From Chiua virens (lineage: Eukaryota; Basidiomycota; Agaricomycetes; Boletales; Boletaceae): a stretch of 64,000 nucleotides of DNA. Position 1 is the stretch's first letter; the number at the start of each line of letters is the position of its first letter. The stretch spans positions 682,001 through 746,000 of the forward strand of contig JAHNUO010000017.1 in NCBI GenBank assembly GCA_019787685.1. Direction: 5' to 3'. The notes below the pieces were generated by a model. That model saw nothing but the letters and a program-made list of their open reading frames with translations. It was not told the origin of the DNA and made no database searches. The position numbers were made by a program, and so were the translations under genes. Below are positions 1 to 64,000 of this stretch, piece after piece.

Positions 1-1344
1 ATCGAGACCGAGACAAGCTCTGTTTATCCAATCACACCGCTCGCATGGGCAAGTAATGGGCAGCAATTATTCGCTGCTTGCCAGGACCGCAAAGTCAAGT
101 TGTTCAGTGCTTCAACGGGATCTCTGCTCGTCGAGTCCCAGGTCACAGACGGAGGTGATCTTGAGTCCATCGCTCTAGCCACTGGTGGACAGTTTATTGC
201 TGCCTACGCGAACAGGTCAATTTCTTTCTTGGATGCATCCACGCTTGCCCGGATTAGTCCCATGATCAAGGAAGGCAGTTGCATATATTCAATCACGCTC
301 TCCTCGAGCCATCTCGCCACAGGACGAGAGGACGGAAAAATTACTGTTCGCAGCCTCAGAACCATCCTGCCACACTTTTTTGACGATGTAAGCACTTATT
401 CATGCATCCGTCGTACTTGTCAGCCAACAACAACTCACTCTTCAGCTATCCATTGTCGAGGAAGCAGGTACCAATGAACACAAGTCTCACGACTTGGACA
501 CGGTATGGCTTGGCTATCCCGTCATCACCACAATCCATCTGACAGTTTCATACTAGCCATCCAGCCATCATAACTCTGTGCCCGAGGATAGAGATGATAG
601 CATCGATCTTCTTGAAGTATTATCTTGTCCCAGCCTCTTTCAAGACCAATTCTCACCGTGCCACAGGTCGAGATTCCATCGAGTGCACCCGCTCAGACTC
701 CGTTTGATTATGATGAGGTTCGTGATCGTTTTCTTCTCTCTTTGTTTCCATGTCGACGTTGTCGCAGGCACCATCCCCTACTGCGTCCCCCCTTGATCTT
801 CGGGTTGATGAAATACCATCGTTAGAGGAGTCGCACACACCACCACCGTCATCATCTGCTTTACCACCGGTGATCCCCCTTCCGGAGACGTGTCCGGAAG
901 AATGTCCAAGTCCTGCTGTCTGTGAGTTGCCCAAGCGCCAGCCAACGCCCAGAAAGTGGTTCGACTGGAAGCGGTTCAGAGGGAGTGCGGAGGACCGACC
1001 TACTCGACGTTCTGCTGACCCTGGCTCTACCGTCGATCCAATACGTTTGCCATCATCACAAAATAATCCATCGCCCAAACAGCATTCAACGATGGCCCCA
1101 CTACGGAATCCGGTAAGCGACTTCTTTTTCGTCCGATCGTGTCTCATAATGTCCTTAGCAAATGCATTTCGCACCAAGGGGCGACATCCCTTCGTCTCGA
1201 AGACAGCCACAAGAGATTCGCTCTACCACAACTCATATCCCTTCTGCACCGGAGCCGAATCACTGGCTTGCCCGTTTAGCTTTGTATGACTCATTATGTC
1301 AAACTCCAGCAGTCACCGTCTGTCCCTTTTCTTTCAATGGGTGA
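1..1344 (+). CDS. WD40-repeat protein, 3' part (gene begins outside the window)
   Basis: The open frame from base 1 to about 388 encodes WD40 blades: WASNGQQLFAACQDRKVKLF, then a blade with SISFLDAST, then LATGREDGKITVRSL. A donor (GTAAGC) follows at about 388 and the acceptor is near 455. The next exon continues LSIVEEAG. Downstream exons near 640-710 and 775-1112 encode a Pro/Ser-rich, low-complexity tail rather than more blades. WD40 propellers are protein-interaction platforms. In Agaricomycetes this layout, with blades followed by a disordered tail, is common in NACHT-WD40 (STAND) proteins, but no NACHT domain is visible because the 5' end is cut off. The 3' end is uncertain; I placed it at the stop near 1344 in the last plausible exon. 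The WD40 assignment is fairly firm; the STAND link is inference. Confidence 0.6.
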
Positions 1345-2099
1345 ATCATGTTGTGAACGGCTGACAACCTTTAGCCACTGCCAGAAAATGTCACGACTCA
1401 ACCCGCAAGTGGAACCGTTCCTGTGACGGTGAGCATCCTCTCTTTGAGTACGTATATAAGGACTTATGACAGTGGGTTGGAATCAGACACTTCCCCTCCG
1501 TGGTGAAGATAGGGTATTGGTCTCGGTTCCAGCGTGGCTGGTGTGCTACCGCCGTGGTACCATAGAAGGGATGCCTTGATCGTGGTAGCTCACGGTCAGG
1601 GCGGCAAGTCTGGACTGCAGGCATCCTTCATGACAAGTTTCTCTCTCCCTGATTTTCCTACGAGTCATGGATCGTGTCTATTGTTGGCATTGAGGTTGAA
1701 ATGCGGCCTTCATTTCGGTTCTCGTCTTCCGCTTTACAACAGTGGTACGAGTAGCTCAAGCTTCGGACAATGAATGAATACCATTTTCAATTCCTCATAT
1801 TGGCCGGAATGTAATTTTACACAAGAGGATGTAACCCGTAGGTGAACATCATTCGTGCACGGGAGTGGATATCCATGCTGCAAGTTATTTATCAGGCTGA
1901 CCATAGTTCGGAAAACTCCGCACAGCATGTTTTCAAAGAGCGTCATGAGAAGAAAAGCAGGTTTAGTGTGCGTCGGTCCTATATACCATATGCTCCCGCT
2001 CGATGTATGTGAGTTGTGTACGTCGCTCCCGGGCCTGGTCTTATCTCTGACCAATGCTGTGTGAGCTGCATACGGCTCTGATGATTGCATCCAAAATCG
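1345..2099. other. Intergenic or unassigned, no gene supported
   Basis: Only short overlapping frames without recognisable motifs are present. It lies between the WD40 gene tail and the orphan C2-like exon and may contain further decayed remains of the duplicated GTPase locus, but I could not align any GTPase exon here. Confidence 0.4.
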
Positions 2100-2116
2100 A
2101 CTAATATAGAAATGTG

Positions 2117-2345
2117 TCAGTCTCCTGCACGCACAGAACACAACAGGACTCACAAAGGAGGGTGGAACTCCTCTCGGTGTATCACCCGCACGTAGGGTGA
2201 TCGGAATGTCTCTTTGTGGTTCCCCGCCCTTGGTGATGAGCTTGATGGATTTGACCGTCTTTCTGGATTCCCTGGTGAGGGTGACATCGATGGCTAGGGG
2301 AATCAGTTGAATGGAATGTCTGCTCAGCGGAAGTGTCTTAGGCCC
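2117..2345 (-). pseudogene. Orphan C2-like N-terminal exon (third copy of the C2-GTPase gene start)
   Basis: The minus strand reads IPLAIDVTLTRESRKTVKSI, then a stretch ending RAGDTPRGVPPSFV. This aligns with FLLAIGITLARESRKRVGSI in GTPase 1 and FPLAIDINLARESRKTIESI in GTPase 2, and ends at an equivalent GTGAGTCC splice donor. No P-loop, linker or C-terminal exon of the GTPase follows between 2117 and the WD40 gene. It is therefore a truncated copy, probably left after an unequal exchange. The reading frame of this exon is still open, so a short chimeric transcript cannot be excluded. Confidence 0.6.
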
Positions 2346-3540
2346 AAGTCGATGGGATTAGGAATGATAACCATAAAATTTGGATGACCAGAGCACGAAA
2401 CTTGCAGCATGATTCGGTACATTGGGGTCATAAGCAAATTTAAATCTTTCAGGTGGAGTACCACTGGCGCGGCTCCAGTGGCATTTCTCGAGGCTCTAGA
2501 CGCATCGTCCTATTTCATGTCAACAATGGCGAAGGATGTGGGTGCTTACCCCGCCGGTGAGGGAGTGTGATAAGTGAAAGCTTTACATAAGCGATGCGAT
2601 GGTAAGTAGTATACTAGTAAGTTGCTACGTATCTTGGAGGAGCATGTTGTCGCAAAATACACTCTGTACTTATTATGGGTCTGGTGCGTCACGGTGGCGT
2701 TGAGTCAACGCCTAGATGAGTATGACAATCTCCATCGATGGGCCCAAACACGAACCATTATACGCATCACGGCCCGCACGAGTTAGTTATACGCTTGTGA
2801 TCTCAGAATATATCTTTCCGCGAGGACCGATAGTCGAGTTTACTTGGCTTCACTGGTACGTGCTCATTTTCAGTATCGAATGCGATGGCCCGCTCCAAGT
2901 CGTTCGTAGAGGATGACTTGACAAACAAGCTCCTCGCCCTCATCCTCGTTGAGATAATCAGGCATGACAAACTGCGTTTAGGCGCTCGTCTTGGGGTTAC
3001 TCCCTTCCATGCCTGCTGCCACATCCTCCCAGGTTCGAGTTATGACGCTCCTTCTGCCAGTGCGCACTTGGAATCTGTCTCTCGTGGGCCTCGTCCTCAA
3101 CTTTTTACCTACCGCGCAGAAGTAGTCACAAGCTCCCCTGGATCCTTGCCTGTAACGACTCTAGGTGGCCCTATTTCATGGCGAAGCGTATGGCTCCTGT
3201 GAGACGAGTTATGGGCTTGCGATGGCGCAAGATATGTGAAGCGAGAGGTAGGGTATACATGTGCCGCAAGACGGGTCAGACGAATGACGTGACAGTATTT
3301 GCGAACAGAGACTGGAGGTGGCAGTGGGTCGGCTAATCCAGGGAACAGGGAGCCTCCTTCCATGAGTGATTTAGTCATTTCGGGTGTTGGGTTGGAGTGA
3401 ATTTGCTCTGGCGTGAAGAGCTCCAGTGACACGTGTTCAAAAGAGGAGGCATCGCGGTGGCCGAGTCTGAACTGTAGCCAAAAAGATTTATGGCGGAGAG
3501 ATGTATTCAGGATCTGGTGAAGTCCTCTGTTGCGCATCAG
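2340..3540. repeat. Duplicated upstream block A (partner: about 6350-7600)
   Basis: Colinear similar stretches are visible with the region upstream of GTPase 1. Examples are the motif around 2690-2720 (GCGTCACGGTG, then TCAACGCCTAG) against 6869-6905, the acidic-peptide segment around 2930-2970 against 7085-7125, and the segment around 3130-3190 against 7320-7390. Minus-strand peptides in the two copies share an acidic DEGEE stretch. No complete gene can be built in either copy, so this may be promoter plus a decayed upstream gene. Divergence is substantial, with many indels. Confidence 0.55.
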
Positions 3541-3786
3541 AGGGAAGTCGAAATTCTCCTGTCACGCGTCCGAGTCACAGCTGCTGATGACGGATCAAAT
3601 CAGGGCAGAAAGGGCTTCTGTGCATTGGCGTAGTTCTGGGACAGGCATACAGCAAAGAACATCTGCCGACCCGCGGACCGTCCCAGAGTCAGAATGAAAC
3701 TACGATGAACATACATAATACCACAGCTTGTATACTATGAAGTATGGTAAATCCTCGATGCAACCTCATGTCGTGCACACCTCAGC

Positions 3787-6372
3787 TCACTTAACCCTCG
3801 ATTGAGACGCCACCTCCTGCCTAAAAACCTCCACCCCCTGATCTGACAAACTGTAACGCACAATCAGTGTCCCTATCTCTTTCAACACCTCATCCTGCTT
3901 TAGGGTACGTAGGGGCCGCTTCTCAGCGAAATTTTTGATGGAGCTCTGTACCTGCTCCATCCTATCCTTGCAAATTTTAATAGCCTGATCGACAGTACCA
4001 CGTGTCACACGGCTATCCGGGGCAAGCAAGAAGATCACCTGGACGACACAGATCAGGTTCACAATATAGGACATGAAGATCTCGGCGCCATGTACACTGA
4101 AAATGATACATTAGTTACTCCCAAACCAACTGAGTGCTACGTACGTCTCTTGATATTTGTCATACGGCATACGTAGGGCATCAGTCGCGATGCCTGCGAA
4201 CTTGTCTTTCACAGCCGAGAGGAACCCTTCGTCGGCCATTCTACTCCACAGGTCCCCCCTTTGAGCCGGTTTGTGGTCAGAACACTACTGAAAAGGAAGA
4301 GTGTTGGGGCTAGATCCGTAACTCACATAGTAGACTGGGAAGTACCAGCGCCCCCGAGAACGTCCGCAGGAACCAAGGCTAAAATGAGCTGTTTATCCAT
4401 CAAGCACTATAATATGTTTGAGACATAGTAGTAGGTGATCCAAGGGAAAGGGACATACATGATCCAGGCCAATCAAGTTCCAGATAGTAACAATATCCTT
4501 GCGGATGACGTCCAAACATTCTTCCAACGTGCGACCACGAAAGAAGGTACTCTCCTGGAGGTTTTGCCAGTACTCTATGATCCATAATTGTCAGAAGTCG
4601 AGTGACCTTCTGTGTACTGAACGCACTTTTCTCTCCGACACTGCAAGTTGAACACGTTAAATAAGTGGACTAGAATGGGATGCCAGCGAGACACTTACGC
4701 TATTGACATTTCAATCTTCGCTTTCATATCGACTCGCTGAGCAATAGATGCCATGGCGCGTGGCGCTTCGTGGATGGCATGTCTGGCCATGTTCTCATTC
4801 GTAGCCTTCATAAGATTAGAAATCGGCACAAAATATCCTTCCTTAGCTGAAACACCATCAGCAAATGGTCATCAATGGCCTGTAGTCCATTCTGACTCAC
4901 CAGAAACAGCCACAGATATCACCTCTGGCCCCGCAACGTTGCGCAGAAGCTCAATGCAATGTTTCTCTAGGTGTCTTGACCTTCGGGATTCCAGGGGCTC
5001 CTTTCCTTGGGCTTCCAAGTCCAGTCGTATATCGAGCAGATCCATTTTGGTGAGTACAACAATGAGAGGAACTACAGAACATCAATAAGCTACACAATCA
5101 TACAAAGTAGTAGAGAACGCACTGTTACCGATGATTTCACTTTGACGTTGGAGGAACTTCTCCACGCCTCCCTCGAGGAAGCGTCCACCAGCATGGGGTA
5201 TCTCCATACAGAGCCTGGTTCTTACATGTCAATCAGAGTAATCACTGCAATAGGCCTTCTTACCAAATCGCGTGGAGTTGGTCCTCAAGTTCAGACATCT
5301 CCTGTCTTCGTTTAACGAAATCCTTGACTATGTTCATCTTCCTTTCGTCGCCAGCCTCAAAGCCAAGGCTGTCATGCACCACAAATCGCTCATTCGTTTT
5401 CGAAACAAACTCCAGATCGATGTCAGCAGTACCGCGAGCGGTTTGCGATACATGCTTGAAGGTGTGAGTGGTTCAAAGATATATGGCATTCTGTATTCGA
5501 GTCACTCACCACATCTTCGACACCGAACATTTTTCGAATCAACGTAGATTTACCCACGCCGGACTAGAAAGTGGCGAATTTATTTCAGTTCATCTCTATG
5601 TCTGAACAGCAAATGATTACATTTCCGATAACCAGGACTCGGAATCTAGGGGTAAGTCTTAGCACAGGAAGTTACATGCTATAAGCATTAACCCACTTTG
5701 CACACATACGTATCAGTTCATCTGTCACCGGAACTAGTTTATCGGGCGCTGGGCGAACAGAGGGAGGCTTTTGAAGGTCAGGAACATGCGTTTGCGGGTG
5801 GGAGGGAGACCTTTCGGGGTTGGGGTCAGACGCTGGAGGGACTGAGCGAGGCGGTGGAGAGACGGGCGGACAGCCAGCAACCACAACCTCCACATTTCTT
5901 GTCGTTTTCCGATACGCTGTCGGTCAAAGTGAAATCACAGGTCACAAAAGTCCACTAAGGTAACCAACTTTTAATACCCTGGTCTTCACGCATGCATGCA
6001 ACATCCTGGAGGTCGACGTCAACAACCACGTTACGCCGTATGCAAAATCCCGAATATTCGGCTGATACAATGATGTGATCGTCGGATTTAACGACCCTGA
6101 GGTATGATGAGTCTGCTGTGCGCAGCGAACACAACGGGACTCACAAAGGAGAGTCAAACTTTTCCTGGTATGTGTTGCCCGCAGGTAGGGTGGTCTCGAT
6201 ATCCTTTAGTGGCCCCTTGTTTCTGGTACCGAGTTTGATGGATCCGACTCTCTTCCGAGATTCCCTTGCAAGGGTGATACCAATGGCTAGCAGGAATGAG
6301 TTGAACGGGAAGGTCTACTCAGTAAAGTGTCTCACTTGAGATGGAGAGTGAAGAGGAATGAGCGCTGGACAT
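3787..6372 (-). CDS. C2-like domain + P-loop GTPase, paralogue 1
   Basis: Exons read on the minus strand. An ATG at 6372 lies in good context (AACAATGTCC). A C2-like exon follows (about 6330-6150), then VVKSDDHIIVSAEYSG, a Pro-rich linker (about 5890-5700), and RVLVIGN joined by an intron to SGVGKSTLIRKMFGVEDV, which is the P-loop/G1. G3 is HDSLGFEAGDE and G4 is VLTKMDLLDIRLD. The C-terminal exon begins FMSYIVNLICVVQVIFLLAP, a hydrophobic segment, then a helical tail to the stop at 3787. The G1/G3/G4 set is that of the HSR1/MMR1-type fungal GTPases found in many copies in Agaricomycetes; their cellular role is not established. Tandem paralogue of 8988-11549. The join between the first short exon and the C2 exon is unresolved: it would need a 21-nt intron, and this copy has one extra base there relative to paralogue 2. 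Confidence 0.7.
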
Positions 6373-7600
6373 TGTTAGTGCAAGCGTGGTGGTGGTGAAG
6401 TGCAAAGATAGAATGAGAACTTTGTAATCCAAGATAGAAACATGTTCGAGGCACGCGGCGCTACTTACGTATGGCGTTTGGACCGAAATTTTACAGAGGC
6501 GCTGGCATCACGTGCTGGTGATCCAACATGGTGAGCATCAAAGCGGCACCGCATCGTCAGAGTATGAATCGATATCTTGACCTGTGAAGTAAATGTCGCA
6601 TATGGGTTATAAGCGGAAGCTTCAGTTGGACGCAGGTTCGAGTGACATTCCTCGTGGCTCTAGACACATGGTCCTTCTTTTACGTGGATAATGGCAAAAG
6701 GATGAGGTGGTAGTATGACGAGCGGAAGGCTTACCCCCACCGGCGAGAGAAGGTATGGTTGTGTGACAGGCAAAAGTCTTTACATAAATGAGTCTGTAAA
6801 CGTAAGTGGTACGGGTGTTTGTGTGCGGACTCAGAGGAGCAAGTCATTTTGTTGTGAAATACATACTATGGGTCTGATGCGTCACGGTGTTAAATCAACG
6901 CCTAGCTGAGGAAAGCAAGTATTCCAATGTCCATCGATAGGACCAATCAAGATTTCAGGTCGTGGTGCTTATAATGGTGCACAAAGGCATACGCTTGTAA
7001 TATTGCGGTGTCGAATGCGGCGACGCGCTCCAAGTCGCGCGTCGGGTATGACGGTGAGCATACCATAAACGAACCAAGGGATATTCCTCTCCCTCGTCCT
7101 CACTGGAATCATCAGGCATGCCAGTGGTGAATCACCGGTGAATCGCGACCACTTCTTCATACGGCGCTCCTCCTCCAGGTCAATCCCTTCCATGTCTGCT
7201 CCCATGCTTTCCCGGGTTCGGTGTCACGAATACCACGGATCTCCTTCTCCCGGTGTGCACCTTCTGTCTCGCGCCGTCCTCGTCCTCGATATCATATCTG
7301 CGATCCCAAGGTCACTTGCAACTGGACACGCTTTCTCGCCTGGATACCTGCCTGTAATAGCTCCAGGTGATCCTGTTTCGGGGCGAAGCGTATGATATTG
7401 ATGGGTCGATGAGCTGTGGGCTTGCGATTGGATGTGAGAGGTGGGGTGGAGACGAGCGCGGGGCAGAGCTGTACGCATGCCACGAGCGTCCAGTATCTGC
7501 GAATAGAGGCTGTGATTGGCTGAAGGGCGGTTAGGAGCGGCCCGAGCGGGGAATAAGGGAGCCTGTGGTCATCAGCTTGCACGGGTTGCTCGGTCGCTCC
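6350..7600. repeat. Duplicated upstream block B (partner: about 2340-3540)
   Basis: Region directly upstream of GTPase 1, colinear with block A (see that entry). It is not found upstream of GTPase 2, where similarity stops soon after the start codon (about 11600). The C2-exon-plus-upstream module was therefore duplicated separately from the GTPase body. Minus-strand ORFs here (7224-7582, Pro/His-rich) have block A counterparts but no recognisable domain. Confidence 0.5.
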
Positions 7601-7702
7601 AGTGGTGGGTTGCCAATGGGTTGGCTCTGACCTTTACTGAAGAGCCTCAGCAAACATTTCCAAAGTTAGGGGGAGGCATCGCGGTGGGGAAAAAAATATG
7701 GT

Positions 7703-8270
7703 CTAGTCTTGGCTTTCAAATTGACCAAGTAATCCTTTGATCACGTAGAGTTCAGCGCTGCGGATCTTAAGTCCGGGACGTCCGTGGCCCACAATCAGCA
7801 ATAGACTCAACGGCACTCCGTCGCTTGTCTTCGACCACGTCAACATAACCATTATAGTCGCACCGTTTTCTCGGCCTGTGGAGGGCATTTCGCTAATAGT
7901 CAGCGTGACAAATTTGTGAAACTGATCGAGAGGGGATCCTACGGTGGTTAGATGGGACCCGTCAGCACAATGTGGGGGTTCATTGACCGCGTCGGTGGAG
8001 TCAAGATGAGAAGGCGATAGGCAGGTCCGGAAAGGTCTGAAGAACTTCGATTTCCGGAGATTCCGGTGGTAGTGATCCATTCCATTTCTTGCAATGAGGG
8101 GGAGCGAGGCCGTTCGCGGAGGGATACAGTTCCTGAATAAGATATTTCCGGACAGTATACCGCCTTCCTGGGAGAAATAAACGCGCCGTGGCAGATTTGC
8201 AGCGAAGAGACGTTTTACTGGAATCCGTATAATATCGACGTTGGTCCAGTGGAAAGCGATTGTGCCGCAA
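7703..8270 (-). CDS. Hypothetical protein, weakly supported
   Basis: Two minus-strand frames, 8270-8001 and 8080-7703, overlap and could be joined by one intron. The first has RLFLPGRRYTVRKYLIQELY, the second ends with a beta-rich stretch (FHKFVTLTISEMPST, later LSLLLIVGHGRPGLKIRSAE). I do not recognise the family. It lies between the two GTPase copies and is not itself duplicated there. It may be a real small gene or a relic. Confidence 0.25.
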
Positions 8271-8280
8271 GCGGAGTATC

Positions 8281-8924
8281 TATGAGTACGTCCATGTCAA
8301 AGTCGATTGAGGGCCTTAGTGAAGGAAGTGGCTCAGAAATTTATGTCGCTTCACTTTTACGAGTTGTGAGGTGCCACCGTCCATGGACGAAGAGTTGGAT
8401 TTACTGATGTACAACGGAAAACGGATTACTGTAATAAACGGATTGAAGTCATACTACGACCGACATCATCGATTATGTAATGAAAGGGAACTCATCTACA
8501 TACTACAAAGTAGGGACTATTCAACTGTGCAGCTAGTAAGTACTCTCGTTTCGACTGGTCCCTCGATCTTCTATTCGGCCTGCTCGCTCATCTACTCTCC
8601 TGGCACAAGGAGGTGACTTGGATGTGATGACTACATCAATAGCACCATTGTTCCCATGCTCGATACCCCCATTCCAGATCGACACGGCGAAAACAACGAT
8701 AACGTGCATATTATCTCTCCTGCCATTGCTACATCCTCATCACTCATTCCTATTATACTCGCTAATATGCTGTCAGCTTGGATGACATCACTTAATGCGG
8801 CCCCTTCTATGTGCCCGTTCCGCTGCTATATTTTCCTCACTACTCGACACCACAATAAGCGAGATATACCATTATAATACCAATGGACTCGCATGAATGT
8901 CATATCTATTAACGTTCTACAGGA
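8281..8924. other. Unassigned stretch before GTPase 2
   Basis: Short frames only (the longest is 8371-8616 on the plus strand), with no domain signature. Similarity between the 3' flanks of the two GTPase copies begins near 8925 (matching about 3709, around CTTGTATACTAT), which marks the edge of the duplicated unit. Confidence 0.4.
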
Positions 8925-8987
8925 TGAACATAACATTACCGCTTGTATACTATAAGGTACGCCAAACCGTATCGTGCACACCTGAGC

Positions 8988-11549
8988 TCACTTGGTCTCG
9001 TCCACCTCCCGCCTTATTTTTTCCACTTCCTGATCTGACAAGCTATAACGCGATATCAGTGCCTCTATCTCTTTCAACACCCCATCCTGCTTTAGGGTAC
9101 GTAGGGGCCGCGCTTCGGCGAAATTTTTGATGGAGCTCTGCACCTGTTCCATTTTGACCTTGCAAAATTTGATAGCGTGATCGACAGTATCGCGTGTCAC
9201 ACGGCTATCCGGGGCAAGTAAGAAAATCACCTGGGCGACACAGATCAGGTTCACAATGTAGGACATGAAGATCTCGGCGCCATGTACGCTGAAAATAACG
9301 CATTAGTCTCTTCCCTACCAAGTGAAAGGGATAGTGTCACGCACGTCTCTTGATATTTATCATACGGCCTGCGTAGGATAGCAGTCGCGACGTTTACAAC
9401 CTCGTTTGCTGCAAATGATATGAATTGCGAATTGTCCATGGCGACTTGAGCCGTCCGGGGCCTCCTGTAAACCGATTACTGGTCAAAACGCTATGCTTTT
9501 AGGAGTGTTGTAGCCAGATCCGAGACTCACGTATCAGCATATACGAGAGCGTCAGGTGGAACCAAGGTTTCAATGAGCTTATCGTCCATCAAGCACTATA
9601 ATTCGTTCGAGATATAGTACTAAGTGATCCAAGGGGAAGGGGCGTACATCATCCAAGCCATTCAAGTTCCAGACAATGACGATATCCTTGCGGATGACGT
9701 CCAGACATTCTTTCAGCATGCGACCACGAAAGAAGGTACTCTTCTGGAGGTTTTGCCAATACTCTGTAACCCGTAATTGTCAGAAGTTGAATGACCCTCT
9801 GTATACTGAACGCACTTTTCTCTCCGACACTGCGAATTGAACACGTTAAACTACTGGACTAGGAGAGGGGTGCTAATGAGGGACTTACATTATCGACGTC
9901 TCAATCTTCGCTTTCATATCGACTCGCTGAGCAATAGAGGCCATAGCGAGTGGCGCTTCATGGATGGAATGTTTGGCCATATCCTCTTTCGTAGCTTGCA
10001 GAAGGTTAGAAATCGGTATGTAATATCCTTCCTTAGCTGAAACACTATCAGACATCAGTCGTCAATGGTCTGTAGTTCGTTCTGACTCACCACAAACAGC
10101 GACACATATAACATCCCGTCCCGCGGCTTTGCGCAGAGGCGCAATGCAATGTTTCTCTAAGTGTCTTGACCTGCGGGATTCCAAGAGCTCCTGGCTTTGT
10201 GCGTCCAGATCTAGCCGTATATCGAGCAGGTCCATTTTGGTGAGTACAACGATGAGAGGGACTTATATTATAACATTGTAAGTTACAAAATCCTACAAAG
10301 TAGTAGAGCACGCACTGTCACCGATGATTTCATGCTGATGTTGTAAGAACTGCTCCACGCCTCCCTCAGTGAGGCGTCCACCGGAGTGGGGTATCTCAAC
10401 GCAGAGCCTGGTTTTTACACGTCAGTCAGACTAATCGGTGCAATAGGCCTCTTACCAAATCGCGTGGAGTTGGTCCTCAAGTCGAGGCATGGCCTGTCTT
10501 CGTTTAACAAAATCCTGGACTGTCTGCATCCTTTTTTCGTCGCCAGCCTCAAAGCCAACACTGTCATGCACAACAAATCGCTCGTTCTTGCGAGAAGTAA
10601 CCTCATCGTTAATGTTAGCTTTGCCTCGAACGGTGTCCGACGCGTACTTGAAGGAGTGAGTGCGTTGAAGCTATACGGTATTCTGTACTCGAGTCACTCA
10701 CCACATCTTCGACACCGAACATTTTTCGAATCAACGTAGATTTACCTACACCGGACTAGAAAGTGGTGGATTTATCTCAGTTTATCTCCATTTCGAATTG
10801 AACATGATTACATTTCCGATAACCAAGACTCGGAATCTAGAAGCAGACCTCAGCAGATGGGAGTTACATACTATAAGCACGAACTTACTTTGCACACATA
10901 CGTATCAGTTCATCTGTAGTCGGGACTAATTTGTCAGTCGTAGGAGGGAGGAAATCAGACGTTTGAGGGGCGAGGCTAGGTATTTGAGAGACGGGCTCAG
11001 ACGTTGAAGGGACTGAGCGAGGCCGTGGAGAGACAGGCGGACAGCCAGCAACCACAACCTCCACGTGTCTTGTAGTTTTCCGATACGCTGTCAAGGTGAG
11101 AGGTCATAGGCCACGTAAAAGTTCACTGAGGTAACCAACACTTTATACCCTGGTCTTCATGCATGCATTCAACATCCTGGAGATCGATGTCAACTTGAAC
11201 CAGGACATGTCGCTTCCAAAATCCCGCACTATAGACAGCTGATACAAGGATGCGATCGTCGGATTCAATAACTCTGAGGTATGGTCAGTCTACTACACGC
11301 AACGAACACAAATGGACTCACAATGGAGGGTCAAACTTCTCCTGGTGTGTATCACCCGCACGTAGGGTGACCGGAATATCCCTTACTGGTTCCCTGTCCT
11401 TGGTGCTGACTTTGATGGATTCGATGGTCTTTCTGGATTCCCTCGCAAGATTAATATCAATGGCTAGCGGGAATGAGCTGAACGGAATATCTACTCGGTA
11501 ACAGTGTCTTACTTGAAATGGAGAGTGAGGTAGAATGATTTTTGGACAT
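8988..11549 (-). CDS. C2-like domain + P-loop GTPase, paralogue 2
   Basis: Same exon order as 3787-6372. An ATG at 11549 (CAACGATGTCC context) is followed by a C2-like exon with FPLAIDINLARESRKTIESI. Next comes AYRKTTRHVEVVVAGCPPVS leading into the Pro/Ser linker, then LVIGN, intron, SGVGKSTLIRKMFGVEDV (P-loop). Later exons match paralogue 1, ending with FMSYIVNLICVAQVIFLLAP, a helical tail and the stop at 8988. The intron before AYRKTTR (donor GTATAAAG, acceptor GACAG) is conserved in both copies. The frame from the C2 exon on looks intact. Proteins of this type are predicted GTPases with a lipid- or protein-binding C2-like front; the hydrophobic C-terminal segment suggests membrane contact (inference). 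The first exon join would need a 22-nt intron, so the N-terminus is uncertain. Confidence 0.7.
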
Positions 11550-12879
11550 CGTTGGTACAGGTGTGGTGGTGGAGGAGCGCAGAGACGATATGGTGAGGAG
11601 AGCCATGCAGAAACTGGAATTGTGACCCTAGGGCCGGCTCAAGTAACAAACATGCTCTGGACATGCGGTATACGTGCGGCCTTCGTGATGGGGCTGTACG
11701 TCGAATTGGGAACAATGTTAATTTGTTAACAGGAATGTGTGATAAGAGCAGAGATAGACGATATATCTAAGTGGTGAGGAAGTGTACAGAGGTACATCAG
11801 ACTTGTCATCTGCTAGTACGAGAAGAGCCGATCCTGGTAGAACCCTGCAAGAAAGCAGGGTAGTTACCGTTAGGCCATTTTGCAGGAAAGACTGTACCGT
11901 TTTGGGTGCTTATGTAATCAACTTAAAGCGTACATTGTAAGACAATCTGTGCGCTTTGGCCTGCTTACAGATATCGACGGCTCGACGGCTATGCCTCTTT
12001 GCCTCTTTTAGACGGGCTGGTCACCATACGACACCTCATAGACGTCTCCTCATAGTCACTAGTATCGTACGGTGACATTTCAGATTTTTCAAGTTGGTGA
12101 GTGTTTTAGCGTATGCATCGCCACCCGGAATAGGTCAAACGTCCGTTGCTCGGAAAGTTGAAACGAAGGACCGCGAGTGAACCAACCTTTGGAAAGCACT
12201 CCCGTGACCCTGAGGATGATGCTCTGGAATCGGCAGGGGGTGCAGCACATGCCCTGGTTACTGGAACGTCCTTATCCTGGATCTTCGTTGCGGCGTTCCA
12301 CATACGACTCAGGAAACCAAAGGTACTGAAGCTTTCATTCATGCGAGGCGAACACACCGAGTACTGATGTCTTTGGTCTTTGGTCAATCGACGACCTATA
12401 GATGTACGAGCTCACGCGCGGCTTGTCATGACCCTGATAGTGCTCACGATATAGGACTAGAGTTCTCTCGGTCCTCGCAGAATTGATCGATGACATGTCG
12501 GAGACTTTTCGAATCACGGTGAATCCGAGGTGGAAGAGAACCAAGCACGGATCCGTTTCCTGGACAGCACCTTCTTGTCGTCGCGTTTGTCCTCCGGGCT
12601 AGTCAAGGAATCCCTCGACAAATCCGTATCCTCGGTCAATGAGTTCATCTCGAAATCAGTCGCGCCCAAAGTATCGGAACTGTTGCTGCTTGACAACGGG
12701 GACGGGGCCATGGGCTGCGGGAACCCGTCGATTCGCAAGTACAAGATTATAATAACCAGACTATATCGATGATCGATGATGATCGCTGTTACCGTCTCGC
12801 GTTGGCTGTGTCGTCCGTCCGAAATGCTTGGCAGTAGGAGGTGAATTCGTCATCATTCTATGTTCGACATGCCCATTAA
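11550..12879. other. Unassigned region, possible decayed gene
   Basis: Similarity to the GTPase 1 upstream region fades within about 60 bases of the GTPase 2 start. On the minus strand 12744-12514 there is a Ser/Asp/Glu-rich peptide (LSSSNSSDTLGATDFEMNSL) that resembles fungal disordered protein. The neighbouring minus frames 12544-12335 and 12387-12106 could be adjacent exons. No domain is recognisable. Confidence 0.3.
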
Positions 12880-13430
12880 TGGCGCCACAGGACGATATAC
12901 CTCAAGCTCTCACTTTTCTTCTCGCTGTGGCCTTCATGAACCCTCAGGATTTCAAGGTGCTACGCACATCGTAAGTTCATGGTTCATGATACAAACCAGA
13001 ACAAGGGTAACCATCATAAATACCGTCGCATACGTGAATCCCCCCGCATCCCGAAGCAATTGACAAATATCCTTTCACCACGACTCCTCTACCTGTATGG
13101 ACATCCTCGACGGGTCCCAGCTCGCACTGGGTATCCTCATGGATGTTACTATGGTGACCGGTGGCAAACGTACGTGGCGCTTCAAACGTACAGATTGTCC
13201 AATGGTAACACAAGTATTACACAACTCTTTTCGTCAAGGACGGCATGCTTCACTTTGTCGCGTGCGTCTCCACCTTTCTCATGACGCGTTGTCACCGAAC
13301 TCATCCAACGGACGGACGGCGACTTGGAAAAATGCCTCATCTCGTCAGCCTACCGCTTTTAAGAGTAAGCATTCCGACGAACAGCTCGTTGGGAATAGTG
13401 TCCCTGATGGCTGAATACTCACTGTTGTTG
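12880..13430 (+). pseudogene. Possible relic of a multi-pass membrane protein (DUF6533/DUF6534-like)
   Basis: Plus-strand segments in different frames resemble pieces of the fungal seven-helix DUF6534/DUF6533 proteins. They are PQALTFLLAVAFMNPQDFKV followed by a GTAAGT donor (about 12971), SQLALGILMDVTMVT, FKRTDCPMVTQ (the family often has a helix, then a basic FKRTD-type motif), and LFVKDGMLHFVACVSTFLM. No continuous model can be made without frame changes. The assignment rests on short motifs and is tentative. Confidence 0.25.
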
Positions 13431-14079
13431 GTCGTCTGGTTCATCGGAGTCGGGCAGGCGTGGACATATTAATACGGAGTTCGGTTTCATACCGAGTCTG
13501 GCCGACTGGACGACCAGCATGTTCGCGGACCCTGGACGGAACGGGAAATGTGAGCGAGACGGAACGATCGTGATGGAGGAGAGGCGGATCATCGGAGCTG
13601 ATTGTAGTACGTGATAGCGACGAGATTTCGGTATCATTGCACTGTAGCAAATCGATCAGGACCGTGGCACACGAAGTCCATGCCGGCGATATGTACTTGC
13701 GCGAGGGCGACGCCTCGACTTAGTTCGTCATAATGGAACGAGCGACAAATATGTACTGTTTCAGCCCGTATTCCGTCATGGCTGACATATACAACCCAAA
13801 TTTCCAACGAGATTGAACAGGTAATTGAACGCTACGCTTATTCGGGTACGGAAACCATATATGGCACTACTCAACATCGAAATTGTCGTAGGCAATAGCG
13901 AGAATGGAACAGAAGGATAGCAGCAAAAAAAGAACAAGAGGAACAGGAATGTACCAGCGACATACCCTCTTAGCGTCCTCTTTTTATCGTATCTGACCAA
14001 AGGACTGAAGACGAGGATAATAAACTGCATTTTCGAGGCGATATGGTGTGATAGCACTGTCCCGAACAGAGTGCAAATC

Positions 14080-16493
14080 ACATATCGGGTTGCATGGGCA
14101 TCACCTGGACCACCCTTGGCGGCTGTAGGCGTGAAAGTGTGCCAGCGATCATTGAAACGAACGTCCAATGGCCGACCACCGTACATGTATTGCTGGAATT
14201 TGGCTGTTGAAAGATGAATTAGAATGCAACCAATTGAAATCAGGCGCTGAAACGTACCAATCGCAGTTTCTGCTTCCGATACCTGGGCGAATTGAACGAC
14301 ACCACACCCCTTGGATCGCGTCCCGTCAAACAAAATCTCTGCGAGTTCAACTTGCCCTGTGGTCTCGAATAGCTCTACCAAATCTTCATTGGCAGTCGAC
14401 CATGGCAACTGAGATATACTATAGGTTCCCACTCGCATTAAAATAAGAAAAGCAACACTCACATTGCGGACCATGATTTGTTGGCTTGGCTCAGGCTCGA
14501 TATAACCGTAACCCCCACCATAGCTACTGCCATAGCTATCCATACGCAGCCCACCATGGCCGGATTGATCGGGTCCGGGGTAGTCCGCAGTAGATATCTT
14601 GGCTTGAGAAGTCGCGGCCGGCGCCCGAGCTATATCCACCTCTGAAACCACCGCCGCGGAAGCTGCCACGGAAACTACCACGAAGGCCACGACCACCCCC
14701 ACCCCCACCCCCACCCCCACCCCCACCCCCACCGAAACCACGAAGCCCCCCACGAAACGCACCTGGACCGGACAAACCTGCATAACGGTCCTGAATGGTA
14801 CAATGAATAAGGATAATCAGGAATACACTAGAGCTAATTACCTCGCGGACTTCAAGAGTACGACCATACCAGTCAAAGCCGTTATACATGCCTGTTGCAC
14901 TGTGAGTCCATCGTAGCGGACAGAATTAGACGACGTTACACACTAATGGCTTGCTGAGCATCCTTTTGTGTTTCGAAGACTACTGTGCCAGAGCCTTTGG
15001 GACGGCCATCAGCACCAATGTTGATGTCAGCACGAATGATATTCCCAGCAGCCCGGAACAAATCTTTCAAGTCCTGCCAACCTGCTTGGTAGGGCAACTG
15101 CTCGAGTATGAGCATGCACCACGAAGGGGGAGAATATTAGACTGACATTGCCAACATAGAGCTGATTTCCTGGGTTTTGTTGTGTACCGAAGTAATTATG
15201 GTGAGGAGGGCGTGGAGGGGGCTGCGCATGGAGCCCTTGCCCAGCCATCGCCATACCTATTTTTCCCGGCACGGGAGTAGCACCGAATCGTGATTCGTTT
15301 TCTCGGTCCTAGTGATTTGTGAATCAGGTAACCGCAACTAACGAGAAGCATCACAACTTGCCTCACGGATGAACACCGGACGGCCAAGAAGAGCTACTTC
15401 TGAAAGCTCGCGGATAGCCCTTTGCGCGTCCTCTGAAGATGCAAATTCTACGATACTGTGCTGGGTTTGAGCAAAAGATTACTAGTGCAAATGGAAGGAC
15501 ATACCCGCATCCTTTGGAAATCCCAGTAGGTGTGATGAGCACTTCGGCGAAGAGGACCTCCCCAGCTATTTAACCCCAAAAGAAAACTCCCATCAATATC
15601 CTCTCAATCATTCCAGTCGTCCAACAATGGGGAAACCGGGAAGAAAAGAAAAAACAATGAACGGCCACCACCGGCAGAGCCACTCTCCCTCATCAGCTCA
15701 TACTCGCACAAAAGCACACCCCTGCCTTTATCCAAAAAACGAGAGAGCTTCAGCAGAACGGAATTGCTCGAGCGGCAACCAAGGCCATTCCCCCCCCTCT
15801 CTTCCACGCAAAGAAAAAATATCTAATCTGAGATTCCCCCACCCACCTCCCCTCATGAATTCCATAAGATCACGGTACTTGACGTCGTAGCTGAGATTGC
15901 CCACGTAAACTCGGTTTTCTCGCTTGCTGATCTTGGCGAATTCAGCTGCTTCTTCATGCTCAGCATTCATGGGCCCGCCGAGGGAGCGGGCGAATGGGTC
16001 AGCAGGCTTGCGATCACGGCTTCGCGAACGAGTGCGTGATGGACTTCGCGAGCGGGGTGTGTGAGACCGCGAACGCCGAGAGTGCCTACGGTCACGCGGC
16101 GAACCGGAACGCCTGCGAGCAGACCTCGAGCGAGTGCGACTGCGAGAACGTTTTCGGCGCTAAAAATTCAGTCAAAAAGTAGATAAAATACCGCCTGTAT
16201 GCTGAGTCAATAAAAAATGAACCTCGCCGTTCCGCCTCTCATCTGGCTCCCAGTGGTCGGTACGCCTACTACGACCTGACAGCGTCATGTATTGAGCGAA
16301 AAAAAATAGCCAAAAAAATGAAATGGTACGGACCCGGGTCCCTTGCGCGGTCCCTGTCTCTGTCGCGGTCACGGTCCCTATCACGATCCCTACGATCACG
16401 GTCACGGTCGCGGTCGCGGTCACGTTCTCTGTCGCGATCCCTGTCGCGGACCTCGTAGTCGCGGTCTTCCTTTGGCTTCATATCTACGTCCAT
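14080..16493 (-). CDS. RS/RGG three-RRM RNA-binding protein (Gbp2/Hrb1-like)
   Basis: Start at 16493 (MDVDMKPKEDRDYEV), then an Arg-Asp/Arg-Glu dipeptide run and, after an intron ending TTTTTAG (about 16162), an RS domain (RSRSRTRSRS). RRM1 starts at about 15935 with NRVYVGNLSYDVKYRDLMEF and its RNP1 is SKGCGIVEFAS. RRM2 is LYVGN joined to a segment with GWQDLKDLFRAAGNI and RNP1 RPKGSGTVVFET. An RGG/poly-Gly linker (about 14850-14600) follows, then RRM3 with LPWSTANEDLVELFETTGQV and SKGCGVVQFAQ. Order and motifs match the yeast Gbp2/Hrb1 family, SR-like shuttling proteins that couple splicing quality control to mRNA export. The 3' end is uncertain: after DRWHTFTPTAAKGG the frame stays open to 13776, but its composition looks like a 3' UTR. 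Confidence 0.85.
14693..14733 (-). repeat. (CCCCCA)n hexamer run encoding poly-Gly; G-quadruplex candidate in the mRNA
   Basis: On the plus strand CCCCCA repeats about seven times. On the coding strand this is GGGGGT repeated, reading as uninterrupted glycine between RGG-type motifs of the RNA-binding protein. Seven consecutive G5 tracts separated by single T residues fit the consensus for a very stable parallel G-quadruplex in the transcript. Confidence 0.85.
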
Positions 16494-17067
16494 TTTAATT
16501 GAAAGAGAGAAAGGAAAAAGCTTTTAGAAAGAGGGAGTAAGTCAAAGACCGAAACGGTATATTTAATCTCCGATTCAACTTTCAATGCTGTCATTGAGTC
16601 AGGTGACCAAGTCTACTATGTAGTCGTCGACCTTTGAACATTTGAACAGTTAATGTGCGTCCTGACGATCATAGAGTCTGCTGACGAGGCGAGTCACAGA
16701 AACTGATCATCTCAATGACTTTGAACTTGCGTCATTCGATATCAATACGAGGTTACTAGAATCCCCTTTTGTGCTTGTTTCCTGTGGATCTACAGGGGTG
16801 CAAATCCGTCGCCCACGAGTGCTATATCTGTGCGTTGATTCCACAAAACGCGTCATGGTTGATTAATGATTACCGTGGACACTTTGTAGGCACGCACGCA
16901 GAGCTGGCCTTCATATTAACGTCCAAGTCAGATGGGCCAGCACAACTTTTTCTACCCTAACGATTCACGAACAACCACTGACAGGAGCTGCCACTTATCT
17001 CGTTAATTACGTCTCTCAAGGTGGATGATGCGCAGGCCCTTCCACACAGGCCAATGCCGCCACTCGC
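16494..17067. other. Divergent intergenic region (promoters of the RNA-binding and Cys-rich genes)
   Basis: No coding signal. It separates the minus-strand RNA-binding protein start (16493) from the plus-strand cysteine-rich frame (about 17068). It probably carries the promoters of both, but I see no clear motif. Confidence 0.4.
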
Positions 17068-18400
17068 TTGGGAAGTACCCTCATAGAACTCCTACGTCTG
17101 TACAATATCATCGATAATTCGGATCCCAATCCCAACCTGGATGACCGACCTCTCCGGATTATCAAGAATATTTCTTTCCGCCAAACCTTCTTCCGTCCGG
17201 TACGATATAGACCTAAATGTCTCTTCAAGTTGGTCCCCGGACCCTATTCACCAGCTGTGCTCCGACTCCAAGAATATGCCCACCGAGCCTTGCAGGGAAT
17301 CCAGATCCGTGTTTTGTCATCGATACCTACCGTGGGTGGCTCACTCAGCCACCACTAGTACTTCAGGGACCTACTTTCTGCGTCATCACCGACCCGACCT
17401 CTTTCCCCCACGTCGACATGCGTACTTGTCCAGTCTGTCATGGCCCCTTATTACCTGTTTCGATTGCGAACCCAACATCGCATGTTCCTCGCCATCCTGT
17501 TCCACCTCTCGCTTTGCGGATTGCGAATTCTGCTGCGCCCATCGCTGCATGACCTGTCATGCATGCCTAAAGGCCCCAACACGATTGCCCCACTCATCCG
17601 TTGTTTAGTGTGCTAAGGCTGGTGCTGCAAGAAGACGTTGAATGCTGGGCCGGTCTCGTCCTCGAACCCTCCCAACACACCCGCAATTCCTCCAGTCATC
17701 CGAATCGTCCGACTGGGAGCCGAACACCATCCACCGGAGCCAGCAGCTCAAGTCCCGCCCCTGCAGTCTTCACCGCAGTCACGAATCAGCAAAAGGTTGG
17801 AGGTCGTGCTCCAACTGCATGCCCAGACACGATCATCATTGTCCGTCCCAAACGCCCGCTGTGCCGCGTCTTGGTTTTCAAGGTGCCTACTGTTCCGTCT
17901 GCAGCCCGCGCACGCGAGGTCACACCTGCGTCCACGAATCCTGCTGGCTCTGCGAGACGTGTGTCGAGGTTGGGAATAAAAACATCGAGTATCCTCACCT
18001 GATCACCTGTCCACGGTGCGACCGATGCCCAGACTCCATCGGCCTCTGTCAAGCCTGCAAGCAACCCAGACTGTATAACGACTGTGAAGAAGTCAAAGAG
18101 GAACATCCCGAGGAGGTGCTAGACAGTAGCCAAGCGGTAGTGTTTAAAATCGAATGCCACGGTTGCGGCTATTCCACATGCGCGGGCTGCTATCGTGCCG
18201 GGTAGGTGCTGACCTGTTATCACTGCGAAGAATTGTACTGCATCGTGTGCCTTGCCGACAACGAGCACTGTGTGATGGGAAAATGTGTGGTTTGCAATGA
18301 GTACATCTGCAAGGATTGTCAGAAGATTCAAAATCAGATAACGTATTTCGAAGGTCAGATCTTCAGATGCAGCCTCGATACCGACGTTCCCGTGCAATAA
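17068..18400 (+). CDS. Cysteine-rich zinc-binding protein, interrupted
   Basis: From about 17440 to 18400 the plus strand encodes repeated CxxC/CxC pairs: CEFCCAHRCMTCHAC, CSNCMPRHDHHC, CETCVEVGN, CPRCDRCPDSIGLCQACK, CHGCGYSTCAGC, CYHCEELYCIVC and CVVCNEYICKDC. These would bind several zinc ions in RING-like or treble-clef folds. The exact family is not recognised; E3-like or F-box-associated roles are possible. The frame of 17642-18205 continues without shift into 18206-18400, with a single TAG at 18203-18205 between two Cys-rich segments. Two more stops (17606 and 17639) interrupt the same frame further up and may lie in an intron. N-terminal exons (about 17068-17360) are uncertain. Either a young pseudogene, a gene with an unrecognised intron, or a sequence error. 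Confidence 0.45.
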
Positions 18401-18674
18401 TCGATATCTCTGAATATCGGTGGATCTCGAGTGGGGTTTATACCTCCGCCGAAATCGGCGGACAATGGGCAACATAGTGCACTTAGACAAAGTGATACAT
18501 TCTCATTCACGAACAATCGAGATGAAATTGACATTAGCAATGCATGAATAATATTGCGAAATGTAAATCTATACGATACACGTCGAAAGAAAGAAAGAAA
18601 AATCCACACTTTTCCCCAGTCCAGATGATCACCTGTCCGTATGTACATATGCGAGCACGTCCATGCCGTCCTTG

Positions 18675-20341
18675 TTACTCGGGTCGCACGTTCGCCTCCG
18701 GATTCGCCGCATCGTCCACTCTCGGAACGACCACGAACCCCGTCGTCAGCGCGGACACCGCCAACATCAACGCGCTCGCAGACAGCACTGCGTTCCTTGC
18801 AGATGACACCCCCGTCATGAGCGACACCACCACAAACACGTTCAGCGGGACTCGGAACAGCGCCGATAGCTACAGGCAAATGTGTGAGCGGGAATCAGCA
18901 CACGACACAGGCGACGCACCGTAGCACGATGTTCATTCGCGATCAAGCTCCCTCTCAACATGCCCTGCACGGGGTAATACATCCCGACGCACGCTTCAAA
19001 GGCACAGAATGCCCAGAATCGAACGCGTTCGCTTTCAGAGCGGGTGCTAACCACGAGCGCCAATGCGCTCACGGCGCAGACGAGGCTGCTGAGTTTGGCG
19101 TGGAGGGTCAAGGAGGATTCGGTGTGCGACCCGAGCGGTGGAGGTGGCATGTAGGAAGTGATGGCGGTGTACAGAAGCGAGCCGAGCATCATGGAGATCA
19201 TGAACGACGAAAAGATGTATCCGAGGGGAAGCGCGACCGATGGGAAGGAAAGGGATGCCTCTTGCAATGACGGTACCCAGACGAACACAAAGAGGTACAT
19301 CGAGCCTTCAAAGCACGTCTGGGTCAAGCCGATCGCCAGTAGGATAGGATCTGGATGATTGTCAGTGTAACACCCTCATTGTAGCGACTATATTCACCGT
19401 TGCGCACGATTTTCCAAGCTTGACCTAGCCGCTTCAACTGAAACGGATCGACGCTCCCGAGTATTCCCCCTCCTCCTCCATAATTCTCTGTCCATCTAGC
19501 TTTAATGACAAAATATGCGAGAACAAGTAGCCCTCCGCTTGCAATGAACGGCGACGCAAACGATTTCGTGCACGATACCAATTGATTACTGATCACGCCG
19601 GCCCCGGTAGCGACGAACCCGTTTACGAGGGTCGCACGTCCAAAGATGGCCGACAGATCGGCGGACGGAATCGTGAGAGAGTTGGCAGCAGAGACCAGCC
19701 ACGATTCGAAAGCGGAGTAGAGGATGGAGGTGGACACCCCGGCGGTGAGACGTCCGAGAAAGAGAATGGGGAGGTAGGGTACGTTGATGCAGAGACATGC
19801 AAAGGTGTAGGTGATGCAGAATACGAGACACAGCTTCTTACGCCCGCTGTCAATGCATTTAGCCCCTGAAGATTATTGAGATATCATGACACGTACTGTT
19901 GGTCCGCCCATACGCCAATTAATGGTGCAGTCAGACCTGCAGACATGAACCCAGTGACGAACAAGACAGCAACCATCCTTTCCGGCATTTCATACTGTTC
20001 GCGGTATAGGGAATATACGTATGGGCCTTGCAACCAGTCCGCACCTGCTCGCCGACGCCATTGAGGCCGGAAAGGCACAAGACTCGTAAGCCCGCTGCAG
20101 TCTAGACTCCGAGCCCTGACTTACCCATGACAATGGCATAAACGACTAGATATTGCTGCGTCAAGTTGGCAAGTGCGTTCACGGGAACGGTATTCCCGCC
20201 CTTCTCGAGGTGTTCTGCATGGTAATCTTTTGCTGATGCTTCTTTTGCTCGTTTTCGAGAAGACGCGTGGCGTTCAAGGAGGAGGAAGACCAGACATGAG
20301 GAGACGAGGAGGATTAACTGAAGCTCATAGAAGGCGACCAT
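18675..20341 (-). CDS. Major facilitator, molybdate-anion transporter type (MFSD5-like)
   Basis: The start at 20341 gives MVAFYELQLILLVSSCLVF, the first membrane helix. An intron (donor at about 20124) leads to GADWLQGPYVYSLYREQY, the diagnostic motif of the MFSD5/MOT2 family. Next are SAGLTAPLIGVWADQ followed by SGRKKLC (the MFS helix 2-3 loop), GRLTAGVSTSILYSAFESWL, a central loop with a five-Gly run, then DPILLAIGLTQTCFEGSMYL and further helices to VDDAANPEANVRPE and the stop at 18675. About 12 helices are expected. Family members transport molybdate across membranes for molybdenum-cofactor enzymes. Converges with the Cys-rich gene, with only about 270 bp between the stops. No defect seen. 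Confidence 0.88.
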
Positions 20342-21625
20342 CTGCGACTGAGATGTTGCCTCCCCAGGGTGAAACTCGAACTCGACCTATTACACCACAT
20401 ATCTCAGCGTGTCTTCCAAACGAGAAAATTTTCCGACTAGTAAGCTCACCTTTGACTGTATTTCTCGAGCGCGCTCAGGTGTAAAATGTAATAGCCGGAG
20501 TTGACGTGCACGATTAGTTGAACTGAAAAGTCCTTGCACTGAAACTGCTCCGAGTCCAAACTATCATTCCCACCACTCAAATTGACGTTCAAGTTTGCCG
20601 AGACTGCCAGCGGGCACAATTCGCAACGATGACAGCAGAGGTGGAGCTAGCCTACCAATGAGACTAGCCGGCATCGGCCCGGTAGCTATGTACCGTACAT
20701 AGCAAAGTTCTTCTCACGGTACATAATTGGATTTCAGGGCACAGCTTATGTAATAAATTTGGATGCTCTTATCAACGCTGGATTTGAGGGAACAAAGCTC
20801 GCGTGGAACCAATCCCACCTTCGCAATTTCACTCCAAGACTGGTTTTTATCCTCCCGCGAATGTCAGCTTGCCGGTCGCGTATTGACACCCGAGCCTACG
20901 AGATGGCACATTGACAGCTGTAAGATCGATTCGGATACCGGATGCGTAACTCAGAATCAGTTCATTGGCAACACACCTACATATCCCTGTGTTGAGCATG
21001 AATTGGGTGGTGAGACCTTGAGAAGCGACGTGGGTACCCGTGCGCGTGGTGAGGATGCGGCATGGGTACAAGGGTAAGTTCCAATGGCAACTGGTACGAG
21101 GTCAGTTCATATTAAAGATATCCAAGTGTCCGAGATAACCGAAGAACATATGAGATCGAATCGAGATCGAATTGCGATTGAAACAGTTACAAGGCTATTT
21201 TGGTATTATGTAGACAAATTTGAATGGATCCTATAATCCCACAACACGACTAGGGAATGAATCTAGTAAACGAAGTCCGAAATGGTTAGAAGATACAACA
21301 GATAGTCTTGATTCTTGAACGATAAATGGATACAGCACACGAAGACACCTCGAAAGCCTAATGATAGTAATGTGCGAGAAAGTCCACAGCGATACAGGTG
21401 AAAGCAATCAGCCGAGAGTAGATGAAAATATCGGATGACCGTCCGTGAAGTCCGAGTAAAGTTGGTGGGCGCGCTTTGCACCACAATAGGTGAATAATAG
21501 GATAGAGGCACATCAACCAAGTGCCGTGAGATCACGAGGTTCCAATTATTGGAACCTCACGCTGATCATGAATCATGCCATGATACAGCGGACAAGGGCA
21601 GAGTGGGATAATGGGGGCAAAGTCC
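20342..21625. other. Intergenic, no gene supported
   Basis: Upstream region of the molybdate-type transporter and 3' flank of the DUF6699-like gene. Only short frames are present (20763-21077 plus strand, 21263-21535 minus strand). The latter reads directly downstream of the DUF6699 stop and is probably 3' UTR. Confidence 0.4.
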
Positions 21626-22343
21626 TTACGCCCCCGGCACAAAGCGCACTTCCCACCGATCCTGCCCATCTCTGGACCTAGACAGTCCTGCAAAGAGGAC
21701 GTTTGGTCCGAGGAAATCAATCCTCTTCATGCCCTGCGCAAATTCGCGCGGGTCAGCATGTGTCCGAGCTCTGAAGTACTCAGAGGCAGCAGCAAAGAAA
21801 CTGACCATGGTGCCCATCTCTGTCTGAGACACGCTGCGATCGAGGACATCGCGAATGCGTGCGAGCACGTCGTACACGCTCACGCCGTTGGGATTCCGCA
21901 CTTCGATCGTGGACAAGAGTGGGAGGGACGGAACAGTGAGGACGAGATGTGTACTGAGTGGGTGAACTGCGGGGGCATACAGTAGGTTGGGTGAACAGCC
22001 TTGCTGAAGACGAATACATTGAACGTCTCTAGTTACGTTGTAATACAATGGGGGAACGCCCGTCCATGAGAGGAGGGGGTTGAGAGATAGGATACAGGTG
22101 GAACCCTCATATGAAGAATAATCTGGAGGTGGGATAAGCGATGTCACGAGCGATAAGGATGATCATACTTTGAGAACTCGAGGCATGGTGCGGGGTCGAG
22201 TTGGGGTGTGGCAAGGACACCGTGTGGAGATGCGGGGCACCGGGCATGGGGCCGGGCGAGGAGGACGGATAGGACGGAGCAGGGTGAGAGCTCGGCCCGG
22301 ATGTCCATGGCATGTAGTTGGATGATCCGGAGGGACGATACAT
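21626..22343 (-). CDS. DUF6699-like protein, copy 1
   Basis: Exon 1 (22343-22169) encodes a Pro/Ser/His-rich start, MYRPSGSSNYMPWTSG. A 46-nt intron (22168-22123; donor GTATGATC, acceptor CCTCCAG) joins in frame to a folded domain: LNPLLSWTGVPPLYYNVT, a central segment with VHPLSTHLVLTVPSL, IEVRNPNGVSVYDVLARI, and a C-terminal block GMKRIDFLGPNVLFAGLSRS. The order (HPLL opening, L/P-rich strand, V-x-V-x-DVL helix, G-x-x-R-x-DFL ending) is that of basidiomycete DUF6699 proteins, whose function is unknown. Total about 220 residues. A second, more divergent copy lies at 54841-55972. Confidence 0.75.
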
Positions 22344-25114
22344 CGAGGAGAGTTGGAAGAGACGGTGGATGCTGAATGACTCGATAGCGAGATGCGGCGG
22401 GGATCTTATACCCCGCCAGGGGTGAGTTCGGGAACTTACATGGATCATTCGTGTGATCAACAATATGACTGAAAGAGGAAACGGCGGGAATGCGCACGTC
22501 GTGTGACATGGCGAATAAACAACAACCCCCTGTCGGGGCTTCTAAATTAGGAAGTGGCGTCGGGCGCGCACACCTAAACAGGAAAGTGGCGAGATTAGTG
22601 CGCTGATGGCGAGACACAAGAAGCGTCGGGAGAAGCAGATGGCTTATCGCTGTCAACATCGGACCGCACAGTGCCCACACACAATCGCACGTTGCTCGCA
22701 GTACAAACGCGCCCTTCCTTCGCTTACAGGCGCGTGACCTTTCAACTTGCTGTACATTCGCGTGCCACGTGCATAAGTAATGGATTTCTGCATCAGCTCT
22801 TTCCCCATCTCGTATCTGTTTCCGCAGCACTGTGGGTCCACTCAGCAACTTTGACGCTGCCAATGGTCCGCGCCTTTCACGCCTCACACGCCTCAAGTAT
22901 GCACCTGGCTGAGCTTCGAAGCAGTGTCCATTTTTAAGTTTCCCCTTGGGCTTCGGAGAAGTAAATTATCATTTTTATCGTTTCATATCTGACCAAGTTA
23001 TAGACGTGCATTGGGCGAGTTAGTATACTATCTTTATATTGCATTTGCGTCCTTCAGCCCGCGTCGTGCCCATCAAAAACTGACAGTCTGTCCTGAGGGT
23101 TTGCTCATCGATCTTGACGATCACAGCGTCGACGCGTGCTTGAGTGAAATTTCGGTCTCGGCGATGATAATGGCAATGCCCGCTTGGACCTTTGATCCCG
23201 ACCACAAGCTGTTTCGCTTCCGCGTTTACCCTCACGCTCCCCACCTCTGCCAGTCGTTCCACAAAGTGCTTCGGCACGTCATACCGATGACCCCGACTTC
23301 TTACGTTCCCGATATCGATGTTGCGGCGACCAGGGTATGTCGGACGGGACACTTTATAATGTGAGTTCTTCGATTGAGCATCATCTCAGATCAAAAGATG
23401 TGAACGCATCTTTTTGCCTAGGCCTTTCTGATTTCTGACCTTGGTTCTACTACGCCATCACCACCACCTCCGACTACTGTCCCGAAAGAGTGGCGCGCAT
23501 GGCGTAGGCTCGGAGCCTGCCAACTCGCTGTATCCTGCGCATCTCGTTGGCAACGCCGAGTTTGTCCTGAGGTGTGCAACGAAGGCCAAATGTGTCAAGT
23601 TGAAGATGTCCTTCCTGGGCGTGGTCATGGAGAAGTGTGCGATTTCCATGGCGTAGTTCAAGACTGATGCGAGTACCTTGGGTGCTACCTCAGGCCGTTC
23701 AACATGCGTGTGTGACGCCTCACGCTAGTTTTGGTGCCGCGCTTTGTGCCCGCTTTGTAGGGAACGACTCAACGCATCGTATTGTTTTTTCGTGTCTTAC
23801 TTCCCTGCCTTTTCTCCTTTTATTTTCAAGTCCATTCATTGTTACATATGGATTTGTCTGTCGTCCCTGCCTGCTCTTACGCTAGAGCTGACGGCTCGTT
23901 TGATTTTCATTTCATCCATTTACTACACATTACATTGCGCATACACACAGGATGAGAGAGATATGTATATCACATGTCTCTGAATCCGTTCGCACTCTTC
24001 GTTTTTGATATCATTCATTCGATAGTGACGTTCCAGTTAGAAGTTTGAGGTCGAAGGTGAGGACGACCTTACTCGACAGCAAGCAAGCGTCTTCGTGGTC
24101 GGACTCGGAACAAATCACCATGCTGTCGTTGAGAACGTTCGTGTGATCTTCTGCGATCCGTGAGGTAGGCGAGATCGCGATGGCTGGAGCTAAGGGCCAA
24201 TTGTACGAATTGTTGTGGATGCGTAGTGGCGACTGACCCAGAGTTTACGTCGGCATACCCGGGGAGTCGGCTACTGGGAAGATCGATAGTGATCAGCGAT
24301 AGATACGAATAGCTAACGCGTCCGTTTACCTTCCTATGTATTAATCCAGAACACGGGGTGTGGCGAGTCCTACTGAGTTCAATCAGCAAAGCGTTTCGAC
24401 TTGCATGATTGCCAGTCCAATGTATACTATGATAAATTTGGCTCCCCAACATTATTCGGATGTAGTACCATCGAGATGATACGGTTCGATCGATCCGAGG
24501 AGTGCGTTCAAGGAATCAGCGTGGGTGGCTGCAGGCCGTCCGTAACCGATACTGTAACACTGATTCGGGTATCCTAACTCTCCTCGGAGCAACGACTGAG
24601 TAGATGATATGTGGCATCGGTAACGTGTTACGTGTCCTTGTTCAGAGTGACGGATGTTGGCGACCGACACCGAGTGATGTCGAATTGCCAGTGAGCAATT
24701 TGGTTGGTACACGCTGACACTGCAGAGTAACCTGTTCAGTCGTTCGTTGTGGTCTCGAGAGCGTGCACTCACCTCTCGGATAACACGTAGACATGCAATG
24801 CGACACACGCACGTCTATACAATAGTCGGTGCTAGACAAATCAGGCCTCGGTTCGGGGTGACTGACCGGACACTACTGTCAAGTTTCGCACTGAAACCAT
24901 GTATTCTTTCATACACCTAGTAGCTTGCTGTAACCTTAGATCTTGAAATGACCTTAGGTGTCGAAATGAGTAACAGTCGCTGAAGCTTGAAGCCTTGATA
25001 TCGGCGAGGGCGTTGTTGTGGGTTGTTGACACGGGCTGAGTGCTGAGTACTGAGTGCTGTGAAAGCTTGACTCAGAATCTTTACTATCAGGCAGTCGACA
25101 CCAAACGAGCAACG
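22344..25114. other. 2.8-kb stretch without a supported gene
   Basis: Overlapping frames occur at 23011-23364 (plus) and 23020-23352 (minus), of similar length and quality. One of them may be a real exon, but neither shows a known motif. The plus frame reads VCPEGLLIDLDDHSVDACLS; the minus frame reads YDVPKHFVERLAEVGSVRVN. 23.4-25.0 kb is otherwise featureless to me. Confidence 0.35.
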
Positions 25115-27808
25115 ATGAAAATGACCACCCGCTTCCCGTTCTTTCGCTCCAAAACTCCCAAAGACGGTTCTGGAGAAGCGCTCGGAGAACCCCCCGGAGA
25201 CATTCCTGCGGGATCTACTACTATGGAGATCGACGGCATCAGAGAGAAGTTCGGACGCTTCAGGATTCTTGTCATTGGCCGCGCCAATGCTGGGAAGACT
25301 ACGATACTCAAGCAGATCTGTAACTCTACGGAAGATCCAGAGATCTATGACAGAAATGGGAATAGGGTATGCTCAAACCTCATCTGTGATGACGTGGGCG
25401 CACTGATGGTCTGCGATCAGGTCGATCAAGCAGAGATCAAGGGAACCAAGGATGTGAGTTCCACAGGCACAGTTCCGTGACTGTGACCTCGTTATCAACT
25501 AACACATCTCCAGCGCGGAAAGCATAATATCGAGAATGAAGTAGTTTTTCGAAGCAACCCGAATTTCGTTTTTCACGATTCGCAGGGATTCGAAGCTGGC
25601 AGTAAGGAAGAATTCGAGAAGATGAAAGACTTTGTTTCAGAGCGTGCAAAGACAAGTTTTCTCAAGAAACGTATCCATGCCATATGGTAATCAGAGATGG
25701 CAGCATGTCCGTTGCACCAACAATGACATAATATTGAACAGGTACTGTATTCCTATGGATCAATACCATCGGGCGGTCTTGGCTTCTGAGGAAAAGTTTT
25801 TTGATGAGTGTAACACGGGAAATGGTAAGCATTCTTCGACTATAACAATTGTGTTCTCATTTTTCATGTCTGTTTGCAGTGCCTGTTATACTTGTACTCA
25901 CAAAATGTGATGCACTTCTACTGCAAGGCCTTGCAGCCTTAACACCTGAAGAGAAAGAGCTACCTCGAGAGGAAAGGCTCGTGAGGGGACATCAAAATGC
26001 TGAAAGCATGTTGAAGAAAAATACTGTATGGGAGAGGGTGCAGAGTATGAAGTATCCACCAAAAGCAAATGTGGAATTAAGGGGTATGTCACAGTATTCA
26101 TAAATTTCTTTTGGCATGACATTCAAACTGTTTTCATGCATAAAGATTTGGACAAATCAGATAAGGGATCCAAACTTCTCATTGAAAGGACTGTGAAGGC
26201 CTTAGATGAAGAAACTCTGCAAATGCTGTTTGTGACTGCACAACACACAAATGGCATGGTCTGCACTGAGTATGCTATAGAAAGGTAATTGTATGAAGTG
26301 TATGAACTTTGAAGTATACCTTGAAATTTATTATAGGGTTCTGATACCTTTCATTGATGATAAACACAGGGGGAATGATTCACTTACTGGTTCTGAACAG
26401 CATGACTTGAGGAAAGCAATTGCATTATGGTTTCCACATGTCAAGGTAAGTTTATATACAGTATGAATTAATAGCCATGTCATCCCATTTATAGAATGTA
26501 AGCACTTTGATTGTGAATAGGCTTTCAAAGAGATGCTGACCCATGCCCCTCTGACATACCCTTGTCCTCTCATTGATAGCATGTAAGTGCTCTGAGTGTG
26601 AATGGGCTTTCAGAAGGACGCTGATCCATGTCCCTCTGTCATGCTCTTGTCCTCTGATTGATAGGATGTATGTGCTCTGATTGTGAATGTGCTTTCAGAA
26701 GAGTGCTGATTCATGCCCTCTGTCTTGCTCTTCTCTTATTCATAGGGAGTAAGTGCTCTGATTGTGGAGAGGGTTTTAGAGAAATGCTGATCCATGCCCC
26801 TCTGTCTTGCCCTTGCCCTCTCATTGATAGTGTGTAAGTGCTCTGAGTGTGAATGGACTTTTAGAAGGATGCTGATCCATGCCCCTCTGTCTTTCTCCTG
26901 AAACTCCTCTCATCCATAGCAAGTAAGTCCTCTGAGTACAAATAGGTGTTCAGAATGGTTCTGATCCATGATTGTTCACCTTACCATTGTTCTCCCCTTT
27001 ATAGCTGGTAGGTGATTTTGATTGACTTTGATCCCTAAGGATACTAATCCTTCTGCATATCTTAGGATGTGAGCTTTCATACTCATCCTCAAGAGCCTGA
27101 AATCTTTTAACATTTTCTTTTCTATTCCTTTCAATCACTTACTAGGTATGACTCAATTTTTTTTAAAAAAAACCCTTATTCTTACATTTTACTTCATAGG
27201 AGGTTTGTGATATTTGTATACATCACCATCCAAATAGTGATTTCAAATTTATAGATATTGGTATCTTCCACAGTATGTTGATTCACCCTTGATGTTATTG
27301 TGTTATTTTGCTCAATTCATATTATACTTAGCTTTTAGATCCTTCAGCTATATCAGACTCCATATCATCTGAGTCTACATCCATTGTGAGTACATTGATT
27401 ACATCATTTATTCCTACCTCTCCTATTGTATGATATACTTTAGTCTTCACTGCAAAGCACTCCATGGAGTGAAGCACTTCATGCAGGAATTGGTCAGTAT
27501 CCAATGGAATCCAGTGATTACACTCATTGGTATCTGTAGGTTTTACTCTTATTCTAGAACATTCCTTCTTTCTGCACCAACAAGCTGTTGAAGACCCAAT
27601 CAGGGAGGCAGCCAAACTTTATGAATCATCTGGCACAATCAACACTGTCACAAAAGCAATCTCTGAGCTTATTCCTCAATATGACTTCAAGGATAAGGAG
27701 AAAATGAAACAGCTTATCATGGATGTCATTTATCAGAATCTGATTTGTAGGTCATCCAAGTCAGTCCTCTTGATCATCATTCTAAACATATTAAAAAATT
27801 GTAGCTGA
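25115..27808 (+). CDS. P-loop GTPase, paralogue 3 (no C2 domain)
   Basis: Starts MKMTTRFPFFRSKTPKDGSG. G1 is VIGRANAGKTTILKQI. Further exons give G3 VFHDSQGFEAGSKEEFEKMK, the joined motif RIHAIWYCIPMDQYHR, and G4 VPVILVLTKCDAL. The later exon ELR joined to DLDKSDKGSKLL (donor about 26082) leads to LFVTAQHTNGMVCTEYAIER and LRKAIALWFPHVK (ends 26445). After a repeat-filled gap, the C-terminal exon (about 27540-27745) reads FTLILEHSFFLHQQAVEDPI and SELIPQYDFKDKEKM. It corresponds in position to the C-terminal MSYIVNL exon of paralogues 1 and 2. Motifs are those of the large Agaricomycete HSR1-like GTPase family; cellular role unknown. Exons between 26446 and 27540 are uncertain: one candidate is AFKEMLTHAPLTYPCPLIDS at 26521-26582. 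The 3' half lies in a CpG desert. Confidence 0.75.
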
Positions 27809-28081
27809 AAACATTGGAAAGTGAGCCACTACTATTCACAATGATACAAGGTCTACTAGTAGAAGGTGTTTGTGTTATGATTCTTTCTTTTGCCATATGT
27901 TCTCTTTTCATTTGCTCTACTTCCTTTAGATATGTGCTGCTTAGTTGCATCTGCTGTTGAGTCCTGCTGATGCAATCCTCATTGACTCACCTAGTAATCC
28001 TGTTGTATTCCACGGATTTATATCTTACATATTCTGTCTTTGTCAATCTCTATTTCCTGAAGTACACACCTTGGATGATGA
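25981..28081. other. CpG-depleted segment with sharp edges
   Basis: Counting by eye I find two CpG dinucleotides in about 2.1 kb (26619 and 28013). Immediately before 25981 (CTCGAG, CTCGTG) and from 28083 on (ATCGAG, GCCGCG) CpG is frequent. The edge falls inside an exon of GTPase 3. The enclosed exon pieces remain open and motif-bearing. Confidence 0.85.
26446..27145 (+). repeat. Tandem array of splice-signal-bearing units (about 82 bp)
   Basis: Units 26498-26579, 26583-26664, 26668-26745, 26749-26830, 26834-26919 and 26923-27004 are clear copies. Each starts GTAAGT/GTAAGC/GTATGT, contains a CTGAT or CTGAC branch-like motif and a pyrimidine tract, and ends in TAG. The segments 26446-26494, 27008-27065 and 27069-27145 are not obvious copies but also run from a GT donor to TAG. 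The first eight junctions are each separated by exactly 3 nt; the ninth segment is followed directly by another GTATG. The unit can also be read as an exon of about 62 nt (AFKEMLTHAPLTYPCPLIDS in copy 1) plus a short intron; copies 2-6 of that exon are increasingly disrupted. Confidence 0.85.
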
Positions 28082-28512
28082 TCGAGTGCCGCGAGACCTG
28101 TCTGAGAACAAAGACACCATTTACATAGTACTCCTACACATAACACGAGAGAGATGAAACAATACAAATCAAAGCAAGATACTATAAACCACACATCCTA
28201 GATTTTATTACTCCCCTGTCGCCCACCCTTATAATTGTAGCTAAAAACATCAGAAAGTGAATCATTATTCGAGTCCGCTCACACAATCCTCATTGACTCG
28301 CCTAATCCCATTGTATTCCCCGGACTTATATCTCATATTCTGTCCGTGTCGATCTACTTCCCGAAGTACACACCTTACTTGTCTGAGAACAAAGACGTCA
28401 CTCGGTACTCCTACACGTAACACGAGATGAAACAATACAAATCAAAGCAAGATATAACATAAAAAACCACCCGTCATAGATTTCATCACTCCCCTGCCGC
28501 CTACCCTTAAAC
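27797..28512. repeat. Adjacent direct duplication (27797-28235 and 28236-28512)
   Basis: Both copies start AATTGTAGCT(A/G)AAAACAT and share, in order, ATCCTCATTGACTC, TTGTATTCC, GAAGTACACACCTT, CTGTCTGAGAACAAAGAC-like and GAAACAATACAAATCAAAGC stretches, and a final ACTCCCCTG..GCC block. Copy 2 ends in the condensin stop-codon region. Copy 1 has an extra 120-130 bp near 27840-27960. Within the desert, copy 1 replaces CpG of copy 2 by TG or CA at several sites. Confidence 0.8.
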
Positions 28513-31500
28513 CACAAGTGAAAGTACCTCTTCCTCCTCTTCCTCTTCCTCCTCCGAATCCATGACTGAATCAAACGTCGTGTTTGCCCCCGACAATGGC
28601 TCCGGGTCGAGCGCACTGGTCATTCATCCCAATCATGAGGGCGATCAAAATAACATAGAATGGAACGACGTACTGCGCAAGCGCGTCCTGCCGCTTCGGC
28701 GCAGGCGTTCCTTCTTCGTCCTCGTCCTCCTCATCAGGAATGTGTTGTACAGGAATTTTCTTCTTCGTCGACCTGTGTCTAGTTCAGTCCCATCATCCCA
28801 CAACGAAAATGCGTAGCCAAGGACACTTACGCAGCCCTCTTCGGAAGCGTTCTTGATGGCGCAGGCGTTACATGTCCCTCAGGCAACTCATCATCGCCAT
28901 CCTGGTCGGAGCCATTTACCCTCCGTCGTCTAGCACGTTCCACGTCAGTCACCCAGATCTCAACGGTGGACGAAACCAGACACGTACTTGTTTTCCTTGG
29001 CCTGGCCTTCCCCTTGGCATCTCTTGCGTCCGACGTCCCAGATCCGACGCTCGTATCCTCCGCCACACTGGTGACCGTCGTCTCCGTCATCACACTCTCC
29101 GATCGCCTACCCCTCCATGTTTCGATTAGCATTTCCTTCGACGTGCATAACGACCCGTCACACGCACCGTTTCCGCCCTCTCGTCCTCGGCATCTCAATT
29201 TCCTCCCCGTCCTCCAACGGTATAATGTCATCCAAGAATTTGAACAACTCGTCGAGCTGCTTGAGTCGTCTGTACTCTTCCTCGCTAAAGTCGGCCAGCT
29301 TCTCTGCGTATTTCTTGCTGATCGTCGCATCGAATTTGCTCAATGCGTTGCGTGCAGACACATCGCGGATCGGTCGGCGCTGGGGCGATGAAGCGAAGCA
29401 TCAAGGAGGTAACTAGAACGGAATAAAAACCACAGCACACCGTGAAGACATTATAGACGAGCAATTTCGCCGTTCGAATCTTGTCATCGTCGACCGTCTC
29501 AGGAAGGTGCAACCGTCCAAAGACTTGACACAAGACCTTCCTGTCTTCCTCTGCATCACGTTGGTCCGTTCAACGTACACTAGACAACTAAACGAGACAG
29601 GACGCACTTTCCAAATCATCCTTGAACAGTGCCCTGAGAATATCCTCTGCGAAATCAAGATGGACCCCGTCATCGATGGCCTGACCGGGTACCTCGCTAC
29701 GACCGTCCATTCAGTTTATCCGATACAGAATACAGGAAGACACGAACGCACATGGCTTTTTGTGGATCTGTCCAGTCGACAAACATCCCAATGATTTGTG
29801 CAGGTGATACCATGTCCTGATCATCATCCAATTCACGCGTTGCTGCTGCGAGTTGTTGGAAAATCGTGACCGCAATCTATGTAAAGGGCCGCAGTCACGG
29901 AACCAGAAATCAGAAGCGTGGGTGTCCAAAACTCAGCAATGAAAAAACAGTCATTCATCTTACCTGGCGCATTTGGTGCTGGTTGGCGCTCGATGAATAA
30001 CAATACACAGGGAAGAAGTATGCCAGACACTGTCTCAACTCCTGGTTTGGGGCGGTATCGGGCGAGAGATAAGCCACGACCAGACTCTTTAACACCTGTC
30101 ATGCGCATGTCACCATCAGCGAACTCGGTTCCAGATGTCCCAGAACAAATGGTGACTCGTACCCGGTCATCGGAAACCATGCCCGCCAAGACGAGCTTCG
30201 AAAGCCCGATGCACAACAAGGCTTGAACCTTTTCAGATTCCTCCCCGTTGAGTACGTGCAGTAGAAACTCGATGACACGTTCGCCCTAGTGTCACCAAAG
30301 GTGTCGGTAGGCTGACGACAAGGGTAAAACGCACCAAACAAAACGTACCGCGACTGCACCCCTGCCCAGGAAGTCCCCTTCGTGCACCATCAAGATGTCG
30401 AAAATGACTTGAAGCACGCGTATCTTGAGCACTTCAGGGGAAGATTGGACTTGCGTAAGCGAAGAGCTGGAAAGAGTTGAGGGCCATTCGCTGGACAACG
30501 TGGGCGTTAGCGGCTATTCGATCAAGTCAAGTGTGATCGTACGCGTGCAATGAGACAACATAACCCAAGGCACACGAGCCCTTTTTCACGGAGTGCGAGC
30601 TCCTTGCGCTTGACTGCCGGAATGATCAATTCACCCAAGATCCCTTCCAACGTCGAATTCTCTTCAAAAGTCTGAGGACATCATGTATGAGTGACCCTCT
30701 CAGGGCGGAGAAATTCACGTACACCATTCACGCGCTCCAACATCCCGATGCAAAGAGACAAGCACCGAAGGTCAAGTGCGTCTGCTCGTGCCTGTCCCTC
30801 AGGGCTGAGTTCTTTGGGAGCTTTTGGCCCCCTGCGTGCCCTGACGGTACTAGTACTCGGGCTGGCATCATCTTCGTTGCCATCTCCACCCTCTCCTTCG
30901 CTCCGGTCCTTCTCTCCATCCTCTCCATCTCTCTCATCTCTCAATTCATGTACGACTTCGACGACGACACGAATTAGGTCCCTCTCGCTCGGCGACAACA
31001 CCCTCAACACGTCCAGGCAGCGTGCGACCAACCCTCCAGGTAAATTCTCCTGGCCAATCATGTCTCGCACAAGCTGAAACATTTTTCGCCGACCAATCTC
31101 GTCCGCGTAGTCGAGGTTTACTGCGAGTTTGAGCATCTCCGCGATGACGAATACGGTATCGAGCAGTAGATCGTCGAGGCGTTCGTCCGCGTCACGATCG
31201 GAAGCGTTCATTAGTGTCGAGGCCGCGCACTGCTCGTTCTTGGGCTACCGCATCGAGATCTTCCTGGTATTTATTGTAGATGTTTTGAATTTGATATGCG
31301 AGATGAGTTACGACAGGGAGGGACACCTCCAGCTTCGCTTGATCATTGGTGGCGATACAATGCTCTACACATACACGCGCCAAAAATGCCCTTTCTGGGG
31401 TCAGCGTAGTCCAAAACTCGTCTTGTATTTGGAGTTAGGTCAGCTCAAGTCACGATTTGAAGTGTACACGTGCGCACCTTTGAATTCGAGTTGGTCGAAT

Positions 31501-32748
31501 ATATCGACGCGAGTGGCAAATATGCTGAGAAGTGCGTCTTCGGCGACTGTGTTCTCGCTGAGGTCGAATAACTCAAGCAACGCTAACACGTCGTCCATGA
31601 CACTACCACCGTCCTCTGCCTTAGTTGATCCTCTCACAACATCCACCCAGGCACCAAGAAGAGACCCTGCAGCAGCCCGAACTACGGGCTCACGATCCCC
31701 AAGCCCATTGCGAATGATGAGCTCCCTTTGGGCGATGGTAAGCACGCGTGGGTGGAGGGGCCCCATAGCTGAACCGTCCTGGGACGTGCAATTTTTCTCG
31801 AGAATGGTAGAGTAGACGAGACGACGCATGACAGTGTCGGTGTCGCGTGAACGAGCAAGCAGGGCGGGCAGAGTATGGTTTGCGAGTGGGATGTTGAGGA
31901 GAGCGGCACGACGGACTTCACTGTTGAAGTTAGTTTGGTTAGAGAAATAGAGACGCTGAGTAGACAAAGACACGAACGCAGGCGGGATCATAGCTGAGGG
32001 TATCGAGAAGGACGTCGATGGCGGTAGGCTCGTCTGCTTCGACGTCGGAAGGGTCTTCCGATCCGCAGAGTTTTGAAAGCGCGACGGCTGCTTGAACGCG
32101 GATGAGGGTTTCTTTGTCATGTATGCGCTCGATGAGGGCTGTTCTCAACATAAGGTAGACATCCTCGCTGTGAAAGATGGTCACGACACGTCAAGTATGG
32201 AATAGAACGGGGCGCACTCTATTTCACCGAGATGGGCAACCATGGCTGTGAGTGTATGCACACAGCGGTATCTGACAATCTTATCCTTTGCGACAAATCC
32301 TTTCAGAAGGAACTTGAGAAGGCGCGCGATGAACCGGGCTGAAGTGGTGTCGTCGTCATCGTCATCAGTCGTCATCGTCATCCTTCTTTGTCTCTTTGGC
32401 TAAAGTAGATGATGACGCGACCTGGTACCAAAGTAAGCCATGTGCGTACCTTTCATGTTGATAGTAGAGGATATATGCGCCGACAAACTTGACGACTCTA
32501 TCCGCTTGAGAAATACCCTTTTTCAGGACAATGGCGCGACATAGCAACTCGATAAATGTATCTTCGAAAAGACGCTCGCCGGTGAGTTTGATGCTTCTGC
32601 CACCGTGAATGGGCTCTGTAAAGGCGGCGGCTTCGAGGTGGAGTTTGTGGAGTGCGACGACGTTTTTCTGGTGATTCGCGGCGGTCGTTTGCACCTGGTC
32701 GAATATCTTTGGAAGTGCGTCCGTGACGGACGTTGTCCTGGCCGGCAT
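28507..32748 (-). CDS. Condensin complex subunit 3 (Ycg1/Cnd3/CAP-G type)
   Basis: Start at 32748, MPARTTSVTDALPKIFDQVQ, then HQKNVVALHKLHLEAAAFTE. HEAT-repeat helices follow: FIARLLKFLLKGFVAKDKIV, RIHDKETLIRVQAAVALSKL, LLDTLSYDPASEVRRAALLN and NGLGDREPVVRAAAGSLLGA. The C-terminal half includes LDDLLLDTVFVIAEMLKLAV, RCLDVLRVLSPSERDLIRVV, a charged insert, and a last exon ending in a run of nine Glu and VLSLVV before the TAA at 28507. The kleisin-binding HEAT subunit of condensin binds DNA and is needed for mitotic chromosome compaction. Motif order matches the Ycg1/Cnd3 family, usually about 1000 residues, which fits a 4.2-kb gene with several introns. Convergent with GTPase 3; its 3' flank is part of a duplicated segment. 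Confidence 0.9.
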
Positions 32749-33503
32749 CGTTATCAGCGTCGAAGAAACAAAGAGAACGCGGGTGGTCACGTGTGCGGTT
32801 TCATCACGCGATCTAGACTTCTCATCGCTGCATAGATTCGTGTGTATTCAACGTTCAAACGTTCACTCAGAATATTTAATGGCGCTAGATAGGCATCAAG
32901 AACCCAAACCCCTTTTGCCGCACTCTCACCGGCAGCTTTGCCTCAGCACGATGGTCCAAAAGCGAGCATGCAAAGCTTTATGACGTTTGCCAAGTTCGCC
33001 GACTCGATGCCGAAACGAGACTATGCCTTAGTGTATAATATTCGAACTCCAACAAGTTCATCCGCAGTCCTCAGTACAGGTAATTCCGGTTCTAACCGAG
33101 GAGAGTGTGAAGGGGTGTTAGCTTGGCGCGGAAGAACCAGCACAGTAGTAACTGTAGAACTGCAGTTGGAACGGGAATTGCCGAGGTGAGGTCATAAGCA
33201 GATCTGTGTGAACAAACTGAAATCCAACCGTTCTGACTCGCTGGAGTGCAGTAGCTGCACAGTCATTCATGGTTTTCATGAACAATCGAAATCAGAGTAG
33301 TTACGAATCCAGTGTACTAGTAGTAGCGGAACGTTTGAGCCGCCTGTCCCGTCCAGGTTCTTGGCAAAGCTAAACGGATTAATAAATTATGTACACAGCC
33401 ATCATCGCCAAGAACCTTTACCCGGTAGTACACACGTGGGTTACGCGCCATTAGAGTATAACTACAACTCACCTTCAGGCCAGGTTTACCATTCCCCTTC
33501 ACC
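32749..33503. other. Divergent intergenic region (condensin and carrier promoters)
   Basis: No coding signal. It separates the condensin start (32748, minus) from the carrier start (33504, plus) and probably carries both promoters. Confidence 0.4.
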
Positions 33504-35883
33504 ATGTTCGTAGGCGTCCCCTTTCGGACGGTCCTGTTCACCGTATTCCAGGTAATATTCTTATTACTCGGTCTACTTCCTTGTTCACCTTGTTCTACTA
33601 GTCCATATGCGAGGTCTTTCTCCTGTGTCTCGCCGGCTTTCTGCTCTCCTTCAAGGGCATCGTCGACAAACCCACCTCAAAGGTATTCCGATTGCTAGTC
33701 CATGTCAATATCACTCATTCTCTTCAGGTCCTCAATCACCTCAATGTCGCTCTCTTCACGCCTGCCCTCTTGTTCTCTAAAGTCGCCTTCTTCCTTTCAC
33801 CTGGCATGTCTTTACCTTTCTCTCCTGTACCGTCGCTCACAACATCCCCAGCCAAGCTGCGGCAGCTCTGGGTCATCCCTATCTTCTTCGTTGTCGTTAC
33901 GACTCTATCCGCCGTTGTTGCACACTGCCTCGCCCGCGGATTCCGTCTGAGGAGGTCTCAAGTGTACGTCAATATCTCCCATTTACACATCGGTTCTTTG
34001 TCTTATTCGCACCTAGAAACTTCGCCACTGCAGCTTCCATGTTCATGAATTCGAATTCGCTTCCTGTTGCTTTGATGCAATCCCTCGCGACCACTGTCCC
34101 ACTTCTCAAACGAAGTCCAGATGACACCCTCGACGCCATGTTTGGCCGCTCGCTTACCTATCTCGTCGTCTTCAGTACCCTTGGCATGATGGTGAGTCCC
34201 CCCTCTTCACTTCCGTTATCCCCATCCACTTGGCGTGACGTACCATCAAGCACGTCATCCTCTTCCCAGATAGCATCTAATTACTATGTCCTTCAGCTAC
34301 GTTGGTCTTACGGCATTCATCTCCTCGCAAGCGCAGACGAGCCAGAACCAGTCTGTCCCACCGCCATCGATATACCGTGACTATGCGGACAGCCAACACA
34401 CACCACTCATCCCTGTCGATTCATCTACAACGTCGCGACTCCTTGACTACGATACCGAACCCGAGGTTCGAAAAGTATGGCGCACACGGCCCCTCCGCTC
34501 TCGCCTTCCACATCCACGCCTCGCTCATCGCCGCCACACTCATCCACATCTGCACTCGCACCTCCCCGCAGTACCCACATCTCTCGGTGACCAGTCCGAG
34601 AGCGAGGATACTGACGATTTCGACACCACTGGTAATGATTCAGAAGACACGCTTGCTTTGCAAGCTGACACCGGATTCTCCACGGAAGCCGAGGACACGA
34701 CACCTGTGCCCCCACTGACATCGCTTCCACCCTCGGGTGCTCAACCCACAGCGTGCCGGTATTGGTCCGTTCTCCCCTTCTTCAAGCGTCTCTTCAAGAC
34801 ATTTACGTCACTCTCCCCACCTCTCATTGCATCGCTTCTCGCCCTCGTCGTCGTACTGGTTCCGCCGCTCCAGCGGTGGCTCCAATCAGACGAGATGATC
34901 CCGTCAGAGGCGCATTGACTAACGCAGGAGAGTGTAGTATCCCACTCACCCTGATCGTCCTCGGAGGATGGTTCTGGGAGGGAGAGTCGAAGGGAAAGGG
35001 TAAAAACGGACATGCTGCGCAAGACAGTCAAGGCAATGCCAAGGGCAAGGGCAAGGGCATCGAAAAAGGCCGCGATTACGGTTCTACCCTCGTTTGCGAG
35101 CGTCCCAGTCTGTCGCATACATCTACGATCGATGAGCATCATGACACCCGCGACGCATCAACGACCTCCGCTTCGTCCGTGATCGGCGTTCTCGGCGGTA
35201 TACTGATGGCACCCATACGCACGTGCGCCATCTCGGGACATCGTGGGGAAGCAGACGTAGAATCGGGCGAGTTAGCGACGCATACCGAGAACCAATCTGT
35301 CCAGAACAGTAGCGGACGCTCGCACGCAAGTGCTTCTCGATCGCGATCACGATCACACGCGCAGGCCGACCCAACCCACATGCGCCTCCCCGTCTCCGCG
35401 TCCCCCGCACCACCGACGAATCCTCCCGGTGAGACGCTCACGATCGTCGTCACCCTCCTGGCGCGCATGGTCATCGTCCCGATGGTGTTCACCCCGTTCA
35501 TGGTACTCATCAGCCGGCTCGGCTGGGGCGGCGAGGTATTTGAAGAGTACGTCACTCGTGCCGTTCTTCCGATCGGCTCACTGATCTGTTCCCGCACGAA
35601 CGTGATATAGCCCCGTATTCATCGTCTCAAGCATGCTCCTGATCTCGAGCCCGCCTGCGCTCACGCTCGCTCAGGTACGTCCGCTGCCCGCCGCTTTGTC
35701 GCTCGTGCTCGGCTCACCCCGCACCGCCAGATCTCTCAAAAGGCGACGGCCGCCACCGCGGCAGACACGAAATCACCGTTTGAACGGCTGCTGTCGAGGA
35801 CCGTGTTTTGGGCGTATCTCGTCCTTACCCCACCGGTCACGATCGTGAGCGTCATGGTGGGACTGTTGTTGGTCGAGGCATGA
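33504..35883 (+). CDS. Auxin efflux carrier-like membrane transporter (PIN/PILS-like)
   Basis: Joined exons give SICEVFLLCLAGFLLSFKG, then VLNHLNVALFTPALLFSKVA, then KLRQLWVIPIFFVVVTTLSA, RNFATAASMFMNSNSLPVAL, LTYLVVFSTLGMM and LRWSYGIHLLASADEP. A long hydrophilic loop follows, then LSPPLIASLLALVVVLVPPL, GALTNAGECSIPLTLIVLGG, ETLTIVVTLLARMVIVPMVF, and final exons PVFIVSSMLLISSPPALTLA and TVFWAYLVLTPPVTIVSVMV, stop at 35881-35883. This is the membrane-transport (auxin efflux carrier) fold with the typical N-terminal and C-terminal helix bundles around a loop; the substrate in fungi is not known. The intron 33804-33851 appears to be GC-AG. Frame changes in the loop (near 34350-34465 and 34876-34907) need atypical introns or indicate indels. 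Confidence 0.8.
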
Positions 35884-36481
35884 TCTGTTTGTATTTCCAT
35901 GGGATAGACGGCTAGACTAGTGCATATCTCAACGTATGTACGACACATGCGCACGATAGGATCGGCAGGATGGACCGGGAGTGGGAGCGGGGAGAGTAGG
36001 ATGGCCATGCGACACCTCGGAACACGATCCGATCATTTGGGATGGGAACGGAAGTACGGTTCATAGACGAATGAGATTCATGATCATGGTGATGATGTCG
36101 GGTTCACCAGACGGAACGAAGACAGTTGATAAGGCAAAAATAAGAGATATGACTGACGTCTTGACGTTTGTCTTATTCTTATCATAACGGAACCGATGTG
36201 GGGCACGTTACCGATCATGCCAGGGAACCGACTTGAAGGAACCGAACTTGAGCTTGAGCTTGGACAAGGATAGCATGAACGAATACAGATTACAAACACC
36301 GAAACAAAACTTGGTATCGATCCGACGCCACTTGCGCCTTGGATCCAGCCCAAGTACAGAAGACCCAAATCCATACATACCAATCGTACAACTGCTCACG
36401 AAACCCACCCGAGTCGATTCGACCCAGCGATAGGCTCATTCGAATTCATGACCGTCTCGCACGTCAAACAAGTGCCCAAGG
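35884..36481. other. Convergent 3' flanks
   Basis: No coding signal is seen between the carrier stop and the BTB 1 stop. Confidence 0.4.
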
Positions 36482-38319
36482 TTACATCTTTTTTGGCCTC
36501 CCTTTGACCCCTCCTGCTGCTTTCCCCTTTGACTTCATTTTTGCGGCGAAGGGATCGTCCATATCGGCTTCAGCTGGTGGCTCCTTTTTGGCAGCAGCGG
36601 GGAAATTAAAGATTGCCTTGGGCACAGGCTGTGCCTCACAGTAAGCTGGTTCGGGTGCAGCAGGTTCAGGCGAAGGGATCGCCACATCAAACCCCTGGCC
36701 CGCCGGAGCACCCCAAGATGAGAATGGACTGTTACTATGACCAAACCCGAGGCTGAGCGCGTTTCCCTGTGGTTGCGCAGGTGAGTCGGGTGGGCCGCCA
36801 AACGGCGTCGGAGGGAAATTTGCCGGAATACCAACCCCCGGGGAAGAAGGACAGCACGGCGAGACCGGGAAGGACTTGGATTCGGAGGTGCCAGCAGACT
36901 CGGAGCTGGGTTGGGGAGGGGGCACGCCAGGTTCCTTGACCCATGAAAGAGGTCCTCTCAGCAACCTGGTATGAATGCCGATGATGACATCGGCACCATG
37001 GGCAAGTTCCTTGTTTGCGATGCGCTGAGCGAGCACAGGGAAGCCTGTGACGACGAGAGGGGAAGCAAGAAGAGAGTAAAGCACGTCGAGTTCCATCTCG
37101 AGGAGTTTCGGATATCTAGACGTAAATATAGCACGCGGCGTTCAGCAAAACGATAGAGTCGTGTCGTTGGAGACGTACCTCGACACAAGGCTGCATGATA
37201 ATTCTTTGAGGATGTTGTTTTCAGAAAGATTGCTCTTGATGTGAGCAAATGCTTCGTCGCGGAGACGGTCTAGCCCAACCTGACGCGGGTCATTAGAGCA
37301 TTCTACGAATTTGCTCGTAAGTCAAATGTAATTCACCTTGTAGGCAAGGCGATACATAGATTTGGAAGAACACCTCGGCTCCTCCAGAGAACTCGTTGAC
37401 GATTCGCGAGGCTGCCCTCCAGCTGCCACTGCTGAAGTGAGCGGCAAGAAGCCGACCTCGCCAGTATAAAGATAATTCAAGAGGGTGTAGTATCTACGCA
37501 ATCCGATGTCATACATGCACACGAATCGAAAATCATCGAGGCAAACTTACGTTTGAAAGGCGGTATCTTTGACAAGGATGTGGCGATTGCCCAAAAAGCG
37601 TAGACGCGCAGCAGTTCCATGGTTCTTAATTTCGCCGTCGAGCATCTCCTGGACCACGGTCTCACTGCTCATCATTGAAGCCAGTGATCCCGCTCCATCG
37701 GGGAATGGCTCGTCCAATCTCGGATGTTCTGGGCTCATCACAAAAATGTCCGAGCTATCCGATTCAGAGCCATCTTGGGACAACCTAGGGAGAAAATTCA
37801 GATATCAGACCAATTGGATGAAGGGATAATCAACTAACTCGTCGTCATCCTTGGGTTGCCGCGTAACACTGATACGAGAAGTTTTTTTGGCCACGGACCG
37901 ATCTTTTGGCTTCTTGATATCCGCAACTGGGATTGCCAGCGCCTCATCATCGCCCTCGAGATCACTGTCGCTTGCATAATCATAATCGTCAATACTGACG
38001 TTGTTCGGAACGTCGTGGTTGTCCGTAAGGTCGCTCAGCGAGGGATCGGTAGGGCTGACGTCTGAACTCAACACTGGATGCCATTGAGTACGACGACCGT
38101 ATCCTCATGAAAGAACCACTTACAACCCAAAAAGTATTTCGAGTTCTTCGCTAGGAGAACGTTGTTTGCACAAAGGACGCGTGGCTTGGTGAGTCGACGC
38201 GAGGTAGCGGACCTCGCCGAGAACAGATGGAACTGAGTGTTGATGAGTTCTTGGCCGAGGAGAGACTTTCTGAGAAACTCGTGTATGCGCTCTAGCTTGC
38301 TTGGATCTGCCAGAGACAT
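36482..38319 (-). CDS. BTB/POZ-like protein, paralogue 1 (basic tail)
   Basis: Start at 38319: LERIHEFLRKSLLGQELINT, then VLCANNVLLAKNSKYFLG. An acidic insert (SIDDYDYASDSDLEGDDEAL) follows, then FLGNRHILVKDTAFQT joined to YYTLLNYLYTGEVGFLP (the BTB core strand and helix), CSSKSMYRLAYKV, a segment with LRDEAF, LLEMELDVLYSLLASPLVVT and ANKELAHGADVIIGIHTRLL. The tail is Pro/Gly/Phe-rich and ends in a basic segment KSKGKAAGGVKGRPKKM, with an AT-hook-like GRP. The BTB-like fold mediates dimerisation and Cul3-type or transcriptional complexes; the specific role is unknown. Two paralogues follow at 41808-43942 and 52154-53814, all on the minus strand. Confidence 0.75.
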
Positions 38320-39472
38320 GGTAGGTCGTTCAAGTTGGTGAAGGGTACAGGGATGCGCTGACGGACAAGGTTTTCAATTTGGACACCTCATTGCCAGCCT
38401 CATGTTGACGTTGAGGACCCACAGGGACGATCGTCGGTGTCCAAACAAGACAGAGTGGGCGTTGTAGACTGTATGTAACATCTGGAAATCAAATTTGTCA
38501 GCTCAACTAGAACGTCGCCCCTCTGAAAGCGACAGAATTGCAATTTACGACACAAGGTCTACTTTGGCTGCTCTGGTTGGGATGGATAAAGCTACCGCGC
38601 AATATAATCTCATATGTAGATCGTCGTCGTCGACTCGTCATAAACTCATGTCACCGCCAAGTTCAAGTTTCGAGCTTCAAACTACAGCTTTAGGCCCTGA
38701 ATCCGCATGCGCATTCGACCGAATCGACGGACGTCACGGCACTGAAGCCGTCGCCCCATTATTTTCAACTTCGCTCTGCGGCTAGAGGTCTGGAGAGTGC
38801 GTCAAAGGACGATGACGGTCCTGCTTGTTCGACCTGGTTCGTCTCGCGAGATCACTTGGCCGACTCCAAAAAATTATGACATTGTCCCCACAGAAGGGAC
38901 ATTGAAGTATATGAGCCAAGGCAAGTGTGAGAAGCGTGTAGCGCTGAACAGAGATAATCCAGTATGGGTCGTTGTGAACGGGATGGGAAGAGCACGAGTG
39001 CACTGTTGCATGTTATTGAACGTTAGTCAATCGTCGCCGCGCATGACATGTTGAGTTATGTAATCTGATGGTTCTAGCTGACCGCAGTCCAATTGATTTT
39101 GGTCATTGCAATATTGGTTGTCTCAACATAGCTACGCTGATGCATATCTAGGGCTCTGGTCAGAGCCCCCTCCTTGCGCTTTCCCTTTAACAAACGGATC
39201 TTACGTCCCCTCGGGAGGTGATGCGATGATTGTGGTTCGAAAAGCGGCGGTCGGGCCTTTGTCCACGTCAAAATCGATGACTTTGTCCGTTACGTTATTG
39301 GCGAGAATGTTCACGTCACAAACCGGCCATTTTAATTTAAAGTACATCGCATCGACGAGCACCGGCAATGATTACGAGTGTTGCATCATACATTTAATTG
39401 TTTCCCAATAGGTCTCCCTTCTCACTCTTTAAATGACCAGGTTATTGGCACTGTGGGCCCCTTGCGCCCATC
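38320..39472. other. Divergent intergenic region with unassigned ORFs
   Basis: The plus frame 38797-39054 (TVLLVRPGSSREITWPTPKN, later LNRDNPVWVVVNG) and an out-of-frame segment near 39250-39340 could be exons of a small gene starting near 38809. I do not recognise a family with confidence. The rest is probably promoter of BTB 1 and of the DUF6533 gene. Confidence 0.3.
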
Positions 39473-41378
39473 ATGTCCTCCGACTCCGAGTCCCTGGCTG
39501 CTTTGGAGTATCTTCAGATAAACAACTATTTATCCCGTACGTGATGGTTACCTTTGACCCTCAATGATCAGTTATTCTGACGGACCGATACTAGTCACTG
39601 CGGTCACTGCCGTTGTATATGATTATCGTGAGTGATATTCTGCGTGCTATTTTGTCTGGATTCGAGCCCTACGCCCCCACCACTACAGTCCTTACCTTGC
39701 CGAGCGAAGTGAGTTAGTTACATTACACGTCTCACTTTTTGGCTGACTATATGAAGATAGACTTCATTTGGGTATGAAATCGACATCACTAACAATGAGA
39801 AATGAGATCTTAACACCAGTTCTCCAGTCTAAACCGTGGACCCGAGTTTCTACCGTCTTTGTTTTGGTATGTTTCAGATGATTCCGTCACAAGTATCCCA
39901 AGTTAACGGTCTTAGGTTCGCTATGTCGGGCTTAGTTGGGCCATGTAGGTTACGATTACTATGGTGCATATATGATACAGCTAACAGTGAATCTATGGTT
40001 AAGTCTGGGTAGTCTCAGTATGTTCGAAGATACATTTAAAGACTCATCAATCTGATCAGAAATGTTTGCAGATGGCACTTCATTCATTCCTGGGCCATTG
40101 AAAGTTTGTTTTTTTCATCTTGATCCTTTTATAATTTTGACTGTTTTCTACTAGATGTATGTATGTGTCGGGTTTTCACCAGCTGATTGATAATCATTCC
40201 CCTGTGTAGTTGTAAGCATATTAATCCCTTCGTCGGCTTTGTGATCCTAAGGGATGGTTTTCCAAGGTACTCTGATTGTTCTGATAAAAGCATGGGGGTA
40301 CCCAATATTTCTTGCTGCTGGTGATTGTAAGTAGAATGGTCTGTCTTCCAATTTCACCTCTCCTTACGTGGTTTCAATTTTAGTCGTGATGATCCTAAGG
40401 GTATATGCACTGTGGAGTCGATCCAGAAAAATCATTTCTGTTCTGCTGTTCCTTTGGGTGTTAGAGATCCTTGTTTCCTTGATTTTTCTGGGTATCTATT
40501 CTAATCCGAGCACACATCTCACAGGTATGTTCATTGACCTTGCTAGTGATCCATGACTTCAATTTCGCACTGATGGTCCCTCATTTTTCGTAGTCACAAT
40601 CACTCAAGTCCCCAACTTCTCATATTGCTATGATTATTGGCATGGTACACCATCCCACTTGATATTCTATGTTGATATTCCCAGATTTACTCTTGGTGCC
40701 GCACTTTTGATTCTCGCCATCGTCCAATGCCTAACGCAATCAGTGAGGATGTACAAAGCAACCAAGCTGTGGCAGCCGAATAGGTACATTCGACAATTCA
40801 CGAAAGATGGCATTCTCTATTTTCTCGCGTATGTCCTTTCTCACTCTCCCCGCTTTCCCTGCTGGCATCCCGTCCCGCTATTCAAATACGTCTTGTACTC
40901 GCAAAAACTAATTGTGTTGATATTTTTTTCCTCTAGGATTGAACTTTACAACGTCTGTGCCACTGTATTCCAAAGCTACTCTGTCACGAGCGGCGCATGG
41001 ATGCTCTTCCTGAACATGGTTATCTACGTCACTATCTGCCCTATGATGCCTCGGTTCATCCTCGACGTGCGAGAGTTGTATGACCGTGACCTCCGAGGAG
41101 TCTATGGTAACGGGCGGCGCAAGCATGTTACTGTGGGTCGCAACGCACAGCCCGAGGGCATCGATACTGGATTCGGGATGCTGTTACGACCTATTGCTAC
41201 CAGCGAGGATGTCGTCTTGTCTTCGATTTCGTTTGCGGACGTCGCTACGATTGATGCGGACTGGGAGCCTGGAGGAGATTCAGAAGCACTGGACTCACTG
41301 GCGGAGAGCGAGGGCGTGACGGAGATGATAACGATGCAGGTGCTAGGAGATGATAACGATAACACGCGTCGGGTTTGA
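39473..41378 (+). CDS. DUF6533 seven-helix membrane protein
   Basis: Start at 39473: MSSDSESLAALEYLQINNYL, then short exons VTAVTAVVYDY and LTLPSEIDFIW, then SKPWTRVSTVFVLVRYVGLS. These are the opening motifs of DUF6533 (conserved YDY/LTL..E..FIW and the helix after it). Later exons give VVMILRVYALWSRSRKIISV, FTLGAALLILAIVQCLTQSV, FTKDGILYFLA, RIELYNVCATVFQS, and a last helix before PMMPRFILDVRELYDRDLRG. A soluble acidic tail ends at 41378. The family is abundant in Agaricomycetes and thought to be integral membrane; function unknown. At least eight short introns, some exons under 50 nt. No break seen. Confidence 0.85.
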
Positions 41379-41807
41379 ATGGAGGGAGTGGTGGTGTCGG
41401 ACAGAGATCTGGACGGACTCTTCGGATGCTTGTGGACTTGAATATAGCGTACATATGTATAATGCACGACAGTTTTGGTTATTGACGACGTAGTATCCCC
41501 ACCGATTCATACGAATGTTTCTGAGTCAACCTACCTTTTCCATGTACACGTCAAGGAAGTAGGGCCCCCAAAGAAAGAAGAAAGAAGTTCGCGATATGAT
41601 ATTGGTATAATTGGTCAGCCTCAATATTCAAGTTTTTCATTTATTGGTTACTAGTGCTCGGTTACAATGTTTCTTGTAACTTGGGGAAACTCGGCTCGAA
41701 TTTACCTAGTACACAGTTTGAAATTAATGAGCAAACTTGAGAAACGAAAGGAAGGAACTTGCGCGCGTAACGTAAAGCTCACATTGTCCTCTCGATTACG
41801 ATTACGA
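41379..41807. other. Convergent 3' flanks
   Basis: No coding signal. A short (CGATTA)n run lies near 41793-41812, overlapping the BTB 2 stop codon. Confidence 0.4.
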
Positions 41808-43942
41808 TTACGAAGGCGGAGGCGGAGGCCCAAACGTGAAAGGGTTCACGGCTGGTTTCTTTTGACTTTCTGTTGTATCATCCCGTTGTGCGAATGAAAA
41901 AGTCGGCAAGCGTCGTGACTCCGCGTCTCCCGTCGCCTGACCCGACCCAAAAAATGTAGTGCCCGATGTGGGAGCCCGTAGTGAACTCGACTCAGCCAAG
42001 GCCGCTGCAAACCTCGCTACAAAGGCCTCCGTAGATTCCGGAGAAAACGCTGATCTTGTGGAGCTTGATGTGGCAGTCGGCGTTGAACTGGAACCAAAGG
42101 CTGGCGCCGTAGCTCCACCAAGACCAAAAAGTGGTGGTGCCGCAGCGTTTGGAGCATGACTTGGTGCTACATTTGAACTGAGAAACGATGACGTACTCGA
42201 AGATGTGGGCGCTGAAGCTGGCTTCCCGAAGGACTGCGCCGACCTCGAACCAAGAAGCGGTGGTGTGGCGCTCGATACTGAAGCTGGCGCAGGCGGTGGT
42301 TTCGACGTCACTGTGCTCGAAATGGGAGCAGGCGCCGACGGGGAAGCCGCAGTTGAGGCCGACGCAAAATTGGTGGTTGGCAATGACACACGAGGAGCCT
42401 TGGCCTTGAGCTTCGTCGAGGTAGCGGTTGGCACTGGAGTAGTACTCGATGGGGTAATATCTGGTGTACTCGCAGGCGCCGAGGATGGCGCACTGGTAGG
42501 GCCGTTACTCTCTGTGGGTTGAGACGCAGTGGTCGCAGTGGCAACACCTTGTTTATCCGCATAATATGCATTGGCTCCGTCTTCAGCCATTTTAGCTGAT
42601 TCTGCCGAATTTGATGGAACCTGAACAGTAAGTGAGGGTATCGGCGCAAGCTTCAACGGCACAGAATGAGGTTCCTTCAAAACCCTTGTATGAATACCAA
42701 CGATAATCTCGGCGCCATGAGGAAGCTCCCCGTTAGCAATGCGCCGCGCGAAAGCAGGGAAGCCCGCAACAACGGCGGGGGATGCAATGTGGGAGTATAA
42801 TATGTCCAATTCCATCTCCAAAAGTTCTGGGTGTCTATAACAACTCGGTAAGAAAGCGACGTCGCCAATCAAAAATAGTCAATCAACGCACTTAGAACCA
42901 AGCCTACTGCTGAGTTCTTTCAAAATATTTTGCTCCGTAAGGTGGCTGCGAATGAAGGAGAAGGTCTTATTGCGGAGATCGTCCAGTCCGGTCTGAAGTA
43001 TGTTTTAGACTATAAAATCCAAATTCACGAGGTGTAGAGGGTGACGGACCTTACAGGCTAGACGGTACATCGACTTTGCGGAACACCTTGGCTTGTCCAA
43101 AGAGCTCGTCGAGCATTCATGGGATTTCCTGCCACCCGTTGACGAACTGAGAGGCAAGACAGTAATCTTGCCGGTGTAGAGATAGTTCAAGAGAGTATAC
43201 CATCTAAACATTGAACGTCAATCATGGAATTCAGAAGAATGATCTTATGTTTACGTTTGGAATGCGGTGTCCTTGATAAGGATGTGACGACTGCTCAAGG
43301 ACCGCAGACGCACAGCGGCGTCTTTCCCTAGCCTCTTGCTACCGGGAGTTTCCTGAACTGCAGTCTCATCACTTTCAACGGATTCAGCACCATCTTTGGT
43401 CACAGAAAGTAGTTCGTCCATCCCTGTCTGTGGCGAACTCGTGACGAACCCGTCAACCGATCCAATACCACCCTCAAACAATCTACGCACTGGGATAAGT
43501 GGGATACCAGACGGGTAACGGTAACACTCACTCAGTGTCACCCTTGGAATGGCTTTCGGTGTTCACTTTGGAAGAAGTGGGGTACTCGTCGAGGTCACTG
43601 TCGCTGCCGTAGCCGTAATCATCAATCCGAAGGTCGTTCGGAACCTCATTCTCATCGAAAAGGTCGAACATCGAAGTGTCCGAAGGGTCGACATCTGAAC
43701 TCAACACTACACAAGTAATTAATACGATCTCTTTGTTGAACGAATCACTCACAATCCAAAAAGTATTTCGAGCTCTTGGCCAGAAGATCATTGTTAGCGC
43801 ACAGGACGCGAGGTTCGACCACCCGACCAGAGACTGAAGATCTTGCAGAGAACAGGTGGAACTGGGTGTTGATAACTTCCTCTCCGAGAAGAGACTTTCT
43901 CATGAATTCTTCTATACGTTCTTGCTTGGTAGTATCTGACAT
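41808..43942 (-). CDS. BTB/POZ-like protein, paralogue 2 (long FG-containing tail)
   Basis: The start at 43942 (MSDTTKQERIEEFMRKSLLG) was chosen because it aligns with the starts of paralogues 1 and 3; the longer frame upstream is not conserved. The BTB parts match: VLCANNDLLAKSSKYFLD, IDDYGYGSDSDLDEYP, LSSRHILIKDTAFQT joined to WYTLLNYLYTGKITVLP, CSAKSMYRLACKV, LLEMELDILYSHIASPAVVA and ANGELPHGAEIIVGIHTRVL. The C-terminal tail is over 200 residues of Ala/Pro/Ser/Thr with scattered FG dipeptides (PPLFGLGG, APAFGSSS, TTFFGSG) and ends NPFTFGPPPPPS, resembling nucleoporin FG sequence. The other two paralogues lack this tail. Confidence 0.75.
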
Positions 43943-44687
43943 GGGAATATGGGCGGCCTGGCGGAAAACCACAACTCTCTTTCTCGTACGGAGGGTCTGC
44001 CGTGGGGATGGTAAAGAGATGATAGAGGGCAAAGGAGACGTGAACTCCAAGAAATTGTTGATTATTCTGGTGTAGCTCGGATGTTGACTGAGAGAAAAGT
44101 GAATGGGGGCTTAATGATTCCAGAACCCATTTTATACGACCAAGGAAAGGGGAACAAGCAATCGAGCAATAAGGTTGAAAGGAGAAAGGCGTGATGCTGG
44201 CAGGGGTGATTAATTGGCATGGCTACCACACGCTGGGCAGGGACAGAGGCGGGTGTTGTGCGCTCTTGGCAACGACAATTTGCGACAGTGATACTGGCAG
44301 ACCATTTTACCCTCAGCTTTTTGTTCTGTTGTACATTGGCAGAGAAGGAACTTCACTTACTTTTGGATCAGTTAGCATATATACAGGTATACCGTATCAC
44401 GACTCACGAGAGCCATCACTGTTGCTGTTTGACAAAACGTCAGAAATATTCGAGCCGCTGCATGATAGTTGAATACGGCGCGAAACACACTCGAAGTTAC
44501 CGCTTTAAATTCAACAAGATTGGCTAGCTACGCATCTCAGGATTCCAGGGGTGCCGGTGAGTCATTGCTGAGAATGATGAGATGCTGCACGTCTTCAAAT
44601 CGCTTAGATAATCAAGGTCTCTCCTCCATAAGTCACTCGGAGCGAGGCACCTGAACGAATACACCACGCACATCCAGCACCAGCACC
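43943..44687. promoter_or_regulatory. Shared divergent promoter region, BTB 2 / Hel2
   Basis: The 745 bp between two start codons facing away from each other must hold both promoters. No clear motif was identified. Confidence 0.4.
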
Positions 44688-47323
44688 ATGTCTGCCTCGA
44701 CGACCACTGAAATTCGAATCTCTCAATCCGAGAGCCGTGGCAAACGGGGTAATCGTGGGCGGGGACGTGGCGGAAACCGAAATGGACCCAAGTCACCCAA
44801 CGGAGCCGCCCGACGTAACGCCCCCAAGTCCAAGTCTACAATAGAGGAACCTGCGTCAAACGAGGCCACCAAGTCCTCTGATGCCGCTGTCAATGGAAGC
44901 GACACCGTCGCCGTCACCAACTCTGACGACGGGAGTGCAAACCAAGACAAGGACGCCACAGCCATTTGCTGGATATGCGCCGAGCCAGTCAAGTACTATT
45001 CCTTGTCTGCCTGCAATCACCGGACTTGCCATGTCTGTGCACTACGGTTACGAGCGCTGTACAAAAAGCTTGCGTGTACCTTTTGTAAGGTACGTTGGTT
45101 CCTGATTTTTCTTGATGAAGCCGATTGACGTGCGCGGTTATGTCACTGAATAGGAACCTCAATCGACGGTCATTTTCACCACGTCGCCGGATGCTGAGTT
45201 TTCGTCCTACACGCCTGAATCGATTCCCTATAAAGATCCCAAACTCACTATCTTTTTTGAAACGGAAGAGATGATGGAAGAAACACTCGTTCTCCTCCGA
45301 TACACATGTCCCGAGGTCGATTGTGATTATACCGGTTCTGGATGGGGCGACCTCAAACTACATACACGCGCTACACACGGAAAAGTGCTTTGGTGAGCAC
45401 TTTCATCCCAGTATTTCGCTTGATTTCTGCGGACGCTGATGCTTGGTGTGATACTCAAGTGATTTGTGTATCCGATTTAAAAAGGTGTTTGCACACGAGC
45501 ATGCGCTGTACCCGCCAAACGTGCTCCCGTTGCATTTACCTTCGATACCGCATCGTCCTAGCAAACAACCGCTCAAGGAACCCATCGAAGGCGGGGCTCA
45601 TCCATTATGTGCGTTCTGTCGCGAATGCTTCTTTGGGGACGACGAGTTATTCGTGCACATGCGCGAACGGCACGAAGAGTGCTTTTTATGCAAACAAAAC
45701 GAGGTTCGAGATCAATAGTACGCGTTTCGTATATTCACTATGTGGCTTTTTTTTGATGATCTGTCCAAACAGCTTCCGGAATTACGAGAGCCTCGTAGGT
45801 TTTGCCTTGCACTGCGTGGCATTCGGTCCCTTGATATTAGCTCCAGGAGCTCCACTTTTCGCAAGCGCATTTTGCATGTACGAACTCCGTCTGTCAGACT
45901 CAAAAGTTTGTTGTATTCAATTCGGAGCTCGATCTGAAGGCACATCAAGTAGAGGTGCACGGGGCGGATATGAGTTCGAAGGACAAGAAGGACGCGCGAA
46001 GGGTCCAAGCCGAATTCGAGTTTGACGATACGGTCGGGAGTAGTCGAAGGGGACGCCGCGATCGCGGGGATCGAGAACGCGAACGAGAGCCACCGCCTCA
46101 GATTGCGCAGGCGCAGAACAAACCCGTTGGGAGACGACGCGAGGCGTTTGGAGGACATTTGACAACAGAAAGTACGCTAGCGACACAGCCCTCTATCTTG
46201 AGCGGCCGAGCAAGTCCGATGAGGGAGGACGTCGATCCTGTTATCGCCGAGTACGTATTGATATTATGCTATCTTTTATCACTACTCATGCTGGAATCAC
46301 TAGGCGCCATGCTGCTTTTGTCGCACGGCTGCAGAATGTCGCACCGAATCCCAACAATGCCGTTGCTGCTGTGAAAGCCGCAATGTATGGATACCGTGCC
46401 AACGAGTCGAGCGCTCGCGATTTGATCTCAACGGTTTGGAACGTACTCGATCACAACTTAGATGATACCGCAAGCATCATTAATGGTGTCGTCGATCTCC
46501 TAGAAGAAGACGACAAGAAGCGTGATCTTTTGGCAGCTTGGAATGGGTTCAAGATCGAGGTTGGCTTTTCTGTCTCCCGATTCTCGCAATACTGACGCCA
46601 TTGTGGGTCCAGCAACGTCAACAATTTCCAGATCTCATCCCGACGGCTGTTGGGTCAGGCTATGCCGGGATCGCGAGCGGGCGAGTTCTCAACGCCAAGC
46701 ATGCGACGGCATCTAAGTCATCTTCACGGCAGTTGTGGGATCGTGTTGCGCAAGCAGCCAGTGCCTCATCCTCGCGGACTGTTCCAGGTGCTGGTCCCCT
46801 CCCCTCTGCATCGTCGAGTATCATCGATCGATTCCCACTTCTCGCCGGTGCCTCTACCGCTCCGACGCCCGGGTTCCGCCAACCACAACGCCAAACACCA
46901 TGGGCCTCTGCGTCTTCAGCAGGTGGTTCTTCCACCACGATTGCCGCGACCGCCCCATTGTCCTCTGCCACATCCCCAAAGAAAAAGGGTAAAGGGGCTG
47001 CGGTGCAAAAGCCACCACCTTTGTCTGCTGCGGCATTTCCGGAGTTGCCGACAGCGGAACGACGCGTGAAACCGCCCGTGAATGGCAGTGTATCATGGAA
47101 AAGCATTGTCGGGGATACGACGCCTGCGACGTCTGCTTGGAAAACCAGTGGGAATATGGGAGGAAGTGGGACTGAGGTGGGGGTGGAGACATGGATGGCA
47201 CAGGAAAGGATGCAAGGTGATACGCAGGAGCAAGTGGAAGGAACGGGAACAGGTGGGAAAGGGAAGAAGGGTAAGGGTAAGCAAAAGCAGATGTTGTTTA
47301 CGTTGGGGTCCTTCCCGACGTGA
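44688..47323 (+). CDS. hel2: RING E3 ubiquitin ligase Hel2/ZNF598 type
   Basis: Start at 44688: a basic Gly/Arg-rich N-terminus, then a RING with CWICAEPVKYYSLSACNHRT, CHVCALRLRALYKKLACTFC. Next are the Hel2-specific segment (TPESIPYKDPKLTIFFETEE) and a series of C2H2-like fingers: YTCPEVDCDYTGSGWGDLK, LCAFCRECFFGDDELFVHMR, ECFLC, and a finger containing LEEHF. A charged linker (DKKDARRVQAEFEFDDTVGS) follows, then a helical domain with ARDLISTVWNVLDHNLDDTA and FPDLIPTAVGSGYAG. The C-terminus is low complexity with FPELPTA and a basic Lys-rich end, stop at 47321-47323. The family ubiquitinates small-subunit ribosomal proteins at collided ribosomes and starts ribosome-associated quality control. 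Domain order is complete. Only 185 bp separate it from the cyclophilin downstream. Confidence 0.92.
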
Positions 47324-47508
47324 GTGCGCAGTGCGGTTGGTATAGGGGAGTGATTTGGATAGAAACGGATGGGCATGCCAGTGGATATCTTGATGTTACC
47401 TAGTGTAACTACCCATACTTGCTTATGATCTTGCTGCCTAGGCCTTTTTTGGTAATGGAGTTGGACTGGCACCATTCTACTTTTACTCTTTTATAAGACC
47501 TGTCGAAC

Positions 47509-48323
47509 ATGGATTCTGTTGTGCTCGAGACGAGTATGGGTGACATTCAACTCGAACTCTACTGGGATCACGCCCATAAGGTAGGTTGAACGGCCTGGCC
47601 GGCCCAGCATCCCTCACACGAGTCACGCAGACATGCAAGAATTTTTCAGAACTCGCTAAAAAGGGCTACTACAACGGTGTGATATTCCATCGAATCATTG
47701 CCGTATGTGCTTTCCATCACTTTCGAAAGGAGCCTCTTGACAAGTCCTCGTTTGACCCGCAACATGCTGGGTATTAGGATTTTATGATACAAGGAGGCGA
47801 TCCGACGGGGACAGGTCGTGGTGGGACGAGTATCTATGGGCAGCGGTTGTACGTTCCTATACTTATCATTTGCTTCGTCCACCCCACCTGACATGCAACA
47901 CGTGCATGTTCACAGCGAAGACGAGGTACACCCCGAGCTCCGGTTCACGGGTCCAGGTATCCTTGCCATGGCCAACTCGGGCCCAAATACCAACGGTGTG
48001 TACTGTTCTTCGATAAACGTCACCATCTATCAATTATGTTCTGCGTCGCTACCAATCCCAATTTTTTCATATGGATTCTTTACTAATGCACACGCGTCAG
48101 GATCTCAATTCTTCATCACCCTCGCTCCGACGCCCTACCTCGATAACAAGCATACCATCTTTGGACGTGTGAGCTCAGGAATGCGCGTGGTACAACGGCT
48201 GGGTGCAGTTGCCGTAGATGCTCAGGATAGGTGGGTTGCCTGACCGATTGGTTCCTGCACTCTTGATTAACTTCGCCTAGGCCAAGAGAAGATGTCAAAA
48301 TTTACAAGGCGCGCACAGTCTAA
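47509..48323 (+). CDS. Cyclophilin, PPIL1 type peptidyl-prolyl isomerase
   Basis: Start at 47509: [20 protein letters not shown], then [20 protein letters not shown] joined to [20 protein letters not shown]. The next exons are [20 protein letters not shown] and, after an intron (donor GTGTGT), [20 protein letters not shown] and [14 protein letters not shown], ending [13 protein letters not shown] at 48323. The catalytic-site residues of cyclophilins are visible: the Arg in FHR, the [15 protein letters not shown] segment and the GSQFFI motif. The start sequence without signal peptide, the [16 protein letters not shown] segment and a size of about 160 residues match PPIL1/Cyp1-type cyclophilins, which act in the spliceosome. 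Five short introns. Intact. Confidence 0.9.
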
Positions 48324-48417
48324 TCGAACAGTACAAGCCTTTTGTACAGAATGAAGATGTATAATGATACATGAAGTACTCAAACAGACATTTCATTAGT
48401 ATGTCATGAATATTTTG

Positions 48418-49090
48418 AGATCAAGTTGCGACCGCGACAAGGAAGCTCAAAAAGTCTCTCACCAAGCGTGAGATTCAACCGCGCCGAAAAGTAGATGTTC
48501 TGGCTATTTTTTGCTGCACTAGCCCAGGCTTGTGATCCAGAACGACTACCGGATCTATGTGGACAATGACCAAGGCCAATGGCTGCCAGGCACTGAGCGA
48601 ATCTGTCTGTCCCCAACATGGAAGTCTTCTCACTGGAGGCAATGTGCAACATCTCCCTTGACGATGACGCAATCGCGACGTTGGCGAAACATTGGCCAAA
48701 GCTAACCTACCTCTCTCTCGATCTGTTCTCTGGCTGCATCGGGGATTAATTACCCTTCAACTGGACGAGTTTTTGCTGTTGATCGATTTTGCAGAGATCA
48801 ACCAGCCACACCTCCGACTCCCAACCTCCCACTGCAACGGAATCATCAGCTCCTGTCGGATTGCAGGATTTATTGAATCACCGATCAATATTGGGATTGA
48901 GGACGTGATGAAGATAATTGGGATGAAGTCAAGAATTTGCTACTTTGATGCAATGAATGACAAGGAGGAACGGAAGAAGGCTCAGTTGATGCAACTCCCT
49001 TGTGTAATTCCAGGTGATTATCTTGTTGACGATTGGCCAGCTCTCAAGTTGGAAAAGGATGGAGTGCTTCAACGTGTGTACTCGTCGTAG
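48418..49090 (+). pseudogene. F-box/leucine-rich-type gene relic
   Basis: Pieces typical of Agaricomycete F-box proteins appear in plus-strand frames broken by stops: LAQACDPERLPDLC, then ISLDDDAIATLAKHWPKLTY followed by LSLDLFSGCIGD and a TAA (about 48748). A shifted frame then has LITLQLDEFLLLIDFAE and a family-like C-terminal block (ESPINIGIEDVMKIIGMKSR) to the stop at 49090. No F-box start is present. It looks like a 5'-truncated, frameshifted copy between the cyclophilin and uricase genes. Confidence 0.5.
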
Positions 49091-49343
49091 GTGATAGGTA
49101 CAAAGACACCGTTACAAAGTGGTGGGACTAGAAGATCATCCGGTTCCATTCTCACCCTGTATCGTGCTGCTGCTACTTCGACCGCGCATGCCAGTGGGCT
49201 TAAACGTTCAAACGCATGCGTTACTGTCGTATCGGTGAGAATGGCGGCGGCCCGGCCTGGGCATGTCTGTCACGGTCACGATTCCTGACTTACCGTGACC
49301 CATCTTATCAGCTTCATCGACCTTCTGATCCTGAATCTCAACC

Positions 49344-51027
49344 ATGGCGACCCCCACCACCCCCGCAGCTGTGCTTGCCAACGCGCGGTATGGTAAAGAC
49401 AAGGTGCGCGTCTTCCGCATCAAGCGTGAGAGCGACGGTACGCACTACATTGTCGAGTACAACGTCACCCTGCTCGTTGAAGGCGATCTCGACGTTTCGT
49501 GAGCCATACGATTGATCTGGCCGAGATAGCTAGTCATTCGAGACTGCGTGTTCTAGATATACCAAGGCCGATAACTCGGTGGTGGTTGCTACCGATTCCA
49601 GTAGGTGGCTTCTTCTTTCACACACAGCTTGACTTAACCGTCAATAGTGAAGAACATCACCTATTGTACGTCTTCGTTGGTTCGTCTCCATATACGCTGA
49701 CATCGGGTCCAGACTTGGCTAAGGTCTCGGACCATATTCTCGTCCCGGAATATTTTGCTCTTCACCTCGGCACGCACATTCTTTCTAAATACGCTCACCT
49801 CCAGAAAGCGTTTGTCACCATCGAACAGCTCCGCTGGTCCCGCATCACCGTGAGTGGGCAAGACAAACCGCATACACACGCGTTCCATCGGGATGGGGAC
49901 GATAAGCGAGTTGTCCGTGCTACGGTGAGTTACTGATGGGTGTCTTGTAGGGACGATGAAACGCGCCGATCCTACTTTCGGGTGGAGCGAGCTGGAATCT
50001 TTCTTTCTCTCCTTGTACAATTTCAACTCGGTGCCATATCCCAGCCACATCGCTAGGCCGCATGTATACTTCCTCTCTCTTCTTGTTGTCTATTTTCAAA
50101 GTGAACGTATACTGATTTCCCTCAGATCGAAAAGACGGACGGAAAGACGTTGCTGGCCAATGTGACGGCGGGCATTGGCGACTTGTTGGGTACGACTGTC
50201 AGTCCCACTATCATTGTGCGAATCCTCATCCAAGTCTCTCACAGTGCTCAAGTCGACCGGATCTGCGTTCGAAGGATTCATTCGTGACGAGTACACCACT
50301 CTTGTCGAGGTCTCGGACCGTATTCTGAGCACTTCTGTTGATCTCGAATATCGCTTTGCACCGGTCTCGATTCCTGTCCCGACTGACGAGAAGCTACTCC
50401 AATTCAGCATCCCTCAGAGCATCAATGGATCCGTGTGGACCTGGGATGCGGTGGGCGTTGCTGAACGTGCGAGGATCTCTACGCTCGAGTTGTTTGCAAC
50501 CGATGAGAGTGCAAGTGTACAGGTAGGTATATACGCTGATATTCACTGAGAGCGCTCTTACCGTGGAACAGGCGACACTATTCAAGATGGGAGAGCGAAT
50601 CATCGCAGAGAACGCGGGCGTGGAAGAGGTGACGTACAAGCTGCCGAACAAGCACTATATCCCCGTGGACATGAAGTACCTCGGAGTCGACAATCTAACC
50701 CCGTGAGTGCCGTTTTGGTCTCCCGGAGCTGCGACGTTCCAGGAAGGGCGCACGCTCGCTACGGGCGTGCTCCCTCTGGTGAGCCTCATGCTGAACGTTG
50801 TTCTTTAAATTGGTGTGGGACTGGCATACATCTTGTAACGTGCTGACACTCGACGTGATGCTGACCCCTATTTGCAGTGCCAAAGCGGAGGTGTTCGTGC
50901 CCGTGGCTGCCCCCAGGTGAGTGCGCATGACGCAGTGTACTCAGGCTCGTGCTGTCCTGTCTCTGACGTCAAACATACATGACCTAGCGGCTTGATCTCC
51001 GCCACGATCACACGCAAACAGACGTGA
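49344..51027 (+). CDS. Urate oxidase (uricase)
   Basis: Start at 49344: ARYGKDKVRVFRIKRESDG (includes the catalytic Lys region), exon 1 ends at 49498. Exon 2 (49557-49600) gives YTKADNSVVVATDS (catalytic Thr). An 18-nt exon (49648-49665) supplies MKNITY, and exon 4 (49713-49924) LHLGTHILSKYAHLQKAFVT and IEQLRWSRITV. Later exons give VLKSTGSAFEGFIRDEYTTL, DRILSTSVDLEYRF, ASVQATLFKMGERIIAENAG and YKLPNKHYIPVDMKYLGVDN (catalytic His in NKH), then SGLISATITRKQT and stop at 51025-51027. Oxidises urate to 5-hydroxyisourate in purine breakdown. All family blocks are present. The C-terminus KQT is not a peroxisomal PTS1 tripeptide, unlike many family members. Confidence 0.92.
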
Positions 51028-52153
51028 TTACATGGTAAATGTCAATTTTGTTTCTTGTCTGTCTTTCTTGTCTCTCAATCAGAGGTTGAGTTAGCTGATG
51101 CGGTGGACCAGAAGTGTGAGATCAAGGAACTATATGTTGGTAAAGAGCCAATATCTGAGATGATGTGAGATCTGGGTTAAGGTCGATCCATTGCAGAGAC
51201 AAGCATTATACATGACACATTTTCCTACAAGTACATTTTTGCGAGCAATGCGTAATTTCGGGAAGTCATTGCTCAGATGCTATAGAACAAATTCCGTTCG
51301 TTGGATTGAGACTCTTGCGCGAATCGCAGCCCGAGTCCTTGCAGTATGGCTTCAAAACGATCGGACGAGGCTTTCAATCTCAATTGACTGGTCCGTGAAA
51401 TGTGAATGCAAAGATTGTTCACTAGTAGGGAGTCGGGAACTTGGCGCACGCGCGCCGCCGCTGGCGCAATGCAATGCGGAACTCGCCGAGTACAGGCAAT
51501 ACTTTGTACTACGAGACTAGTGGCTCAAGAACTGTGCCAGTGATGAGTAAAGTATGACGTAGGTAGGAACAAAGGCCTGTCATAGGAGAAAGGGGAGGAA
51601 GGAAGGAAGGTGTACATGAGACGGCTAACTCGATCGAGGGCGTCGAGACCGGCGTGACTTGATCGAAGGGTTCGAGACGGCTTCGCCGCCGAAGCCGTGA
51701 ACGCGTAGCGTTCCTTACAGCTGCATTTTCAGGTTCGATATATGGCTTCGGATCGTGAAGACCACTGAATCGTAAGGTCAAGTACAAATCCGTGTGCATG
51801 TGGCCTCGATTGTATCCCTCGGACGCAAGCTCAATAAATGAAGAAGGAACAATTTTACAACGTACCGACCTTGCATAAAGAAGTGAATTAGTTTTCATGA
51901 TGTAAATCTATCGTGCTACACAATAGAAATACAATGTGACGGTTCGAACGCCGAGCGTTGAATCTACCCGTCGTGCTTATTGAGAAGAGAAAGGTGGTTT
52001 AATTTTGCCTGCCGTAAGCTTCGAGTGACCAACATTCAGAAAAGCACAACTTGATGGAATATGATAGGCGAAGGCTTACCCGCTTCATTGGGCCGCGAAG
52101 ACGATGTTGGAGTTGTACGCACGCGATCGGAGGTGCTCGTAGCTACGCAGTGA
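51028..52153. other. Intergenic with a possible gene relic (51191-51520)
   Basis: The plus frame 51191-51520 contains SIDWSVKCECKDCSLVG. The W-x-V-x-C-x-C-x-x-C pattern occurs near the C-terminus of some fungal oxygenase-type hypothetical proteins. The rest is unrecognised, so this is at best a fragment. The minus frame 51509-51898 has no motif. Confidence 0.25.
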
Positions 52154-53814
52154 TTAGTAATACGGTAGAATCGAGTTTGTACGCCACGTACTCGTGGTTG
52201 ACTCTCGTCGCACATTCCTGACTTCCTCAACAGACGTATAGGGTCTAGATGTTACTAGCCCCGGTTTTGTCGTTGGAACTTTGGCTTGGGACTCTCCTAC
52301 GCTTGCAGGCTTCGACATATCAACAAAAACGCGATTCTGCGGGGGTGGTCCTAACTTAATCGCCTGAGGCGGTGTGGGTTTTTCTTCACGTTCAGGGATG
52401 ACGCTTAAGTTCGCAGCCGGTTCGACTGATCTTGGTGACGCTCGAGCGTAAGGTGCTTTTTCCCGTGTCTCACTCAACCGTACAGGCTGAGGTTGCAAAA
52501 CCCTTGTATGAATCCCGACGATAATGTCGGCTCCATGAGGAAGCTCCTTGTTAGCGATGCGACGTGCCAGGTCAGGGAACCCTGCGACAACGGGAGGCGT
52601 TGCAATGTGGGAGTATAACACGTCCAGCTCCATCTCTAGGAGTTCCGGGTGTCTATGACTTGGTAAGGACATGATGCTGGGCAGGGAAATTCGACCAGAG
52701 AAACACACTTGGAGGCGAGGCTGCATGAAAGCTCTTTCAGAATATTGTGTTCTGAGAGGTTACTCCGAATGTAGAAAAAGGCTTCGTCACGAAGATCGTC
52801 TAGCCCGACCTAAGTGAGTTTTAGCTTCTAAGCTGATTCCCACGAGATGGGCATGCATACGGACCTTGCAAGCAAGGCGATACATGGACTTGGCAGAACA
52901 CTTTGGGACATCCAGGGAGCTCGTCAGCGACTTGTGAGGTTGCCCAGTGGGTGCTGCTGAAGTGAGAGGCAGGAAGCTGAAACTGTCGGTATAGAGATAA
53001 TTCAAAAGGGTGTACCATCTAAGTACCGAGCCTCAGTTGCCTAGGACAGAAGGGAGACCCTAGTTTGAGCTTACGTCTGAAATGCGGTATCCTTAACAAG
53101 GACATGTCGACTGCCCAAGAATCGCAGACGCATAGCGGTGCAGTTCCCCATTTTCTTGTCATTTGTGGTCTCTTGAACGGCAGTTTCGCTACTTGCGACT
53201 GATCCGGCTCCATCCTTAGCCACAGAGAACGGGTCATCTGGTTTTGGCTGTTCTGGACTCATGACAAACATATCTGAGCTAACTGATCCATCGTCAGACA
53301 ATCTATGCAAGTAGATCAGTGAGAACTCAAACTCATGATCATAGGGCTCACTCATCGTCATCTTTGAGTTGGTTTCCAGTACTCGTTTTGGAAGGGGTGG
53401 TTGCGGTCTGATCCTTCGATTTCTCGACATTTTCCAGGAGATCATTGCATTCATCGAGGTCACTGTCGCTTTCATACCCATAATCGTCAATCCGAAGATT
53501 GTTAGGTACATCGTTCTCATCAGTAAGATCGAGCAACGAGGGATCGGAAGGGTTGGTATCAGAGCTCAATACTAGATAGCTCTCATAAACATAACCATCA
53601 TCGCTATGGGAAAGAATAACTCACGATCCAAGAAGTATCTTGAGCTCTTGGCTAGAAGATCGTTGTTCGCGCACAAAACACGTGGGTCAACCACCCGACC
53701 TGATGACGAAGATCTCGAGGAGAACAAGTGAAACTGGGTGTTGATAAGCTCCTCCCCAAGGAGAGACTTCCTCAGAAACTCTTCTATACGCTCCTGCTTG
53801 GGAAAAGTCGACAT
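52154..53814 (-). CDS. BTB/POZ-like protein, paralogue 3 (short tail)
   Basis: Start at 53814: MSTFPKQERIEEFLRKSLLG, then ELINTQFHLFSSRSSSSGRV, VLCANNDLLAKSSRYFLD, an acidic linker (LRIDDYGYESDSDLDECNDL) and FLGSRHVLVKDTAFQT joined to WYTLLNYLYTDSFSFLP. Then CSAKSMYRLACKV, SNLSEHNI, LLEMELDVLYSHIATPPVVA and ANKELPHGADIIVGIHTRVL. The tail is short (about 110 residues) and ends STTSTWRTNSILPYY at 52154, without FG or basic motifs. Closest in sequence to paralogue 2 over the BTB part. It is separated from it by Hel2, cyclophilin and uricase, so the copy was dispersed or the genes were inserted between. Confidence 0.75.
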
Positions 53815-54840
53815 GGGGTAATCGAGAAAGGTTGGGATGATAAGATGAGTCGATTGAGAATCGTTGGGGACTTTATATCGTGAGAGCAGTTTGCGTTCGC
53901 CCGTGTGCGTGGCAAGTTAGCAACCCAGCCTCGTGTGCGATGACCTAAATGTTACGCCCATCGATATCAACGAAGAGCAGGTTCCATGATCTGCGCCCAA
54001 ATACTTATGGTAATATGGTATCATTACGTGGAAAATATCGCCTTATCAAAATTGTGACTGTGGTACACCGCAACCACAGCGGACCAGGAGAAAGGAGGGG
54101 CTTTAAGCATGGATGAAAAACGGATGGCTGCGCGACGTGCTTGGTGCTGCTACGTGATGGTCATGCATGTTAGCGTCGATCACAATTTCGTGGTCCATGC
54201 GAAAGACTTACACACAAACATCATTGAATTTGATGAGGAATTTGGAATGGTCAGCAAGTTGTTTCAGGATCACGAGAAAAGTTCATCAGACGGCAGTTTC
54301 ATGTACCCTACCAAGTTCCAATTTCAAAAGCGACTTTTAAGCCAAGAAAACATGCGCTACCCTCGGCCATCCTGACTTTGCGTGACGAACTCTGTTGCCT
54401 TGTGGTGAGGTTCTAGTGATGGTAAAGGGTAAGTAGTCCGAGTCGTGGGATCAAGCAGAATCAAGTCAGTGCTCCGCCTGAACTTGTCCGAGTCCTTAAC
54501 TTCATACCACGTCCAACGTACGTCCGGTCACAAAGGTAATTCTGGACCACAACTTGGAGCGATTGTCTCAGTCTTGTTTGATATTTGGCGACCTCGCTCT
54601 CAAATCACACTCGGACTAGCAAGACAAAGGACACGCATGTCAGCCAGCAATCACGCCGTGTCCTCGTGGACACCACGACCGTCTCTAACATCTTCTGGAG
54701 TTTCAATCGATCAAAGTAGTGGATAACGTGCGTGCCACTGCTACTAATACCTCTGACCCTCTCCAGACGGTCAGGGTGTATTCCCAACTCGCACATCCCG
54801 AGAATAGTCCCTATCGTCCACCGGATTTCGAGCGTTAGCA
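53815..54840. other. Divergent intergenic region, no gene supported
   Basis: Plus frames 54109-54375 and 54445-54726 show no domain. The region holds the promoters of BTB 3 and DUF6699 copy 2. Confidence 0.35.
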
Positions 54841-55972
54841 TGGTCCCCCCACGCGCTAACCAGATTCCTACCTACTATCACCCTACCTTTGAAGACTCTT
54901 CCTGGAGCTCGGACCATATCCGTAGCGAGACCGCCAAGGAACAGCTCATGCTGAAGCAGGACCGAGTTGTGCAGCGCACAACTTTGTTGAGGCGACGGAA
55001 AGGAAGCCGCTGCAAGTTTTGGGCGCTTTTTAATGGTTTCTTCTGTAAGTGGGAGTCTCTTGCATCCGAAATGCGAGGGGAACGACGTTTTGCAGGCGAT
55101 TGCAACAGGAGGAACGCAAGGGACGTTGATGCGTTCATTCCACACGAACGCTGGAGAGCGTACGGGTATTCGCCTCATCCCCTAGTCAATCGCGTACAGG
55201 TTCAAAGTTCAGGTATGTCCCGTGTGATATTTACGATTCCTCGCACTCTTATTAAGAGGGATTTCCCTCCCTAGCGTTTCGATATTCTTCGGCAATCACG
55301 ATAAGTCCAGAGGATCTCGGGAGACGTTCTCGTAGTGTAAACGATTCGCGGCGTCCAGACGACCGGCCAGGTCGTAATCCCCCTCCCGTTTCACATCCAC
55401 CACCATACAATTGGACTTGGAACCAATTCCCAGCCCCCCAAGACGTCCGACTTCATCCGCGCCTCCAACATCGTTGCAACGGTCCTCAACCAATCTTCTT
55501 CGATATCGCGTTAGGTCCGAAAATGATCACGCACATGACCCGCGATTCAGCCAAGGCACCCCTGGACCCTGTCCATTTCGCACAGCCAGCCACGCACCCT
55601 GCCGTGACACACATGCGCATTGAAACCGTCTCGGAGGATCCATTACCCCATTTCCCCTGGCCGATTGAGATCACCAACGCGCAGGGGATCACCTGCGGCG
55701 ACGTGTTCGACGCCATCACCCGTAAATTCATGGAACACGTTTCAGAGGACGAGTACGGTAGCTGGACGCCTCACCGGAAAACGAGTGCTGCACGTGGCTA
55801 TCATCGGAGGGTACGAACACTTCCCGATGCCACCAAACCAGGTGAGGTTCCCAATACGGCTATAGGCCTACGCCGCCTCGACTACATCGGGGAAAGGGTG
55901 GTGTTCCGAGGTCTAGAGCAGGCCGCTTCGATGCTGGAGGATACGTGGTTCATGTACTTTGGGTTAGCATGA
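54841..55972 (+). CDS. DUF6699-like protein, copy 2
   Basis: Likely start at 54841 (MVPPRANQIPTYYHPTFEDS). An intron of about 50 nt (donor GTAAGT near 55046) and another ending CCCTCCCTAG near 55274 lead to a long exon. That exon is Pro-rich (RNPPPVSHPPPYNWTWNQFP), then QDVRLHPRLQHRCNGPQPIF, FDIALGPKMITHMTR, HPAVTHMRIETVSED, PWPIEITNAQGITCGDVFDA and LRRLDYIGERVVFRGLEQAA, ending in WFMYFGLA at 55972. The order of blocks matches copy 1 (HP.L, FDI, strand, I-x-V/ITN, DVxxAI, G-LRRxDY), and basidiomycete DUF6699 generally. Function unknown. The N-terminal exon is the least certain part. Confidence 0.65.
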
Positions 55973-56370
55973 GGAGCCGGAGCATTTCCGTCGTGGCACG
56001 GATTCGCTCGCAGACGAAACCAGGGTTTTACAGCACCTCCTCACTCCCTCTATTTATTAGTTTTGGATTATGGCTCGACATGTTTTACTTTACACTATAG
56101 CTACGGATGTCCCAGGTGAATAATTATACGTCTGTTTAAACACTGTACATATGGCTCGCACTCTGGCCAAAACACGTTGGCTTGCCTATCGTCACCTCCC
56201 AGAAAACGCCTACGCCGCACTTCAATGAACTTCTCGCAATATACATGAACATGTGAATCTTCATAATTCTCGTCCACGCCTCCTTCCTACGGAAGCGGTG
56301 GGGTGCACCCCAAAATCAGCATCACGACATACACATTATAGACCCAGTCCCGTACTGCTTCACACAGTAT
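55973..56370. other. Convergent 3' flanks
   Basis: No coding signal between the DUF6699 copy 2 stop and the FAD oxidase 1 stop. Confidence 0.4.
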
Positions 56371-58427
56371 TCAGATTTTAAAACCGCCCGCGAGTCCCAT
56401 CACGTTCTCCGGGTCCACTACCGCTTTGATCGCCCGCAACCTAGGCAGGTTCTCGCCATACAGATTGGCCACCGGGGTACCAAAAATCGCATAGTTGGGG
56501 TAGACCACCGAAGGGACGTCGGACTGACCGTCCTCTATGAAGAGCGAGTAGAGCGTCTGTGCGGTCTTGCGTGCGACATTGGAAACGGTGTCGTCATGTT
56601 CTGGCTGGTCCCATGCAAAATGGATGTTGAGCGGAAATAGGCCTTGTGCACGAGAAGGGGGATAAGCTGTTGGGGTCGTGTTGTGGGTAAAGAGTGAGGG
56701 CAGAAATGGCTGTATGTCGTAAGAAATGGATGCCACATCGTCCGGAAGCTTTTGTCTCCAATACTGGAGTGGCAGGATCAACGGTCTATAGTAGAGAAGA
56801 CAGTCAAGCTCCACTTACATCAGCTTCGTTGACGGCAGACTGGATAAAAGAGACTGGATGGGTTGCCACAGAGATTGAATTGAAAACGCATCTGTTGATG
56901 TAGTTTGAATTTGAATCATCGCACAGTAAGAACGGTCAAATCCGAACCGCTTAGGACTTGCGGTCGTGTCAAGTAAGGACCTTACGAAGGAAGGGAATGA
57001 ACGCGTCGATATGTCCCTCTCGACTGACGCAATCGCGAGAAATTCGTCGAATACACCCTCAGGTGCTGTTGGTGCGTCGTAGAAGACATCCACGAGAACG
57101 CTGACCTGTATAAGACCCAAAAACTATTCAACAAAGTGATGAACGAATTGGTCGTTAAAAGACCCACCTGACCAAAGAGATGTTGATACACCATGATTAT
57201 CCCTGCTTTTGGATCAGTGCTATTCGCTGAAAAATTTGCCGTCGCGAGCATAACCTGATCTCGCACGTCCGGCGAATAGGTTATGAGACCCCCCTGTGCA
57301 GCGTACGTCGAAAGACTGAAGAAAGTGTCGATTGAAGATATTGCTTACCCAAACTTGCGTCTGCGGGAATGCTCGAAAAGTAAACCTGGTTACAATTCCC
57401 TGAGATGAAGATCAGCACTCAGCCCAAAGTCACTCAGGCTGGGGCAACTTCACACGCACATAGTTATTCAGACCCCCCTGAATATCAATGATGTCAACGA
57501 AGTTATTACGCCGTGAACCGAGAAGGCCGTACTTTGAGAGCAAAGAATAGATCAGGACTCAGAATCTCTGTGACATCGACGACTGTCCCATTAGGCGTTA
57601 CCAACTCGAACGCTTGTACGGTGTCGATGGTCAATCCATACTGGTTCGTGTGCCATGAATAACCTGTTCATAAACGTCGAGAAGTCTGGCAGTCACGTCA
57701 CACACACTGTTCAAACGTACCTCCGCCAAGGGTAAAGCCGGCAACACCGACACCAGCGATTCGTCCACCTGCGACATTGACTCCGTACGGTTCAAGCGCT
57801 TCATAGACTTCGTCCCAAGTCAGCCCCGCTCCAACGATGACCGTTTGTGTCACGGGATCATAGGTGACCTCCGAGAACCTCGACATTGCAATCTGGATCC
57901 CCTCCGTGGACGAAAATCCCGGGTTAGTGGCATGTCCACCACCTTTGACCTAAAATAGGGTACCATTGGAGGATCCGAATGTTTTCAACCTCTACCATCA
58001 CTCACCGCGAATGGCATTCGCGTTCGAGCAATAATCCGCAACTAGAAGCAAGAATCATTGGTGTAAATCAAAGTCATCAAAACAAAATGGTGCTCACAGC
58101 GATGCCAACATCCTCTGGCGTACCAGGCTCAAATGAGCATGCTGCAAACTGCGTACTCCACGACGTCCAATGCTTGATATCTTTTAGGTATTTCGGCGAC
58201 GCTGGGATGAATATTATGGTTGAGCACGAACTCAGACGCGACGAAATACGAAGCAACAAACTCTGATCATAGACATCTGACGCAGCGGATATCGAAGATG
58301 CAATTTCCTGGCATGTATCGCGCAAAAGAGGGCAGATATCAGAGAACGGTGTCTGCGTGTTGGGAAATATTGAGTGGACGCCACTGGCCAAGGTTACTAT
58401 TTGGGTCAGCAGGGTAGCACCAACCAT
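56371..58427 (-). CDS. Secreted FAD-linked oxidase (berberine-bridge/PCMH type), paralogue 1
   Basis: Start at 58427: MVGATLLTQIVTLASGVHSI, a probable signal peptide. Then LRDTCQEIASSISAASDVYD, PKYLKDIKHWTSWSTQFAAC, EPGTPEDVGIAV and VKGGGHATNPGFSSTEGIQ. The His in GGGH is the family's covalent 8-alpha-histidyl FAD site. VIVGAGLTWDEVYEALEPYG, GGRIAGVGVAGFTLGGG and YSWHTNQYGL follow. The second FAD-linking Cys of bicovalent members (in a GxCxTVG-like motif) is absent here. Then LFFALKGGLNNYVGIVTRF, NSTDPKAGIIMVYQHLFGQ, VFYDAPTAPEGVFDEFLAI, ISYDIQPFLPSLF and the terminal VYPNYAIFGTPVANLYGENL and VDPENVMGLAGGFKI. Substrate unknown; relatives oxidise alcohols, carbohydrates or alkaloid-like compounds. 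First of three tandem paralogues. Confidence 0.85.
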
Positions 58428-59055
58428 AGTATCAAATCTGAGAGGCGGCGGAATATCGCTCGACCCTCATCTGTCAGTGCTCAAGTACTTTCATGAGTTC
58501 GCGGGTCAACTCGGATGTCTGGGATGCAATAGAGTCACGGAAGCCAACTTGCCAAGACGCCGCGTCTTCTCCAACAGCACCCGAGATCATATCTTACTTT
58601 GAGAGGCCATGGTGAGTCGATTCAGAATCAGAAGGCGGTCATTCGTAGTATTCTGTTTGTTATAATAATTCGTGTGATCTTCATGACATACTTACCTCAG
58701 ACCCGAGTCCAAGTACCGGGCACCAGCAGTTACTAGTAACAGATTAAGATGCAGTTAGAAAAAGGCAAGGGATCAGAAGCTTGTTGATTGATAAACCAGC
58801 TGAAACACATTCTAATATTGATTACGTCATGCATATTCAGGGCTAAGGAGTCCGAGCGGGCCTCAACCTCGGGTGGAGCGGGACGAAAAGCAAGTTGTAG
58901 TAGACCACTTACAGCTCCAATAATGCACGTGGCACAGTGAAGTGACCAGAAATCCAGAATCGAGGAAAAGATCAACGTGATCACGCGACAACATAAGAAA
59001 AGTCATGCCTGATTCCAACTAAAATACACCCAGAATCTACCGCGTCAAACAAGAA
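58428..59055. other. Spacer between FAD oxidases 1 and 2
   Basis: Minus frames (58733-58984; also a stretch near 58500-58600 reading VGEDAASWQVGFRDSIASQT) show no recognised domain. The latter lies directly upstream of oxidase 1 and may be 5' UTR or an upstream ORF. Confidence 0.3.
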
Positions 59056-61102
59056 TCAGATTTTAAAACCACCTGCAAGTCCCATCACGTTCTCCGGGTC
59101 GACCGTCGCCTTGATCGCCTGTAATCTCGGTACATGCTCGCCATATAGATGGTCCAGCGGTGTGTCGAAAATGCCATAGTTGGGATAGACAACGGTGCGA
59201 GCGGCGTTACCCTGATCGTCCTGTTTGGCAAGCATTCTAAGCGTCTTGGCGGTCGTCCTAGTGGCGTCATAAACCGCTTGGTCCGATTTCGGATCACGCC
59301 AGGAAAAGTGGAAGTTGAACGGATAGAGGGGTTGCGCACGGGACGGCGGGTACGCTGTTGGAGTCGTGTTGTGGTCAAAGAGCGATGGGAGGAAAGGCTG
59401 TACATCGTAAGAAATGCCAAACACATCATCGGGGAGGTGTTTTGACCAATGCTAGAGTACGCCGATCAACATGCTATGCTGCGGACGACATCAGGCTTTG
59501 CTTACGTGGGTTTCATTGACGAGGTATTGGATGAAGTGTGCTGGATAGCTCGTCACAGAAACAGTGTTGAACACGAATCTGTGAATACAATTGGAAAGCT
59601 CGAATAAATTAGAGTCAAGACACACGCTTACCGTAGAGGATGGGTGGGCGCAAGTAAGGATTTCACAAAAGAAAGAAATGAGCGCGTCGAAACGTCTCGC
59701 GTGGACGAAGGAATAGCCAGAAATTCGTCGAATACGCCAGCAGGAGGAGTTGGTGCATCATAAAAAATGTTGAGGCTGGTGTCGAACTGCATGAGAGCGA
59801 TAGATATGCTCAATAGGATGATCAAGATATGACAACCACATGGGATGACCTACCTCACCACCGCGGGTGTGGTATAATGCAATTATCCCAGCCTTGGGAT
59901 CGGTATTGTTCGCCGCGAAATTGACCGTTGCTGCGATGAATTGGTCGAGGACGTCTTCCGAGTAAGAAATGAGACCCCCCTTCACCATTCATGTTAAAAG
60001 TATTCATATGAAACTGACATAGAACTAGGCGTACCCAAACTTTCGTTTGTGAGAACGTCTTGAAGGTAAAGCTGGTTACAATTCCCTGAACAATAATCAG
60101 AGGCTGATCGACAACCAAACATCCTCACGTACATAGTTGTTCATTCCACCCTACAGAACAGCTCAATGAAATTGCTGAGTGATAGTTTGAAGAACGTACC
60201 TTAAGAGCAAAGAACAGGTCAGGACTCGACGTCTCCGTCACGTCGATGATTGTCCCGTTAGGCATCACCAACTCATACCCAAGCACGCTGTCGATAGTCA
60301 ACCCATATTGATTTGTGTGCCAAGAGTAACCTGATCAGGACGTCACTACCTCGGGTCAAGCACACATCCGATCCAAACGCACCTCCGCCAAGTGTGTACC
60401 CAGCGACGCCCACACCAGCTATCCGTCCACCTGCAACGTTGACACCATATGGCTCAAGGACCGCGTAAACAGCGTCCCAGGTCAGACCAGCACCTATCGT
60501 CGCCGTCTGGGTCTTGGAATCATAGACGACCTCATCGAACCTTGTCATCGCGATCTGGACGCCTTCGGTGGACGAAAATTCTGGGTTAGTGGCGTGGCCA
60601 CCGCCTTTGACCTGAAAACACAACTTGTAAAGGACTGGCTCATTTGCAACCGGAACGCTACGCACCGCGAATGGCGTTCGCGTCCGACCCAGAATTCGTA
60701 ACTAGATCATTCAGACGCGTCGCGAACTTGTGAATGCCCGTACGTTACCAAATTGGAATGGGCTTACCGCGACGCCAATGTCTTCCGCTGTACCGGGCTC
60801 CAACGAACACGCTGCATATTGTGAGCTCGACGACGTCCAATGAAAGATATCTTCAAGATACTTTGCCGAATCTACAACACAATATTGTAAACATGTGTCC
60901 GAATGGGAGAGAAGGTACCATGCAGCAACGAACTCGGATCGTAGACGTTTGACGCCGAGGAAATAGACGAAGCGATTTCTTGACATGCCTTGCTGAACGA
61001 TGGGCGGGACTCAGAGAGCAAGGTCTGCGAATCACCACCGAAGAGCGAGCTGACCGCACTTGCCAAGGTCACAATTTCAGTGAGGAAAGTAGCGCCAATC
61101 AT
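59056..61102 (-). CDS. Secreted FAD-linked oxidase, paralogue 2
   Basis: The start at 61102 (MIGATFLTEIVTLASAVSSL, signal peptide) aligns with paralogue 1. Then FSKACQEIASSISSASNVYD, AKYLEDIFHWTSSSSQYAAC, EPGTAEDIGVAV, VKGGGHATNPEFSSTEGVQ (His-FAD site), IGAGLTWDAVYAVLEPYG, GGRIAGVGVAGYTLGGGAF and YSWHTNQYGL. Further exons give LFFALKGGMNNYVGIVTSF, FAANNTDPKAGIIALYHTRG, LNIFYDAPTPPAGVFDEFLA, ISYDVQPFLPSLF, VYPNYGIFDTPLDHLYGEHV and the end VDPENVMGLAGGFKI at 59056. Intron positions match paralogue 1. No break seen. Confidence 0.85.
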
Positions 61103-61776
61103 ACTGGAGGGAGAGAAAACTGCACAGGTTATGTATCTGGTCCTCGCTCGCCAACTTGGCTCCAGTTCGGTACCATTGAGTGACATTGACATCATACCGT
61201 AAACCATTGGTGCCGAATTACTCATCGAATTACGTTCACATGTCACCTCTTCAAGTTGTTGTTTGTGGCTTCAAAAAATGCAGCAAATTCAAGTTCCTGT
61301 AAACGTTTGTTCAATTTCCGAGTCTGATCGAGACGAGTCCACTAAGTATCACCGACAATGGATTGGCACGGTGACTTATGTACACGCATCTGTGCCGTAA
61401 TTGAGAACTCAAAACTTGAGATCTACAAATTGTACATACGGGGATATCGAGGGCCTGACCCCTGAGTACTTGAGCTACTGGGCTCCATTCGAGTTGAGTC
61501 AAGTAATTGCATGTTTTGCATGGGCCATGGGTCGACCCATATCGGACGTACTCTCTTGATATTTGTCCAGAGGCTTGATTTGTTGATCAAGAAATGTATT
61601 TGAGTGATGTAGTTCTCACTCTCACCAAAACACCTTGGCCTGCCTGCACCCACCTCACTCAACTTCTCCCGATACATATGAACCTGTGAATCCTCACGAT
61701 TCTCGTCCGCGTTGCTTTCTGGGATATCCCCCAATCAACATCACGATACACACATAACAGGAACGCCTCACCAAAC
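61103..61776. other. Spacer between oxidase 2 and oxidase 3 remains
   Basis: No coding signal; contains the promoter of oxidase 2. Confidence 0.35.
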
Positions 61777-63270
61777 TCAGATCTTAAATCGCCCGCAAGC
61801 TCCACCACGTTCTCCGGATCCACCTCCGCTTTGATCGCCCACAACTGAGGCAAATTCTCCCCATACAAGCCGGCCACTGGGGTACCATAAATCGCATAAT
61901 TGGGGTAGACCACTAGAGGGGAATTCTAGCTGGGCCCATGAAAAGTAGACGCCGAAGGAAACAGGCCTTGGGCGCGGGTAGGCGAGGGCAGATATGGCTG
62001 TATGACATATAAAATGGATGTCGCGTCGTTCGGAAGGTTTTGTCTCCAATACCGGAACGACTCGGACTGAGTCGGACATGATTCACTCTACTTGAGAAGA
62101 CAGTCAAACTCCACTACATGGGCTTTGTTGACGGTCAACTGAATGAAAGTGACCGACCAAGCCGCGACAGAGATCGAATTAAAAATGGTCCCGTCAACGT
62201 GGTTTGTATCACCGCAGAATAGGAACAGTCAGATCTTAGACACGAACCACTCAGAGCTTAGAGTCGAGTCAAGTAGGGAGTTTACGAACGAGCGGAATGA
62301 ACGCGTCGAAACGACCTCCTTGATTGACGGAATCGCCAGAAACTCGTCAAATACGCCATTAGGTAGTGTTGGTGCATCAAGGGAGATATCCAGGAGAACG
62401 CTGGCCTGCATGAGACTCCAAAATTATTAAACGAAATCATCAAACAATTGGTCGTCGTTAAAGACCCACCTGACCAAAGAGATGTTGATACACCATGATT
62501 ATCCCTGCTTTGGGCTCTATGTTGTTCGCCGCAAAATTTGCCGTCGCGAGTATAACCTGATCTCGCACATCCGGCGAATAGGTAATGAGACTCCCCGTGT
62601 AGCGTCCGTCGTTGAAAGGCCAAAAGTATGATTGAAGACATGGCATTGCTTACCCAAACTTGCGGCTGCGGGAACGCTCGAAAAGTAAATCTGGTCACAG
62701 TTCCCTACTTACACACGCACTGTTCAAACGTATCTTCACCGAGTGTAAAGCCAACAACACCGACACCAGCGATTCGTCCACCGACTCCGTGGTTCAAGTG
62801 TGTCGTAAACGTCGTCCCAGGTCGGATCCACCCACTCTGACGATGACCGTGTGTGCCCCTACGTCATAGGTGACCTCGGAGAACCTCCACATCGCAAGCT
62901 GGACCCTCCGTGGACTAAAATCCCAGGTTAGTGGTATCATTAGAGGATCCGAACGTGTTCAACCTCCACTGGCACCATCACTCACGAACGGCGTTCGCGT
63001 TCGACCGATCATTTGCAACCAAAACCAGGTCCTCGATCGTCGGTGTCAATGAAGGACCTCGGTGGAACAACACGGGGCTCACAGCGACGCTGAAATCCGC
63101 TGGCGTACCATGCTGCAAATGGCGTATTCCATGGTGCCCGTGCTGATGTCTTCCATGTATTTCGGCGGCGCTGCGAACACTGTTTCAAAGAACACGAACC
63201 CGGACGCGACGGAAATCCGAGTCAGGAAGCGTCGCTTGTGTGGTGCGAAAGTACCAAGCATACCAAGCAT
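61777..63270 (-). pseudogene. Decayed FAD-linked oxidase, paralogue 3
   Basis: Recognisable pieces in family order: PPKYMEDIS and EYAICS (about 63180-63110), GRIAGVGVVGFTLGE (about 62780-62735), then GSLITYSPDVRDQVILATAN and KAGIIMVYQHLFGQ (about 62600-62470), LLDISLDAPTLPNGVFDEFL (about 62400-62340), VYPNYAIYGTPVAGLYGENL and WAIKAEVDPENV (about 61913-61790). The exons that should lie between GFTLG and GGLITYS (YSWHTNQ to NNYVG in paralogue 1) are largely missing. The C-terminal blocks lie in different frames (for example ELAGDLRSEF versus GRFKI), and the GGGH region has no clean counterpart. Closer to paralogue 1 than to 2 at the GSLITYSPDVRDQV block. Confidence 0.8.
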
Positions 63271-64000
63271 TCTGAGAGGTGGAATGGAGCGTGGACCTCA
63301 TCTGTTTGCGTCCTCAAATATGTCCCATGTCCTCCGCGGATGAACAAGTCCATGTCTGAGTCACAATGAGGATACCACACCACGGGGCGCCGGACACGTG
63401 TAGTATGTACATAGCTTGCGCGTGTTCTCCAAGGTTGCCAAGACACCGTCTTCTCTAATCGTGCCTGGCTCGGAGATCACAACACGTTCGAGACCCTCTC
63501 TCACGTCCAGCCGTCTACCCCCGTTGGGTACAATGGTCGGGCCTTGGAACCCAGTCGCCATAGCAACCCTTTTACAAGCCATTTCGCTTGCATAACGTTC
63601 ACGTCAGCCAAAGTCGCATTTCTGGAATCAGACATTCAAAACCTCCTTTTGGAACAAGCATACCTCTGACGAGCATTCCGCTGCAAGACTCGGACTCGGT
63701 CAACCAACTTGATCCATCTCCAGGCCGAAAAATGTCATCACACGAGTCGAAAAGTCGACAACTGCTAGTTGGCTGATATGCGATCTTGTCTTTGCTCGAT
63801 CATAACCATGTCATCAACGGGCATAAGACTGAAATACAAAAGAGATGGATGCGGAGATGTACGAGTGCTTACATGGGTGTCAAGCCTCGTGCGTCGCAGT
63901 AGATCAGTTCATAGATCAGGATGCAGAGAGTGAAGAGGTGATTGAACGTTGACCATGAACGTCAACGATCAATCGCGTTGATCACTGACGTTTACAGTCA
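63271..64000. other. Unassigned right end
   Basis: Short frames (63361-63582 minus, 63588-63776 plus) without motifs. It may hold 5' remains of oxidase 3. Confidence 0.35.

What the first reader, a model, noticed from the sequence alone, without database searches (positions are those of the whole stretch)
26446..27202. Chain of tandem intron-like units separated by exactly three bases inside a GTPase gene
Seen directly: nine consecutive segments start with a GT donor (26446, 26498, 26583, 26668, 26749, 26834, 26923, 27008, 27069) and end in TAG (26494, 26579, 26664, 26745, 26830, 26919, 27004, 27065, 27145). The gap from each acceptor to the next donor is 3 nt for the first eight junctions. 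The six middle units are copies of one 78-86 bp sequence with donor, branch-like CTGAT, pyrimidine tract and acceptor; the flanking ones are not obvious copies yet keep the spacing. If every unit were spliced, the mRNA would gain only single-codon exons and stay in frame. This is either intron multiplication by tandem duplication with splicing kept, or a region spliced recursively or as nested introns. I know of no standard feature class for it.
Basis: partly seen in the sequence, partly recalled or inferred. Interest (0 to 1): 0.9.

Follow-up and report, generated by a model that had tools for sequence, protein, structure and literature searches.

The report
Mushroom genes with one-codon exon chains
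In the bolete mushroom Chiua virens, genes of a GTPase family carry a stretch in which one short intron is repeated many times with exactly one highly variable codon between copies, so that part of the protein appears to be spelled one amino acid per exon, a gene layout that our literature searches did not turn up.

Summary
The window gene is a Chiua virens (Boletaceae) GTPase. Between a conserved exon (..WFPHVK|) and a conserved C-terminal exon it holds a chain of single-codon exons set in ~82-nt GT..TAG introns. All 21 loci read (window included) have such a chain, 9 to 59 codons long. Genome-wide the exact unit junction occurs 929 times with a 3-nt spacer and twice with any other spacer of 0-12 nt. 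A chain search with exon length 3 completes in 19 of 20 loci, with every other length from 0 to 9 in 0 of 20. In-frame stops are 4 in 501 repeat codons against 70 expected. Introns within an array are nearly identical while codons differ at about half of sites or more; among unit pairs with identical introns all 721 codon differences are nonsynonymous. Of 20 metatranscript-like proteins listed, 8 read through to the C-terminal domain with an extra segment at this place. RNA from C. virens itself was not available. What the tail does, and what makes its codons so diverse, remain inferred.

The parts
25115..26445 (+). GTPase-coding exons 1-7 (25115-25366, 25421-25453, 25514-25686, 25742-25824, 25880-26083, 26146-26284, 26337-26445) with their introns; last exon ends ..WFPHVK in phase 0
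   Evidence: Open 331-aa frame; Pfam MMR_HSR1 E=3.3e-6; 100% identity over 89% of the query to Chiua virens GTP-binding protein P0001. Exon borders are our model.
26446..26494 (+). first intron of the chain, not a repeat copy
   Evidence: also a non-repeat intron in the paralogues shown
26495..26497 (+). single-codon exon AAT (N)
26498..27004 (+). six tandem intron copies (82, 82, 78, 82, 86, 82 nt) separated by single-codon exons CAT, GAT, GGA, TGT, CAA
27005..27007 (+). single-codon exon CTG (L)
27008..27065 (+). intron, not a repeat copy; counterpart in paralogues
27066..27068 (+). single-codon exon GAT (D), also in the paralogues
27069..27199 (+). intron(s) with an AG|GT junction at 27145/27146 where paralogues carry a codon exon (GAG, CAG, CAT or AAG)
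27200..27202 (+). single-codon exon GAG (E), followed by donor GTTTGT
27255..27272 (+). 18-nt exon (ILVSST)
27332..27385 (+). 54-nt exon (LLDPSAISDSISSESTSI)
27444..27492 (+). 49-nt exon (SSLQSTPWSEALHAGI..)
27540..27808 (+). C-terminal exon (..LILEHSFFLHQQAVEDP..) to the stop
   Evidence: a paralogue's version of this domain has 71 matches in the genome, this one among them

Best explanation
The array is a chain of spliceosomal introns with single-codon exons. The pre-mRNA is spliced intron by intron (intron definition, probably sequentially), so each unit adds one residue to a segment lying between the GTPase part and a conserved C-terminal helical domain. SHOWN by sequence: a continuous chain in 21 loci, 3-nt spacing genome-wide, stop depletion in the frame of the flanking exons, conservation of both flanks, near-identical introns with hypervariable codons. 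STRONGLY INFERRED: splicing and translation, from metatranscript-like proteins of other fungi. INFERRED: arrays grow and shrink by whole (intron+codon) units through unequal exchange, which cannot shift the frame; exchange or conversion keeps introns alike while selection for amino-acid change diversifies the codons; the segment serves as a fast-evolving recognition or interaction surface. The window gene is a short member (9 codons, NHDGCQLDE).
For: 1,654 unit junctions with at most 1 mismatch, 1,045 exact; reversed-pattern control 0. Spacer: 929 exact matches with 3 nt, 1 with 4-12, 1 with 0-2, both in one gene. Chain control: length 3 gives 19 of 20 complete, all other lengths from 0 to 9 give 0 of 20. 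Stops: 4 of 501 repeat codons against a shuffle mean of 70, minimum 51 in 2,000; genome-wide TAA+TGA 5, all TGA, against TAT 147. Within-array pairwise difference: introns 0.004-0.26, codon positions 0.40-0.87 (17 arrays). Of 950 same-array unit pairs with identical introns, 721 differ in codon: all nonsynonymous. A 59-codon chain without a stop at C24. Metatranscript-like proteins with an added segment: P0121, P0011, P0155 and five others; P0111 has one where the Pisolithus tinctorius genome model P0110 has none.
Against: No RNA from C. virens was available. The jgi/lgn contigs are judged to be transcripts only because introns are missing from one open frame; libraries, DNA and species were not seen. 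Of the 20 jgi/lgn proteins listed, only 8 reach the C-terminal domain and 1 more (P0111) runs in the segment to its end; the other 11 end near or before WFPH, some (P0016, P0030..WFPHFWVR) as if the next intron were retained. 4 of 21 chains hold a stop (L042, L045, L050 TGA; L052 TAA), L041 has a 5-nt and a 2-nt exon, L039, L054 and L055 shift frame further 3', and L057 lacks the WFPH exon. Deposited models end before the array (P0001). Splice-motif conservation is weak evidence, because the rest of the intron copies is nearly as conserved. Third-base choice may partly reflect splicing or CpG loss, which weakens the selection argument.
Confidence: 0.9

Rival explanations
1. The array is one long intron that contains an expanded minisatellite; internal splice signals are inherited decoration and are skipped.
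For: Deposited gene models stop before or jump over the region (P0001; P0110). The unit is a tandem repeat by any definition. 11 of 20 jgi/lgn proteins end before or near the array.
Against: Stops in the 3-nt spacer are depleted about 17-fold in exactly the frame of the flanking exons, the spacer stays 3 nt although its bases diverge strongly, and 8 of 20 jgi/lgn proteins carry an added segment and the C-terminal domain.
Confidence: 0.05
2. A mobile intron (introner-like) inserted repeatedly between the codons of an existing contiguous exon, so the codons were never duplicated and only the introns are copies.
For: Introns in an array can be almost identical while codons differ, with no synonymous differences between units with identical introns.
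Against: Random insertion should leave 6- and 9-nt exons, yet a 4-12-nt spacer occurs once against 929 with 3 nt. In 20 loci Gly is GGA in 84 of 84 and Ala GCA in 18 of 18 cases, unlike an ordinary exon, though other arrays (C24, C27) use GCT. Arrays change by whole units: L051/L055 differ by three and L049 repeats a five-unit block.
Confidence: 0.04
3. Codon diversity is made by a mutational process aimed at the 3-nt exons rather than by selection (the exons are still spliced and translated).
For: Codon divergence far exceeds intron divergence: L042/L043 have 36 differences over 31 matched unit introns but 19 of 31 codons mismatched.
Against: Undirected mutation would give synonymous changes and stops, and both are nearly absent. 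Part of the L042/L043 mismatch may come from aligning units that are not counterparts.
Confidence: 0.12

Closest known systems
Micro-exon genes (MEGs) of schistosomes
   Same: Runs of very short, frame-neutral exons making fast-evolving proteins (definition recalled; of the papers only the listing and abstract starts were seen)
   Different: MEG exons are not single codons and not set in near-identical tandem introns (recalled); no MEG sequence was compared here
Isolated 3-nt microexons (Drosophila homothorax and troponin T, rodent NCAM)
   Same: Exon of exactly one codon (PMC7392893, passages)
   Different: Single exons, some alternatively spliced; here 9-59 in a row. Whether each is always included is unknown.
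Fungal Introner-Like Elements and stwintrons
   Same: Near-identical introns multiplied in a fungal genome (PMC4457414, abstract start; PMC8469720, passages)
   Different: Those sit at scattered gene positions or are nested; here copies lie head to tail, one codon apart, in one gene family
Microexon of Trichoderma Xlr2
   Same: Microexon in a fungus; its abstract states that functional microexons had not been described in filamentous fungi (PMC11121469, passages)
   Different: One 20-nt regulated exon

Membership tests
Boletales GTP-binding protein family (MMR_HSR1-like) | G domain and sequence similarity to annotated members | tested here: met
   Pfam PF01926 27.6 bits against cut-off 21.9; 1,162 homologues at E<=0.001, best 120 listed
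Spliceosomal (U2-type) introns | GT donor, branch-like site, AG acceptor | tested here: met
   In 280 82-nt units GT and AG have majority frequency 1.00 and the bases of CTGAT 0.90-0.99. Not discriminating, since the whole unit is conserved; one GC-AG unit in L049.
Spliceosomal (U2-type) introns | Removed from the RNA | not testable with these tools
   No C. virens RNA; indirect support from metatranscript-like proteins
Schistosome-type micro-exon genes | Tandem frame-neutral microexons forming much of the CDS | tested here: inconclusive
   Frame-neutral chain in 21 loci, but exon size is fixed at 3 nt and most units are copies of one intron; MEG definition recalled
Introner-like elements | Same intron at many unrelated gene positions | tested here: not met
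   Read by eye: the 100 of 147 places listed form 24 clusters; 21 have a GTPase hit upstream on the same strand, the other 3 a C-terminal hit downstream on the same strand
Stwintrons / recursive splicing | A splice element interrupted by another intron, or zero-length exons between AG and GT | tested here: not met
   Zero-length chains complete in 0 of 20 loci; a 0-2-nt spacer occurs once genome-wide. One AG|GT junction in the window, 27145/27146.
Coding minisatellite | Tandem repeat translated whole as a repeat peptide | tested here: not met
   Most spacings are 85 or 86, not multiples of 3 (a minority are 84)

The most novel reading that the evidence does not exclude
The arrays are a dedicated peptide-diversification system. 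In a family of perhaps 65-70 GTPase genes, near-identical introns act both as splicing units and as recombination substrate, so a recognition tail is lengthened, shortened and shuffled one residue at a time without frame risk, under strong selection (or a directed process) for amino-acid change.
Probability: 0.4. Interest if true: 0.97.

Novelty: categorically new. Interest (0 to 1): 0.93.

Why it matters
A protein segment spelled one amino acid per exon, up to 59 exons in a row, challenges views of minimum exon size and splice-site pairing and gives a natural test of intron-definition splicing. It also shows a route by which a protein can change length and order residue by residue with no frame penalty. 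Annotation misses it: the deposited model of the window gene ends before the array, so proteins of this family may be mis-stated. The tails are natural candidates for self/non-self or host recognition (inference).

Tried and rejected
Unspliced translation of the array: rejected because most spacings (85/86) change the frame at every unit. Amphipathic order of the tail codons: hydrophobic-moment test not significant in any of 20 sequences; shuffles at or above the observed value ranged from 88 to 984 of 1,000. The window (too short) and L059 (chain empty in that run) were not tested. Fold search of the P0011 model (mean pLDDT 81) gave only generic G-domain matches with query TM-scores of 0.33 or less in the 50 rows shown and no function. 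A first impression of one codon per amino acid was softened after one search found 27 NCT units in other arrays (C24, C27). The first chain run reached the anchor in 15 of 20 loci; rules were then relaxed (GC-AG and GTGAAG donors, variant anchors), completing L049, L052, L054 and L058, and L041 with extra exon lengths. One search failed (no anchor found); one search gave an empty chain for L059 because its first intron is 158 nt, allowing introns up to 170 nt, completed it. A third protein search with P0121 returned only 10 proteins. Literature: searches listed no array of single-codon exons. One search found nothing; others (25 of 518; 12 of 4,357, none with the word microexons) show only part of what matched; only open-licence papers are held.

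Full report
WHAT WAS CHECKED. The window is G000:C17:682001-746000 of a 48.3-Mb genome in 136 contigs. Its gene matches, at 100% over 89% of the query, a GTP-binding protein of Chiua virens, a bolete (P0001), whose deposited 295-aa model ends before the array. The last GTPase exon ends ..CAT GTC AAG| in phase 0.

IT IS GENOME-WIDE. The unit junction TAGNNNGTAAGTGCTCTGA occurs 1,654 times with at most one mismatch and 1,045 times exactly; the reversed-pattern control is 0. A GTPase protein search gave 265 exon-level matches and the C-terminal domain 71 (C13 and C34 are hit twice at one place). Read by eye, the 100 of 147 places listed form 24 clusters: 21 have a GTPase hit upstream on the same strand; the other three (C3:645554, C10:1121556, C17:420598) have a C-terminal hit downstream on the same strand. 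17 loci were fetched because units were listed there; two more were picked from the GTPase list alone, and both had arrays (L057, L058); L059 was picked because units were known there. The sample is therefore not random.

CHAINS ARE COMPLETE. A dynamic-programming search from the donor after ..WFPH.. to a conserved junction (GAG or CAG before GTTTG or GTTCG), allowing only 3-nt exons, completes in 19 of 20 loci (window included); the twentieth, L041, completes once other exon lengths are allowed, and then has one 5-nt and one 2-nt exon. The rules were relaxed after a first run that completed 15 of 20. L057 has no WFPH exon, so its chain was started at the preceding exon, whose phase does not fit; that gene is probably broken there. 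With exon lengths 0, 1, 2 and 4-9 the same search completes in 0 of 20, longest chain 3. Chains hold 9 (window) to 59 (C24) codons.

THEY ARE READ IN FRAME. In 501 codons that follow repeat-like introns (20 loci), stops number 4 (3 TGA, 1 TAA). Shuffling the three codon positions independently gives a mean of 70 and a minimum of 51 in 2,000 shuffles; shuffling only the third position gives 71 and 53. Genome-wide there are 5 TGA and 0 TAA at the exact junction against 147 TAT; TAG was not counted genome-wide. The stop-bearing chains are L042, L045, L050 and L052. In 17 loci where the 3' exons could be assembled (11, 6), 9 read open from the WFPH exon into the C-terminal exon (window, L043, L044, L046, L047, L048, L049, L051, L053); L042, L045 and L052 are open but for the stop in the array; L039, L041, L054 and L055 shift frame; L057 is open from the array on but has lost the WFPH exon. 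L050 and L058 ran off the fetched stretch, L040 failed at one exon, and L059 was not put through this step.

CODONS VARY, INTRONS DO NOT. Within arrays, intron pairwise difference is 0.004-0.26 per site (16 of 17 arrays below 0.15), while codon positions 1, 2 and 3 differ at 0.57-0.87, 0.40-0.73 and 0.41-0.64 (three loci had too few equal-length units). L047 has 19 units with 3 intron types and 7 codons. Of 950 same-array unit pairs with identical introns, 229 have the same codon, 721 differ nonsynonymously and none synonymously; all 152 single-base differences are nonsynonymous, where about a fifth of non-stop changes would be synonymous (pairs are not independent). CpG is nearly absent from the arrays (observed/expected 0.0125, window 1.01), which would explain the lack of NNC before GT and TGA arising from CGA (L045 has TGA where L048 has CGA). 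L051 and L055 differ by three whole units and by none of 22 matched codons; L045/L048 keep 27 of 29 matched codons with 68 intron differences; L042/L043, with flanks 98% alike, mismatch at 19 of 31 codons with only 36 intron differences. The last pair suggests fast codon change, but misaligned units cannot be excluded, and the other two pairs show no such excess.

TRANSCRIPT-LIKE EVIDENCE. The searches listed 20 jgi or lgn proteins (lists capped at 120); all 20 were read. Eight join WFPH-type ends to the C-terminal domain in one frame on contigs of 1.1-1.8 kb: P0011, P0027, P0052, P0086, P0121, P0124, P0127, P0155. P0121 reads ..LWFPHTK-EKELLWLLGGLEEELLLERKRDRE-RNQLMNNLDETT..AALILEHSFFLHQQ; P0155 has YAYERDRAAAFRRAKLARFAFALARLPL and P0011 ERFEVFREFVFEFA at the same place. 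In P0127 the segment is less plainly low in complexity. P0111 (lgn) is nearly identical to the Pisolithus tinctorius genome model P0110 up to LLSWFPNTK and then carries DLPPYEQPQYQQQEGETREQWYERRYQEEQ.., absent from P0110. The other 11 end before or near WFPH, P0016 and P0030 with ..WFPHFWVR, as if the next intron were retained. For comparison the C. virens L052 chain reads RLLERQQQLEELEEELLEFEEYELHLELLLELQQLK*LDQE. That these contigs are RNA is inferred from missing introns; their DNA, libraries and species were not seen, and the presence of microexons in those species' genomes is untested.

READING. Best explanation: sequentially spliced single-codon exons that give a hypervariable tail between the G domain and a helical C-terminal domain. 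Intron units duplicate and are lost whole, so length changes do not shift the frame. Function is unknown; a recognition role is a guess from the variability and the family size. The helix-order test was negative and the structure search uninformative beyond a G domain.

NOVELTY. Single 3-nt exons are known (PMC7392893, passages); a 2024 paper says functional microexons had not been described in filamentous fungi (PMC11121469, passages); fungal intron multiplication is known in dispersed or nested form (PMC8469720, passages; PMC4457414, abstract start). Nine searches listed no chain of single-codon exons; their listings were capped.

Noticed in passing
L051 6568-7000 (G000:C4:81000-89000): A second, different tandem repeat of period 114 whose unit holds GTAAGT..CACAG, which looks like an intron plus exon sequence, 3.8 copies.
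   Followed up: no
window 27145-27146: Acceptor directly abutting a donor (AG|GT) where paralogues have a codon exon: a codon exon lost by an exact 3-nt deletion, or a zero-length exon.
   Followed up: partly
G000:C3:644600-655291: Units at C3:645380-653791 lie between a GTPase hit at 655103 and a C-terminal hit at 644600, about 10 kb: possibly a very long or interrupted array.
   Followed up: no
L058 and L059, first intron after the WFPH exon: Unusually long first introns (142 and 158 nt) with an internal AAAGGTAAG stretch (AG|GT), possibly a lost codon exon.
   Followed up: no
repeat units of L039-L058 and the window: CpG observed/expected 0.0125 in the units against 1.01 in the window, suggesting methylation-driven decay aimed at the repeats.
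   Followed up: partly
P0001, P0110: Deposited models end before the array or join across it, so family proteins may be truncated or mis-joined in databases.
   Followed up: partly
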